From assembly GCF_000003815.2 (NCBI RefSeq), contig NC_049987.1:5388111-5452110 (forward strand): a DNA stretch of 64,000 bases, read 5' to 3'. Made by a program: the position numbers and the translations under genes. The DNA is from Branchiostoma floridae (Eukaryota; Chordata; Leptocardii; Amphioxiformes; Branchiostomatidae). Below the pieces are notes generated by a model. The model had not been told where the DNA came from. It ran no database searches and saw only the letters and a program-made list of their open reading frames with translations. Within the stretch, counting starts at the first letter, position 1; each line of letters opens with the position of its first letter. Shown piece by piece: positions 1-64,000 of the stretch.

Positions 1-344
1 ATTTGGAGATTATCGCGATGGCAAATAAAGTTTTACAAATATTTTAAAAAAGATGAATAGTTTCTTATGAGAAAAGAGACCCAAACATGCTCGGTTGTTT
101 TTGTGACTGTGAGAATCTTTAGTCAAGAACTTCCTTTGCGATTTTAGGTTGTTAGTCCGTAAAACAGTTCTTTTCCAATTTACGTACCCAACTTAAGTAT
201 CGTGACCAGAAACACTAGTGGGTTGCAATTTACAATGGGAGGCAGCGGAGAATACATAACAAACAAATGTGTTTCTTGTCAGAAATTGATGACAGTTGCC
301 GCAATTAGGCATAAATAACAGCAATGTCCTGTACGTACATGAAC

Positions 345-730
345 TTACAGAGCAGTTACCACTAATACAAATCTGCATAGGCGATAATGTAAAAGTTATC
401 AAATTCAGGGTGTCATAATCTCATCCGTGAACATTCCAGGTCATGAGAGAACTCACCCCACACAGCAGCCCGCTATCTCAAGTGTCCAAAAGTCTAATCT
501 TTAAACTTTCTGACCAGCGCAAGATATTTCAGCTGTCAAAAGTGCCGCCATCTTGCCTTTCCATGACATCATTTTAGGGACTGACCACTTCAAATTAGGG
601 GTCAGCACAGGCCGAAAAAATTAACCAAAACCTTGTTTTTCTGCCGACATCTGCAACCTACACTGTCTCACCAATATGAAATGTTACTTACATTTTCCTG
701 CTAAAAGTCGAAAATAGGCTAAAATACTGT
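345..730. repeat. Dispersed repeat, copy 1 of 2
   Basis: About 385 bp are nearly identical, in the same orientation, to 62494-62880 inside intron 6 of the ROS1-like gene. Shared blocks include the stretch from 'gcagttaccactaata' to 'ctaaaatactg'. Small indels distinguish the copies. No long ORF and no terminal inverted repeat is evident, so the element class is unknown. Confidence 0.85.
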
Positions 731-1117
731 CATTGCCCTACAAACCGCTATTGAAGATGATTTCAGTTTTGTTACTTTGACAGACCTTTTCACCCTCACA
801 TTCTTCCTCTACTTCATTCTTGGTCTTTCCTTCTTATCGCCTTTCCGCACGTGTGTACTGAAACAGCTTACTCAGCTGCTGCAAGCATGTCAATATATAT
901 TCACTTAACAGTGCGATTTCTTAATGTACGTTTCTCTGAAGCAACAGGCTTCATTACAATAAGTATGGCGACGAGCGCAAGACGTACGTCAATGAAAACC
1001 TAAAAGATGAACCAACCTTAGGCCATTAGCGAGGTAGTGTGGGTGTTAAGTATGGCCTGACGAGATACTCGTGCGTGCGAACAGTCAGAGGAGTCCTGAC
1101 ACCGGTAACGACTAAAC

Positions 1118-1550
1118 GTGCAGTCAGGAATTGCCAATGAACTTTCGTTCAACGTGTCAGAAGTCGAGATTCGTATTTCTGACAACTCTGTGTATTATCC
1201 GCGCACCAAAGACCATGGAATTCGTTTTAAACAAGCCGCTAGGGGACCCAACTTATATCACTTACTCTCGGCATCAAGAGCTGCATACCACTCAAAAATC
1301 AAAGCCTCAGCATGTCCAGATCTTGAAATATCAAACACAGAAGTTCCGCTGCAGTACCGTAACAGGTTGCTAGGGGCCCCAAAATATAATCGTTTCTAGG
1401 TCTCATCAAGACCTACCCACATACCGAATATCAATACAATCCGTCCAGGCGTTCTCGAATTATGCTGGTCTTCTACAAACATAGATGCAATTGCTACCCA
1501 AAATATAACCTTCTTGGCAAAGGTAAATACAGCTTGGCCATGCTAGTCTC
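1118..1550. repeat. Probable dispersed repeat remnant (noncoding)
   Basis: Two overlapping plus-strand ORFs of 80-93 codons occur here, but they lack recognisable domains. The text 'gccgctaggggaccc' resembles a repeat type I associate with marine invertebrate genomes, and a related 'ccccctagcggc' phrase occurs at 53430 in another repeat. I treat the ORFs as fortuitous. Confidence 0.4.
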
Positions 1551-2274
1551 TGTCTTAAATGTCAACCTCACCAGTTTTCCTAAAATGTGACTAAATCAGA
1601 CTTGACTGAACATTCTTTTGAAGCATGTTAGCTGTACTTAAAGCCACAGGGGAACCTTTCATGCGTTAAAAGGCTATCCCAAAATCCCGAAAATAATTTG
1701 GGTTCTGCACGCGGTGATTTATAGGTCTACCGTTTCGGGGAAAGAGTTTCAGCATTTGTGAGTGAGATTCTTTTAAGATTATAGTCCAATAGTTCTCCTG
1801 CCGCCTAACACATTTTCTCGTGTAACCTTCTCCTGTCCAGACCCTGCCATTACTAAGAGAAATCCTCCAATTAACACCAGTAACTAGGAAGTCAAGGTTG
1901 TATTAAATTGTAGTTCTATGAAAATAGGATATTTCTAAGTCCATTACCCACCCTCGAGACAAAGCTTAGAACTATATTAACGTTACCCGTCAGTTCACCA
2001 GGTGTCTTTTAGATAACGCCAAGGTTGGTTCTTCTGGCAGTGGTTTGGCTAAAGAACCAAGATGAGTCCTGTCCTAGCGGGGGTACATGCGGAAAAAAGT
2101 TTCCGTGAGTGTGATTTTAGGTGCCCTAATAAGATCACAGTCTAGACGGTCTGAGGCGCCTTTATCTCCTGTAAAGTCTGCGAAGCATCCACCCACGTCC
2201 TGTGATTTGCGAAGAAAGGTCCAGCACCAAATACTTCTCCTTACGAGGTCAAGGTAGCGTTGATGACGCACTGT

Positions 2275-2340
2275 AAAACTGTGAAACTGTGAAGCTTTGA
2301 AACTGTGAAACTGTGAAACTGTGAGGCTTTGAAACTGTTC
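2275..2340. repeat. Short minisatellite, 'aaactgtg' units
   Basis: Tandem 9-10 bp units (aaactgtg with variants such as gaagctttg) repeat about seven times. Confidence 0.85.
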
Positions 2341-2550
2341 ACAAGAAAAGTCCATGAATCCTAGGTAGGTGAGGCGGTAATAAGCATCGTTGCGTTTTCA
2401 GCCATTCACCGAGCGTCGGCCATATTTGCTGACCGTTGGAAGGTAGCATGATTTTAATATTGACAGAAGGGCAGGAGTATTTTTCGCGCCTGCAGACTTA
2501 TATCTTACTTGACTTTGTGTGCCGCGAACATCGGCCGATACGGTGATCGA

Positions 2551-3035
2551 GATCCCATTCACTCACTTACTCACTTACTCACACACTTACTCACACACGC
2601 ACTCACTCACACACACACGCACTCACACACTCCATGCAATCACTAATTCATATATATTGATAGTCATATTGAGTGAGTGAGTAATCTCTCTCTATGTATG
2701 TGTGTATATACATATAGTGTTAGTGCTAGTGTGTGTTTGTGTTAGTGCTAGTGTTAGTGTATGTGTGCGTGTGTGTGCGTGTGAGTGTGTGTGTGTGCGC
2801 GTGTGTGTGTTTGTGTGTGTGCGCGTGTTTGTGTGTTTATGTGTGTGTGTGTTTGTGTGTGCATGTGTGTGTGTGTGCGCGCGCGCGTGTGTGTACGTGC
2901 GTGTGAGTGTGTGTGTGTGTGTGTTTGCGCGTGTGTGTGTGTGTTTGTGTGTGTCTGCGCGCGCGCGCGTGTGTGTATGTGTGTGTGTGTGTGTGAGTGA
3001 GTGTGAGTGTGTGTGTGTGCGCGCGCGTGTGTGTA
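2551..3035. repeat. Complex (CA)n/(TG)n microsatellite
   Basis: A run of cactcacttactcac-type repeats (2551-2632) is followed by about 340 bp of imperfect (TG)n with GCGCGC islands (2697-3035). Long ORFs on both strands here are low-complexity artefacts (Cys/Val on plus, His/Thr on minus). Alternating purine-pyrimidine tracts of this length can adopt Z-DNA. Confidence 0.95.
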
Positions 3036-3578
3036 ATAAATGTAACTCATCGATGAATGTCGAAAAGAATTTCATCATAAGAGCAGTTTCCTACATTATG
3101 CAAAATGAAGATGATAACAAATAGATTTTTGTAGCCCTGGGATGATTGTGACCTGTTGAAACGGAGATGGGCTCCGCCCTATGCACCGTCTGGTGCGTGA
3201 AGGACTGTAACGTGAACTTTAACTTCGCTGGTGCTCCTGTGGCCGGCGGATCGGCAGAATGAAGAAGACATATCTTATCAGGAGAGCCATTTTCTGCATT
3301 ACGCCTGTCGTTGCGTAACTTGACGGTTATGGAAAAAAGAGCTACCTGATGTACATCTAAGCTTTTACTGAAGAATGCTTTCACGGGAAGAGATTTTGAT
3401 AACTGATAAGTTATCAGATACCTTAAAGGTAACCAAAAAAGCCTTGGTGTGCCAGGAATGATTGCTGTTCTTAAGAGCTTGCGTAAATTTTAAGCACTTG
3501 AGCTATACGTCCACAAGATTTTCTAACTGGATAAGACACTTTTATTTCAACTTACGTCTAGACCACAAATATAGATAA

Positions 3579-4064
3579 GGCCACAGCAAGTAAATTTTAT
3601 GGATGACATCAGCGCGCGCATTAATTTTCGCCTGATTTCAGAAATAAAAACAAGAATTTTTTTTCTTCTGCAGGGATGGTCAAGTACCAAAATGAGCAGA
3701 TATATTGTGTTGTAGCCTAATGATTGTACTTGTGACACTTGTGAGGTACCCAGGACTGTAGTTGTAGAAATAAAACTTATTGCATGGTTGTAAAAGTGAC
3801 ACCAATATGGAAGCTATGAGTGTGGTTACCAACTTTGTTGGTGATGCCAGTCTACCACACTAGGGTCACTTTTACCACATCAGTACATGCCTTGAATACA
3901 GAAATGAATGCCTTGTTGGCTCTGATACCATGTTATGTTTCTTTCTACAACAGTCATCACAACTTTATGGTGCCTTTTTTTTTCTCACCCATCTTGTTTT
4001 TTTTTTTCGCCCTATTTTTGCAGTCTGCAGAGGATGTCATCCATAAAATTTACTTGCTGTGGCC
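3579..4064. mobile_element. Harbinger-like MITE, GGCCA family copy 1
   Basis: Terminal inverted repeats of about 32 bp start GGCCACAGCAAG and end CTTGCTGTGGCC, and include the phrase 'ggatgacatc'. TAA flanks both ends (3576-3578 and 4065-4067), which is the TWA target duplication typical of PIF/Harbinger. There is no transposase. At 486 bp it is one of five related elements in the window (7874, 20652, 31080 and 40756 are the others). Confidence 0.85.
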
Positions 4065-4067
4065 TAA

Positions 4068-5160
4068 CTGTAAAAAAACTTGGTAACTTTTGTGTTGCAG
4101 GGACAGCTATTCTTCATTCGTTTGTAAGATGCCGTAAGATTATTGTCCAGCCTTTGACGTTTGCTGGCTTGCGAAAAAAAACACCTTGGGGATGTACTCG
4201 CGATGTGACTGAGCTGTGAAAATCTTCAACCAAAACTAAACTACTGTTTTCGATAAATGACTGACGTGAAAACTACATGTATTGAACGTGGCGATTGTAG
4301 TACAGAAGATTCTCCGTAACCTACAGTTGCAGTTTGCAGAACTTGTGGCTGAACTTTACTGAAGCCTAACCATGCTATCTAAAATTGATCTCGTTCTCTT
4401 CGGCACTGACAGCGACGCTTCATGCAATCCTTCATAAAAAGTCTTACAAGATTTCTGTGTTTGTCTTTACACGGTCATTACCTTGTCTCCAGTGGTTTAT
4501 AGAAGAAGTTTATTTGCAAGTTCGTGCCCGATCGAGGACTAATTGCAAGTACATAGTACATCGTAAGATCATCTAGGAACGTATTTCACTGCTGGCTACT
4601 TCAACAACTTTCTGTAAAGTAAGAAAAACATCTCACTGAAGTAGAATAAAATACACCTACTAGGCAGTCACAGCATCTTAGCTATAGGGTATCTTCACAG
4701 GAAACCTTTCGTAATCAGGCAAAATAGAAAAGCTCCTTATTTACTACGAATGTAAATCTCAACGGAAGAAACACACGCTTGTTTAATGCTGATATCAAGC
4801 CGTTTTCTGTAGACCTAACGATCATCTTAAATCACAAATCCTATACCAAGCCAATACGACAAGGATATGACACATTGAATTTTGATGGAATTCAGTTGGT
4901 TAACTGTCTTCGTTACAGCAGCTACATTCCACCTGCTGCCTAAAGGATGCTCGTAAAGAAGATGATATAAAGAGAGTTGAACGTAAAGTCAAAGAGTTGA
5001 ACAGCACCAGTACTAGTTTTTGTCTTGACAAGGTAAGATTGTAAAATACGCACATCAATAATCTTAATCTACAATATGAAAGAGAGTAATCATATCAAGG
5101 TGTCTGGACCAAAGGTAACGGCAAACCACTACTAACGTTACAAATTTAAATCATACAGCA
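4068..5160. other. Intergenic, nothing recognised
   Basis: About 1.1 kb of AT-rich sequence. The only ORFs are short (under 65 codons) and without domains. I see no inverted-repeat boundaries, RNA gene or tandem array. Confidence 0.5.
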
Positions 5161-5212
5161 GAATGAGCTCCGCGGAGTGGTGCAGTATGAGCTCCGCGGA
5201 GAGGTGCAGTAT
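5161..5212. repeat. Two-copy 27-bp tandem repeat
   Basis: The phrase 'tgagctccgcggag' followed by 'ggtgcagtat' occurs twice in tandem. Each unit contains the 12-bp palindrome ctccgcggag with flanks. Confidence 0.8.
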
Positions 5213-5693
5213 ATGTTTATCATACAAACATAAGAACACAATCTATACACACACACTATTCATGAAAGGTGAAACAATAACAAATACTAACCATACAAAT
5301 AAGAGTCATAATGTAAAAGTGACATAATTCCATAGTAATAAATGGAAAATTACCTACTTGTGGCAGGTGTAAGTTGTTGATGTTCACCTCTATGAATATA
5401 TCATGAAATTATATCTAGGTCTCTAGACCAGAGAGAAAGACTTACCATTGACTAGAAATCACACCAAAAGCTAGCCGGCAATATGCTGCTAGTGTGCATT
5501 CGTCATATAGGGTCACGTGACCATTACACTTTGCATCATTCGAAGCGTTTGCGACCAACTTTGGTCAGTTAGCTCCGAATAACGTGGATATAAGATATTA
5601 CAGCTAGCTTTCCCTATGGATATCGGGAAATCAAAATAGCCTGCCTACGCGGTATGTATACAAGGGGTATGCAAGCCTCGTGTTTCATTTCAG

Positions 5694-6496
5694 TTACACC
5701 GGGGTTGACACACCCCTTCCGAACTCCTCACGGTTTGAGCCCGACAGTCCAATCCTCGCCTCCTTAGAACTTGCTGCGGCGCACGAAGGCACATCTGTGG
5801 TGTAGTTGTTGCTAGTGTCGACGTGAAACGTCTTACACTGGACGAATGTACCGACGTTTAACGTGGCACCTTCCCCGCTCAAAGCCTGCATTTCTCTCCG
5901 CTTAGCTTCAGAATCGATCACAAACCACTTGGCACTTTCGTGACGGACGTTGTCCAACGTCTCGTAGGTGTTTTCCGGTGGCATGTCTGTCTGGGAAGAG
6001 GCCTCAGATGTTTCAACATGTACAGCATACACACGCCCGTAGGTAGGCTCAGGATGGGTATCCTGCTGTCTTGTCATGGTTCTTGTCATGGACCTATTGT
6101 CGGGCGGACCAGATCTTTCACGACTCCATCCAGCTTATCTTCTACTTCTTTTATTTTCTTCTTCTGTTGGCTCAGTTCTTTTCTCAGGCCTTCCACGTGC
6201 ACTTTCTGTTCCTTCAGTGCCTTCTTCAATTCTTTGTTTTCTTCCAGGAGTGCTTGGTTCTTTGACACCTCTGTCGCCTTTTCGTCTGCGATGATCTGGT
6301 TGTCTTTCATCCATTTCTCCTTCTCGGCTTCAAACTCTTCCATCACCGTCTGTTGACACAGATTCTGGTTTTTCAGAGCTACGCATTCATCAATTAGGTC
6401 TTTCACCGTCTTGGACTGCAGGTCATGTTCGTACTTGTCAAGCACGAGAGTGATTTTGTCGGAAGACGTCTTACTCAAATCCTCCGAACACTCCAT
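5694..6496 (-). pseudogene. Coiled-coil protein, paralogue A (frame-broken)
   Basis: Two minus-strand frames together encode a protein related to the gene at 23273-23959. The first frame (6496-6086, 136 residues) has the shared block KYEHDLQSKTVKDLIDEC, then a Glu/Lys-rich coiled coil at about residues 50-125. The second frame (6089-5694, 131 residues) carries RQQD, VYAV and NTYETL, matching RQQE, LYAL and NPYEEI in the paralogue. Homology continues on both sides of the ATGA overlap, so the break looks like a one-base loss beside a 12-nt tandem duplication (6070-6091) rather than an intron. An assembly error is equally possible. A short intron ending at the acceptor-like 'ctcttcccag' (exon from 5990) is less likely, because it would remove the conserved VYAV segment. 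A splice acceptor 'tttcactttag' lies 4 nt before the ATG, so a noncoding 5' exon is probable. Function is unknown; YETL has the form of an SH2- or adaptor-binding tyrosine motif. Confidence 0.65.
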
Positions 6497-6530
6497 AGTG
6501 CTAAAGTGAAATATGACACGTATATAATTC

Positions 6531-7873
6531 AGTGCTAGTGGTTGTACAAGTGAGGTGAGGTGAGGTTGTATACTGTGTTAAGTTTGCCTTGACAACTTGA
6601 TAGCCGGTAGCTGTTACAAGGAGCTAGACCTGCTAACTATGTATAACGTTATAGTACATATATAAAATGTGTGATCATTTAGACTATAGTATCTACAGTT
6701 TATCGTTACGCTATTCTGTGTAATGTAGAGGACACCCATCCCACCACCCACCAACCAACCGAAGTACAAAAAGATCAATGGTTTAACTGTCAATGGCAGT
6801 TTGTTCACCCACTGTATTACGGACTCAATCTTTTTTTTTTGTGAAATGAAAAGAAAGAATGTCACCTCTGATCTTTTGGATGAAGTTACGGCCAAGATAA
6901 ACATAGAGCGATAATACAAAAGGTAAACCGTTGTTTTGCCCCTTTGGATGGGCCATGGGCCTCTCTGATACGTTCGTCGCGATTACAATGTAGATCACTT
7001 TTTTACTAATAGTATATACTGTTGATCATCTTTCATTTTGTCCGTCACATTTTCATTTGAATCTGTTGCGTGTGAAATGATAAATTTTTTTTTCTTCATT
7101 CCACCAGGAGAGTGAAGCTTGCACACTGTGCAAATAATAGTGAAATTGATACCTGGGTGTGGTTTAAAAGGCCAATGGGGGTAAAATAAAATCTTTTATA
7201 ATTCCCCATCCTCCCTTTGATATTTAGAGCCATTTTTCTTCTTCCCGCAGAACATCACCCATAATTATGGCTTCATTATTGTAAATACAGTAATAAGCAT
7301 CAAATTACACCATGAGTATTAGCCACAAGACTTGTCACAGTGCACTAAAAGCAAACAAACATTTCCCAAAATCTTCAACAGTTTACAGGCATATTTGAAT
7401 TATACACAAAGCGTGCATTCCCTTATAACATCGTGTATCATGCAAGCAAATTTGATTTTAACAATGAATATTTGGTAATAGTCAGATATCTGCCATGCTA
7501 GATAGCCTTTTACAGTTATGACGCAGTGCGTTTCTGACAATGGCCACGCCCTAAGTACAACTCTGAACTTTTGGCACTTCTTTAGGCGCATCGAAAGTCA
7601 TGGCAACTGCCTACTTTATATATTATATACCATGTGTTCTATGGGTATTCATTTCATCAAAATATAACGGTGCAGAATACTTCATTTAGCAGCTTTGATC
7701 ACTTACCTCGGTACCAATAAAAATGCAGACCCAGCAATGGTTGTTTTAATGACCTAATAAGTTGCAATAGCGACTCTTGACGCCTAGGGGATTCCCCTTC
7801 GTAAAGTACTGCTGCCTAGGTAATCCATTAGGCTATTCATTGTGCAATCGATCTCTTTTGTTATTTCGCTGTA
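6531..7873. other. Intergenic upstream of paralogue A
   Basis: AT-rich sequence with poly(T) runs and no convincing gene. ORFs of 60-100 codons lack domains. The minus-strand promoter or 5' exon of paralogue A should lie here, but I cannot place it. Confidence 0.45.
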
Positions 7874-8790
7874 GGCCATGTTGATTTGATTATATGGATG
7901 ACATCCTCCGGGAACTCCAAAACTGATGCGAGCGAGCGAATAAAAAAAAAAGTTTGGCCAAAAAAAAGTTGCCTTCAGTATGAAATCAAAGTGGCCAGGA
8001 AGGTTGAACATAGGACTAAACACACATAGTATGGTATACCAACAGTTAGGTGTAGGGACCAGTACATCATACGGGTGCAAAACATTTTTTTTTCTTCTTG
8101 GACCAATCCGAAAAAAAACAGACCTGAAAAAAACAACAGAGGAACAGGTCTACTCCTAAAATAGGGGGGTTTGGGTAGGAGTGATCACATGGTTCACAGT
8201 GGGTTCATAACACACACTATGTCGGCAGCCATTTGGGGTCTAACCGGGGGGCCAAGAAGACAACAAGAGCGAAGTCAAGTAGAGTTTATAGTCAATTGCA
8301 CCAAGTTTTTACAGTCAAAGGTACAGAGACAGTTAGCTTATTACATGAAGATGGGATTTTAAAATGCAGTGGGAGTCCAATAATCCACCAAACAGATTCC
8401 TTTGTAGCAAAATTGACCAATTACCATTGTTTTGAGTATTGCCAGTTCTCAAGTTTCCACAGACAATCAGGTCCAGGTTCATGTCCGGACCTGGAATTGA
8501 TCCTCTGGACCTGAATTTTCTGTACTGGTACCTCCCCCAACCAACAATAGATTTTTTTTCTTTCTGTCCTTTCACATCTTATTCTTTGACTTTAGATTCA
8601 TTTTGGCATTCTATATATGGCATTAGTCATCTGTTTTCTGATACTTTTTTTTCAATGTACGGAATATTTGTGCTCATTTTACAGCTGCTTTGCACAATTT
8701 ATTGTGTGGTCGAAAACTTTTTTTTTTTGGGAAATGGCCGAAAATTGGTGCGAGCGAGGATGTCATCCATATAATCAAATCAACGTGGCC
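7874..8790. mobile_element. Harbinger-like MITE, GGCCA family copy 2 (long form)
   Basis: Inverted termini GGCCATGTTGATTTGATTAT and its complement at 8771-8790 match those of the 434-bp copy at 20652-21085 (one mismatch per arm). The flanks are GTA and TAA, so the TWA duplication is decayed. This copy carries about 470 extra bases (roughly 8150-8625) that copy 3 lacks. That segment is either a nested insertion or the fuller ancestral form. Subterminal 'gcgagcgag' repeats occur at both ends. Confidence 0.8.
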
Positions 8791-9165
8791 TAAATGTAAT
8801 ACAATTGTCTTAGTGTTGAAGACAATCTTGAGAAGGTCTCTATAACAACGTTTTTTGAGGTGGCGGTATTATGGCACCTGGTGGAATTATGCGAATGTAT
8901 GTTACCGTTTTAAGGCGTTTTTTACTCCACTGGCATAATTGTATAGATTTCTTCATATAACGTTAGACTTTTAGTTTCCGCAAACATCTTGACCGGGCCC
9001 CGGACGAGAAATGTGACCATAGAGCACTTAATAAGGTGCTACGGAAAATAACAGAATTTGTTTTGTGGACCTTCCAACCACGAGTCCTCTTTACTGTTTT
9101 TTTTTTCCTTTCTGGTATGTTCTGGATAGATCAAGGGGATATTGGCATGAAAGCGCCTTAACCAG

Positions 9166-9470
9166 CTAATCTTAGCCTCCGTAGCAGGCTCTCTGGGGCC
9201 TTTTTTCTGCTCATAATACACTTTTGCTGGCCATTTCTTTTTGTGCTGGGTCGCTGACTGCCGGTGTGACAGCGATCTCGCCCCCCCCCCCGTGATCTCG
9301 CCCCCCTGGGGGCGAAATCACTAGCGATCTCCCCCCCCCCCCCGGGGCGAAATCACTAGCGATCTCGCCCCCCCGGGCGAAATCACTAGCGATCTCGCCC
9401 TCCCCGGCTAGTGATCTCGCCCCCCTACCTCGCCCCCCTTTAGCGATTTCGCCCCCCCCCCAAATAAAAC
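9166..9470. repeat. C/G-tract repeat, left inverted copy
   Basis: A unique-looking arm (cctccgtagcaggctctctgg to gccggtgtgacagcgatctcg) leads into a tandem array of 'gcgatctcgccccc' alternating with 'ggggcgaaatcactag', with C runs up to 14. The arm recurs inverted at 14640-14818. The alternating C and G runs can form hairpins or G-quadruplexes. Confidence 0.85.
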
Positions 9471-10087
9471 GGGTTTACATGACATTTTAGAAGTTGATTG
9501 GTATAAATCACAAAATGCAATTTCAGAATGATATAAGTACACGAGTTTGATACATAACTCCATTCATAGTATCAATATTAACGTAATTACATGGTAATAA
9601 GATAGTTGAACTTGTTTCAGACAAGGAGGGTTGGGTCCCTTGTATTCCCAGTATTGCATATACCTGAGTCTTGACATAAGTTGTATTTCATTGTATTCAC
9701 CTGTCCTCAAGCAACCTATATATCTCCAATATGAAGTCTCTACCATGAAGTGACCACAAAAGAACTAGGTAATGTCTTTATTAATTATGCAAATATTAGG
9801 TATTAATTAGAATAACGCATATTTTGGTATATGCACCTGGCCAAGGGATATCTTCACCTCCAACATGACTGTTTTGTCTAGTATTTAGGAACTGATGCAT
9901 TTACCCGTGTTTCTTAAGACTGGTACTTTACCAGTGTTTGTGTAGCATTTAGCAACAGCTCTATCAACTTGCGTGTAGATAGTGTTTATAATGAGAAACT
10001 ATTATTCACGTGTGTTTTTGTTAATAATAATAATAATAATAACTGTTCTTAGTTATAGATAGACAGTCAGAGTCATCGATAACCAAA

Positions 10088-10369
10088 TCAGTGTACGTCT
10101 AGATCTTTGTACAATTCTTCCCATCGTCTTCTGTTTGCTGCTGTTTCCCTTAGATACCTTAACATGTGAGTCTCAAGTCTAATGTTCTGGTTGAGATGTA
10201 GCTTGCAGTCGTCTACCAGACTTCTGAGGAGGCCTTCACGTGGCCTTCCTAGCATTGGTTTGAGCTTCTTGCTGAACGCGACGTTGAGGACCTTTTGCGG
10301 CGGCGAGTCCAGTGGCATACGGAGAATGTGGCCGAAGAGGAACCATCTACGACGGTGCACTGCATTTTG
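10088..10369 (-). pseudogene. LINE-A 3' segment (reverse transcriptase C-terminus)
   Basis: The minus-strand frame reads HRRRWFLFGHILRMP followed by GRPREGLLRSLVDDC. This is the tail typical of endonuclease-reverse transcriptase LINE ORFs. It is the downstream continuation of the reverse transcriptase at 13395-12377; a plus-strand LINE has inserted between the two pieces. Joining the pieces leaves a one-base frame difference, so the element is dead. Confidence 0.85.
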
Positions 10370-10374
10370 TAATG

Positions 10375-12249
10375 GTGATACTTGGCACTTACTGTACAGC
10401 TTACTGTTATTTTCCCGACGATTGGTCCCTCAGCCATATCGTACCCATACATAAATCTGGCGATACCTCACTCCCTGATAACTACCGGGGAATATCAATC
10501 ATTAGTTGCTTAGGAAAATTATTCACCTCTATTTTAAACAATCGTCTTGTCAATTATGCAGAACAGTACAGCCTTTTCAAACCTCAACAGGCCGGTTTTA
10601 GGAAAAATTTTAGAACATCTGATAATTTGTTTGTGTTAACCACTTTAGTCAGCAAATACCTAAGCAAAAATGCCAAAATTTATGCATGTTTTGTAGATTT
10701 CAGCAAAGCTTTTGACTCCGTTTGGCGAGCAGGTCTATTTTTCAAACTTAACAACCTTGGAATAGGAGGAAAATTCTTAAAGACATTAAAAAACATGTAC
10801 TCAAAAACTACAAATTGCATTAAAACCAACGGCGGCCTTACAGCGCCTTTTTTAACTAACTGTGGGGTCAGACAAGGCTGTAATTTAAGTCCAACTTTGT
10901 TTAATTTATTTATTAGCGATATAACCTGTGAGTTTGATGATATTTGTTGCAACTCTCCTAGTTTACACAATAGGAAAGTACCGTGTCTTTTGTATGCAGA
11001 TGATCTTGTATTATTTTCCGAGTCTCAACAAGGCTTGCAATCATGTCTAGTTAGATTAGAAAGGTATTGTAAACATTGGAACCTGAAGGTGAATTTAAAA
11101 AAGACTAAGATTATTGTCTTCACCAAGGGAGGTAGATTACCAAAGAATTGTTTCTTTTTGTTTAATGGTAATGTAATCGAAATTGTTATGTCATATTGTT
11201 ATTTAGGTATAGTGGTAAGTACAGCTGGCACCTTCAAGGCCAACAACAAACATCTAAGAAACAAGGGTCTAAAAGCTTTGTTTAGTATCAGGCAATCACT
11301 TGACAAAGCCGATTGCCCACTAGCTGTTAAAAACAAGCTTTTCGACTCTTGTATTAAACCTATATTACTTTATGGGTCCGAAATATGGGGAACTCTCAAA
11401 AGTCCCAAAAATTGTCCCATTGAATCTGTACACCTAAAACATTGTAAATATTCACTCAATATCCCCAAAACAGCTAGTAATCTCGCAGCACAGGCAGAAC
11501 TAGGGAGGTACCCCATTCATCTGGAGGCCTCCCTAAATACCATCAAGTATTTCATTCGACTTAGCAAGAATGTGCCAGCTGACAGCCTTCAAGCAGATGC
11601 TCTCTTGTGCCAAATGGATTTAGAAGCATCAGGTGCTAAATGTTGGGCCTCTGATGTACGCAACACTCTAGAGAAATGTGGCTATGCTTTCGTCTGGCAA
11701 AACGCCCAGTCAACAATCTCAAGTACACCTCAAATTATTTCATCAATCTATCAACGTTTAAAAGATATTTATTTCCAGACCTTTCTATCTGAAATCCACA
11801 ACGATAAAAGAGTTGAGACTGCAAAAAACAAACTACGAACATACAGACTATTAAAACAATATTATAAACAAGAAGAATATCTGAAGATTGCCAATGTACG
11901 CCACAGATCTACCATCACAAAACTAAGAATCAGTTGCCACAAATTACGAATCGAATCAGGAAGACATAACCACACTCCTCTAGAGCAAAGAATATGCCAA
12001 TTTTGTAGTTTAGGGAAAGTAGAAGATGAAGTACATTTTACTATGGATTGTCCTTTGTATGATAGCGATAGGAACATTTTATTTGACTATGTGTTAAGTA
12101 AATATCCCTTCTTTAGACACTTGAACAGTAAAGAGAAATTTATATTCCTGACAGCTTTTGATAAACAAACTCTAACCAACCATACAGCTAGCTACATTTA
12201 TGCAATTACCAAGAAGCGAGAGGAAGTCGAATGTCATAGAATAGATTAG
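10375..12249 (+). CDS. LINE-B reverse transcriptase ORF
   Basis: About 620 uninterrupted codons; the open frame happens to extend upstream into LINE-A sequence. Reverse transcriptase motifs appear in order: PDNYRGISII, QAGFRK, FVDFSKAFDSVW, RQGCNLSPTLF, then the catalytic YADD (nt 10993-11004) in LLYADDLVLF. Past the thumb there is a C-x2-C-x9-H-x4-C cluster (CQFC to MDC), a zinc-binding feature common at LINE C-termini. The intact frame implies recent insertion, although 5' truncation makes the copy immobile by itself. I cannot assign the clade without a tree. Confidence 0.9.
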   Translation: MILGTYCTAYCYFPDDWSLSHIVPIHKSGDTSLPDNYRGISIISCLGKLFTSILNNRLVNYAEQYSLFKPQQAGFRKNFRTSDNLFVLTTLVSKYLSKNAKIYACFVDFSKAFDSVWRAGLFFKLNNLGIGGKFLKTLKNMYSKTTNCIKTNGGLTAPFLTNCGVRQGCNLSPTLFNLFISDITCEFDDICCNSPSLHNRKVPCLLYADDLVLFSESQQGLQSCLVRLERYCKHWNLKVNLKKTKIIVFTKGGRLPKNCFFLFNGNVIEIVMSYCYLGIVVSTAGTFKANNKHLRNKGLKALFSIRQSLDKADCPLAVKNKLFDSCIKPILLYGSEIWGTLKSPKNCPIESVHLKHCKYSLNIPKTASNLAAQAELGRYPIHLEASLNTIKYFIRLSKNVPADSLQADALLCQMDLEASGAKCWASDVRNTLEKCGYAFVWQNAQSTISSTPQIISSIYQRLKDIYFQTFLSEIHNDKRVETAKNKLRTYRLLKQYYKQEEYLKIANVRHRSTITKLRISCHKLRIESGRHNHTPLEQRICQFCSLGKVEDEVHFTMDCPLYDSDRNILFDYVLSKYPFFRHLNSKEKFIFLTAFDKQTLTNHTASYIYAITKKREEVECHRID

Positions 12250-12371
12250 ACGCACATCTGCATATATAAATGTGTATGATTGTTTCCATTGTTACATATA
12301 TGTGATTCTTACCGTGTGACCTGTACTTAGCCCAGTGGGGCAAAAATGTGCAATAAAGGTCTTCATTCAAC
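10375..12371 (+). mobile_element. LINE-B, 5'-truncated non-LTR retrotransposon
   Basis: This is a 2.0-kb insertion inside LINE-A. It lacks the endonuclease part and starts within the reverse transcriptase region. It ends with a 3' UTR containing 'caataaaggtcttcattcaac'. A candidate 5-bp target duplication TAATG flanks it (10370-10374 and 12372-12376). A second, more truncated copy of the same family lies on the minus strand at 33614-34046. Confidence 0.85.
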
Positions 12372-12376
12372 TAATG

Positions 12377-13440
12377 TGGTTGGGGTGGAAGTGACCTGTG
12401 AAACGTCGGAGTTGTTTTCGGTGCCATGTGTCGATCTTGTATGCCAACTGCTCGGTGAGTCCCCACGTCCCGGCATTATAAAGCATCACGGGTATAACAT
12501 ACACTTCAAAGAGTTTTAACTTAAGTTGTAACGATATGTGCTTTGTCCCCCACATTTTCCACATCTTTCTCATGGCCAAATTTGCTAGTTGTATTCTTTC
12601 TTCTATGTCCTCTGCGATGCCCAGTCTTGAGCCTACCGACTTGCTTTTTCTCCATTCCTCCTCTTCCCTGTCCTTCTCCAGACAGATGTGGACCCGCTCT
12701 GTCTTACTTGCATTGGCATGTAGTTTCCACTCTGGTAGGATCTTCAAGGCTTCCTCATGTATCTTTTCCAAATGGTGACTAGAAGTGCTGATGAAGTCTA
12801 AGTCATCGGCATACTGAGTTTCGGCTGGTATCTTGAGCCGCTTGTCTTGAGTAGGGATGGGTGGGGAGGATCTTCGCAGGTCTCGGAGGGCTGCTTCGTA
12901 ATAGACATTGAACAGCTGGGGGCTCAAGCTGTCACCCTGAGGCGAGCCCATGGTTGCTGGGAAGTGAGGGGCTGCTTCTCCCTGGACACGCACGGCAAGG
13001 CTTGTGTCTGATAACAAAGCCTGGATCATACGTACTGTGTCGTCGTCCTTCAGCACATCTCTCAACACCGATATCAGCCGAGCTCTATCCACGGTGTCAA
13101 AGGCACGGCTTAGATCGATGCCTAGGATGTGAGTGTCCCACATCTTTGTCATAACTAGGTCGGCGAGGATCCTCTTAGTGAAGACTATGTCAGCTGCGCT
13201 GTGGCCTTGACGGTAGGCTGACTGTGATCTTGGTAGGTAGAGGTTTACCTGTGGCTTGCAACGTTCTGACACGATGAGGGAGAAGAGCTTCCTCAGTCCG
13301 TTTAGCAGAACTATAGGTCGGAGACTGCTGCACAGACCACGCGGTTTCCCTGGCTTTTGGAGAGGGATAAGAATGCCTTGCCCTAGAGCAGGCATTAGCT
13401 CACCTTGTTTTTGTTAGTGCTTTGGAAATGTTTCCAGCAC
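12377..13440 (-). pseudogene. LINE-A reverse transcriptase segment
   Basis: An open minus-strand frame of 342 codons (13395-12367, the last few in LINE-B) contains GKPRGLCSSLRPIVLLNGL, SQSAYRQGHSAADI, LGIDLSRAFDTVDR, SPQGDSLSPQLFN and the catalytic QYADDLDF. Reading further upstream in the same frame meets a stop just before QKQGELMPALGQG, while related residues continue to about 13440. The element is therefore 5'-truncated and mutated. Downstream it is split by LINE-B, and its tail is at 10369-10088. The family is distinct from LINE-B. Confidence 0.88.
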
Positions 13441-13731
13441 AAGAAAGAAAACACTGTGACAAATTGAAAACATATAGCTGACGTATTCCGTACCATAGAC
13501 GGTGTTGATTTATACGTTCGCAGTAGCACTGTTTTTATGCCACCTCAGCTGCAAAAATTGTCTTTTTCATTTCAATGTCATGTTTGCACCGAACAATATA
13601 GTATCGACTTTCGAGGTATGACATCTTACGGTACTGTAATAAGGTGCCATATAGGTACCAGGTAACACACCATATACGTTACTCCCCAGGTGCAGTATAG
13701 TACCAGGTAGCGCACCTGTAATATGTAACAA

Positions 13732-13769
13732 TCTTTATTGACACGACAAAAGTACAGCGACTTTCGTAA
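13732..13769 (-). repeat. Shared 3'-end motif with AATAAA
   Basis: On the minus strand this reads 'cgaaagtcgctgtactttt' followed by 'gtcgtgtcaataaag'. The same text is at 48051-48083 on the plus strand. A polyadenylation-type AATAAA at the end of a shared tail suggests the 3' end of a retroelement or SINE family. Confidence 0.6.
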
Positions 13770-13784
13770 GGTCCACATGTATAA

Positions 13785-14463
13785 GACCCCGTTCACACTC
13801 AAAAAAATGAAGCGGCTTCAACGTCGAAGCCGCTTGATCCGGATCGTTTTCTTGAGTGTGAATGCTCCAAGCGGCTTGGATTTTCACCGATCCGGCTCGT
13901 TTGCAATCCATCCCTGGGAGGTAGTTTGAGACACTTGTGAACAAGCCGCTTGGCTGAAATCGCGAGTGTGAACGCAACGCGGGATAGATTCTATGCAAAT
14001 TTCCGATTTGCCCCCTGTTGGAAGGTTATATATCCAGGTATCGGGAGCAGGAACACACGCAACACTGACAGGTTTGCTCACGTTACTGATTTTTGTGCCC
14101 AATGATAATGTCTGGAAAGAAAAAAAATCGCTGTAGGGTCAAGGCAAGTGGAATGGGAAGCAAACAAAGCTTTTTTTATCACGCGAAGAGAGAGGAAACA
14201 CAGCAAGCTAAAACAAAATCACAAAAAACAAGCATATCTTTGAACAGCTTTCTCTCTGGATCATGATATAAGACTATTAAGAGTGGGTTTGAGAAAACCT
14301 ACAAACAATGTTGTAAAAAAGTACCTGAAGTCCAGGTACGGAATTGTGTGCGATTAATCGGATTGTCTGAAATGAGTGTGAACGTAATTTTTTTGAAGCG
14401 GCTTGCCCGTTGAAGCGGCTTCGACGTTGAAGCCGCTTCATTTTTTTGAGTGTGAACGGGGTC
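13785..14463. mobile_element. Harbinger-type MITE, TAA duplication
   Basis: The termini GACCCCGTTCACACTCAAAA and their complement are flanked by TAA on both sides (13782-13784 and 14464-14466). Each terminal repeat contains an inner palindrome (aagcggcttcaacg...cgaagccgctt), so each end can also fold on itself. 'AAGCGGCTT' also recurs internally at about 13870 and 13945. Length is 679 bp with no transposase. Confidence 0.88.
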
Positions 14464-14574
14464 TAAGAACTACTTACAGTACAACTAAACACATATATAT
14501 GGATATCTATAGGTATGGATACATCAACATAAAGGGTCTAGCATGTCATTTACACTATTGGATGTAGTAACCAG

Positions 14575-14818
14575 CTGCTCTTGGGGGGGGGCGAAAACGC
14601 TAAAGGGGGGCGAAAACGCTAGTGATCTCGCCCCCCCCCGGGGGGGGGGGGGCGAGATCGCTGTCACACCGGCCGTCGCTGATCCATTGGCCCCTCGAAT
14701 TCGACCCCAGCGACGGCCAGCAATCAGCGACCCAGTACAAAAAGAAATAGCCAGCAAGTGTATCTATATGAGCCGAAAGAAGGCCCCAGAGAGCCTGCTA
14801 CGGAGGCTAAGCTAATCT
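14575..14818. repeat. C/G-tract repeat, right inverted copy
   Basis: This is the inverted partner of 9166-9470: a G-rich array with 'ggggcgaaaacgct', then a C9-G12 hairpin, then 'gcgagatcgctgtcacaccgg' through 'gagagcctgctacggagg'. It carries about 45 bp absent from the left copy (a gtcgctgat...cagcgac hairpin). Confidence 0.82.
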
Positions 14819-14959
14819 CTTTTTCCAGACAGAGTTAGAGACAAACAACAGTGCCAAGATCTCAGCTGACGAGGCAAAGCAAAGGAAAACAACTTTTGTA
14901 TGACATTTTTCACCGGGTGTTCATGAATGATTTGTGATACGATATTTATCTCATGATCG

Positions 14960-15125
14960 CGCTGGATCGCGTGACGTAGCGACAGCGTATTTGATTCAGG
15001 ACCTAGGGTTCGAATCATGCAGTGTCACCCATCTTGTGCCCTTTGGAAAGGCACTCAGTTACACAAGTTTCCTCACTTGTGACTCAGGTAAAAATGGGTA
15101 CCTAATTTCGGCTCGGGATGTTGAA
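14960..15125 (+). repeat. tRNA-derived SINE-like element
   Basis: A Pol III B-box-like GGGTTCGAATC lies at 15006-15016. It is followed by 'cttgtgccctttggaaaggcac' type sequence and 'aaaaatgggtacct', phrases that resemble central domains of tRNA-derived SINEs in marine animals. The A box is weak, and no intact tRNA fold is expected. Confidence 0.6.
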
Positions 15126-15129
15126 TGAT

Positions 15130-16100
15130 AGTCCGGTAGCCCTTGTTTGTTAAAGAACGTAAACCCACCACGCCTTTCGAAAAAGAGTTGGGGCGTGCCC
15201 CGGTGTGCGATGGTGCAAAGTACTTATGTCTAGAGTTGGTGATTCACTAAAAAAATCACCCGGATGGAGGCCTGTTGAACCCCCGTCTTGTATCAGCCGT
15301 ACGATAATCTACACCATTCACTCAGACATGAGACCAGGCGCATCCCCGTCTTGTATCAGCCAAAAAAAGGGTACTAGTATATCACCCCGTAAGGCCTACA
15401 TGTCATATCCAAACCGGGGCCCGGCTGGGTAGCTTTCGGGAACGAAAAGTATCACGCAAATGACACTAAACTACACGTAAAGACGTAAAGAGAATAGTCG
15501 TGGGTATCATTTGTATGTATTTTTAAGTGTACATTTCTATTTTTCGTTCCCACAAATAGCCCCACCGGGTCCCGTTTTAAAATGTGGCCTTAGCCCAAGT
15601 TGAAATTAGAACACCAAACACGTTGCAGACTTATCATACTTTTATTTATGACTTCTATGAATTCATTTTTTGGATCTTATTGACAACTTAAGAACTGACA
15701 CCAACTTAACTGAGCTGAAGGAAATCAAGTCCATGGTGGATGGAGGATAGAGCAACGTGAAAGACGCTCTCAATTCTCAGAACTAAAAGCACAACAAGCT
15801 TAAGGCTGGACTCCAGGCTAGTTTTGAGCGGGATCTCTATCAAAGTAAAGTAAAGTAACGGTAACTTGTTTAGAAATTACTTTTTCAGTGCGCAAAGCAT
15901 CATGGGAACCTCGCGCTGTTCAAAAGTTGTTCCAGAACGTCACAAACATTACCGTGGAACGTCAACACTGTTTTAGCGACGTAAACAAGCCGCTAGCGAC
16001 TCATACAGATCGCGTACGCTTGTTCAACGCTTACCGAGAAATTATCTTCTAAAGAAATTTCTATACTTATACATTATAGAGAACGAAAATAATACCCAAC
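15130..16100. other. Intergenic upstream of the candidate MGC exon
   Basis: No ORF with a recognisable domain. From about 15880 the sequence becomes more CpG-containing (gcgcaaag, cctcgcgctg, gaacgtcac), which would suit a promoter for the exon at 16101, but no TATA box or initiator can be named with confidence. Confidence 0.35.
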
Positions 16101-16168
16101 ATGGGTTGTACGAACACAAAAGTTCATCCAGTGGATTTTAACCCGGTGCCTCAAGCCAAGGAGACCTG
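16101..16168 (+). CDS. Candidate first coding exon, MGC (myristoylation-type) start
   Basis: ATG in good context (ccaacATGGG) opens a 22-codon reading frame, MGCTNTKVHPVDF then NPVPQAKET. It ends at a strong donor (acctg|gtaagt) with two bases of the next codon. Gly2-Cys3 is the classical N-myristoylation plus palmitoylation start, so the product would sit on the inner face of membranes. The OTU-protease exon at 18632 lacks a start codon and is the nearest plus-strand coding exon. An acceptor-like AG before 18632 (or 18629, 18602) gives the matching phase and would read ...KETCVKTVTQS, in step with the 12-residue repeat there. An alternative acceptor at 18520 is stronger but leads to a stop at 18617 unless a further 33-nt exon with a tiny intron is assumed. 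The exon itself is moderately supported; its link to the OTU gene is inferred. Confidence 0.5.
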
Positions 16169-16475
16169 GTAAGTAACGTTGAATCCTATGTGAAAACATT
16201 ACTATAAAGTTTTCCAAAACGCTAGGTGTACACAACATTGCCAAGGTACTCTGAGTCTTTGATGAATTTGTGGTGTGAAATATGTAGACAGACGAAGGGT
16301 ATAGCTTCTTCATACATTGTATATAAAACTCATAGTGATGCATGGATAGTAGGGTTGTCTTTTTCGTGCGCAGCCTGAAGGGAAAAATCAACGTTTGGTC
16401 AGTTCCTCTGCTAAAGTTTCCTCTTTGCTGTCATGACAGCGAGAAGTAGAACCAGTCGCCCATTCCTTATCCCCC

Positions 16476-16665
16476 CCCCCTTTACAAATCAAGAATTTAG
16501 CTCGGCCGAGTTGTCAGCGAGCTCTAAATTACGAGGAGGTATATATGACCCTGATGCCGACGAAGAAACTCTGCCATTTGTTCGTAGGCATCAGAGTCAT
16601 GCCTCCTCGTAATTTAGAGCTCGCTGACAACTCGGCCGAGCTAAATTCTTGATTTGTAAAGGGGG
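16476..16665. mobile_element. Foldback MITE with 64-nt perfect arms
   Basis: The arms at 16476-16539 and 16602-16665 are exact reverse complements (cccccTTTACAAATCAAG inward to ACGAGGAGG), and pairing continues imperfectly into the 60-nt loop. The perfect arms imply a young or gene-converted element. It lies in the 2.4-kb interval between the MGC exon and the OTU exon. Confidence 0.88.
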
Positions 16666-17030
16666 CTTAGATGGACGCGTGTCACTTCTCAACAAACTAA
16701 CTTGGTATTCAGCAAAGTATTCATCGTCTGTAAACAAGTGCTTCCCAATCTTGTCTATCACTCAGAATTCATCATTACTAAGCATTTCAACTTCTTGAAA
16801 GTTATAAGTTTAACGTGTTGAATTTGACCGCCCTTGGCTTAAGGACTTACTGTAAGTGTTAGGCCTCCCATTGCAACATTTTTATAATGTATCATTTCCT
16901 TCATGCATATCAATTAAGTTGATCACATTTTGTTACAAGTACATGTATGGTCATCATCGTATTTCGTTAAAATTTTGTATTGATGTCTTTTGTATATATG
17001 TATAGTTGATATAAGTTTGACGCTGATATA

Positions 17031-18115
17031 ACGGGGGCCGCCCTAAGATGCCCCCCCCCCCTTTTTGCGCGCTCGAACTCACGGCGCTCCACCACTAGTT
17101 GCCAAAGAATGGTCAAGTTTTGATCAATGAATTTTTAACACATTCATTTACAGGCCACACTTGAATAACGAAGGCATCCATACTGTTCATGAACCCTTCA
17201 CCCTCCGCGTTACAACTGGAAAACACCGAGGACGTTATCGTGAATATAAATTCCGATTTTGAGCCGCGTTAAACAGTGCGTCCTAACTTGCCCCGCTTTT
17301 GGAATTTGCTCTCTTCGGAAGCTGGTGACCAATTGCAATTTAGACAAACATAAATAAAACTTCTAATTTTATGATATATTAGCTTTCTTTTGACAGTAGA
17401 ATTGTAATTGTGTGTGCTTCTTGTCTCCCGCGAGGAGGGCTAAATCATTCACAATCCAGGTCGTGTTTTCATGGGAAATGGGCGAAATGCACTGAATGCG
17501 GCGGCCCGACTAACAAAATCATTACGAAAAACGACAACACCAAAATCACAAAAAAAACTCTGTGTACGTATTGGGAAACATATTCGACATCACTCTGTCA
17601 AGTTTCATTTTTATAGACGTTACGAATCATTTTTAAAGTAACAAATCTTTTGGGCGTTCGCTCGTCTGTCACCTGCGGGGCCACGCTCCCTGGGGAAAAC
17701 AACGACGGTGATGCTTATGTTGTTTTTTTCTATGGCCGGTCTTCTACTCAACAAACATTTGAAGACCAATATTTGTAGTGTTTAGTGAAGCTTTGTTGCT
17801 TATGTGTATGACAGTTGTGTGGCTGTTTTTATTGGTTGTTTATCTATGGCCACGAGCCACCAATACCTAGTAACAGGTGACCACAGTGATTCGGCATTAC
17901 CAACATTATTGTGAAAATTATGTCTTCAAAAAAAAAGGGGATGTGAACATGTGTAAAAAAATCTTAATAGAAAAAATGCTGTTTGTTTAGACTTGGTTTA
18001 TTTACCTTTCTAATCATCATAGTCAGTGGCAACAAACACGGCGTACTTATGCATAATAAGATCAGCAAAAAATCTGGGCATCTTAGGACAGGGGGCATCT
18101 TAGGGCGGCCCCCGT
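17031..18115. mobile_element. Nonautonomous DNA transposon with 25-bp TIRs
   Basis: ACGGGGGCCGCCCTAAGATG plus CCCCC at 17031-17055 is exactly inverted at 18091-18115. A TA dinucleotide flanks both ends, so mariner-type TA target duplication is possible. A further 'gggcatcttagg' lies just inside the right end. The 1.1-kb interior has no transposase; short ORFs are unremarkable. Confidence 0.8.
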
Positions 18116-18630
18116 TAAGTTTGTCAATAAGAATGCGTCTGTAATCGTGGCCCTCCAACTTGAATAAAAAAAGACAGCAAATAACTATACAGAACCGTTT
18201 GTAGTAAATTTATGTTGGTCATATACATGTATAATAACTCTGATATTCGCTGCTTCGCCAACCTTTAAAACTACTATTTACGGTCGTGATTATACGTGTA
18301 TATATGGAAAGAAATCGTTCAATAGCCCCATCCTAATGTTACGGTCACGTTTCCACACAGGGGCTTACTTTTCTGCGATTCTGTTTTCGTCTTCTGTGTT
18401 TCATTCATATACCTTTATACCGTTGACAAGATTCACCTCTGTCTTTTTTCAATCATGTGTTAAATCTACTTAATATCCGAATAGATTCATGAGGTTAGGA
18501 TATTCTTCTGTGAATGCAGGTTCGAAAGGAAGGTCAAGAGACGCGCGGGGAAGGTGAAACTTACTCAAGTGCCTTCATCGAGACTCGAATTCGAAGACCA
18601 GGAAGATTGCGTGGCCTGAGCAGCCCAGCA

Positions 18631-18923
18631 GTGTGAAGACCGTGACACAAAGCAACGAGGACGCAGTCTCAGTGAAGACGGCACAAAACAACGAGGACGC
18701 AGTCTCAGTGAAGACCACACAAAACAACGAGGAAGTATTCTCAGTGAGGACCACACAGAACAACGAGGACGCACTCTCAGTGAAGACCACACAAAGCAAC
18801 AAGGACGCAGTCTCAGTGAAGACCACACAAAACAACGAGGACGCAGTCTCAGTGAAGACCACACAAAGCAACGAGGACGCACTCTCAGTGAAGACCACAC
18901 AGAGCAACGAGGACGCACTCTCA
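18631..18923 (+). repeat. 36-bp coding minisatellite (about 8 units)
   Basis: Units of 36 bp (gaagaccacacaaagcaacg + aggacgcactctcagt) encode 12 residues each. Substitutions between units are mostly conservative (Asn/Ser, Val/Leu), consistent with a maintained reading frame. Confidence 0.92.
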
Positions 18924-19799
18924 GGAGATAGCAGCTTTTCTGATGACGTCTCGGATGTCTCTACATTGACAACAGAGTCTGAGACTGAGAGCAGCTCGTC
19001 ATCCGGATCCTTCAAATTGACAACAGAGTCTGACACTGAGAGCAGCTCGTCATCCGGATCCTTCGAATTGACAACAGAGTCTGACACTGAGAGCAGCTCG
19101 TCATCCGGATCCTTCAAATTGACAACAGAGTCTGACACTGAGAGCAGCTCGTCATCCGGATCCTTCGAATTGACAACAGAGTCTGACACTGAGAGCAGCT
19201 CGTCATCCGGATCCTTCGAATTGACAACAGAGTCTGACACTGAGAGCAGCTCGTCATCCGGATCCTTCGAATCAGCCATCGACCTCCCCGTTTCCCCGCC
19301 CAAACCATCACGCGGGCAGACGACACCCGTCCCGAAGACACGAGAAGACATCCTCCTCAAGAACATCGCAAGAGCAGGCTTCCAGATCGACCCAGTGGCA
19401 CGGGATGGGGATTGTTTCTTCCGTTCAGCCGCCAGACAACTCGGCAGAGGAGACCCCAGTATTGACACCACCCCCCAACAGCTACGTAAGGACCTAGTCC
19501 ACCATATCAGGGCTCACAGTGAGAAGTTCTGCGTCGCAGTACCGGGCGGTTTCTGGGCGTTCCAGCAGGAGCTGGACAAGCTGGCAAGGCGGGGCCACTG
19601 GTGCTCGGATCTAGCTGACGTCCTTCCGATCGCTTTGGCGGACTTCACCGCAAGAGAGGTCAATTTGATCACCAGCACCGAGATGGAGATCATGACCCTG
19701 CCGCCAGAGGGCGAGGAGTCAGGCACACCACTGGTGTTATCGTACCTGGCTACCCCGGGCGGAGAGCACTACGATGCCGTCAAGTTCGTGGGAGGCTGA
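18632..19799 (+). CDS. OTU-domain cysteine protease with two tandem repeat arrays (5' exon missing)
   Basis: A 388-codon frame has no ATG before residue 340, and an in-frame stop lies at 18555, so translation must enter from an upstream exon (see 16101-16168). Residues 1-98 are about eight copies of a 12-residue unit (NEDAVSVKTTQS). After a short Ser/Asp linker come six 17-residue units rich in Ser and acidic residues (LTTESDTESSSSSGSFE), then a Pro-rich linker, then an OTU fold from about residue 235. The catalytic signature DGDCFFRS places Asp258 and the nucleophile Cys261, and GGEHYDAV places the general base His379; the spacing fits OTU deubiquitinases. The likely activity is cleavage of ubiquitin or ubiquitin-like chains. 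The acidic Ser repeats look like CK2-type phosphorylation substrates. OTU domains also occur in transposons, but no transposon hallmark adjoins this one. The repeat region is open in all frames, so the long minus-strand ORFs here are shadows. Confidence 0.8.
18966..19271 (+). repeat. 51-bp coding minisatellite (6 units)
   Basis: Six units of exactly 51 bp begin ttgacaacagagtctgacac and encode 17 residues. Units differ mainly at the last codon (Lys or Glu) and at one Glu/Asp in unit 1, which implies very recent expansion or homogenisation. Confidence 0.95.
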
Positions 19800-20276
19800 C
19801 GGACTGGATCGGCCTCGGGGTGGGGGGAAGGGGTACTGGTCGGGCCGGAGTAACGCTCAGGAGTACGGTGAGAAACCGGCAGTGACGATTCCCCACCGGA
19901 GGGAAGTACCAATCCGGCCAGAGGAGTATGGAGCCCGAGTGAGTATGAAGTTCGCATCATTCATATCAAAGGGTTTAACTGTTAACGTTATAGTATTTTC
20001 TCATTGATTTTTGTAAATTCCTTTCCACTTCTCAGTTACACACGTGACGTGTTTGAGAGCCCTATCATGGAATGTAGTGAATTAATAAGCAATATCATTA
20101 ATCATGCAAATTGACTGCATAAGTTTGTATCTAAATTTTATAAAAGAATTATCACTTAGGCTGTCTATGTACCAAAACTCTTTGGGCGATTCGTAAACGC
20201 CTTCTTGAGTTGAAATTTGAAACATAGCCACTAGGAGGTTAAAGTTATACCTTACAAGAGGGCCTGCATGCCTTTT

Positions 20277-20450
20277 TCCATTAACCGTTACGGGCCATTT
20301 TAATTCACCGTTAATCGTTACCGACCTGCTCTAATTCAACGTTGATCGTTATCGGTATATTCTTCGTGAAGCGTTATTGGTCGTTTTAATTCAACGTTAA
20401 TCGTTATATGTTACCCCGAATTCACCGTTAAGCGTTACCAAGAAATTCTT
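20277..20450. repeat. Degenerate tandem repeat, 'ttcaacgttaatcgtta'
   Basis: Five or six imperfect units of roughly 35-45 bp share 'tttaattcaacgttaatcg' and 'cgttacc'. No coding potential is seen. Confidence 0.7.
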
Positions 20451-20651
20451 CGTGACAAGTTAAAACCCACGAAGTCCAATGCCAGAGTCCCTGAAAAAGC
20501 GGGAAATGGCGTTCCAAAGGGTCCAGATTTCAAAATTTCCCGGTCTTCCGGCCTTCGGCACTGGACATGGTAGAAATATGTCGCGGAAGCGTCACCCTCG
20601 AAAACCTTTTCACTCATATATCATACAGATTTCAGTGTCAAATTTAGCTTA

Positions 20652-21085
20652 GGCCATGTTGATTTGATTATATGGATGACATCCTCTGGGAGCTCCAAAA
20701 CTGATGCAAGCGAGCGAATAAAAGTTTGGCCAAAAAAAAAGTTGCCTTCAATATGAAATCAATGTGGCCAGGAAGGAAACATAGGACTACAAACACATAG
20801 TATGGTATACCAACAGTTAGGTGTAGGGACCAGTACATCATACGGGTGAAAACATTTTTTTCTTCTTGGACCAATCCGACAAAAACAGACCTGAAAAAAA
20901 ATCAGACGAACAGGTTTAGTTATCTGTTTTCTGATACTTTTTTTTCAATCTACGGAATATATGTGCTCATTTTACAGCTGCTTTGCACAATTTACTGTGT
21001 GGTCCAAAACTTTTGTTTTGTTTTGGAAATGGCCGAAAATTGGTGCGAGCGCGGATGTCATCCATATAATCAAATCAACATGGCC
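20652..21085. mobile_element. Harbinger-like MITE, GGCCA family copy 3
   Basis: The termini GGCCATGTTGATTTGATTAT and their perfect complement carry exact TTA flanks (20649-20651 and 21086-21088). At 434 bp it shares both ends and interior blocks with copy 2 at 7874 but lacks that copy's central 470 bp. Confidence 0.88.
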
Positions 21086-21088
21086 TTA

Positions 21089-21860
21089 TTTGCAATGGCA
21101 AGCCGACCGCGATAACGGTCTAGGCTTCTCGAAGTTTGATGTGAACACAAGTATGTTTTTATCTATCTTACAAAGTAGATGTACTGCTCCATTTCTAAAC
21201 TGTACGTGTATGAGAACTTGTAGCACGTAACAAATTTCTAATACTTGAAATGCCTATGCCATGAGATGACACATATCTTATGCATCATTGACATGAGAAT
21301 CCACATATTTTGCAACACAAACCGTTTTTGTCATCTCCATATGTACATGTGTGAATACGAACCATCTTTCATTGCCCCTTCACTCTGGTGAAATATTTGC
21401 TTGCAGAAAGAACGTGTATAGGACGCAAGTGCTGTTGGGTTTTGTGCTTCCATTTATTATGTGGGCGAAGCCACACATTTAGTATTCTCTACAGATATTC
21501 CACCCGACCAATCAAAACTCAGAAAAAATGGAACCTGTAGCATGCAGTCCACGTTTCCAGCTTTTTAATTGGCTAACATTCTGACTGTCTGGTGGATACG
21601 TCAGGGGTAATCCTATCAACGCACAGGTCACAAAATGGCACTCGGCAGCGCAGTATCACAAAAACGTTGAAAATGCAGCAAGTTCAGAGCATCTAATCGG
21701 CTAAATAACAACATAAAAATGCCCCACAAAAAAATTTTCTAGTATTCTGTCCAAGTTTTAGTGAAATACCTTCGATTATAAGCGAGAAAAATAGCCAGCG
21801 GAAGCTCGCGGGTTTTGTCAAGCAACGCAATACATTTCTATACCTGTTAAAACGTGCGCT
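21089..21860. other. Intergenic, nothing recognised
   Basis: No ORF with a domain and no clear element boundaries are seen. Confidence 0.45.
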
Positions 21861-21870
21861 CGTAACATGT

Positions 21871-21945
21871 TGTAGCACTGGCTCAATGGGATTATTCACG
21901 CGTGGTAAACCAACGCTCCGGGATCGAATCCGTGGACAGACAATG
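21871..21945 (+). repeat. tRNA-like SINE head
   Basis: An A-box-like TAGCACTGGCTCAATGGG (21873-21890) and a near-consensus B box GGGATCGAATCC (21920-21931) are spaced as in a tRNA gene, followed by T runs. The 5' strand cannot form a good acceptor stem with the 3' side, so this is a tRNA-derived SINE or pseudogene rather than a functional tRNA. Confidence 0.55.
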
Positions 21946-21949
21946 TTTT

Positions 21950-23184
21950 TAATTTTTTTTTCTTTTTGCTGCATTTTCGCGAAAATGTTGCCTTTCTTGT
22001 TGCTTCTTTTCCTGCGATTTTTGCTTTCTTTTCCCTTCGCCCACATCCTGCATTTTTTTCAAAAATGTTGCCTTTCTAGTTGAACCTGTTTCCTAGTTTG
22101 CTTTCGTACATATGGGCCAAGCTTGAAATGCACTGCTTCATGATTTCACATGTATTTGAAACATATTAGTTTGTATTTCATTATATCTTTTACATTTGTG
22201 AATGAAGTACATACATGTATTTAAAAGGTGCTTTAACTCTATAGATTAAACGTTGCTTCTGCCAATAGAATAAATGCCTTCACATATGTGAAGAATTGTT
22301 GAATTGTTTCGTGAGGTCGCAAATCACAAAGTTGGGCAAAACGGTCTTATTAATCTACTGCTGGTTTTAAGTACATGCTGGGCAGTTGAATCATTCAATC
22401 TCTATCTTGAAAACTACATCGCTAATGACGTGGTTAAAGAAAGCTTTCTGACCGATCCCCCCCCAGGAAAGCATTTACATAGTCACCATTGTCTCTTGAC
22501 CTGTATTTGAATTAGGAAAGGTTATCAAAACGGTGGCACTGCGCGGCAACGTTGGCATGTTGGTGTACACTTTGGTCTTATACTGTCAACAGTAAACCAA
22601 GTTAACCAAAATGTTTGCGCAAAACAACTTATCAACCACTATATGCATATAGATATTTTGACGCCTTGTGGTCTGTTGAACTCGCCTTTTTAAGTGTGAA
22701 AAAAACTTAGAATCGAATGTATAGAATTCAAAGCGAACTGGAGTTTTAAGCATTACGGTTAACAATGCTTCTCGTATTCAATGCCATATTAAAACATACA
22801 TGTCTTGGAATCTGATAGGTTGGTGATAGATATTCAAAGACCAATATTTATATAAGCAATATGTCGGTTGAACAAAGAGAAATTCCAAAAATAAGTAACT
22901 AAAAGAATATATTGGAGATAGGTAGTACAAATTGTTTGCACCATGTCGGAAGTTTAACCCCTATATTGCATGCCTTGTTGGCTGGGCTTTTGTTTGGCTT
23001 ATCATTTGTGTTATTTTGTGGATGTCTATCAGTTCTGACTGTACATACCCGACTTTTGACAATTTCCACACAAAAAGCAAGCCTTCTACTATGTCAGGCC
23101 AAAGAGTTTGTTAACATACACTCCTTGTATGTGAGGGCACGACCTGGATATAGAGGATACTGTAGTGTCCCGTATTCTTGTTTT
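21950..23184. other. Intergenic, downstream of paralogue B
   Basis: AT-rich, with T-rich tracts at 21950-22070. ORFs up to 123 codons (22912-23283) have hydrophobic stretches but no recognisable family and are not convincing. Confidence 0.4.
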
Positions 23185-23266
23185 CGTGTCCGTTGTATCA
23201 GTTACACATTGCCCTTGGTTCCTCTCGTGTCCGTTGTATCAGTTACACATTGCCCTTGGTTCCTCT
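23185..23266. repeat. Exact 41-bp tandem duplication
   Basis: A 41-bp unit beginning cgtgtccgttgtatcagtta is repeated head to tail without mismatch. It ends 7 bp before the stop codon of paralogue B (minus strand), so it lies in that gene's 3' UTR. Confidence 0.92.
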
Positions 23267-23272
23267 CTGATC

Positions 23273-23959
23273 TTAAACCATGACTTCTCCGTTTGATGAT
23301 ACCGGCTCACTTTCTTCACTGGATGTGGGTAGCGAATCAGTCGCCTGGATAGGCGCTTTGAGGATCTCGTCATGCAGTGGGGGATGAGCAGGGCCGTTGC
23401 CATGTGGCGGAGGTCCTGGCTGTATCTCTTCGTACGGGTTTTCGTCGGCACGCAAGGCGTACAGATTCTCACGACGCTGGAGCTCTTGCTGGCGCTTTAA
23501 GATACCAAGAATAGGCTGAAACATGCCTTCTTGCGCGTCTTGAACCTGTTTCTTGCACGCCTCCAATTCTTGCTTGACTGTGTCGGCGTCTTTCTTGCGA
23601 TCGCGGCCGATGCTCCTTATTTCCTCTTGGAGCTTTATCTTATCCTCTTCAAGCTTTCTAACCCTTTCAGCGAGGTAGTTCTGCTCTCGTTCTTGTATTT
23701 TACGCGCCAGTTCTTCATTCGTTGTGACTAACTCCCTATTCCTAGCAACCAACTCTTCATTTTCCTTCACGACCTCTTCTACCTGAAGTCCTTGCACGAG
23801 AGCTTCCAAGCAGACATTATGGGTCTTGAGGGCTATGCATTCATCGATGAGATGTTGGCGAGTTTTGTCCTGCAGATCATCTTCGTACTTCTGCAAGATG
23901 TCGGTTGAGACAGGAGGATCTGTGCACTCCTTGGGTGTTTTGGTCAGGGAACTGGCCAT
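23273..23959 (-). CDS. Coiled-coil protein, paralogue B (intact)
   Basis: A single coding exon gives 228 residues from an ATG in strong context (gcagccATGGcc). A consensus splice acceptor (tttattgtttcag) lies 20 nt upstream, so a noncoding first exon is expected. A matching donor (ctttcag|gtacgt) is at 24540. Residues 22-48 hold the family block KYEDDLQDKTRQHLIDEC and following; residues about 60-145 are a Glu/Lys/Arg heptad-type coiled coil; the C-terminus is Pro/Ser/Glu-rich. Tyr176 sits in NPYEEI, which matches the classical Src-family SH2 ligand pattern pYEEI; the frame-broken relative at 5694-6496 has NTYETL at the same place. No membrane segment or signal peptide is present, so the product is probably a cytosolic scaffold. 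I do not recognise the family by name. Confidence 0.75.
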   Translation of the reverse strand: MASSLTKTPKECTDPPVSTDILQKYEDDLQDKTRQHLIDECIALKTHNVCLEALVQGLQVEEVVKENEELVARNRELVTTNEELARKIQEREQNYLAERVRKLEEDKIKLQEEIRSIGRDRKKDADTVKQELEACKKQVQDAQEGMFQPILGILKRQQELQRRENLYALRADENPYEEIQPGPPPHGNGPAHPPLHDEILKAPIQATDSLPTSSEESEPVSSNGEVMV

Positions 23960-24148
23960 GGCTGCGCACAAAATATCCTGAAACAATAAACATCTAGTCT
24001 ACCACAGCCAGAAATTTCTTCTACATTAACATTGTTCTTATCTTCTTCTTGGTATCTTGGTTTATTCTATTGTCACTACTGTCCAAATTGGCTATCGCAA
24101 GTTATAATTAATTGTCTAGTTCAAAAGTTCAGTTGCTGTTCCTCTTTT

Positions 24149-24190
24149 GATGGACTTCGTGACCGAAGTCCATTGGTCACGAAGTCCATT
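24149..24190. repeat. Short inverted repeat (hairpin)
   Basis: 'atggacttcgtgacc' and 'ggtcacgaagtccat' are inverted within about 40 bp, with a further 'gaagtccat' between them. Confidence 0.75.
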
Positions 24191-24539
24191 GCCCTAACCA
24201 GGGAGGGATCGCAGCAAAAATAAAAGTTTGCTATTAGTTAAGTTCAACCGCACATTTGACAATCGGTATTAGTAAGATAATTTGTAGTCTTGTTGCAAAA
24301 GAAGGAAGATTTTCAAATACCAAAACACAGTATAAGACTCTCTTTACGCGCTGACGTTACCTGTCACCAATCAAGTACAGTGAAAACTTTATTGACATCC
24401 ACAGGCAAAATGAGTTTCGAAATCACCATTTAGTCCTAGAAATACGTTTTACCTTTAGTAGATGCATGTACTGTCACCTTCCTCCATATCTTACATTGCC
24501 TGTAATCTGATAAAGATGGAAAAGTCCGCCGGAACGTAC

Positions 24540-24640
24540 CTGAAAGGGTTGTTGCAGACTACCTGGTGGTCCTACCTGGCGTCGACGAGAAAGGGGCGAG
24601 TGGAGGTGCCTTGAACAAACTTTGCCTTCGTCAGCAGAAG
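24540..24640 (-). promoter_or_regulatory. Probable noncoding exon 1 and promoter of paralogue B
   Basis: On the minus strand a strong donor ctttcag|gtacgt ends an exon at 24540. It pairs with the acceptor at about 23980, giving a 560-bp intron in the 5' UTR. A CRE-half-like tacgtcac lies at about 24644-24651, just beyond this exon. The transcription start is not visible, so the exon's upstream limit is approximate. Confidence 0.45.
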
Positions 24641-25389
24641 ACGTGTGTGACGTATTAGATATGGTGGTCGCTTGGACTACAAACAAAGGGGTGGCGAAGT
24701 TCATTCGTTTTTACCTTAGATTTATTTTTATTCACCACAGTACAGAAAGTACCAATTTTCAATGTTCAAAATGTTTGATCTATAGTTGGCAGCTTACCAT
24801 AAATGTTCCAACAACTTGAGGCTAACGTTATTTTGACAACGGACTAAACAATTTACTGACTATTCAACGTGTAGTTGGTAATCCCAGAGCAAATATATGG
24901 CTTTCTTCTTAAATCTAGTAATCTCAAAATACATTGTATCATCAGAGAGAACAGCAAAATATGTTACCGTTGTACTAACAGTGCATGGATTTGGTGCAGT
25001 GCCACTTTTACCCGTACCGCGGCGCTTTTAGAAACGTTTGAACAACTTTCTCCCAATTCTCACGATTTACGACCTGTATTCCAGTGCAACGCTTCACTGT
25101 CATCGATACAGGGGACGTTCAAAATAACCCCATGGAGTTTTGTACGTGCGAGGAGATGTAATAATGCCGACAATTATCAATTTTATCAAAAATTCAAGAA
25201 AGGAAAATTTTCTTATTACTTTTTACCCTTTGGTGCCTTTTTATAACATGACTTGTCCATGTGCTTGTGGGTCACAGTCAGACATCTGGGATGTGTCTTA
25301 CAACAATGAATGTGTGTGTTAATTTTTCTGTAATACGAGCTTTGCTCGCGGCTTGGCGCTTTTAGAAAAGTAAAGTTTGAATGACTTCC

Positions 25390-25573
25390 TGACAACTTCC
25401 GGTCCACTTCCTGCATTCCAGCCAACAACTCTCCGCCAATCACAGCCCGCAAAATTCCTGACGTCACTAATTTCACCAATCATAGCGCGCGGGACGCCTG
25501 ACGTCACGACCCTCGGGATCCCCTCATTTACACAAATAATGTTGGGAAGTTGTTCCCCGCGTTTCCCATCAGC
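25390..25573 (+). promoter_or_regulatory. Promoter of the ROS1-like gene
   Basis: Just upstream of exon 1 are two perfect CRE palindromes TGACGTCA (25459-25466 and 25499-25506) and two CCAAT boxes (25436-25440 and 25476-25480) in an alternating CCAAT-CRE-CCAAT-CRE order. ETS-like ACTTCCGG lies at 25395. The segment is CpG-richer than its surroundings and has no clear TATA box. CREB/ATF and NF-Y are the obvious candidate regulators. Confidence 0.65.
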
Positions 25574-25681
25574 ATGGTCACACAGCTTTTACGCGCTTTT
25601 CTGCTGTTTTCCGCCGTATTTTCGCGATCAGATGCCCAGGATCTACTTACACAATGTAAAGACCGGTGTGACAGTAGCATG
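25574..25681 (+). CDS. ROS1: ROS1-like exon 1 (signal peptide)
   Basis: 36 codons run from ATG (MVTQLLRAFLLFSAVF...) to SSM, ending at a strong donor g|gtgagt in phase 0. The hydrophobic core LLRAFLLFSAVF followed by SRSDAQ is a typical secretory signal; cleavage is likely near residues 18-22. Cys28 and Cys32 form the first CxxxC. Confidence 0.85.
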
Positions 25682-28600
25682 GTGAGTGGAAAAATCATTT
25701 TTACGTCTGAAATCTATCTTTTATATCTGGCGCTTTGGCGATTTGGCGCTTTGGCGTTTGGGTTGCAGTGGGAGGGAGGGGGGCAAGGTGTTGAAGGTTT
25801 TTTGATCGGTATGTTTTCTTATTGGAAAACTCAGACTGGGAAAACTGGGAAAACTGTTAGGACTACTACAAACTGTGAGCTTCCATCTTCGCTAGTCTTG
25901 TGGTAGTAAGGGTCTGCTAAGGTGCTTGTACTTGAGTCTTGAAAATCGCGATCGATTTCAATTTGACTACTTTTGCTTGTCCAAAACAACGACATAAATA
26001 AATTTGTGATTCTCAAAAATATTTGTGATTCTCAAAAATATTTATGAATCTCAAGGGAACTTCAACCCGATTTCCCGACTTATCTGCCTCTTGATCGTTT
26101 CTTAAACAAAAACAGCAAGTCTTTAATTTTTCTCGAGTTGTTGGACGTTGATCACAGAGAATGTTAAGACGCCAACCTGTTTATGATTTCGCTTCAAGTA
26201 GATCTTATTTCTAAAACGTGATTCTAAGACAGATCTGGGACTGATAAGACGTTGTTTTAATCTTCCACTCCTTCAGTGTTCCCAATACACCGGCTTTAAG
26301 TTGTTTGTGAAAAGACCAAGCTATTATAAGAACGTAAAAGTGGGCATATGGTTTCTGTCCAGATTTCACGCTACACATTTTTGGCAGCTTACCGAGTAGA
26401 ATGTTTTCTGACGTTAGTCAACAACCAGGATACCTGGAATTGTCATCAGCAAATTCTGTATTTTTGTAACCTTATGACTATTTCACTTTGCCAGTTTACG
26501 CTTTCGATTTTTTTTTACGAATAAGGCGTTTAAATGTTAGATCTGTTCTTGAGACGTAGGGAGCTATATACAGAAAAAAGACAATGAGACAAACCAATAT
26601 TTGATTTAGAAACTTGATATCATAATGTAGTTTACATAGATCGTGAGAAAATCAAACATATAGATTAAGATGTCGTTTTCTTGAATATGTTAATCTGCCC
26701 AAGATCATCACAGATTAGGTGTTAGGATGCAGAATATTTTGACAGGTTTGCAAAACAAGCCACTGTCTAGCATTTTGTCTTGTCAGGGATACTACAAAAT
26801 AGCTTATATTGTGATTATGAATTACTGAAATAAGCAATTGTCAAGAAAGTAAAAAAAAGAAAGCTTAACTTAAGGAAATTAAGAAACAATATGTAACACG
26901 CCATGTCTTGTATTTTGAAAGCAGCTGTATACTGTAATTCATTTTGTCTTCTCGGTACCAAACTTTCACGGTCTGAGAAAATTTAACTTGTTCTCGGAAC
27001 TTAATGTTCACTATCGCGGCAAGTGCACATACAAAAAGTCTGTGAATTATTTTTATCAGTAATGATAAGTTCACGTTACAGTCGTCACCGTGAAAACCGT
27101 GAACATAACAGTACATTGAAAAAATCAGGAATTACAGTAACTTGGTTTGACAATCGTATTCCTGAATAGTCATAACAAAAACGTAAGCTTGGGCTTACTT
27201 CACAGGATGTTTGTGGGAGGGGTCGTATAGACAGGAAGTCTGAGGTGAGTTTACCTGTACGATGTAATACACACACCTGAGTGTACAGGTATCGCTCACA
27301 CCTACAAACTCTTTCTGAGGCTCAAAGCGAAAAATCTGTGACATTTTTTCAAAGTTTTGAATTTTTGTTTTAATGTTACAACTTAACAGAAAATGTTTCG
27401 AATATTGATGATTACAAAAGATGAAATAAGAAATTGTAGCTGTAAATGTGTACAATAAACAATGCTTCAAATGATCAGGCCATACTTCAGTTTTCAGTTT
27501 TGTAGAGATTTCAATAAAAAAACAACTTTATTTCATGTTAGCTGCAGGATAAAAATTAAGGAGCACTTATGAAATCTTTATCGAACATTCATGCTCCACT
27601 AGGTATCAGGCATGTATACCTGATTATTTTGACCTCCATGCCCCACCAGGTGTGATTCTATTTTTCCCTGATTATTTCCTGTGGCCTTCTAGCTACATGC
27701 CTGAGTCACATGATGACATATCTACACCAAAGGCCATTTTGTGCATATGATGTTTATATTAGTGGGCCACAGTGTGGGACCAAAACATATTGGGTTGTCA
27801 ATCAAACTTGGTTGGACCACTCCAGAGACTGAGGAAAAAATGGTTTACAAGAGGGTCTTAAACTATGTAAAATTTGAAGGGACTGTAATAGTAGCTTATG
27901 ACTGGAGTCTGGAGGTTAACTTTTTCCAGGTAATTGGCCAGCCAGGTTTGATTGTAGTCAGCCACCTGTCATTTGCCCTTAATTTCAGATTATTGGTGAT
28001 TTTACAAGGTATGCAAACAGAAAGATTTCAGCATTGTTTGCAGTGCAAATGTGTGTATTTGATGATGTCGTTATACTTGTTACTGTGTGAATCAAGTCTT
28101 GGCTATGCTTTTAGGAAGAACGCAGACAGGAGGTCAATATGTGATGTCACTCACCTGGATGCCAGGTGTTGTCAGGTATACATGTTTACACCTGGGTGTG
28201 GCAGAGTTGGCATTGCATACTTTTTTTAGCACTATATGTATAACCAACTTTTTGTGTAACACACCAGTGTAGGCAACCTAGGCATTTGGCCTCTCACACC
28301 TGAACTAAATTTTGCATATACAGTCAAACCTGTCCAAGACGACCACCCGGGGGACCGGGGAAAAGCGGTCGATTTGGACAGGTGGTCGCTGAGAAGAGTA
28401 TCGACTCAAAACATGCCCGATGCAAAGTATAAATGGTTTCCGTTGTGTTTAATGGCAAATAGCAGACACACTGAACGCATGTAAAGAAGCGAGGTCTTTA
28501 ACCCACCCATTGACCACCGCCATCTCTATTCGAAACATAACATTGTAATGGCAGTCAAAATCCGACGCAAACTGGCCGGTTTTGGCACAAAATCGTGCTA

Positions 28601-31600
28601 GTAATCATAAAAAATTGATGAAAACCTCAATTTTGAAAATGATGCGGTCGTTATGGGTCCCAATTTGGGCCGGTCGCGGTCGCGTTGGCCAGGTGGTCGT
28701 TGAGAAAAGGTCGCTTAATGCTTACGTCAATGGGGAAAAAAATCGGGACCGAGAAAAAGCGGTCGAAATGGCCAGGTGGTCGCTGAGAAGAGGTGGTCGC
28801 TCTGGCAGGTTTGACTGTACTGTAAATGTGCTTGGAGACAAGTCCTGGGATCTGATGAGATTGCCATGCTGTTCTCTGTGACATTGAGTTACCCTCTAGG
28901 ATAGTTCAACAAAAAAGAAAATGAGAAAAATCCTGACCATGATGGCTTGGTAACGCTGGTATTTGTAATCTTGACTGGTTCTTGATCTTTTCTGAGTTTT
29001 AGTAGTAATGTTAGATCTAGTGTATCCACCAATTTAGATTAGTCATTCATTCTGTACATAATGGAATGATGGATCATTGGAAAGACAGTCACAGCTGTGT
29101 TTTTTCTTGATTGTCAGTTGACTAACCACCCTCCCATGCTGCATTTGACCTTCAAACTTCAAACAGTGCAGCTCTTCTTATGCAAAAGAGATAGACAGCG
29201 CTGAAAAGGTTTTCTGTGGACAAAATCTTTCTCTTTCACGTGCCTGTACCGTGACCAATTTTCCACTTGGAGAGCCACTGTCTCTTCACACCGAAGTATT
29301 CCTGGTACTGTTCGGGTCAACAGACGGACAATACAGGAAAGGAAGTAAGGTCAAATGAGATCATCCTGGAGTGAGCTTTAAGCATACTGTGATGTACTCT
29401 AGATTCATGTACTTTTGCAGTGGTTTTATCTCGAACTGATTTATCTTGACTCGCTTTGACTTCACAACTTTGAAGGAATTCCGTAGTACAGTAGTATTAA
29501 CGTTACATTTGAAACACATATTTGTGGTGTCAGGATTTGTCATCTCGAAAATTTCAAGATTTCCAGCATTCAAGCATTTTAGTAGTGACACATGCATGTT
29601 ATCAATATCATGGCCCAACATTTGTTTTCTGTCATGTTGCAAGTTGTCAGAAATTTTATTAGCAATTTGAGAACCAACAGATTATTTAGTGTGGCCTGAA
29701 GGCTGAAAACATGTCATCATTAGTCTCCAAGCAGATGTTGTGGAAGGCTAAATTGTTTTTCGTAGCTGTACATGTGGTAGAATTTCATGTGTTGGCCCTA
29801 GAACCCAGAACCCAGGCTTATTGAAATGTAAGTTGTAACAATCTTTAGCCTCCCCAACATTGTATCTGTAGAGAGCAGAGTAGCATAGATGTTAGCCTGG
29901 ATACCATACCCCAACGGCCCAACCTCAAATATCCCTGCACGTTAGATACTTGAGATCAGGCTGGGGTTTGGTAACCAGGCTACATAGATGTGTGGTTTCA
30001 GCCAGGTAGGAGTTTTTTTACTCCAGGATATCCCAAGCTTTACATGACGTACATGATCATCCCTACAATGTCCTAGCTACATATATAATATCTCTCCTGA
30101 CATGACCACCAGATGAACTGCTGAAGCACCAGAAATGTTCCCCTCCTCCTGTGTCTTCAGTCCTGTTACAGATGATGTGCAGCTGGCAGTTCCAACAACA
30201 GAACCATTGTTGGAGGGAAAGACCATGTGTAGTTCCTGGTACATACCACACATAACTGCACCCTGTTATGGGACTCTGTAATTTGCAGTAATTTGGGAAG
30301 GAGGTCACTCAGGGGCAAGGAGACTTTTTATCCCAATGGAAATCCTTCACAAATGGCTCAAAGTGGCCGTTATTACTGCTGCTTGGGAGCAAATATTACC
30401 CCTTCCTTTAAAAGAGATGTGCAGGTGCAAGTGAAATTGAATGCTAATAACATTCAGTCTCTTGGACTGTTGAAATTGGCTAAAGTAGGGATGGATACTT
30501 TGTAGGTTGTGCGTGTATTATTAATGTATTTTATGTAGACCACTGGAAGAATAGCTGGCAACATAATGTTGTAATAGCTAAAAGTGGATCTGAATAAAGT
30601 CAAAGTCAAAGGGGCCCAAAGCTTGCCTTGGAGAACAGTTATGTTATCAAAATGTTACACAATATGGCCGAATAAAGAGTTGGATGAATGGGCCAAGTAA
30701 GTATTGAAAAATACTAACTAGCATTCAAGGGTCAATGTTACTCTCATATGGAGTTGCCTGGATGCCAAATATGATATTTAACAAAAGAGATCATCGTTGA
30801 TTATGACAAACATCCATGTCAAAATTGATATCGCACTGGCTGAGTTTACAGTCCCCTCAGGTATCTGTCAGAACTTCCTTTGTTATGAGTTATGCATGAC
30901 AGATGTACTTTGAGTGATGGCAAGATTGCTGAGATGGTTTTGCTTCAGGAAAATAGAAATTCCTTGAGCTATATTGAAGCATCCTTAACAAGTTAACGGG
31001 ACCTTGTGGTTATGTTACGTGTCTCAAAAAATCCTCCATGCCTCAGGACTTATGATGTAAATAGATGTAGTGTTGGTAAGGCCAGACCAAGTTAATTTCT
31101 TGGTTTACGGATTCGCTCGCTCCTATTTTTTGGAAAAAAAAAATAAAAATAAAAATTACCACTCAGCAAATTTTCACCATTGATGAAACCATTCACCAAC
31201 TTTCTGGTGTAGCAAATTGGCCTTTACATTATAAGCTCCTTAAAGTGTGGGTACAGGGGCTGTTACTGTACAATAATAGTGTTTTTGTACTTTTTTCAAG
31301 CTGAAAACTTTTTTCTTTATGTTTTGGATTTAGCCGTCACCTTTACCCCAACCATTTTACAATTTTTGTTTTTATTTTTATTTCGCCCTCTCGCTCCATA
31401 TTTTCTATGAAAAAATCCGTGAACCAAGAAATTAAATTGGTGTGGCCTAAGAGGCGAGAAATATCTTTCAGCACTCCCCAGGGCAGAGGGCAAGGTTCAC
31501 GGTCAGGGGCAGCATTCCAAACGTCTCCGTTGCCATGGTAGCAGTGTCACAACACCTACTTTGACGTCCACATGTTGTGGAAGGCTCTGATAAAGCCACT

Positions 31601-34600
31601 ACCAGGGGATAGGTGTAGAGGTGTCTGTTTCCCAAAGTTGTTGTTGGCATTTTTCCTGACTGAAAATGAGTTAGGCCAAGTTATCTCAATTTGTTGTTTC
31701 TTGGATCTGAAAATGATAACGCTGAATTGATACATGTGCATGTCAGTATTGAAACAGGCTGAGGGAATGCCTGTACCTTGGTATACACAGTTTCAGGGAC
31801 ATCAATGCAAGTTTTCGTCCCAACAACCTATTTTCATTCAATTATTGTGAACTCTTGTCACCAAGGAAATGAAATGACCTGTGTGCTTACAAGGGAGAAG
31901 GGTACAAGTTCATGTATTGGATTTGGAGCAGATGTCATCTGATTAACCAGAAAGGCATCCATGCCAGGGCTGTCAGTTACTGTAGTCTGATGAAAAACAA
32001 AGTACAGTAATCCCAGGATAATACAGGGCTGTCAGGTTTCTTGTTGGGTGGGCTCAGCCCCAGTGTTGGGCAGGCAGTACCCTGGGAGCCAGCCGGGATC
32101 GGCAGCTAGGACAGTTTATCTACCCTTCTCTTAAGGGGTAGCGATAACTCCTTCAGGCTTAAACTCCCCGGAGCACTAATGTGAGATCTGCGGGCAGACT
32201 GCCTTGGGTCCCCGAACAAAACTCGCTAGCTACCCGATCCTGTCTGGCTCCCAGGGTAGGCAGGCCTGGCAGGGCTCGAAATACAATCTGCATATGCAGG
32301 TTAGTGCAGGTAAAATTACAGCTGTGCAGGTATTTCTGGTGTCTACTTGCACCTAACCTGCACTGGGCCATATACTGAGTTTTCTACATAAATGCCCCAT
32401 GATGTAGTTGTATGTNNNNNNNNNNNNNNNNNNNNNNNNNNNNNNNNNNNNNNNNNNNNNNNNNNNNNNNNNNNNNNNNNNNNNNNNNNNNNNNNNNNNN
32501 NNNNNNNNNNNNNNNGATCTATACTTCCTAAGTTCAGAGTGGTGCAGGTGAAATTTGTCTGATTCAGGTGATTTTCAATGTTCCCTGTACTTCGAGCCCT
32601 GCCTGTGTTGGGGAATGGTTTTGAGGAAAAGTCAGGCATCATTATGTTCAGGAACCATAGCTATTTTTTTCTTTTATACTTTATAGGTGGTAACAGTCAG
32701 CTAAAAACAATCCACATACAACTACATCATGGGGCATTTATATTATGGTTGTGTATATAACATTTTGGACACAAAAATGAACATACTGTATTAGTAGTAT
32801 TCTTAATAACAAGACATTCATATGAATGATAACGTTATATAATACATGTATATGTATCTATAAGTTTGAAACTGGTACAACACATTTGGGGATATTTGCA
32901 TCATATAATTTCATATTTCTGGTGGCTGTGAACTGTGCAAAAGCTGCACAAGGCCCATGTTGATTCAACTTACTATGTAGAGAAATGGCAGGAAAATCTA
33001 ATCTACCAAGCTTGTGCTGAACTAGAACTTCAAGTAGAAGGGGACTGGTTATTCTTTACCCCCTATTTAAAGGCAATAATGGTAGTTTTTACAACTGTAT
33101 GACACTCTAACAACTTAATGACCCACTAACAATAACCTAACGACAGAGGACACCAGATAAAAGAGCCTATTTTAACACATCCCTGTCAGTATGACTGGTA
33201 CTCCAGCCAACTGATTCACACCTACATGATGATAAGTCTGGCAGTCAATAAAATAAATAGACTGCTTTTATCTAAAGTGCTCTGTTAATTGAATGGATAG
33301 ACTAGCATGTGTTTGATAAAGTGCAAATAGAAACAGGTCTTTTATATATGCTGAAGACTGATTTACGACGAATTGTGGCCAGGCCTACTCATAATTTATG
33401 CATCGCCAGTTATGATCAATTTGCTCAATGACAATAGCAATTATCTTTTTGTGGTGTAATGAGCATTTGAATCAAAGAAGACGTTTTGTGAAGTAGTCCA
33501 ACAGAAGTCACAGACTATTTTGACGTTCAGTGGAAATTGTATGATAACAACATCAACACATCCTCCATCTAGACAAAAAGCTGTATTTCGTGTATCAAGC
33601 TGTCGAAGAATAATGAATGAAGACCTTTATTGCACATTTTTGCCCCACTGGGCTAAGTACAGGTCACACGGTAAGAATCACATATATGTAACAATGGAAA
33701 CAATCATACACATCTATATATGCAGATGTGCGTCTAATCTATTCTATGACATTCGACTTCCTCTCGCTTCTTGGTAATTGCGTAACTGTAGCTAGCTATA
33801 TGGTTGGTTAGAGTTGGTTTATCAAAAGCTGTCAGGAATATAAATTTCTCTTTACTGTTCAAGTGTCTAAAGTGGGGATATTTACTTAACACATAGTCAA
33901 ATAAAATGTTCCTATCGCTATCATACAAAGGACAATCCATAGTAAAATGTACTTCATCTTCTACTTTCCCTAAACTACAAAATTGGCATATTCTTTGCTC
34001 TAGAGGTCAGGAGTGTGGTTATGTCTTCCTGATTCGATTCGTAATCCTTTAGGGCCTTCCCAAACCAATCCCAAACCTCATTTTCCACAGGCCTCTGTCA
34101 CAACACACGGCAAAAGTAAAGGAAATTTGTAGTGGTTTTCCTGTTACAGTGTTGGAATTGTCATTAATATGATGCACAAACCAGGTGGCTCTGTGCCAAG
34201 CACTGATAGTGTACATATGTGTAGATGTTGGTATATTGACATCAAAAGATAATGAAGTTAACAGTTACACATTTTAGAGTATAACAGAGCCATTATGCTG
34301 AAAAGTTTTTGTCTTATCTGAGTTGAGTCTACATCTAGTATCAAACATGCAGTATATGTAAAGCCCAAGCTTATTAATACCCAGTTTATTTTAAATCATG
34401 AGTAATATATCGTTGTATTTTTCAACACTTCCATTCATCCACCATCAAGTCCATTTACATGTTAAAGTTATCATGTAGGGCATTCTGATCATGTCTTAGG
34501 CTGGAAGATTATTTCTCCATAGCCATGCCAAAGTTTCTTCATATTTTAATTATTTTTCCATCTGTCTGGCTAGAGACACCTAATGAATAAATGATACGTC

Positions 34601-37600
34601 TTTGCATGGCGTATGTGAGACTTGTTATCAAAGTGATTCAGAATTAACACCTGCTAATGTATACAGGTATATCATGCCCTTTCTATGGATGGCTCTATAT
34701 GGATAGTGTGCTTTAGCCTGCTGTATATATGCTAAACAGAGGCGGCGGCAGCAAATTTCGTTTGGGGGGGGTGAACTTTTACTGATAGAAAATCTTGACC
34801 CTCTAAAATGCCATTTCCTGCGTTTTGACAGGCTAATTTTGCTGCCAGACTAAGCTAACTTTGATGACAATTCTGTTAGAAAGACACATGGTTTTAGCGA
34901 GGCCGATGACCCAAAAATATATTTACGATTTCGAGTGCCGAAGGTGCAAGCTGTCGCAAGGTTGGTCTGGGGAAATTTTAAAATCTACACCCTCTGAAAC
35001 GCCATTTTCTGAAGGAATATGCTAAATCTAATGACATTTTTGTCAAAGAAAGAGATGTTCGAGGGCGATGACCCACGTCTCAACAAATTTTCACCATGTC
35101 GTTGTGAGCGCTGGAGGCACAAGTCATCGCTAGGGAGGTCCGGAGAAAATTTTTAAATCTTGACCGCCTGAAACGTCATTTCCTGCATTTGAGGGCCACA
35201 TTCTGCTTGTAAACTAAGCTACACACAATGTAAGTACGATAGCAAAATTTCTATTAGTTTATAAGGTTTTTGAGTCAGGGACGCACCCGCGACATATTGT
35301 CTTGCACCGACATGGCCGAAGTCGTAAGCTGTCACAAGGGAGCTCTGGCGAAATTTTGAAATCGGGACTCTCTGAAAAGTCGTTTCTTGCGTTTTCAGGC
35401 GTAAATCTTGCCGTTAGACTAGCATGATTTAATGAAATTTCCATCATCAAAAAAGTACACAAGGTCCCCCCCCCCAACATATTTTTCGGGGCGGGGGGGA
35501 GTGGCAGCCGCCGCCACTGCTAAAGTTGAGCCTGTCTGTAAGTGTCTCACACCCCCTGTGCTGAGGTCAGGGCTCTAGCCAGCGTCCGTTTTTCCGTCAA
35601 TTGACGGAAATTTGTTGCGTCTGACGGAAAAATTTTCAAACCAATCCGTCAACCTTGACGGACAAAAATCCTTGGTGGAAGCTTCAGGCGGCTTGGGGAC
35701 GCCGTCCACGGCCGTAAAAGCCACACACTGTTTGTTTTGCTATTGTTATGATTGTTGACAATGTGTGTCGGTGCCCTTTCGCATACGATAATCTCATTAA
35801 AACCCGTTTTTCAAGGTCTCAGTTCAGTCCTTCTAATTAATTTTCGCGGTTTTCGCGACGATTGGAATTGGCTGACGGAAAAAAGTTTCGAGCTGGCTAA
35901 AGCCCTGGCTGAGGTCCTGCCATGTGAGATCAGTGTGAGATCATGTCTGGTGATGACAGGAAACCAACCTTATCAGGAGATAATTGAAAACAATTCAGGA
36001 GATTAACCATGGAATTTTTAAAGGCTTTTTGTGTGGGAAGACCAGGGTTGTAGCCAGCCTGAAAGCATTTTCAGTCCCCTCGATTTTGAATAGGAATCCT
36101 ATCGAGCACCGAAGGCATGGCGTGGTGTTGCGCGTCAGTTCTAGAGGGTCTGGGTCCCAGAAAATTTTGAAAAATAGACCCTCTGAAACGCTATTTCCTG
36201 CATTTTGAGGTGCAAATTTTGCTTGTAGACTAAGCTGTTCAATCTCATCTGTTTTGGTGAGGAAGAACACATGGGTTTCAGTTTTTTTATATCTTAACAT
36301 ATCAATTTTTGTCTGTCCCAGGGGACGGAGTGAGGAAAACTTTTTTTCAGTCCCCAGCTGCAAAATTCCTTCAAAGGACTGAAGGACAGGTGCTGGCTAC
36401 AACCCTGGGGAAGACCAATTCACAAGAGGTTTCTAGAGCCGGCCTAGACAGTCAGTAGGCTGTCGGCAAAGAGGTTTTTAACAAGCAATTGCACTGCGAC
36501 GTGAACTGATAGAAACAAATTTTGTATGACAATTTTGTTAGAATCCTTAGTCTTCCTTGTACTGACAAACTTTGGTTTACTAAGTCTTTTGATATTTTTC
36601 AATGTCAGTGCTATTAACTTCAAGGTTTTAACCTGGCTCATAATTGTTATACTTCATCCACAATAATTCTCTGAAGTGAAAAAGTAAGAGATGAACCTGG
36701 CTCCAATACAGAATGATTAGAAATTTCAAAGGCTCGGTGGTACATGCAGTAAAAGTTGGACAAGCATCATTAGATGCAAAAGATAAATTCACAAAGTTAG
36801 AATTGTACTTCATCTGAACCTTCTCCTCAAGTTGGATAACATTAGAAATTCTGCAGTAATTGATATCGAACCCTTCCCACACACTACTGTTATCTTATCT
36901 GAATTCCAGGAAAGCATCATTATCACCTTATCAGTGATGACTCTTGTGAATGGAATGCTATCATGATAACACTGAATACAGTTATCAGTTATCAGTCCAT
37001 CATTTCCTTCTCCATCCAACAGGGCTTTTTCCAGGACTCATCCAAGGCTGGAAATTTGCTTTTGGGTGCAAATAGAAGTTCCAGTCCCCGTCCATCCCCC
37101 CAAAATGTGAACTTCATAGCATGACACTGATTTAAATGAAAATGTACTTTTGTAATCCGAAATTTTAAAACGACTGATTTCACACACAAAAAGGGAAAAG
37201 AATACAGCCTCCCAAGCAACAAGTGGGCCCAAAAATGTAAACCTTCAGAAAATGCACCAATTCACTGCATGAAAATTCAGTTAATAAGGTACCATGATCA
37301 CAACTTTTCAAAGCCTCTGCATGTGCATAACTTTAAGCTTCTCAGGATAAAGAGCAGTGTTTGTTTACATGTGTGATAAGATAAAAACAGTTTACATGTA
37401 GGTAATTATTAATGAAATCTCTCAGTGCAAACCCCCCAAATATGTTTACTGATATGAATTCTGATACAAAGTCAAAACTTGAAAGATTTTTATTCTATTA
37501 TAGCAGTATTTTGTGTAACGTTGGTTCACCTTTATCCGAGGGTAACCTATATTCGTTGTTTGTAAGAGAAAACGCATGTAGGGATGTGAAGTTGACGGAC

Positions 37601-40366
37601 GGTGGTTTCACATAGGAACATTTTGAAAATATTGCAAATTTGAAACCACAGTCCGCAGACTTAATACTCCAAATGTGCTGTTTTTAAAGACAACGGATAA
37701 AGGTCACCCCACGGATAAAGGTAAACTAGCGTTAACAATGTTCTAGTGATCTCTTTTAGAATGTATTGAATTTATTTGTTCATATCCATTCAGATTTATT
37801 TCGTGTAAGATTTGTTTATTTGTATCCATTCAGATTTATTTTGTATTGAATATGCTTGTGTTTACAGTTTCGTGTTTGATGTGTTATTACGTTCATCTTG
37901 CTGTATACATTTCAGTCAAGGATCATGAAGAGAAGTTCCAACATGACATGTGTTCAACTGTTAATGCCAAGGTTCTAGCTAGTGCATTTTAGCGTTGTGG
38001 CCACTACGCTAAAATTTGTGACCACTACGCTAAAATAAGGGCCACTACGCTAATTTTTAACTAGTGTAGTGGTGTTTTGCTATCATTGGCTTGTTTAACA
38101 ATGTCTAATCAATGTCTGAACAATGAAAAATGGGGACATGACCCTTAAAACTGACCAGAAAATCCTTCAAATTACATGTGATGTTAACAGAGTTTCAAAA
38201 TCTCACGGTGGATGGGCAAGACCCCACCATTCCACACCATTCTCACTACGCTAAAATGAAATCCTGGCTAGAACCCTGAATGCACATTAATGATTAACAT
38301 ATTCTCTTTCTGTTTTCCCCTCAGCTCATAACCAATGCCATCGACAGAGACGTGTCATGTGACTCAAGCTGCAAGATCACCTCCGTAAGTACCCTACAAA
38401 GTTACGCAGCAAACTTTACCGAAGTTACACAATTATGACATGGTCCAACATAAAGTTTGCCATCGCAAACAATTTGCAAATAAATTACAAATCATTAACT
38501 CAATTTAGCATCCATTTACGATCTTTTACTGCTGGGCAACCTGGTAGTAATACAGTAGAAGCCGCTTAATTGCACTGCCTATTTCCCAGTGAATTTCGTG
38601 CAATTATCCAACTGGTGCAAAGTTATCTAGCTGGATTTTGGGATTCCGTGCAGTTAACAGAAGTGTGCGTTAATCTGTCGTGCAATTAACTGGCTACTAC
38701 TGTAGTTGTAAATGCATCATCAAAAATTGCACTAGCTAGCAAGAAAATGTTTTAGTCAGTGTTTCGTGTTTTGTTTGGACCTAACTTAAGAAACTCTTGT
38801 CTGACTATGTCTGTTTAAGTTCTTGGCAGTAAATACTGCAGGTCAGAGGTTATGTACATTTGGTCATGACCTTCATTTGACCTCACTAAGTGATAAGGCA
38901 GACAGATTGTGACTTTGACCTCCATTTAACTGTTAAAACCCCACCCTGCACCTGACATATGTTCTTCATTATGTGGTTAGTACTTGTACTTAAAGAAAGA
39001 CACCAAAAACAATTATATGAGAAGGGTTATGTGTGAAAATCCTGAAGGTTGAAACCTTCCAAAATCCAGCATTAGAAACCACTCCTCTTTCCCATTAAGG
39101 TTCCGGTTCTGAGTTTTTTTAAAGATTTGGGGCCGATTTGACTGTCTCTGAGAAAAGCACTAACGCTTCTCAAAACACCGTTTTTCGGATAATTCAATGT
39201 TTCCGATGGAAAAGTGGTGTGTTGTCGCTGACCGACNNNNNNNNNNNNNNNNNNNNNNNNNNNNNNNNNNNNNNNNNNNNNNNNNNNNNNNNNNNNNNNN
39301 NNNNNNNNNNNNNNNNNNNNNNNNNNNNNNNNNNNNNNNNNNNNNNNNNNNNNNNNNNNNNNNNNNNNNNNNNNNNNNNNNNNNNNNNNNNNNNNNNNNN
39401 NNNNNNNNNNNNNNNNNNNNNNNNNNNNNNNNNNNNNNNNNNNNNNNNNNNNNNNNNNNNNNNNNNNNNNNNNNNNNNNNNNNNNNNNNNNNNNNNNNNN
39501 NNNNNNNNNNNNNNNNNNNNNNNNNNNNNNNNNNNNNNNNNNNNNNNNNNNNNNNNNNNNNNNNNNNNNNNNNNNNNNNNNNNNNNNNNNNNNNNNNNNN
39601 NNNNNNNNNNNNNNNNNNNNNNNNNNNNNNNNNNNNNNNNNNNNNNNNNNNNNNNNNNNNNNNNNNNNNNNNNNNNNNNNNNNNNNNNNNNNNNNNNNNN
39701 NNNNNNNNNNNNNNNNNNNNNNNNNNNNNNNNNNNNNNNNNNNNNNNNNNNNNNNNNNNNNNNNNNNNNNNNNNNNNNNNNNNNNNNNNNNNNNNNNNNN
39801 NNNNNNNNNNNNNNNNNNNNNNNNNNNNNNNNNNNNNNNNNNNNNNATACTACGTAAGATTTGGGCCCCAAAGCTGAAAAATTTTTTTGAGGACATGTTG
39901 GCCCGAAAGCTTAGGAGCGCTCAGCATTGCCTGTGTTGGCCCTGAATACAGTCTGATTACAGTCTGTAGCATCAAGCCTTTCAAGGCTAGTATTCCAGTA
40001 GACATGTGCATGTCTTACATAGCCCATATATATTACATGTACTGCCTATAGGAACCAGGGGTGGAGCCTGACTAAACAGCCCATTTCCTTCCACAGCAGG
40101 GTTTCGTCACACATACTTCGCTAAAAAGGGGGATAAAGGTGCTGACTATGCCTGTTAGGCAAGAAGTAGTCAATTTTGTGTGTTGTGTACTGTAGAAATG
40201 CATCTACTGCCATTTTAGTCCATTTTGATTTTTTACCTTTCCTACTTTTTATTGCAAAATTATAATTCCCTCCATACTTCAGACAGACGTATATTCACAC
40301 ATGCACACACACACACACACACATACACATGCATATAAACACACACACACACATACACTCACACAC

Positions 40367-40403
<37 letters not shown>

Positions 40404-43400
40404 CGACAAATAATGTGCATACATTCATAGCATGATACTGCTTTAATGCAGCCCAGCCAAGTTAATCTTATGGTGTGTCTCACTCAGCCTTGCACTTGAA
40501 CACAGAACAGTCATGGTTTGGGATTTATCAGGTTGCTATTGTTAGAACAGTGCTGATTTAAAGCATGTCCACCCACACAGCTTGGGGACACCTGTGTACT
40601 TTCCTGGCCAAAGGGACTGAGCATGTGTGTAAACAGGAATAGCTTGATCAAGGTAGAGGGTGTTGACTTGCCTTAACTGTATGATTCTGTACTCAAAGCT
40701 TTTCTTGCCATGTTGACCATGGATTCAGTCTAGTTAAAATCCTTCCTTCACCTTAGGCCACACCAATTTAATTTCTTGGTTCACGGATTCGCTCGCTCCT
40801 ATTTTTTGGAGAAAAAAAATAAAAATAAAATTTACCACTCAGCAAATTTTCACCATCAATGAAACCATTCACCAACTTTCTGGTGTAGCAAATTGGCCTT
40901 TATATTATAAGTTCCTTAAAGTGTGGGTTCAGGTGCTGTTACTGTACAATAATAGTGTTTTTGTACTTTTTTTAAGCTGAACACTTTTTTTCTTTATGTT
41001 TTGGATTAGCCGTTACCTTTACCCCAACCATTTTTACAATTTTTTATTTTTTATTTCGCCCCTCTCGCTCCCATATTTTTTTTATGAACAAAAATCCGTG
41101 AACCAAGAAATTGAATTTGGTGTGGCCTTAAGGTGTGTAAGACAGTGCCCATCTCTGAATCTATAGCCTTGGGCCCCACACCCCACTACAGTACCAATAG
41201 GAGGCAGGGCCCCCGAACCGTGTTGGGGGTTCAAAATGAAACTGGTTTTCACAAATGTTGNNNNNNNNNNNNNNNNNNNNNNNNNNNNNNNNNNNNNNNN
41301 NNNNNNNNNNNNNNNNNNNNNNNNNNNNNNNNNNNNNNNNNNNNNNNNNNNNNNNNNNNNAGCAAAGTTAATTAAATAAAAATAGAGATCTGAAAGAAGT
41401 CAATAATTGCACTTCCAAAGAAAGGTACGTTAGGACTAAGAACCTACTGTCATGTTGATATCACACAGAAGTGATTTTCTCTTACTACTAAGAAATACTA
41501 GCCTTGTCACACTTCTTCAAAAGTTATATCAAGGCAACCAGAGATAGCAGACTTCATCCCTTCAGTATTGAGGAAAATCACACAGACAGACAAAGAAGAA
41601 GAATCCATTCCATGTGCTAAAAGTCATCAAAATCCATTCTCTTCCACATGCAGTTGAACTTGCCATGCTGGTGGCAACTTGTATAAGTCAACAATTGAAT
41701 GCAGTACCCAACTGTCAAGCAGATATTACACAGAAGTGTCAGTCTCTCCCTACTTCTTCATCAGAACTATGTTAGCCTTGAATGCTGAATTCCAACATGA
41801 TGACAGAATGAGCCAATTACTTGCAGTCAAAGTTAAACTGTAGTTTCAAAATTTGGAAAAAAGCTTCTGTGCATACGCACCAGAAATTCATTTTATTTTC
41901 ACAGCGAAGATTTACACTAGAACTAGTAAAAGTCTACCTTAAAATCCAATTGTTTCCTACCCTAATAGGACGAAGAGATCCCACATGTTATGTAACAAAT
42001 TCTATCGCAGTATTTAATCCCAGTGAAAAGAAAACAAATTTACAGTAGTTTTCAAAGTTGCAAGGACTTTTGGCTGTTGCCATTTGGCTGTAATCAGACA
42101 GACAAGTACACTTGAAGGAATCATCAATTGTAGTTCCAGAATGTGTCCTGTAGACGTCCCACCTGTCCTGCCAGGATCCAACTCTGACCCATAGTTTTAT
42201 TGCCCCAGGCCTGGAGCTAACAAAAGCTGCAACAGTTGGATTTGTAACTTCTTGAATTTGAAAAAAGAAAACAACATATTCTGAACTGGAAGCATGAAAA
42301 CAGATTCTGAAGAAAAAGGTTCAGAGAGTAAATACAGCATAAATCAAGTTAGTTTTCGGTGATCGAGATTTACTGAATAGACATAGAAATTTAAAGACAC
42401 ACGTTTTACATTTTCAAGAGTTACTGATTGAAGAATCACTCTATAAAAAAAATTTTGTTTTCTTGTTGTCGTCTTTCAAAATTTTTACTTCAAAGTAACA
42501 GAGAATCAAAAATTGTTGTGGCCTTAAAGCCAGCCTTTATCAATTGCAGGGTCAACCACGACAGTTAAACTTCTGAACACAGGGCTCGAAATACCCACTT
42601 GCCCACTTGAAAATGCAACCACATTTTGCTTTGCGCAACTTGATTTTAAACCCAGGTTGCACACTGAGCAACCTGAAATTTTGCAGTTGGAACACTACTT
42701 TTCCCCACCTACATGCATAAGCTTTTGTATTTATTTTTTGATAACATAAAACATGTTAAATAGTTACATATAACTGGAAGAAAAGATGATGGATAAGTAG
42801 CTGATTGAAGAAAGTAACCATTTGAAAGTGGGGCAACCTAAAATGTTGATGGTGCAACTTGGCTTTTGACTCAGGTTGCCACTTGGACAACCTGACTGAA
42901 AAAAGTATTTCGGGCCCTGGAACAGTTTAGTTTTTGTGTCAGTTTTGAAGGTTTCCCATAACCCTCAGGATGAGCCTTTCAAAACAAAGACATCAGCACC
43001 ATTAACCCAGTGCAACAAAGTCAAGAGAGATTTCTTAAAATTCTTTGACATTTCAAGTTATGACATGTACAAGTGTTTACTGTCAATCAAATTCCACTAT
43101 ACATACATATACTATGATATAGATAATTGATGACAGAAAAAGTGCATGATAGTCTATATACATGCACTGCCTAAGGCTAAACTTTTTGGTTCTAATTTCT
43201 ATATACAAATGTACAACTAACATCCTGAGAGTTTTATGGCCGCCATTAGCAGTTTGCGCCTGTGGATGATAGATCGCTGGTGATGAAGACAGTAGGAATA
43301 CCAACTTGATATTTGGTACTTCTACATATTCACTTGAGTGTGCGTAGTCAACCTTCAGCTGTAAAGATGTAAAAAAATGCATCATCAAAAGCCAGTGTAT

Positions 43401-46400
43401 TAAAGTTCCCAGTAAAAACAAGTACATGCATGATTTGACGTGACAATGCTATTAATTTTACACCCACACAAAGTATTGATGTCAATTGGTTTAGAAAGCT
43501 GAATCCCCAAAGCCATTTCAACACTTGGCACATCACCAAACCACAGTCATGTCCTGTTAACTGCCAACCAGGTTCATTATCAGCCACAATTGTGCAGGAA
43601 ATGTTCAGCTGCCAAGTACCTAATGTACGGTGTAGTACTGTAAATGCAGAAACTTTCGCGGTGGTTTCATGTTCGCGGTTTTTGCGGTGGCCGCTTCACC
43701 GCGAACTTAAATCCACCGCGAACATTTTTCCATGGCAGTAAGACTAAGAGACTACAGTGCATGGTGCTACCGCGAACTTAAACCACAGCAAAAAGTCCTT
43801 TTTCCTGCTAACGCGAAATTAAATCCCCGTAAACTTAAATACATTTACAGTAACAGACCCTCAAGCCATTAAAATGTTTTACACAGTAATCTGTTGTGAT
43901 AAAGGTATAACAGTCATCCCTTATTGATATAGTCTGCTATGAAATCAAATAAAAGCTTTTCATGCAAATCATGAATATTGCTTTTAAGTAGTAATTCACC
44001 AAAAAAAACTTAACCTTTTCCTAACTAACAGTAAACAATTTTCCCTTATTTAGTAAGTTTTACATCTGATAATGCAAATTCTGCAACAACTGGCACCACC
44101 TAAAACCACTGTCATATCCCATCTTTAGAATTAGAGCCACAGTACTGTTGTATGGACAAACACTTGATATATACATGTAGCCTGGAGCACACAGGAAATG
44201 TTGGTACCAAACATAGTGACAGGCCCTGTAGGCCATGGAAGCAAGTTGAGCTACCAATCTATACTGTGTTCTGAAAGAAGGTAAACCAAAGTCATCAGTA
44301 TCCTTTTAAGAAATTAAGCCAAAATTTCACTTTTCTGCTACTTTAAAGTAGTAAGAAACATTTTTCAAATTTACAAATTATGACAAATCCTCAGCTCTTA
44401 TTATATAAAATTACATTATAGTAAATGCAATATAAATGTTTTTATGGTTTTACTTTCAATCAGAACAGTCTATTGAAATGGGTGATTATGCTTCACACTC
44501 ATGAGTAATGTGGGTACATGCTACCCCCCTCACATCCTGTGTGACTTGCAATCGGTAACTTTTTATGAAAAATGTATATATACTTGAAATTGTGTTTGTT
44601 GTTACTTCATAGGTGATATGCCTTTAGAAGTAGACTGATATGTAAACACCTGACTTCCCTTCTGAGTTCCTTTCCATTTTAATTAATATGACCTGACCTC
44701 AAGATACGACCCGTGTTTAACTCACTGACTTCAAAGAATCTCAAACACGAAGACCACAAATAAATAGTAAGCGCACCAAAAATGCTTGACCCAGATCGTT
44801 TGATCGTTACACTGCTTTTTAACCTAATGACAAAAATTAGTCATCTTAGAAAAATTTGGCGACAAAGCAGAAATGTTTGAGATATTTTTGTAAAATAGTT
44901 CTGAATCATACGTTTTTGCTACTCTGATTCTGATGATTTATAAATAGTATATTGTACAGAAAGAGGGTTACATGCGTAGTCATTCGGTATCTGGAACATT
45001 TCAAAGTTAAGTATGTTGGATGTGCTGTTCCCATAGCCAGGGAGGGGCAAACCAAGGAAATGGTTGGGATAGTTTCCCCCTCAGGCAGACATACCTGTCC
45101 TCACTACTTCCCAGTATGACGCACTTCTCACTGAGACTGTACTGTAAGGGGCTAACAGTCGGATTACCAGAGGGATTAGCATTGTACTTTATACATTAGA
45201 CAAAGATTAGTCCTTGTCTTCGAATCTGGAAAGCTATCCAAAGCTTTGTTTCTTTTGCATTCTGAAAATATTGATCTTATTGATCTATGTAAGTGTCATT
45301 AGCATAGCCTCTCTGGTAGCATGCATAGTCCAGTGGTTAGCGGCCCTGCCTCTGGAATTCAATGTTGTGAGTTCGATTCAGGCTGTATCTCTCACCCAAC
45401 ATGCATGCTACAGGAAAAGGTTGCAGTCCTTTAGGACAGGATGTTAAGCTACCATGGGAGCCAGACAGGACCGGGTAGCTAGCGAGTTTTGTTCGGGGAC
45501 CCAAGGCAGTCAGCCCGCAGATCACACATTAGTGCTCCGGGGAGTTTGAAGGAGTTATCGCTACCCTTTCCGTCTGGTGTCTTCTGCCATGCAGAGTTTC
45601 CAAGAGGGGCTGGTCAGTGCTGTGATTAATGACCCAATGCCACTGCTGATTTTACTTGTCGAAAAGAGCTATCGGGGGTACAATGAACCTATAAATACTG
45701 TACATAGCATCTGTCCTCTATGTCATGACCATTGGAAGGCTCTTCATGTGAGCTAAAACTGGATTGAGATCACTTTCCTTTTTCCTTTCTGGTCAAATAA
45801 GTTTCTAATTCTCTTTTCGAGTTACATTTTACCATAATTCAGTTAACTACTAGTAGGTGTTGTTGCCAGTGAACTATGTGGCTATTGCCAGTGAACTAGG
45901 TTTTGTTGCCAGTTAACTAGGTGTTGTTGCCAGTGAACTAGGTGTTCTTGCCAGTGAACTTGGTGTTGTTGCAAGTTAGAAGATTTAACGAACTTGGACT
46001 TGACAGCTGTGAAACACAAGTGGCTCACAGTCAAGCTCAAATTCCTTCTGGCAGCATCTCAGTACAGGCCACTACAGTAACACATGCTCCTGGCCACCTC
46101 TGGCCCCTCTGTGCCAACACCCACCCACACATGTGCCCTGTGCTAAGAGCTGGCCACCTGAGAGGCATCTTGGGTCGCTGCCCTTGACCAACAACCATCT
46201 CAAACTTGCAGCTCTAGCTGTCAGCCTAGTGTAGGTCAGGTGAACCCACTGGTGACCCCGAAATACAAACAGTTGCTGAACCAGTTTTAGTGAGGGGACT
46301 GGGGTAAAGATGTTTTGCTATGGTGGATGACAACACCACTGAAGGATTTACATGTATATATAAACTACATTTGGATTATCTGTAGATCGAAGTACAAGTT

Positions 46401-49400
46401 TACAAAATGTACAAGGAAGCCATTCCTTCGTTGGCTCGTTTAATACATCTTTAAGAACTTAAGCAAATTCATAAAACAGGAGGAAATCATGACTACCGGT
46501 TTATTCACTACGGAACAGACCATATATATCTTCAGACTCTGTTTCTATTTACAGGTTTGCGGTAGCAAAACCTGTTCTGTTTTCGTTGGCTTTTATGGGC
46601 GCCGCCATTTTGTTTTTCGGTGTATGACGGGAAGGGTGGCGCTGGCGCCATTTGGATATGACGGATTGGTGTGTTGTATGAAGTTATGAGATGACTAGGA
46701 AACGTGATCTTGTGGTCTCATCGGAAACGACAGGACGGCAAGAGCCACAAGCATGAAGGCTTAGTGTGTTGTATGAAGGAATTGGATGGTTAGGAAACGT
46801 GATCTTGTGGTCTTGTCGGAAACGGCAGGACGGCAAGAGCCACAAGCATGAAGGGTTAGTGTGTTGTATGAAGGGATTGGATGAGATGGTTAGGAAATAT
46901 GATCTTGTACTCTTGTCGGAAGCGGCAGGACGGCAAGAGACACAAGCATGAAGGGTTAGTGTGTTGTATGAAGGGATGGGATGGGATGGTTAGGAAATAT
47001 GATCTTGTACTCTTGTCGGAAGCGGCAGGACGGCAAGAGACACAAGCATGAAGGGTTAGTGTGTTGTATGAAGGGATTGAATGGGATGGTTAGGAAAAAT
47101 GATCTTGTACTCTCGTCGGAAGCGGCAGGACGGCAAGAGCCACAAGCATGAAGGGTTAGTTTGTTGTATGAGGGGATTGAATGGGATGGTTAGGAAATAT
47201 GATCTTGTACTCTTGTCGGAAACGGCAGGACGGCAAGAGCCACAAGCATGAAGGGTTAGTGTGTTGTAAAGTTAAGAAAGTTACGACGAGATCCCCAACG
47301 ATAGAGGCTTAGACATGTAACAAATATATACAGGTTCCTTTAGTTGCCAACTGGAATTCGAAGATCAGCACATGAAGGATAAAGAAATGACAATGAAGAG
47401 ACAAGAATTTCCGCACGCTGGGTACAGAAGACTTTTAACAATATAATAGACTTCATAATAATGCTATCTCTCTTTGGCCTTAACTGAAGTTCTCTATTGC
47501 CTCTCCTGAACTGAACTCTCTTACCTTAGAAATCTCTTGTATTAACATTCTGTCTCAGTACTAGACAAATGTCTGCTCTCCTGAACGGCCGTAGAAATCT
47601 CTCGTCTTTGTATTCTGTCTTACCTGACAGACAGCTACACAATATCGCTCATATTACTAGACTAAGTACATCTCGGTCTGTTGTAGTTCACGTCATCAAA
47701 CGAATAACCGTTCAAGAATAACAATCATAGTACAATACTACAGACTAATTACATCTAGCAAACGTTGCGTTGTATCTTCTTGTAAGTGACGGAGTGAAAG
47801 GCTGCTACAGCCCAAAAGTAAACGGCTGCTACAACCCAAAAGTAAACGGCTGCACGGACGTGTATTTTTATCGTTAAGAAACTCCCGCAAACGTTAGATT
47901 GGTAAAAGTTCGTTTGTAACTCAAGACATTTGCAGGCAATGTTCGAATTATGTAAATGACATGCTAGAAACAGCATGTTGACTTATTCATATCTGTAAAT
48001 ATGCATATACGTCTGCTTAGCTGTACTGTAAATAGTTGTTATAATCCTCACGAAAGTCGCTGTACTTTTGTCGTGTCAATAAAGTTTTCATATACGTTTG
48101 GTTAGGATGTCCACCATTCGTATATCCATCGTTGTCTAGGTGAATTGAATTATTTTTTTACAATACTAAATATGACCTAATAGAATAGACAACACGTATT
48201 CGTATAAGTCAAATAACGCAGATAGCACGTGTACGTCAGTCCATGAATTCTCTAACTGCACTCAGTTTTTCCCTCAAAAGCAGCGCAATCGGTTGGCCGC
48301 CCGCGGCTCTGCTGCCGGTCTGGCATTTCCCTCTCATGGCCTTGCTCCTTCGGGCGACGTTGTTTCGGGTTTTGCATATGGCTCTCAGCCTCGATCCCCT
48401 TGTAGCAATTTGCACACGGATGTCCTTCCCTTCAGTGATACAGCTCGTCTTTCAGTGAAAGCCACCGACGTCCCTTGAATTCGTGTGGATCTCATTTGCC
48501 CGACCTGTGCAAAAATCAGAGACCCACACATATTAACCTGTACCTGAACCCTTTAGCCCGACGAAATATTGAAAATATTTGAAAATGTTGATTCGTTTTT
48601 GAATAAGAATAATAAAAGTGATAAGAAATAGAATAAGAAGTCCATGATGATGAGATGTTTCCTTTCCACTGCAAGTATTATAGTACTTCTTTTGATCTTG
48701 TTTATCTTTATGATGAGCCCCTGCAACAACAATGCCAAAAAGGACAGGTCAATTGCAGTATGAATGTCAAAAATCCCAAACTAGCAATTAAATCAAGTTC
48801 ATAATCTAACTATACCTGGCTCTGACCAAAGAACGCGATCCATTATTCTAAGATCCTCTTGACTATGCAGAAGTAAGCTGAGTTACTTACCGAAGTGCAG
48901 GTGAGTGCGTTGACTTCGTGGGGTCAGTCGTAATTAATCATCAGAGACCAGTCTCAGACACGTGTTGTCTCCCCTCTGTCTGGCAGCGAAATGACTGCTG
49001 TGTTCGTAATCAGCTTGGTTTACGTTTCATCTGCATTGCGCAATATGAATACTAGGCAGCCCATTGGCCAGCGACCATGGGTTATTCCATAGCGGAAAAG
49101 GGGGAGCTAGGAGAGAGGAGAAAAGTATTAAACAACCGACCAACATGTAAAAAAAAATCACACCAAACTTGAAAGCTTGGACATGTTCTCCAAACATTCC
49201 ATTGGTCGTGGCGGGGACTGCGGGCATGCTATATTAAAGCCACAACGACATACTAGTATCATGTGTAAAACACACGTAGAAAGAACACCCTAACGTTAGT
49301 AGATATAGCCATTACATAGTCGCACTGACAAAGACTTGCACAATTCCATGAAACCCCGACTGTTGTTGTTGTTGTGCCTTGACTGATTGATATGCCTGGT

Positions 49401-52400
49401 GGTTGGAGCAAAGACTAGCGTAGTAACAAATTTTCAGCCGTTGCGTTGCTGCACAATAGAGCTAAAACATGCCAAATTTACCAAAAATAAAGACGCTTGC
49501 CCTGATTTTTTAATCATTTTTCTCACATATACAAAAAAGCTTCCCATTGTATTGCATGCGATTGCGCAATTTCATGCCACATGAATGACGTCTTTGAAAC
49601 CAATTTCTAAAGAGTAAGATACACAGTCACGAATGGTAAAATGAAAACTGTAAACGCAGACAACGTCAATCTTGATATTTTCCTCGTTGATCTCTTGAGT
49701 CCAAAAGATAACTAATAATACTGTGCTATCAATTTATAGATGTACACGTCAACTACGTTTTTGTAAATATCTCTCTTAACACACTTTGGAAATGTTGGAA
49801 AAAACAACAACGTGGGAACCGGCAAACGTTGTATCAAGCTATGTCAGCTTTCTCTGCCCCGGGGTCATCGGGTTATCGGGGTCATCGGAGAAATCAGGGT
49901 TTGTCACGTTTTCAATTAACCGGCAATATAGCAAGATGTCAGGTTCACACGCGTCCTGTCAATCATCAACCGTCATTAGGTTTCACTTCTTCACTGTCCT
50001 GCGTTCTGCGAAATAAAAGTGATAAGAAATAGAATAAGTCCATGAAGTCCATGATGATGAGATGTTTCCTTTTAACTGCAGGTATTATAGTTTTACTTCT
50101 TAAACATCTTTATGACGAGCCCCTGCAACATCAATGCCAAAAAGGAAAGGTCAAATGCATTTACCCATAGATTTGAAAAATAGAAAACTAACAATTAAAT
50201 GAAATTCGCAATCTAACTATACCTGGCTCTAACCAAAGAACACGATCAATAATTCAAAGATCCTCTTGACTATGCGGAAGTGGAACCTGAGTTACTTACC
50301 GAAGTGCAGGGGAGTGCGTTGACTTCGTGGGGGCAGTTGTTACTAATCATCAGAGACCGGTCCCAGACATGTGTTGTCTCCCCTCTGTCTGGCAGCGAAA
50401 TGACTGCTGTGCACGGATCAGCTTGGTTTACGTTTCATCTGCATTGCGCAATATTGCGCAATATGAATACTAGGCAGCCCATTGGCCAGCGACCATGGGT
50501 TATTCCATAGCGGAAAAGGGGGAGCTAGGAAAGGGGAGAAAGGTTTTAAACAGCAGGCCAACATGTAAAAAAAAAGGATCACATCAAACTTGAAAGCTTG
50601 GACATATTCTCCAAACATTCCATTGGTCGTAGTGGGGACTGCGGGCATGCCACAGCGCCATACTAGTATCATGTGTAAAACACACGTAGAAAAAACGTTA
50701 GTAGACATAGCCATCACATAGTCGCACTGGCAAAGACTTGCGCAATCCCATGCAACCCCGACTGTTGGCCTGACTGATTGATATACCAGGTGGTTGGAGC
50801 ATAGACTAGCGTAGTAACAAATTTTCAGTCACTACAGCTAAAACATGGCAAATTTACGCAAAATAAAGATCCTTGCCCTTGCACGACGAGATTCCCAACA
50901 ATAGAGTGTTAGTCTAGATTTGTTAGTTGATGTGATGCGATCTGTATCACAGTCTCCTGGCTTCCGGAATCAAAGCCCGGGCCGGCCAGACTGGAAGATC
51001 AGCATATGAAGGATAAAGAAATGACGCAGAGACAAGAGTTTCCGTACAGTGGGTACGGGAGACTTTTAACGTTATAACAGACTTCATAACGCTGCAATCT
51101 CAGTTCACTACTGTCTCTCCTGAACTGAATTCCCTAACCTTAGAAATCAAGGTCTTTACATTCTGTCTCAGTACTTGACAAGTGTCTGCTCACACAACAC
51201 AACATTGGTGAATTCATTATGGCAGAACAATACGAGTGTAATAACAAACGTTCCAAGGTAGTGTCGGGTTGTACTGTACATGTTTCTCCTTCGAAGAATA
51301 TGACGGATTCAAATCTTACTACAGCTTTCATAAACAATGACTGTACAACACATTTGTATGGGGTTTACTTTAATCGTACATTCACCCGGTTAGGTTTTTG
51401 ACCGTCGTTGGTGCGGTAATTTTATTTCAACTTTATTGCAGGTGGCCTATATCACATGCACAATACATATAAAAATACACATTACAGCAATACAAATACA
51501 CTGTTACTTATATATAGTGTTAAAGTTTAGTGGGATTGTCACTTATATATAAACTGAAATCACTTATTTAGGATACTACAATACATGTAGTATGAAGATG
51601 ATAACAGTTGGTACCAGCAGCTCTTATCTAAGAACAGATAGCTTTTACAAATGAAATTGGTATTTCTAAAATTCAGCCGGCCCTTGCTTAGAGAATGGTA
51701 AATAACAACATTGCACTGAATTTAAACTAATGGAAAATCTGGTCAATACTCCGTGTTAGTTGAACTTTCTACCATCAAAACTGAAGTTGTTGAAATTGTT
51801 GTATGCAAAGATAACTCCATTTTTTTTTAAACAGACCTGCCAGTTAATATGCAAATAACTTTCTGTTTTGTGTAGCCATTGTTTCTGGCTGCAACCATGG
51901 GTGGACTCCCCATGGTTTTTAATTAGTTTGTGTGGTCTGGAGGGTGAATTAAATGTCCTGGCAGAGGACAGCAGGGAAAAACATCACTGGTATGGTTATG
52001 GTTGTTTCCATGGAACAAAATGGTGGAACATAACCATGTCGGAGTACAGAAGAAAACAACAATGCCAACAACGCATGCAGCTAGGGACCTGCATGTGGTC
52101 CCTGTCTGGTGTTTTCCTCTCGCCTTCCGTCTTCGGGCGACGCTGTTCCGACTCCCCGGGGTCCCGTCGTTGCAAGGCACACAAGATTCCAACACACACA
52201 AAGATGCCAGATCTGTTTTCAACCGAAAAAAATGGAGTTATGACAGTTGTTCACTACGTGGGCCTTAAACTTTACTTGCACGGATAAAATTACCCACATA
52301 GACGAAATTTAACATGTTAACCTATATTGTCGGAATTACAGAAATGTGGAATTTTTACTAATAAATCTATGCCGACTGTTCAGCGCATCTGGTGAACAAA

Positions 52401-53299
52401 CTTATAATAAGTAGGTCTTAAATTATTTTGCACGTATAACGTTAGATTAAAAAAAAATGCCTAAGCATCCGCCCGAAGCTTTCTACATTCCTACATCTCA
52501 CATTGAAAAAATATATACATGTATTTAATTTGCATGGATATTTCTTTTTCAAAGATTGCCAAAGAATAGCAATATAGGAATTCTGAGACAGCACAAAATA
52601 AATTCGAAAAAAACAACAAAAATATCAGAGATTATGGCGACTAACCTGTACTCCTTTCACGGGACAAGGGAGAAATGTCTATCCATACTTCATGTAAACC
52701 GAGGCCGTCAACGGTGAAGGAAAAAAAACCCTCGTAATTCCGTTAAAACCTACTGTATCAAACCACAAAACGTATCAAGATGACCCTGAAGACTTTAGAG
52801 AACGACATACTACGAATACAGACCCCAATTTTCCCTCCAAACAGCTGAACAAGGCCCTATTTGTGGATACGAAGCGAGCTGCGCCATTCCGACGGTAAAC
52901 AAGTTACGTCATGCATCGTGCTCGGCACTTTCTGGTACAAGACCCCATAGCGACTTAGACAAATCTGCTTGATGAATACATCCATGTCCCAAAAAGTCAA
53001 TTCTTGTGTGTTTTACTTGCGTGCTTTTCTTCTTTCTTCTCCCTTTTCAGTCAGGATCTAATCATTGCTTAGAACTGCAGGGGATTATTGCCCCGAAGCG
53101 AGCCCGCCTTACAAAAAAACAACCGAGGCTATCACTTCCTGGTACATTATTGTATAGAAGACCCCATAGGCGACTAGACATTTTGCGTTATGAATACGTC
53201 CCAGAAAAGCCCATTCTCGTGTTTTTTGCTTGCGTGTTCTTCTTCTTTTTACCTCCATGAAATGTCATGGAGGTTATATTTTACCCTTTGTTTGTTTGT

Positions 53300-53332
<33 letters not shown>

Positions 53333-56300
53333 AACAAGATAACTCAAGAACGGCTGGGTCAATTGGTTTCATACTTGGTGTGTTGGTAGTGTGTGGTGAA
53401 AGCTGGAAATGATTACATTTTGGGCCCCCTAGCGGCTTCCTTTGGTACTGCAACGCAACTCCCGGTTTTGCTATCTCGTGTTCTGAACACGCTATGGTTA
53501 CGATTTTTGAGTATTAGATAGCTCTTGTGCTCAGGAATAAGTGACATAAGTTTGGGGCCCCTAGAGGCTAGTTTTCGGATATCAGGGGCATTTTTGTCAA
53601 AAACTTCTTAAGACGATAACTCAAGTAGGGAACAACGGATTTTTATGATTTTTGGTATGTTAGTACCTTAGACAATGATGTACAAAATAAAATACTAATA
53701 CCGCATGCCTATCAGATTAGGCATGCGGGTACCTTAGGCAAAGATGTTCATAATGATATACATGTTATGCAAATGATGGCTAAATTTGCATAATTAATGA
53801 GGAAATTGTATAATTCCATTGTTTTCAATAACTGGACTTCAATAAATGTAAATGTTAATTATGATAGGTGAAATATAAGCAGATACCAAATATGGTAATG
53901 AGGAACTTATTTGCATAATTTATGTAAAAATTGCAACACCACTTTATAATTGATAATGGGAATTTTATCATTGTGACATGTGTACGTTAGTCAATGATGA
54001 ACAACACCATGCATAAATTATGTTAATGTAGGGAATTGCATGGAATTTACAAAAGCTCAGTCAAGATCCAATCATAGCTTAGAACTGCAGTGAATTTATG
54101 ATTGCCCTAAACCAGGGGTTACTGTCGCATTATCTCGTCACAAATATGTAAATGAGCACACACCCGATTTGACGACCACATTATTTTCATATTCGTGACG
54201 AGATAAATGCGACAGTAACAAGATGTGGTGTCGACCAAAATAAAGCAGATGCAGGGTGGCCTTGCTTTTTTTAACTTGCACACAATATTATACGTCTTAG
54301 AGAGCCTAATCGGAAAATATTGGTACGACAGCCACACAACAATGAATGATTTAGTCTGTTTAAGGTGGAATTGTGGTTTTGTATGCGATCTGACGTGTTA
54401 ACGATGACATGGAATATAGTTAACCAAGATTTGTTATTTGATGTGATGTTTGATTTCAAAGTGGTTGGAATTTTATTTGTATGTTTTTGATATGGAATAA
54501 AGAAATTAAAGTAATTAGTGTGGTGGTGTTGTGACCTTGTCATGATGGACGGTAAGGTCCACAAATTGGAGTCGGTAAGGCTCACTGGGCATCATGTTGT
54601 TGCTGTCTTGTTGCAAAGTTAGGCACGAAAAGATCCCAACGATAGAGTGTTATTCTAGATTTGTTAGTGAAGCACAGTCTCTTGGCTTCCAAAATCAGAG
54701 CCCGGGACGAAAAGAAGTTAAAGATTACGTGAAATCTTATGTGGTTGTTAACGTTTTTGCGGACTTGTCGAAATATACAGGGACGACAGTCGACACCCTT
54801 GGCAAACCTGAAGTACTGCAAATCTACTGTTAAATACTTAACATATAGCATATACCTGCTGACCATCAACTGTATTATCTACTAAATAGGTAATATAGTA
54901 AATACATGTACTGTTTAACAAACAGAAGATATCTACTGACACGACAGTAAAGTAGATAGGCATACTTCCATCTTTGCAGATGATGGTAGCGCTCTGTCTG
55001 AAGTCACGGTGGTAAATGACTACTGAATATCCACTGACACATAGTCGATTAGTAGATATCTACTGACACAACTACTAAATATTTACTGACACAAATAGAT
55101 ATGCAGTAAATTCAAGAATTGTAAACAAGATAACCTTCAAAGATGCATGGAGAACACAGAGTATGTGCAATCACTCAACACACAGGCAGAATTTACAGAA
55201 AGTGCACGCCACAGTAATTGCAAAATGTAATGTCTTATCTTGATAAGATCCTAATGTTCAAACAGTTCATGCTTGATACAATTACAAATTGACTTAGGCT
55301 GGGGTGGGGGGTAACCACTCAGTCATTTAACTTATCATTTTACTCAGTGTTTTCTCTTTCTGATACATGCTGTTGCTTTTGCTATAGGATCCTTGTTGAT
55401 TTATATTATAATAATTATATCATTTTCAGCAATCCATGTCTAATTAGAATTTTTATTGGCTGGGGAGGGGGAATATTGATTTAACATGATGAACTTACCT
55501 TTTGCTGCTTGTTTTTTTATATATGCTGTTGCTTTACATCCACTCCTTTTAATTTTTACCATAATTAGGAATTTAAAACTGCCTTGGGGATTTGGTAGAT
55601 ACATTTTATACATGGAGAGATAAAGCAGATATTATATCCTGGTTGGAGCCAAAATGCAGCTTTCATTTGACGTGCAAAATGTACCACTCACAGGTTTACA
55701 GCTTAAAGACTGTGATTGGTTAAACATCTCAGTAGATGGCCAATAGTAGAACAGTAGATGTCAGTAGTGATCTGATTGTTCCAACTATCTCATAGTTGTA
55801 GTAAAACATTAGAATTTTAGGACTGTTCTGACAGCAAGAACAGTGCATAGAGGTGCAGGTACTTGGCAGTAGCGGTGCAGTAGGATATTGGAAGTCGATT
55901 TACCGAAACCTAATACAATTCTACTGTTAGTAGTCTACTAAGAGTAGATTTTCTGTACTGATGGTTTGCCAAGGATATACGCTAGGCAGATAAAGCCATA
56001 CCGCCATGTTAGCATCAGACTGTACATCGCTGCCTTTGTCTCCATATTATCTAATATTACCACTACTACTGTAACTTGCCTCTGCCCTCCGGCACATGAT
56101 GCCGCAAGCAAAGGGAGAGTTGCAAGTCTGGACGTGTTCCATGCCAGCTGTCCTGAGACAGCATGTTGTGACATCCTTTAGTTCTACATAAATATTATGG
56201 GTTGAATGCACATGCTATGACCACTGACTCAAACATGTAACTATTTTTAGGTCTTCCACAAGTCAATTTGACACAGCATTTAAATCAATGAACACTATTA

Positions 56301-59300
56301 TTCAAAAGATAGCAAGAGAACGGCAGGTGGTTTCCAACTGACATATGGAGAGCACTTTCAAAGCACCGTCCATATATATTGCCCTTCAGATAAATGTGAA
56401 TTGGTGTTACTCAACCAACTGCGAAGTAACTTCCAATTATGATCAACTAGTTATGCTTTTGGACAGTCAACATTCAATTCACTGTAAATTAATTACTGCT
56501 CCTTTCCTCCCAAACTACACACATGCATCCTTTCTGCTATTTACTAATAAAGACACAACCACATTAATTAATTTTGCCTATTCATTACGTCACACAATTA
56601 CAACTTTCCACCCCACATGGCATACACACTAACGCAAACCTGTATATATTTGCGAATGCTAATATTTAACTCTAGTTCTATGATTATCTTTCAGTTCAGC
56701 ATCACCCCCCCCCCACCCCGTGTACACTAAAACACACCCAGTAACTTTCTAGCGAGGACAGGTCAAGGACAATTACTACGGTGTGAATAGCCCGAATGAG
56801 TGGCGGGCCATTCTCACCCTGTCTATCATGTAAATGTCATAAACACATACCAATCAGGCACTGTGCGGGAGTTCACACAAACAATTGATCTATATAACCT
56901 CCTTCTTCTATTTATAACGGTTAAAAAGTTTACTTGATGATCAAAAGGTGAAGAGACTAAAGAAATATTACGACTTCAGAAGTTTTTGAAATGATAGACC
57001 CGCAACAATTTTTGTCTCGTATTATCACGCGCTCCGTCAGTTTAGTTGTATTAGCATTTAGCACACCTATACACATCGTAATGCATCTTGGCGTAGTGGA
57101 TTAACGATTAGACTTTTTAACAAATGATCTCAGGTTCGAATCCAAGTTGGTGTACTTTTTTTTTGATATGTCACTATTTATCACTTATACGATCGTTCAT
57201 ATTGAAATTTTGCTTTCATAAGGGTTTGCTTCTTGTGTTCATTTCATGATAACCTTCTTGATACTTACTCTCCAAGCAGAGGTCGAATCGNNNNNNNNNN
57301 NNNNNNNNNNNNNNNNNNNNNNNNNNNNNNNNNNNNNNNNNNNNNNNNNNNNNNNNNNNNNNNNNNNNNNNNNNNNNNNNNNNNNNNNNNCGCGATTCGA
57401 CCTCTGCTTGGAGAGTACTTGATCTATTTGCGCTATTACAGTATGTATTTATTGAAATATATTGGAGTGATATATGGTAGTTTATTGGTGAAACATTACA
57501 GATCTGGCGGTGTGGTTTACAAACATGTATTCGCAACTCGTCTGTGAAAAGGAAACAAATGAAAGAGAGACCTTGCAGACAATCCTAGTTACATACCTTG
57601 TAGCGGTATTTCGAAAATTGAACGTATTAAAGAATCATGGTACGCAGTTCTAACTCAGTACAAGTAAGAATGTGGCTTTATTGCATTAGGAAATATAACG
57701 TTCGACTCCAAATAACTAGCAGACTATTGAAAGAAAAGGGTCGACGAAAAATCGTTAATCAACAGATAATTGGTGTGAACTATTCATCCCTGTCCCTCGC
57801 GTGCCACTAGACCAGTACGTGGTAATTGGTACTTTGCATGTGAAGGGATCGTGTCCTCGCTAGAAATCTACTGGTTGTGTTTTAGTAACGAGCCCCCCCC
57901 CCCTCATTTTGGATGCAGCTTCCATATAGCTGTCATAGAGTATCATCCTACTACATGTAGTACTAGTAGTTGGGCTGAGGCTCCCTTGCTATCCTTGTCT
58001 GTGTGACTGAAGGGAGGATATGGGAGCACCAGTACTCTAATCAGGATGATACTCAGGCTAACTTCAATTGTCTATACAAACATGTACATGTATGTATGAG
58101 ACACTTGAGACTTGCTAATAAGAGAAAGCAGTATTGTGTGTGCCATTTTTCAAGACGTTGGTTTGCTCCTGCCAGGGTTTGCAGCCTAGACCTACCAAGT
58201 GCAAGGCAACAACACTCCATGTACCCTATCAGGCCATTGCGCCGTTTGACCATGACACTTTAGGTTTGATTAAAGCCTGTGCTGACAGGCTAGGACAGGA
58301 TTGTGAAATCTGACCCTGGTTGTGTTTTAGTTTCATTTCCCTGCCTGTGGGCAGACTGGGTTCAACACTGATAACAGGGGAAGGGTCAGTAGCCAGGCTA
58401 ATGAGTTGGAGTCTTGGAGATATTATATTCAAGTACACTTAGGTCACTTTTAAGGCGCATGTTTTGACTACTGTTCCCATAGTCTACAGATGTAAATATA
58501 TAATCAATTCTGTATGTAGTATGCAATGTATTTTGCAATGTTACGCTGAGATGGGTAACCCTAGGCAAAAACGATTAAAAAACTTTTCGACATGAAATAA
58601 TTAAGAAACCAATTCCATATTTAAGGAAAATTGTTACTCACATACCTGTACAATCTTGTGCAAGTGCAAGTTCGTTCAATTACAAATTATCACTCCAACA
58701 CCCAAGACTTGCATGGTGTTCCCTCTTTCAGCCACCCAGTCATCTGAAAACTGTGATATAAATGTGTGCTGTTTTGTCAACAATTATTTCCTTTTCTTCA
58801 GGCTGGTCATTAACACTAATTCACCTTTATTCGTTGGGTAGCCTATATCCGTTGCTTTTAAATGCAGGGTACATAGGCACATCAAGTCGACAGGTGATAG
58901 TTTTAAACTGCAATATCCTGAAAATATTGCAATTTGAAATTAACGTCCGTCGAAGTGATATCCCCAAATACCCTGTTTTTAAAAACAACGGATATAGGTA
59001 ACTCAACGAATAAAGGTGAACTGGCGTTACATGTACTTTTCTTCATCCAAGAAGCAATTGATAATTGTGATCATATATATTTCTTGTAACCCTCTTTATT
59101 TTCTCCCCATAGTGCAAGGCAGGATGTGATTCCTGGACAAACACATCTCTAGCAGACTGCACAAGAGCATGTGTAAGTGCAAATTACATGAATTCGTACA
59201 AAGATTTTAGGTTTAAATTCATTAACGTTCAAATTAGATACCATAATGATTGCTATTTCAACAGTTTCTGATATGTCATAGTTAAATTTTTACACGAGTT

Positions 59301-62300
59301 TAACTTCTAAATTTTGTACAAGGAAAATTACCAGTACCTACTTGTACATCCAAGCACCGTGATACATTTTTAATTCAATATTTATGCACTATTTGACAGT
59401 TAGAGTAACCATCTCCCAGTGTCATTGTTCTCACATAATTAGAGCCATTATTGCTTCTAAGCCATTATTGCTTTTTTCTCTAGAATGAAAGTTTTACAGC
59501 CAACTCCACAGTGAAAGTAGCACCTTGTTCTACCGGATGCACATTTGCACAAGATGTCTATGTTGAAAGAATAAAAGGTAAGAGTAACTTCAATCTGTGG
59601 TAAGTGGTCAGCAAGCTTGTTGTGTCTTTACCCTGGTAACTAGAATGTTATTTACTTATAACTTGAATGTTTGAGTTGACATAAGGAAGTGAAGATGCTA
59701 GCACAGAGGTGTCAGCTAACAAGTACAAGTCAGAGGCTGTTACAGTGTGCATTTGCCCACCAGTGTCACAATGCTGCACTTTTATTGCAAGTCTCTAGGG
59801 GTCATCAACAAATGAAGACAGGTACCCTCTCAGGGGACCAATTAATCTAGTCTAAGGCCCAATCTACACACAGTTTTTATCGATATCTGTGGAGATGTCG
59901 GGAGGGATCTAGAACGTAGGGGTCCGGACACCCATGGCGCTTGCAGTCATAAACATATAGCGCGATTTTCCAAATGGCGTTATATGCTAATGAGCCTTCC
60001 CAAAGTCGGGAAGCATCTACATGCGCGCGAAGCTGTCGGGGACCCCTGCTAAGCTATCGGTAAGGTGTCTTATGAATGGTCCGGACCTTTCGGGAGAAAT
60101 TTTCCCGATATCGTAATGGCTATATAGTAGTTATAGTATCTAGACGATGAAAAAAGCTGTCGGCGAGAGGTTGTAGGCTCGCCGATATCGGGAAAAACTG
60201 TGTGTAGATCGTGCCTATGTGGACAGGTGTTCACTATAGACAGGATTCTTAATGTGTTTGTCAAAGGGAAACATTATCTTCCTGTACACTACGTGACCAG
60301 CAAAAATTGTCATATTGATCAGGTGGAGGTGGTCATGATAGGCTTGACTGTACTGTAATAGAGACCATAATGTAACACATTGAATGAAGACTTCTTGTAC
60401 ATGTATGTCCAAAGCAAAATGCTGCTTGCATTGATATACTCTAACTTCTCCAGTTCTAGTCATAGCTTAAACTGACGAAAGTATAATGATTTTGATACTT
60501 GTTAAGCAACGCGCGGTCCGGACAGTGCTTGGATGGGGGACCAACCAAGGACGTCCGGATTGCTGTAGCCTCACGAAGCTTTCCACGAAATCGTCTTCCG
60601 GGAGGGACGTAAAACGGGGTCCCGTGCTCGAGGAGGTGCCTCGACCACATTAAACAGCCTCATTACCCTCACTTTGGGTACCTATTGGCTGCAAAATACA
60701 CCCGATATTATATTATTATTATTATTATTATAGAATTACAATGTGTGTGAAAATGTTTAATAGTGGGTCTCACTGTATTTTTTAATTTTTTATTCCAGCT
60801 GACCTGAACTCCCCCTCCCCACCCCACACCCCCAGCAGTGCCCTCGTGTCCCATGACTCCGTAGTGTTACGGTGGGAGGAGGCGAACAGCAGCCTCGTTA
60901 CCTACCTGGTGCAGTGGAGATTTAACAATGGCAATTCAGACTGGAGATTTTACCTACCGTCACAAGTAAGAATCCAATCCTTCATACGCCAAAAATAGTT
61001 ACTCAAGCAACTGGATATGGTTTTGAAACGGTCAGACGTTTCGGATAGAATCCACTATCCTTCGTCAGTGACACTGAAGAGATCTGGAAGAAACAGGTCT
61101 TTTATACTCTAAATATGAATGAAGACAATTTCAGATGTCCAATATGAAAGGTTGTAAGACAATTCTTACTGAAGACATTTTGGATTCCAAAGAAAACAAA
61201 GCTAAGCCAAAGTCTAGCTGAAGACAATTTGGATTTCAAAGGATATCAAGGCTAAGACACAGTTATAGTATAGTTAGAGTCATAGTTAGAGTATAAAAGA
61301 CCTGTTTCTTCCAGATCTCTTCAGTGTCACTGACGAAGGATAGTGGATTCTATCCGAAACGTCTGACCGTTTCAAAACCATATCCAGTTGCTTGAGTAAC
61401 TATTTTTGGCGTATCTTATTACCTGGATGTCTAACCTACATTGACAATCCTTCATATATTTTGGTAATAGAAATGTTACAGAATCTTGTGAACAGACCTG
61501 CATGTATAATAGCCAAGTCTACCGTTACATTGCTAATTTTACACATTGCCAACTTGAATGGCATTGTTGAGTATGCATAAATTCATTCACCTTGTTGTAT
61601 CATTGCAGCCAGTATGTGCCCAATCTGAGTACTGAGACTGTTTTGCGTGCTCGAGTCACCTCCTCGAACATGTGACCCTCATTTTACGTCCCTTCCAAAA
61701 GACAAATGCAATGTTTTATTTCAGTTATCATTTTGTGTTACAGGTCTTTGACAAACAGATGTATCCATAAACAGGGTTCTCCCCAGAATTTTTTAGTATA
61801 GTGGAGGGGCTAGCAAAAATAATCCGAAGCAATGCGCTGCGGTTTCATGAAAATGGGTTCATTTTGCAATGACAGAGGGTGTCAAATACCACAAGTATAA
61901 TATACTAGTATTGTAGTGATTCCTTTGTTGTGAAATGGCAAAATGACCATTGTTTTGATCATCGCCCATTCACAAGTTTTTGAAGACAATGTCAACTGGA
62001 AAAGTGATGCCACTTGGCACAAATATTTGTGAATTTTCATTAATTTTTGCAAAACTTACCGAGAAACGCAGACAATGCCAACTGGAAAAGTGATGCCACT
62101 TGGCACAAAAATTTGTGAATTTTCATTAATTTTAGCAAAACTTACCAAGAAACACACTAAATTTCAAAAATAGTATAGTGGAGCTGGACTAGGAGTATAG
62201 CCTCCGTTATTCCATCCTCTGGGGAGGACTCTGCATAAACTTGAAAAAGTTGTCTAGTCCTTTCATTAACATTGTGGAGCATAGATAACTATGACATGTT

Positions 62301-63599
62301 GAGTGATCTTTTTATCCTTCCCCAGCCCCTTCAGGACCCCAACATTACAGTGTCAGGTCTCCACGCCTACACAGCTTACAGGTTCCGAGTCCTGTGGCTC
62401 ATCACCTCCGAGGAGTTCATTGCATCTCCGCAGAGCGATGTCATACAGACCCTGCCTTTTGGAGGTAAACTAATGATGATAACTTTCAGTGGAGAGCAGT
62501 TACCACTAATAGAAATCTGCATAGGCCATAATGTAAAAGTTAGCAAGTTCAGGGTGTCATAATCTCATCCGTGAACATTCCAGGTCATGAGAACTCACCC
62601 CAAACAGCAGCCCGCTATCTCAAGTGGCCAAAAGTGTAATATTTAAACTTTCTGGCCAGTGGAAGGTCCCGAATTTTTCGTGTTTGCCGCCATCTTGGCA
62701 TCACGTGACCTCAAGTTAGGGACTGACCACTTCAAATAAGGGGTCAGGTCAGGCTAAAAAAATCAACCAAAACCTTGTTTTTTTGCCTAATCTGAACGTC
62801 TGCACCCTACACTGTCTCACCAATATGAAATTTTCTAACATTTTCCTGCTAAAAGTCGAAATTAGGCTAAAATACTGCATGGACTCGTTTTGGGCCTTCT
62901 GCGCCTGCGTCAATTAGGGTCATTGCCCTGGATACTTATACATCCCCTTCCTGTAGATAGAGCTTAGCTATGAATAGGCATTGTTAAGTGTTTTATGGAG
63001 GCCTATTTTCTCTCCAATTACTAGGCAAATGACTGAATCTGAAACATTCATAAAAGCTGTACATAGAACTTCAGTACTTTGTCATAAGTATGGCTTTCAA
63101 AAAGCACTTTGCAATTAAACATAGTTATTGAGAAGACAATTGATAGACACATTTGATATAAGTTTGCCAAGGAAAGAATTTTTGTGCATTGACTTTGATT
63201 TTATAGAGGGGTGATTCATCTCTTTTCCAGTCCCCTCCAGTCCACCAATCATCACCCAGCTCACCAGCCCGACCACGCGCTCCGTTTACGTCGCCTGGAA
63301 CCCGCCGCAGTTCCCTAACCGCCCGCTCCTCGTCTACAACCTCGTCCTGACCAACCTGGACCAGACCTCGGAGGTTCCCGTCTTCAAGGACGTGCCGGCG
63401 AGCCAGCTGTACTTCCAGTTCTCGGTCAGCGTTCGGCCTAACACGACATACAGCGTAGCGGTGCGGGCGCAGAATAGTGATGGACTGGGGCCTGCCGCTG
63501 TGGGAAATATAACCACACTGGCTACCAACCCTGGTAATTACATGTATCTCAACCAATGGGAGTTTGTCTGTGAGAGAGAGAGAGAGGAAGAGAGAGAAA

Positions 63600-63660
<61 letters not shown>

Positions 63661-64000
63661 GGGATGGGGCTGCTGCTGTGGATAATATAAAGACACTTAC
63701 TACAAAGCAATGTTGTTTAGGATGCGCCTATGACTTGCCTATCTATGTGTTTGTGTGTGTGTGTGTGTTTGTGTGTACATTGTATGTGTGTGTGTTTGTG
63801 TGTATGTACATTGTATGTGTGTGTGTGTGTGTACATGTATATGCATATATGACTGTGCACACATGTTGTTTAATGTAGAAAGAGAGACTTTTTTTCAAAG
63901 TAAAACTTGTTGTATGTCTGCAGAGGATAACTCGCTCTACCCAGTCCTCCTGATGGGAAGTAACCACCACATCCTGAGAGTGGAACTGGACGGGGGAAAC
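25574..64000 (+). CDS. ROS1: ROS1/sevenless-like receptor tyrosine kinase, 5' part (8 exons, runs off the window)
   Basis: Exons are 25574-25681, 38325-38384, 59113-59172, 59484-59577, 60799-60965, 62326-62464, 63231-63533 and 63924-64000 (cut by the window). All junctions are GT-AG and phases agree (0,0,0,1,0,1,1), giving 336 continuous residues. Residues 1-22 are a signal peptide. Residues 28-95 carry five CxxxC motifs. Residues about 110-208 form a first fibronectin type III domain (split over exons 5 and 6) and 211-308 a second (exon 7). Exon 8 starts a segment expected to be the first YWTD-type propeller. The order and phrases such as WNPPQFP, with a following YNL, are those of vertebrate ROS1, a single-pass receptor tyrosine kinase; the kinase lies beyond the window. 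The 12.6- and 20.7-kb introns are full of transposons. Confidence 0.88.
28321..28817. mobile_element. Mariner-like MITE, CAGTCAAACCTG termini
   Basis: CAGTCAAACCTG...CAGGTTTGACTG is flanked by TA on both sides, the Tc1/mariner signature. Internally 'ggtggtcgctgagaag' recurs three times, in the form 'aaaagcggtcgatttggacaggtggtcg' and variants. Length is 497 bp with no transposase. A decayed relative lies at 60222-60352. Confidence 0.85.
29892..29985. mobile_element. Short foldback element
   Basis: 'tagcctggataccataccccaac' type sequence is inverted about 50 bp away as 'gctggggtttggtaaccaggcta'. The total is under 100 bp, a minimal inverted-repeat element. Confidence 0.6.
30154..30510 (+). pseudogene. 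Possible immunoglobulin-domain exon relic
   Basis: After an acceptor-like 'ctcctgtgtcttcag' the frame reads PVTDDVQLAVPTTEPLLEGKT, similar to an Ig A-to-B strand. After frame changes, another frame reads SGRYYCCLGAN and DVQVQVKLN, which matches the Ig F-to-G strands (Y-x-C-x-A-x-N). At least two frameshifts and a stop separate the halves. It could be a dead exon or a processed fragment. Ig is not part of the ROS1 architecture, so it would be foreign to the host gene. The call rests on short motifs. Confidence 0.35.
31080..31447. mobile_element. Harbinger-like MITE, GGCCA family copy 4
   Basis: The termini GGCCAGACCAAGTTAATTTC and GAAATTAAATTGGTGTGGCC carry exact TAA flanks (31077-31079 and 31448-31450). 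Subterminal 'ttcgctcgctcc' is present as in other members. It is closely similar along its whole 368 bp to copy 5 at 40756. Confidence 0.88.
32087..32262 (-). repeat. Dispersed repeat (SINE body), inverted copy
   Basis: The reverse complement matches 45450-45565: 'gagccagacagga' through 'gcgagttttgttcggggac' and 'attagtgctccggggagttt'. At 45310 the same body follows a tRNA-like head, so this is probably a head-truncated SINE copy. An inner duplicate of the end (gggagccagc / ctggctccc) makes a hairpin. Confidence 0.75.
32270..32601. mobile_element. hAT-like MITE, CAGGGCTCGAAATAC family
   Basis: CAGGGCTCGAAATAC at the left and GTACTTCGAGCCCTG at the right are inverted. The flanks CCTGG and CCTGT fit a 5-bp duplication with one change. 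A 100-bp N gap (32416-32515) interrupts it. It belongs to the same family as 42580-42919. Confidence 0.72.
32416..32515. other. Assembly gap (100 N)
   Basis: A run of N of round length inside a MITE. Confidence 0.99.
33614..34046 (-). pseudogene. LINE-B 3' fragment, second copy
   Basis: The 68-codon minus-strand frame from MDCPLYDSDRNILFDYV to EVECHRID differs from the C-terminus of the 10375 copy at only four positions, and the 3' UTR to 'ggtcttcattca' also matches. It is 5'-truncated at 'gattcgtaat' and has a small indel near the zinc cluster. The high identity suggests recent activity of this LINE family. Confidence 0.88.
34737..35519. mobile_element. hAT-like element with internal tandem units
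   Basis: CAGAGGCGGCGGCAGC and GCAGCCGCCGCCACTG form the terminal repeats, with a 5-bp CTAAA flank on each side. Four units of about 170-205 bp, each containing 'gaaattttgaaatc...ccctctgaaacgccatttcctgc', fill the interior. The same unit occurs once inside 36043-36407 and partly at 20490-20540, so the element has amplified a shared module. Confidence 0.75.
35568..35907. mobile_element. hAT MITE with exact 8-bp target duplication
   Basis: CAGGGCTCTAGCCAGC at the left and GCTGGCTAAAGCCCTG at the right are inverted. GCTGAGGT flanks both ends (35560-35567 and 35908-35915), the 8-bp duplication diagnostic of hAT. The 340-bp interior contains 'ttgacggaaa' repeats and no transposase. Confidence 0.92.
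36043..36407. mobile_element. hAT MITE with exact 8-bp target duplication
   Basis: CAGGGTTGTAGCCAGC at the left and GCTGGCTACAACCCTG at the right are perfectly inverted. GGGAAGAC flanks both ends (36035-36042 and 36408-36415). Inside lies one copy of the 'ccctctgaaacgctatttcc' module that is tandemly repeated in 34737-35519. Confidence 0.92.
37517..37735. mobile_element. 218-bp MITE, copy 1 of 2
   Basis: The termini AACGTTGGTTCACCTTTATC and 'ataaaggtaaactagcgtt' are inverted. Inner repeats 'gtaacctatattcgttg' and 'caacggataaaggtcacc' also pair. The same element recurs in the same orientation at 58811-59029. Confidence 0.8.
37968..38278. mobile_element. hAT-like MITE, 5-bp duplication
   Basis: CAAGGTTCTAGCTAG and CTGGCTAGAACCCTG are inverted, and AATGC flanks both ends. 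The interior carries three tandem 'gccactacgctaaaat' units and an inverted one near the right end. It lies only 46 bp upstream of exon 2, so its right end may overlap the branch-point region. Confidence 0.75.
38325..38384 (+). CDS. ROS1: ROS1-like exon 2
   Basis: 60 nt in phase 0 between ttttcccctcag and gtaagt encode LITNAIDRDVSCDSSCKITS. Cys48 and Cys52 make the second CxxxC. Confidence 0.8.
38553..38702. mobile_element. Mariner-like 150-bp MITE
   Basis: CAGTAGAAGCCGCTTAATTG and 'gcaattaactggctactactg' are inverted and flanked by TA on each side. 'gtgcaatta' recurs internally. Confidence 0.78.
39237..39846. other. Assembly gap (610 N)
   Basis: A run of N. The ORFs that cross it are artefacts. 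Confidence 0.99.
40291..40402. repeat. (CA)n microsatellite
   Basis: Imperfect (AC)n with 'atacacatgcatat' interruptions. Confidence 0.95.
40756..41127. mobile_element. Harbinger-like MITE, GGCCA family copy 5
   Basis: GGCCACACCAATTTAATTTC and 'gaaattgaatttggtgtggcc' are inverted, with exact TTA flanks (40753-40755 and 41128-41130). It is nearly the same sequence as copy 4 at 31080. Confidence 0.88.
41261..41360. other. Assembly gap (100 N)
   Basis: A run of N. Confidence 0.99.
42580..42919. mobile_element. hAT-like MITE, CAGGGCTCGAAATAC family
   Basis: CAGGGCTCGAAATAC and GTATTTCGGGCCCTG are inverted, with GAACA flanking both sides (5-bp duplication). The interior has a 'caggttgccacttggacaacctg' type palindrome. 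It is the relative of 32270-32601. Confidence 0.85.
43638..43850. mobile_element. TA-flanked MITE, CTGTAAATGC termini
   Basis: CTGTAAATGCAGAAACTTTC and 'aaacttaaatacatttacag' are inverted, and TA flanks both ends. The interior repeats 'accgcgaacttaaa' three times in an otherwise CpG-poor area. Confidence 0.8.
45310..45570 (+). repeat. tRNA-derived SINE with tRNA-like head
   Basis: An A-box-like TAGTCCAGTGGTTAG (45326-45340) and a B-box-like GAGTTCGATTC (45369-45379) have tRNA spacing. They are followed by the body 'gggagccagacaggaccggg...tgctccggggagttt' that also occurs inverted at 32087-32262. Part of the 3' tail may extend to about 45780. Confidence 0.75.
45852..45972. repeat. Minisatellite, 21-22 bp units
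   Basis: Six imperfect copies of 'aggtgttgttgccagtgaact'. Confidence 0.92.
46660..47270. repeat. Minisatellite, about 100-bp units
   Basis: Six to seven units each contain 'gtgttgtatgaagggatt', 'gatcttgtactcttgtcgga' and 'ggcaggacggcaagag'. Spacing is 92-100 bp because of 4-8 bp indels in the 'gatgagatgg' part. Confidence 0.93.
47271..48085. repeat. Dispersed retroelement-like repeat ending in AATAAA
   Basis: 'gacgagatccccaacgatag' and 'gaagatcagcacatgaagga' through 'agacttcataataatgc' recur, diverged, at 50885-51200 and partly at 54605-54720. The right end carries the AATAAA tail shared with 13732-13769. There is no ORF. LTR structure is possible but I cannot find both LTRs. Confidence 0.5.
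48606..49505. repeat. Segmental duplication, unit 1
   Basis: About 900 bp are repeated in direct orientation at 50010-50883, from 'aataaaagtgataagaaata' to 'aaataaagacgcttgccct'. On the minus strand each unit has CCAAT-like sites, a CACGTG or CATGTG E-box and a strong donor cttcg|gtaagtaac (here at 48891/48890), so the unit may hold a minus-strand promoter and first exon. No coding frame is shown. Confidence 0.85.
50010..50883. repeat. Segmental duplication, unit 2
   Basis: This is the partner of 48606-49505, with scattered substitutions and indels (for example a doubled 'ttgcgcaata'). The minus-strand donor cttcg|gtaagtaac is conserved at 50300/50299. Confidence 0.85.
50885..51200. repeat. 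Dispersed repeat, second copy of the 47271 family
   Basis: 'gacgagattcccaacaatag' and 'gaagatcagcatatgaagga' to 'agacttcataacgctgc' match 47271-47470. The piece 'tgttagtctagatttgttagt' also matches 54640-54668. Confidence 0.7.
52925..53262. repeat. Diverged tandem duplication (about 215-bp period)
   Basis: 'aagaccccatagcgactta' ... 'cttgcgtgcttttcttc' is repeated as 'gaagaccccataggcgacta' ... 'cttgcgtgttcttcttc'. Confidence 0.7.
53263..54070. repeat. Dispersed repeat with (TG)n and 'aactcaagaacggctgg'
   Basis: A palindromic 'acctccatgaaatgtcatggaggt' and (GT)n lead into 'ataactcaagaacggctggg', 'gataactcaagtagggaaca' and 'tttgcataattaatgaggaa'. These phrases resemble a widespread repeat type of marine animals. 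The hairpin 'ccgcatgccta..ttaggcatgcgg' lies at 53701-53728. Confidence 0.5.
54605..54720. repeat. Dispersed repeat fragment, third copy
   Basis: 'gatcccaacgatagagtgtt' and 'cttggcttccaaaatcagag' match 50888-50980. The copy is short and truncated on both sides. Confidence 0.6.
57089..57160 (+). repeat. tRNA-like SINE head or tRNA pseudogene
   Basis: A-box-like TGGCGTAGTGG (57089-57099) and a perfect B box GGTTCGAATCC (57133-57143), with a T9 run shortly after as a Pol III terminator. A tRNA fold is imperfect (weak acceptor and anticodon stems), so a functional tRNA is unlikely. Confidence 0.5.
57266..57417. mobile_element. Foldback element spanning an assembly gap
   Basis: The 25 bp before the gap (tactctccaagcagaggtcg + aatcg) is exactly the reverse complement of 57393-57417 after the gap. 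The 100 N (57291-57390) therefore hide the middle of an inverted-repeat element. Confidence 0.8.
58811..59029. mobile_element. 218-bp MITE, copy 2 of 2
   Basis: Same layout as 37517-37735: 'taacactaattcaccttta' at the left and 'aataaaggtgaactggcgtta' at the right, with CAT on both flanks. It ends 83 bp before exon 3. Confidence 0.8.
59113..59172 (+). CDS. ROS1: ROS1-like exon 3
   Basis: 60 nt in phase 0 between ttctccccatag and gtaagt encode CKAGCDSWTNTSLADCTRAC. It carries two CxxxC motifs (Cys57/61 and Cys72/76) and an N-glycosylation sequon (NTS). Confidence 0.85.
59484..59577 (+). CDS. ROS1: ROS1-like exon 4
   Basis: 94 nt between gcttttttctctag and gtaaga encode NESFTANSTVKVAP then CSTGCTFAQDVYVERIK, ending in phase 1. 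Cys91/95 is the fifth CxxxC; NES and NST are sequons. Confidence 0.85.
59856..60215. mobile_element. Harbinger-like MITE (decayed)
   Basis: GGCCCAATCTACACACAGTT and the complement of 'aaaaactgtgtgtagatcgtgcc' are inverted for about 33 bp; flanks TAA and TAT are compatible with a worn TWA duplication. Inside, several 'atatcggg' or 'gtcggg' phrases repeat. Confidence 0.65.
60222..60352. repeat. Decayed relative of the 28321 mariner-like MITE
   Basis: 'ggacaggtgttcactataga' and 'gaggtggtcatgataggctt' + 'gactgtactgtaa' match the left interior and the right end of 28321-28817, respectively. Confidence 0.45.
60499..60731 (+). repeat. 5S-rRNA-derived SINE (SINE3-type)
   Basis: 'gttaagcaacg', 'agtgcttggatgggggacc' and 'ttgctgtagcc' in this order reproduce the 3' half of 5S rRNA (internal control region and end). 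They are followed by a non-5S body (cttccgggagggacgtaaaa, 'gtgctcgaggaggtgcctcg', 'ctttgggtacctattggc') and an (ATT)n tail. The copy lacks the 5' half of 5S. Confidence 0.8.
60799..60965 (+). CDS. ROS1: ROS1-like exon 5 (FN3 domain 1, N-terminal half)
   Basis: 167 nt between tttttattccag and gtaaga encode ADLNSPSPPHTPSS, then SVVLRWEEAN and YLVQWRFNN, ending YLPSQ in phase 0. The conserved Trp of the fibronectin B strand is in LRWEEA. Confidence 0.88.
60984..61414. mobile_element. Foldback element with 128-bp arms
   Basis: The arms at 60984-61111 and 61287-61414 are reverse complements without visible mismatch (atacgccaaaaatagttact inward to tatactcta). The 175-bp loop has repeated 'gaagacaattt' and 'agttatagtatag' phrases. 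It starts 19 bp after the exon 5 donor. Confidence 0.92.
61645..61702 (-). repeat. Fragment of the 5S-SINE body, antisense
   Basis: 'gctcgagtcacctcctcgaa' and 'attttacgtcccttccaaaag' are the reverse complement of the body of the SINE at 60590-60640. Confidence 0.65.
61772..62233. mobile_element. hAT-like MITE with internal 86-bp duplication
   Basis: CAGGGTTCTCCCCAGA and TCTGGGGAGGACTCTG form the terminal repeats. CATAAA flanks both ends (61766-61771 and 62234-62239), a 6-bp duplication. Inside, an 86-bp unit (agacaatgtcaactggaaaa...) is tandemly duplicated at 61984-62155. Confidence 0.75.
62326..62464 (+). CDS. ROS1: ROS1-like exon 6 (FN3 domain 1, C-terminal half)
   Basis: 139 nt between tatccttccccag and gtaaac encode PLQDPNITVSGLHAYTAYRF, then RVLWLITSEEF and ending LPFG in phase 1. 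The L-x-x-x-T-x-Y-x-F-R-V pattern is the fibronectin E-F strand signature. Confidence 0.9.
62494..62880. repeat. Dispersed repeat, copy 2 of 2
   Basis: Partner of 345-730, in the same orientation. It starts 29 bp after the exon 6 donor. Confidence 0.85.
63231..63533 (+). CDS. ROS1: ROS1-like exon 7 (FN3 domain 2)
   Basis: 303 nt between atctcttttccag and gtaatt encode VPSSPPIITQLTSPT, VYVAWNPPQFPNRPLLVYNL, PNTTYSVAVRAQNSDGLGP and end TTLATNP in phase 1. A whole fibronectin type III domain is held by one exon. WNPPQFP with the following YNL is the clearest tie to vertebrate ROS1. The exon is GC-richer than its introns. Confidence 0.93.
63565..63660. repeat. (GA)n then (GT)n microsatellite
   Basis: 'gagagagagagaggaaga' followed by about 55 bp of (TG)n. 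A second (TG)n tract with 'tacattgtatg' interruptions lies at 63745-63835, both in intron 7. Confidence 0.95.
63924..64000 (+). CDS. ROS1: ROS1-like exon 8 (partial, start of propeller region)
   Basis: After ttgtatgtctgcag the frame continues EDNSLYPVLLMGSNHHILRV and beyond to the window edge. The 'LLMGSNHHILRVELDG' pattern resembles the first blade of a YWTD/LDLR-class-B propeller, which follows the second FN3 domain in ROS1. Confidence 0.8.

Follow-up and report, generated by a model that had tools for sequence, protein, structure and literature searches.

The window, a 64,000-nucleotide stretch of Branchiostoma floridae DNA, carries on its forward strand a short exon beginning with an MGC start and, further downstream, an open frame that encodes an OTU (deubiquitinase-type) domain. 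Exon 1 (16101 to 16168) opens with an ATG at 16101, is preceded by an in-frame stop at 16077 and encodes MGCTNTKVHPVDFNPVPQAKET plus 2 bases (phase 2), its product beginning MGCTNTK, a candidate N-acylation signal. Its donor, CTG/GTAAGT at 16169, ranked in the top 0.12% of the 4079 GTs in the window when scored by weight matrix, in agreement with the original prediction of an MGC exon followed by a strong donor.

The rest of exon 2 (18558 to 19799, forward strand) is an open stretch of 413 codons. No Met precedes the OTU domain in this frame, the first one falling inside the domain, so the statement that the OTU exon has no start codon was upheld, as was the presence of two tandem arrays. The first of these, a 36-bp (12-residue) array at 18645 to 18924 with 7.8 copies, varies in copy number among the paralogs on contig C9; the second, a 51-bp (17-residue) Ser/acidic array at 18965 to 19272 with 6.0 copies, is repeated only in some C9 copies. 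DUF7486 was also considered over the 12-residue array (19.5 bits, cut-off 27), and this match was ascribed to composition. The OTU domain (19341 to 19796; Cys codon at 19413–19415, His at 19767–19769, Asp at 19773–19775) was recognised in a Pfam scan by PF02338 at E 3.6e-6 and 27.9 bits, above the curated cut-off of 23.3 and as predicted, and is the only Pfam domain above cut-off in the 413-codon frame. A single-sequence AlphaFold model of the window OTU stretch alone gave a mean pLDDT of 38.6, too low for use.

The two exons had been proposed to join across 2.46 kb, a spacing that implies an acceptor at 18632. By weight matrix this acceptor is weak, with 29% of the 3691 AGs in the window reaching its score, as is the alternative at 18629 (34%), and 18520 scores highest among the acceptors nearby (top 3.3%). 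The window acceptor ATGCAG/GTTCGA aligns with the CAG/G of nine related loci at 18520 rather than 18632, and the junction must be moved accordingly. A literal join of 16168 to 18632 (or 18629), giving an acylated OTU protein of 411 or 412 aa, would be in phase, free of internal stops and able to skip a 5-nt gap described below; given the weakness of both acceptors, the retention of 18520 in nine loci and the fact that the 18629 region is coding sequence within exon 2 of L016 and L018–L020, it is quite improbable. The residue called Cys261 is Cys284 of that joined product, 261 having been counted from the Val codon at 18633. With the acceptor at 18520, the intron (16169 to 18519) measures 2351 nt in the window copy, and exon 2 begins in the MGC frame with 18520 to 18553, encoding the basic stretch FERKVKRRAGK; the predicted product thereby gains basic sequence and a conserved Cys that a junction at 18632 would omit.

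To place the locus among its relatives, the genome from which the window comes (513,431,437 bases in 431 contigs) was searched with the window OTU domain, which matched at least 15 places at E <= 0.01, a count that is a lower bound. Nine of these lie on C9, comprising the window, five places at 88–93% identity and three at 64–70%; elsewhere, C7 and C4 have two each and C5 and C6 one each. When 9 kb of sequence surrounding each of the 14 further places was examined, the number of loci with an upstream MGC exon came to 12 of 15, and across the C9 paralogs the DNA of the MGC exon region, including the donor, is conserved. Ten of the 15 loci (L016 and L018–L026) are intact two-exon genes without internal stops, whose joined proteins measure 251–577 residues. 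All ten have phase-2 donors, introns of 533–2002 nt and CAG/G acceptors (TGCAG in nine, AGCAG in L019), the donor of L023 (GTAGGC) being weaker. The claim that MGC exon, repeats and OTU domain make up one acylated protein therefore holds in part: both exons lie in one frame at ten of 15 loci, but the acceptor is 18520, the two arrays occur in some C9 copies only and the window copy is frame-shifted. Taken together, the MGC–OTU locus in the window is one copy of a putative family of two-exon MGC–OTU genes.

The remaining loci are less complete. In L017 the OTU exon is intact and Arg replaces the conserved Cys; the family MGC exon was not found within about 24 kb upstream, where two unrelated MGC starts were seen. 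In L027 the scan showed no good donor for the MGC exon, and the OTU domain is missing its Cys half; L028 and L029 are fragments. When nine of the 14 relatives were scanned with PF02338, seven passed, L018 fell below the cut-off (20.6) and L027 had no match. A search with the L020 N-terminus gave matches at 15 places, none outside the C9 cluster, and 14 of them belong to known members; since this query missed the C4 and C7 members, MGC exons elsewhere may be overlooked. The extra place, outside the known members, is a further MGC-type exon near L016 (G000:C9:4792845–4792928, minus strand; 73% identity, E 1.9e-4) to which no OTU exon was assigned. A search of viral contigs gave nine pattern matches, none confirmed by tblastn, with a single-sequence query that reaches only close relatives. 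It was also noted that three head-to-head pairs on C9 (L022/L016, L020/L023 and L019/L024) each combine one member that has a long linker with one that has a short linker, with start codons about 2.7–3.7 kb apart. No head-to-head partner was found in the window by tblastn with ten paralog proteins, nor in the adjacent 9 kb for L018.

All ten intact members have the same domain order, namely an MGCxx[S/T]K start, a basic stretch that closes with a conserved Cys, then an acidic linker and the OTU domain. The starts found were MGCTNTK, MGCKLSK, MGCMNSK and MGCNWSK; G2, C3, [S/T]6 and K7 are unchanged in all ten, and positions 4–5 differ. Each of the ten matches a PROSITE-like N-myristoylation pattern (Met-Gly start, a permitted residue at position 3 and an S/T-type residue at position 6), and the reading of the MGC start as a candidate myristoylation signal depends on this motif. 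The first 43–46 residues carry a net charge of +4 to +11 and end their basic stretch in a Cys common to all ten, and the linker, of 69–381 residues, carries −5 to −55. Linker repeats were judged by eye: the long C9 copies have 12-residue units with 17- or 19-residue units, the C7 members 29-residue units, the C4 members 19-residue units and L022–L024 none. The two arrays of the window copy occur in some C9 copies only, and other members have other repeats or none. The pair of arrays is, on these sequences, not a family trait, since the units differ between subfamilies and three members lack any.

The enzyme domain is more uniform. Twelve OTU sequences were aligned (the ten intact members, L017 and the window), and the Cys (in DG[DN]C or NGDC) and the HYD motif are invariant in all 12; we take these residues to supply the catalytic Cys, His and acidic partner. 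A profile built from eight of the 12 matched the solved sequences of OTUD3 (4bou) at E 6.6e-6, OTUD1 at 9e-4 and OTUD5 at 0.006, the other matches among ten solved sequences at E <= 1 being three viral polymerase OTU domains and three that are likely chance. By sequence, the domain belongs to the OTU cysteine proteases, stands nearest to OTUD3 and OTUD1 and is a predicted deubiquitinase.

Simple Nei–Gojobori pairs were used to compare substitution rates. After pairs with saturated dS were dropped (11 of 66 for the OTU domain and 22 of 45 for the N-terminus), dN/dS was 0.04–0.53 in the 55 of 66 OTU pairs with computable dS and 0.08–0.59 in 23 of 45 N-terminal pairs, many of the dS values being large or saturated. 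Both the OTU domain and the N-terminus look constrained, that is, under apparent purifying selection, with the reservation that many pairs have large dS. For the window copy, OTU dN/dS was 0.25 against L016 and 0.23 against L017. In the tree, the window copy is placed beside L016 (92/97), L022–L024 form a group (95/91) and the C4 pair forms another (100/100).

The window copy itself has both exons and both splice sites, yet is excluded from the intact genes by a 5-nt gap relative to L017–L020 (18554 to 18560, just after the GTG at 18554–18556), which breaks the frame. As a result, the acceptor at 18520 cannot lead into the OTU frame in this copy, and when 16168 is spliced to 18520 the MGC frame ends at the TGA at 18617–18619, after 55 residues in total. 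The private changes in the window OTU exon number 3 synonymous and 1 non-synonymous over 178 codons, so the exon is not decayed, and the gap has the look of a recent event, a polymorphism or a fault of the assembly. One version of this holds that the window locus makes a normal protein, the gap having arisen in assembly or belonging to a single allele of a polymorphic site; it draws on the same private changes and on the OTU frame remaining open for 413 codons; a recent real deletion accounts for the gap equally well, and we regard this version as possible though clearly short of an even chance. It overlaps with our preferred explanation, which is compatible with any of these causes of the gap. 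A rescue of the window copy by a second short intron, with an exon from 18520 to 18553, a donor at 18554 (AAG/GTGAAA) and an acceptor at 18624, would yield 425 aa in the OTU frame. The frame through this junction is open, the donor is fair (rank 99 of 4079 GTs) and the undecayed OTU exon also counts for it, but the acceptor is weak (29% of AGs are as good), the intron would measure 70 nt and the matching donor-like site sits inside the coding exon of L017–L020, which leaves such a rescue improbable. Because the window copy is frame-shifted, a protein product of its own is doubtful; the assembled sequence, read through the conserved splice, would encode no more than a basic peptide of 55 residues, unless the OTU frame is reached by cryptic splicing or supplied by a different allele.

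Upstream of exon 1 lies a conserved block (15895 to 15983), a candidate promoter that contains TTCCAGAACGTCAC and, on the minus strand, a STAF/ZNF143-like site. Across 11 aligned rows (ten paralogs and the window), the block reaches 26 invariant columns out of 40 at 15930–15969, whereas no 40 columns around exon 1 include more than 15. The published consensus for the STAF/ZNF143 site (SBS; PMC5006282) is matched with two or fewer mismatches in nine of the 11 rows and with none in the two C4 rows, L018 and L024 missing with 3 mismatches each. Among 308 overlapping stretches of the window, 4 match, some of which may contain the window's own site. As the 11 rows are related, the nine matches are not nine independent events; the block and the motif match favour a working promoter, which is here a candidate only.

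Mobile elements are present nearby, and the OTU exon could in principle be a transposon remnant. Two reverse-transcriptase frames (RVT_1 by Pfam; 10288–12249 on the plus strand and 12367–13413 on the minus strand, hence in opposite directions) occupy 10288–13413, 2.7–5.8 kb upstream of exon 1. Genome-wide, PF02338 has 90 matches at E <= 0.01, of which nine are MGC–OTU family members and 12 sit in open frames of 2178–3953 aa that look like mobile elements, and mobile elements of the Ginger1 and Helitron types are described as carrying OTU domains (PMC2836005). None of the 12 long-frame matches, however, is among the 15 family places, none of which lies in an open frame longer than 567 aa. The family members agree in exon structure, have the upstream block in common and show purifying selection; the Pfam scan placed no transposon domain in the OTU exon and neither transposase nor reverse transcriptase above cut-off in the 413-codon frame; and the sole lancelet Ginger1 listed in PMC2836005 is without an OTU domain. 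A transposon origin of the exon is therefore very improbable indeed, and we rejected it. The PF02338 model misses 6 of the 15 family places, including the intact L018–L020. Clusters of PF02338 matches were also observed at C9 21.35–21.58 Mb and C10 16.9–17.05 Mb.

Within the intron, a 1.09-kb element (17029 to 18117) has 27-nt perfect terminal inverted repeats and a TA target. Its empty site is present in four paralogs, L017–L020, which makes it a young insertion in the intron of the window copy. The intron also contains a near-perfect hairpin (16476–16665; 67-nt arms, 99% complementary), part of which (16513–16628) matches L016 and L022 at other positions. Elsewhere in the window, two minus-strand frames (6086–6577 and 23273–23998) look related by eye (KYE.DLQ.KT..LIDEC.ALK) and coiled-coil-like, with no Pfam family above cut-off in either. 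A 34-nt perfect inverted repeat flanks 368 nt at 20651–21086, with a similar translated stretch at 7784–8149, and a tandem repeat of 100 bp in 6.2 copies (91% matches) lies at 46658–47268.

We consider it probable (roughly 0.78) that the locus belongs to an MGC–OTU two-exon family of predicted acylated, membrane-tethered OTU proteases with a variable linker, of which the window holds a gapped copy. Gene structure, conservation, purifying selection and the gap are established from sequence. If the genes are transcribed and spliced as predicted, the MGC start would fit N-myristoylation at Gly2 and palmitoylation at Cys3, and the acylated basic N-terminus would tether the protein to the cytosolic face of a membrane. 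The acidic, low-complexity and presumably disordered linker could then allow the OTU domain to reach and trim ubiquitin on membrane-proximal proteins, and linker length and repeats would drift as selection preserves anchor and enzyme. More tentatively, and at somewhat less than even odds, the family may be specific to its lineage and still expanding, its members being OTU deubiquitinases that are tethered to membranes by dual acylation, with anchor and enzyme conserved and an acidic linker that has repeatedly been rebuilt from unrelated tandem repeats, its length tuning reach. Deubiquitinases are more commonly brought to membranes by partner proteins or by helices that span the membrane; this OTU family seems to come with a lipid anchor of its own, and evolution appears to swap the linker freely. 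If true, OTU enzymes would here be positioned at membranes in a new way, with innate immune signalling as one possible setting. Because the ten intact paralogs form a natural series of linker lengths (69–381 residues) with related anchors and enzymes, an effect of tether length is directly testable.

Among known proteins, OTUD3, OTUD1 and OTUD5 resemble the family by sequence in the OTU domain, with the Cys and His-Tyr-Asp aligning with those of OTUD3; the alignment is confined to that domain, and none of the three is known to have an MGC start with a repeat linker. The MGC-start kinases of the Src family are dually acylated membrane proteins, alike in their MGCxx[S/T]K-like start and different in a catalytic domain that is a kinase rather than of deubiquitinase type. 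The Ginger1 and Helitron OTU domains have PF02338 in common with the family, which differs from these elements (PMC2836005) in having two exons, an MGC start and no transposase partner. No paper on an acylated OTU family was found in the open-licence PMC literature, an absence that is weak evidence, and a survey of 14 animal genomes including B. floridae names no such family in the parts consulted (PMC4774998). The nearest published case found is that of Arabidopsis OTU11 and OTU12 (PMC9653390), OTU deubiquitinases whose retention at the plasma membrane is due to polybasic motifs within the OTU domain. OTU12 also has Gly2, but that paper considers myristoylation unlikely to determine where the protein resides; in the MGC–OTU proteins, by contrast, the basic stretch is N-terminal and lies beside a conserved MGC start.
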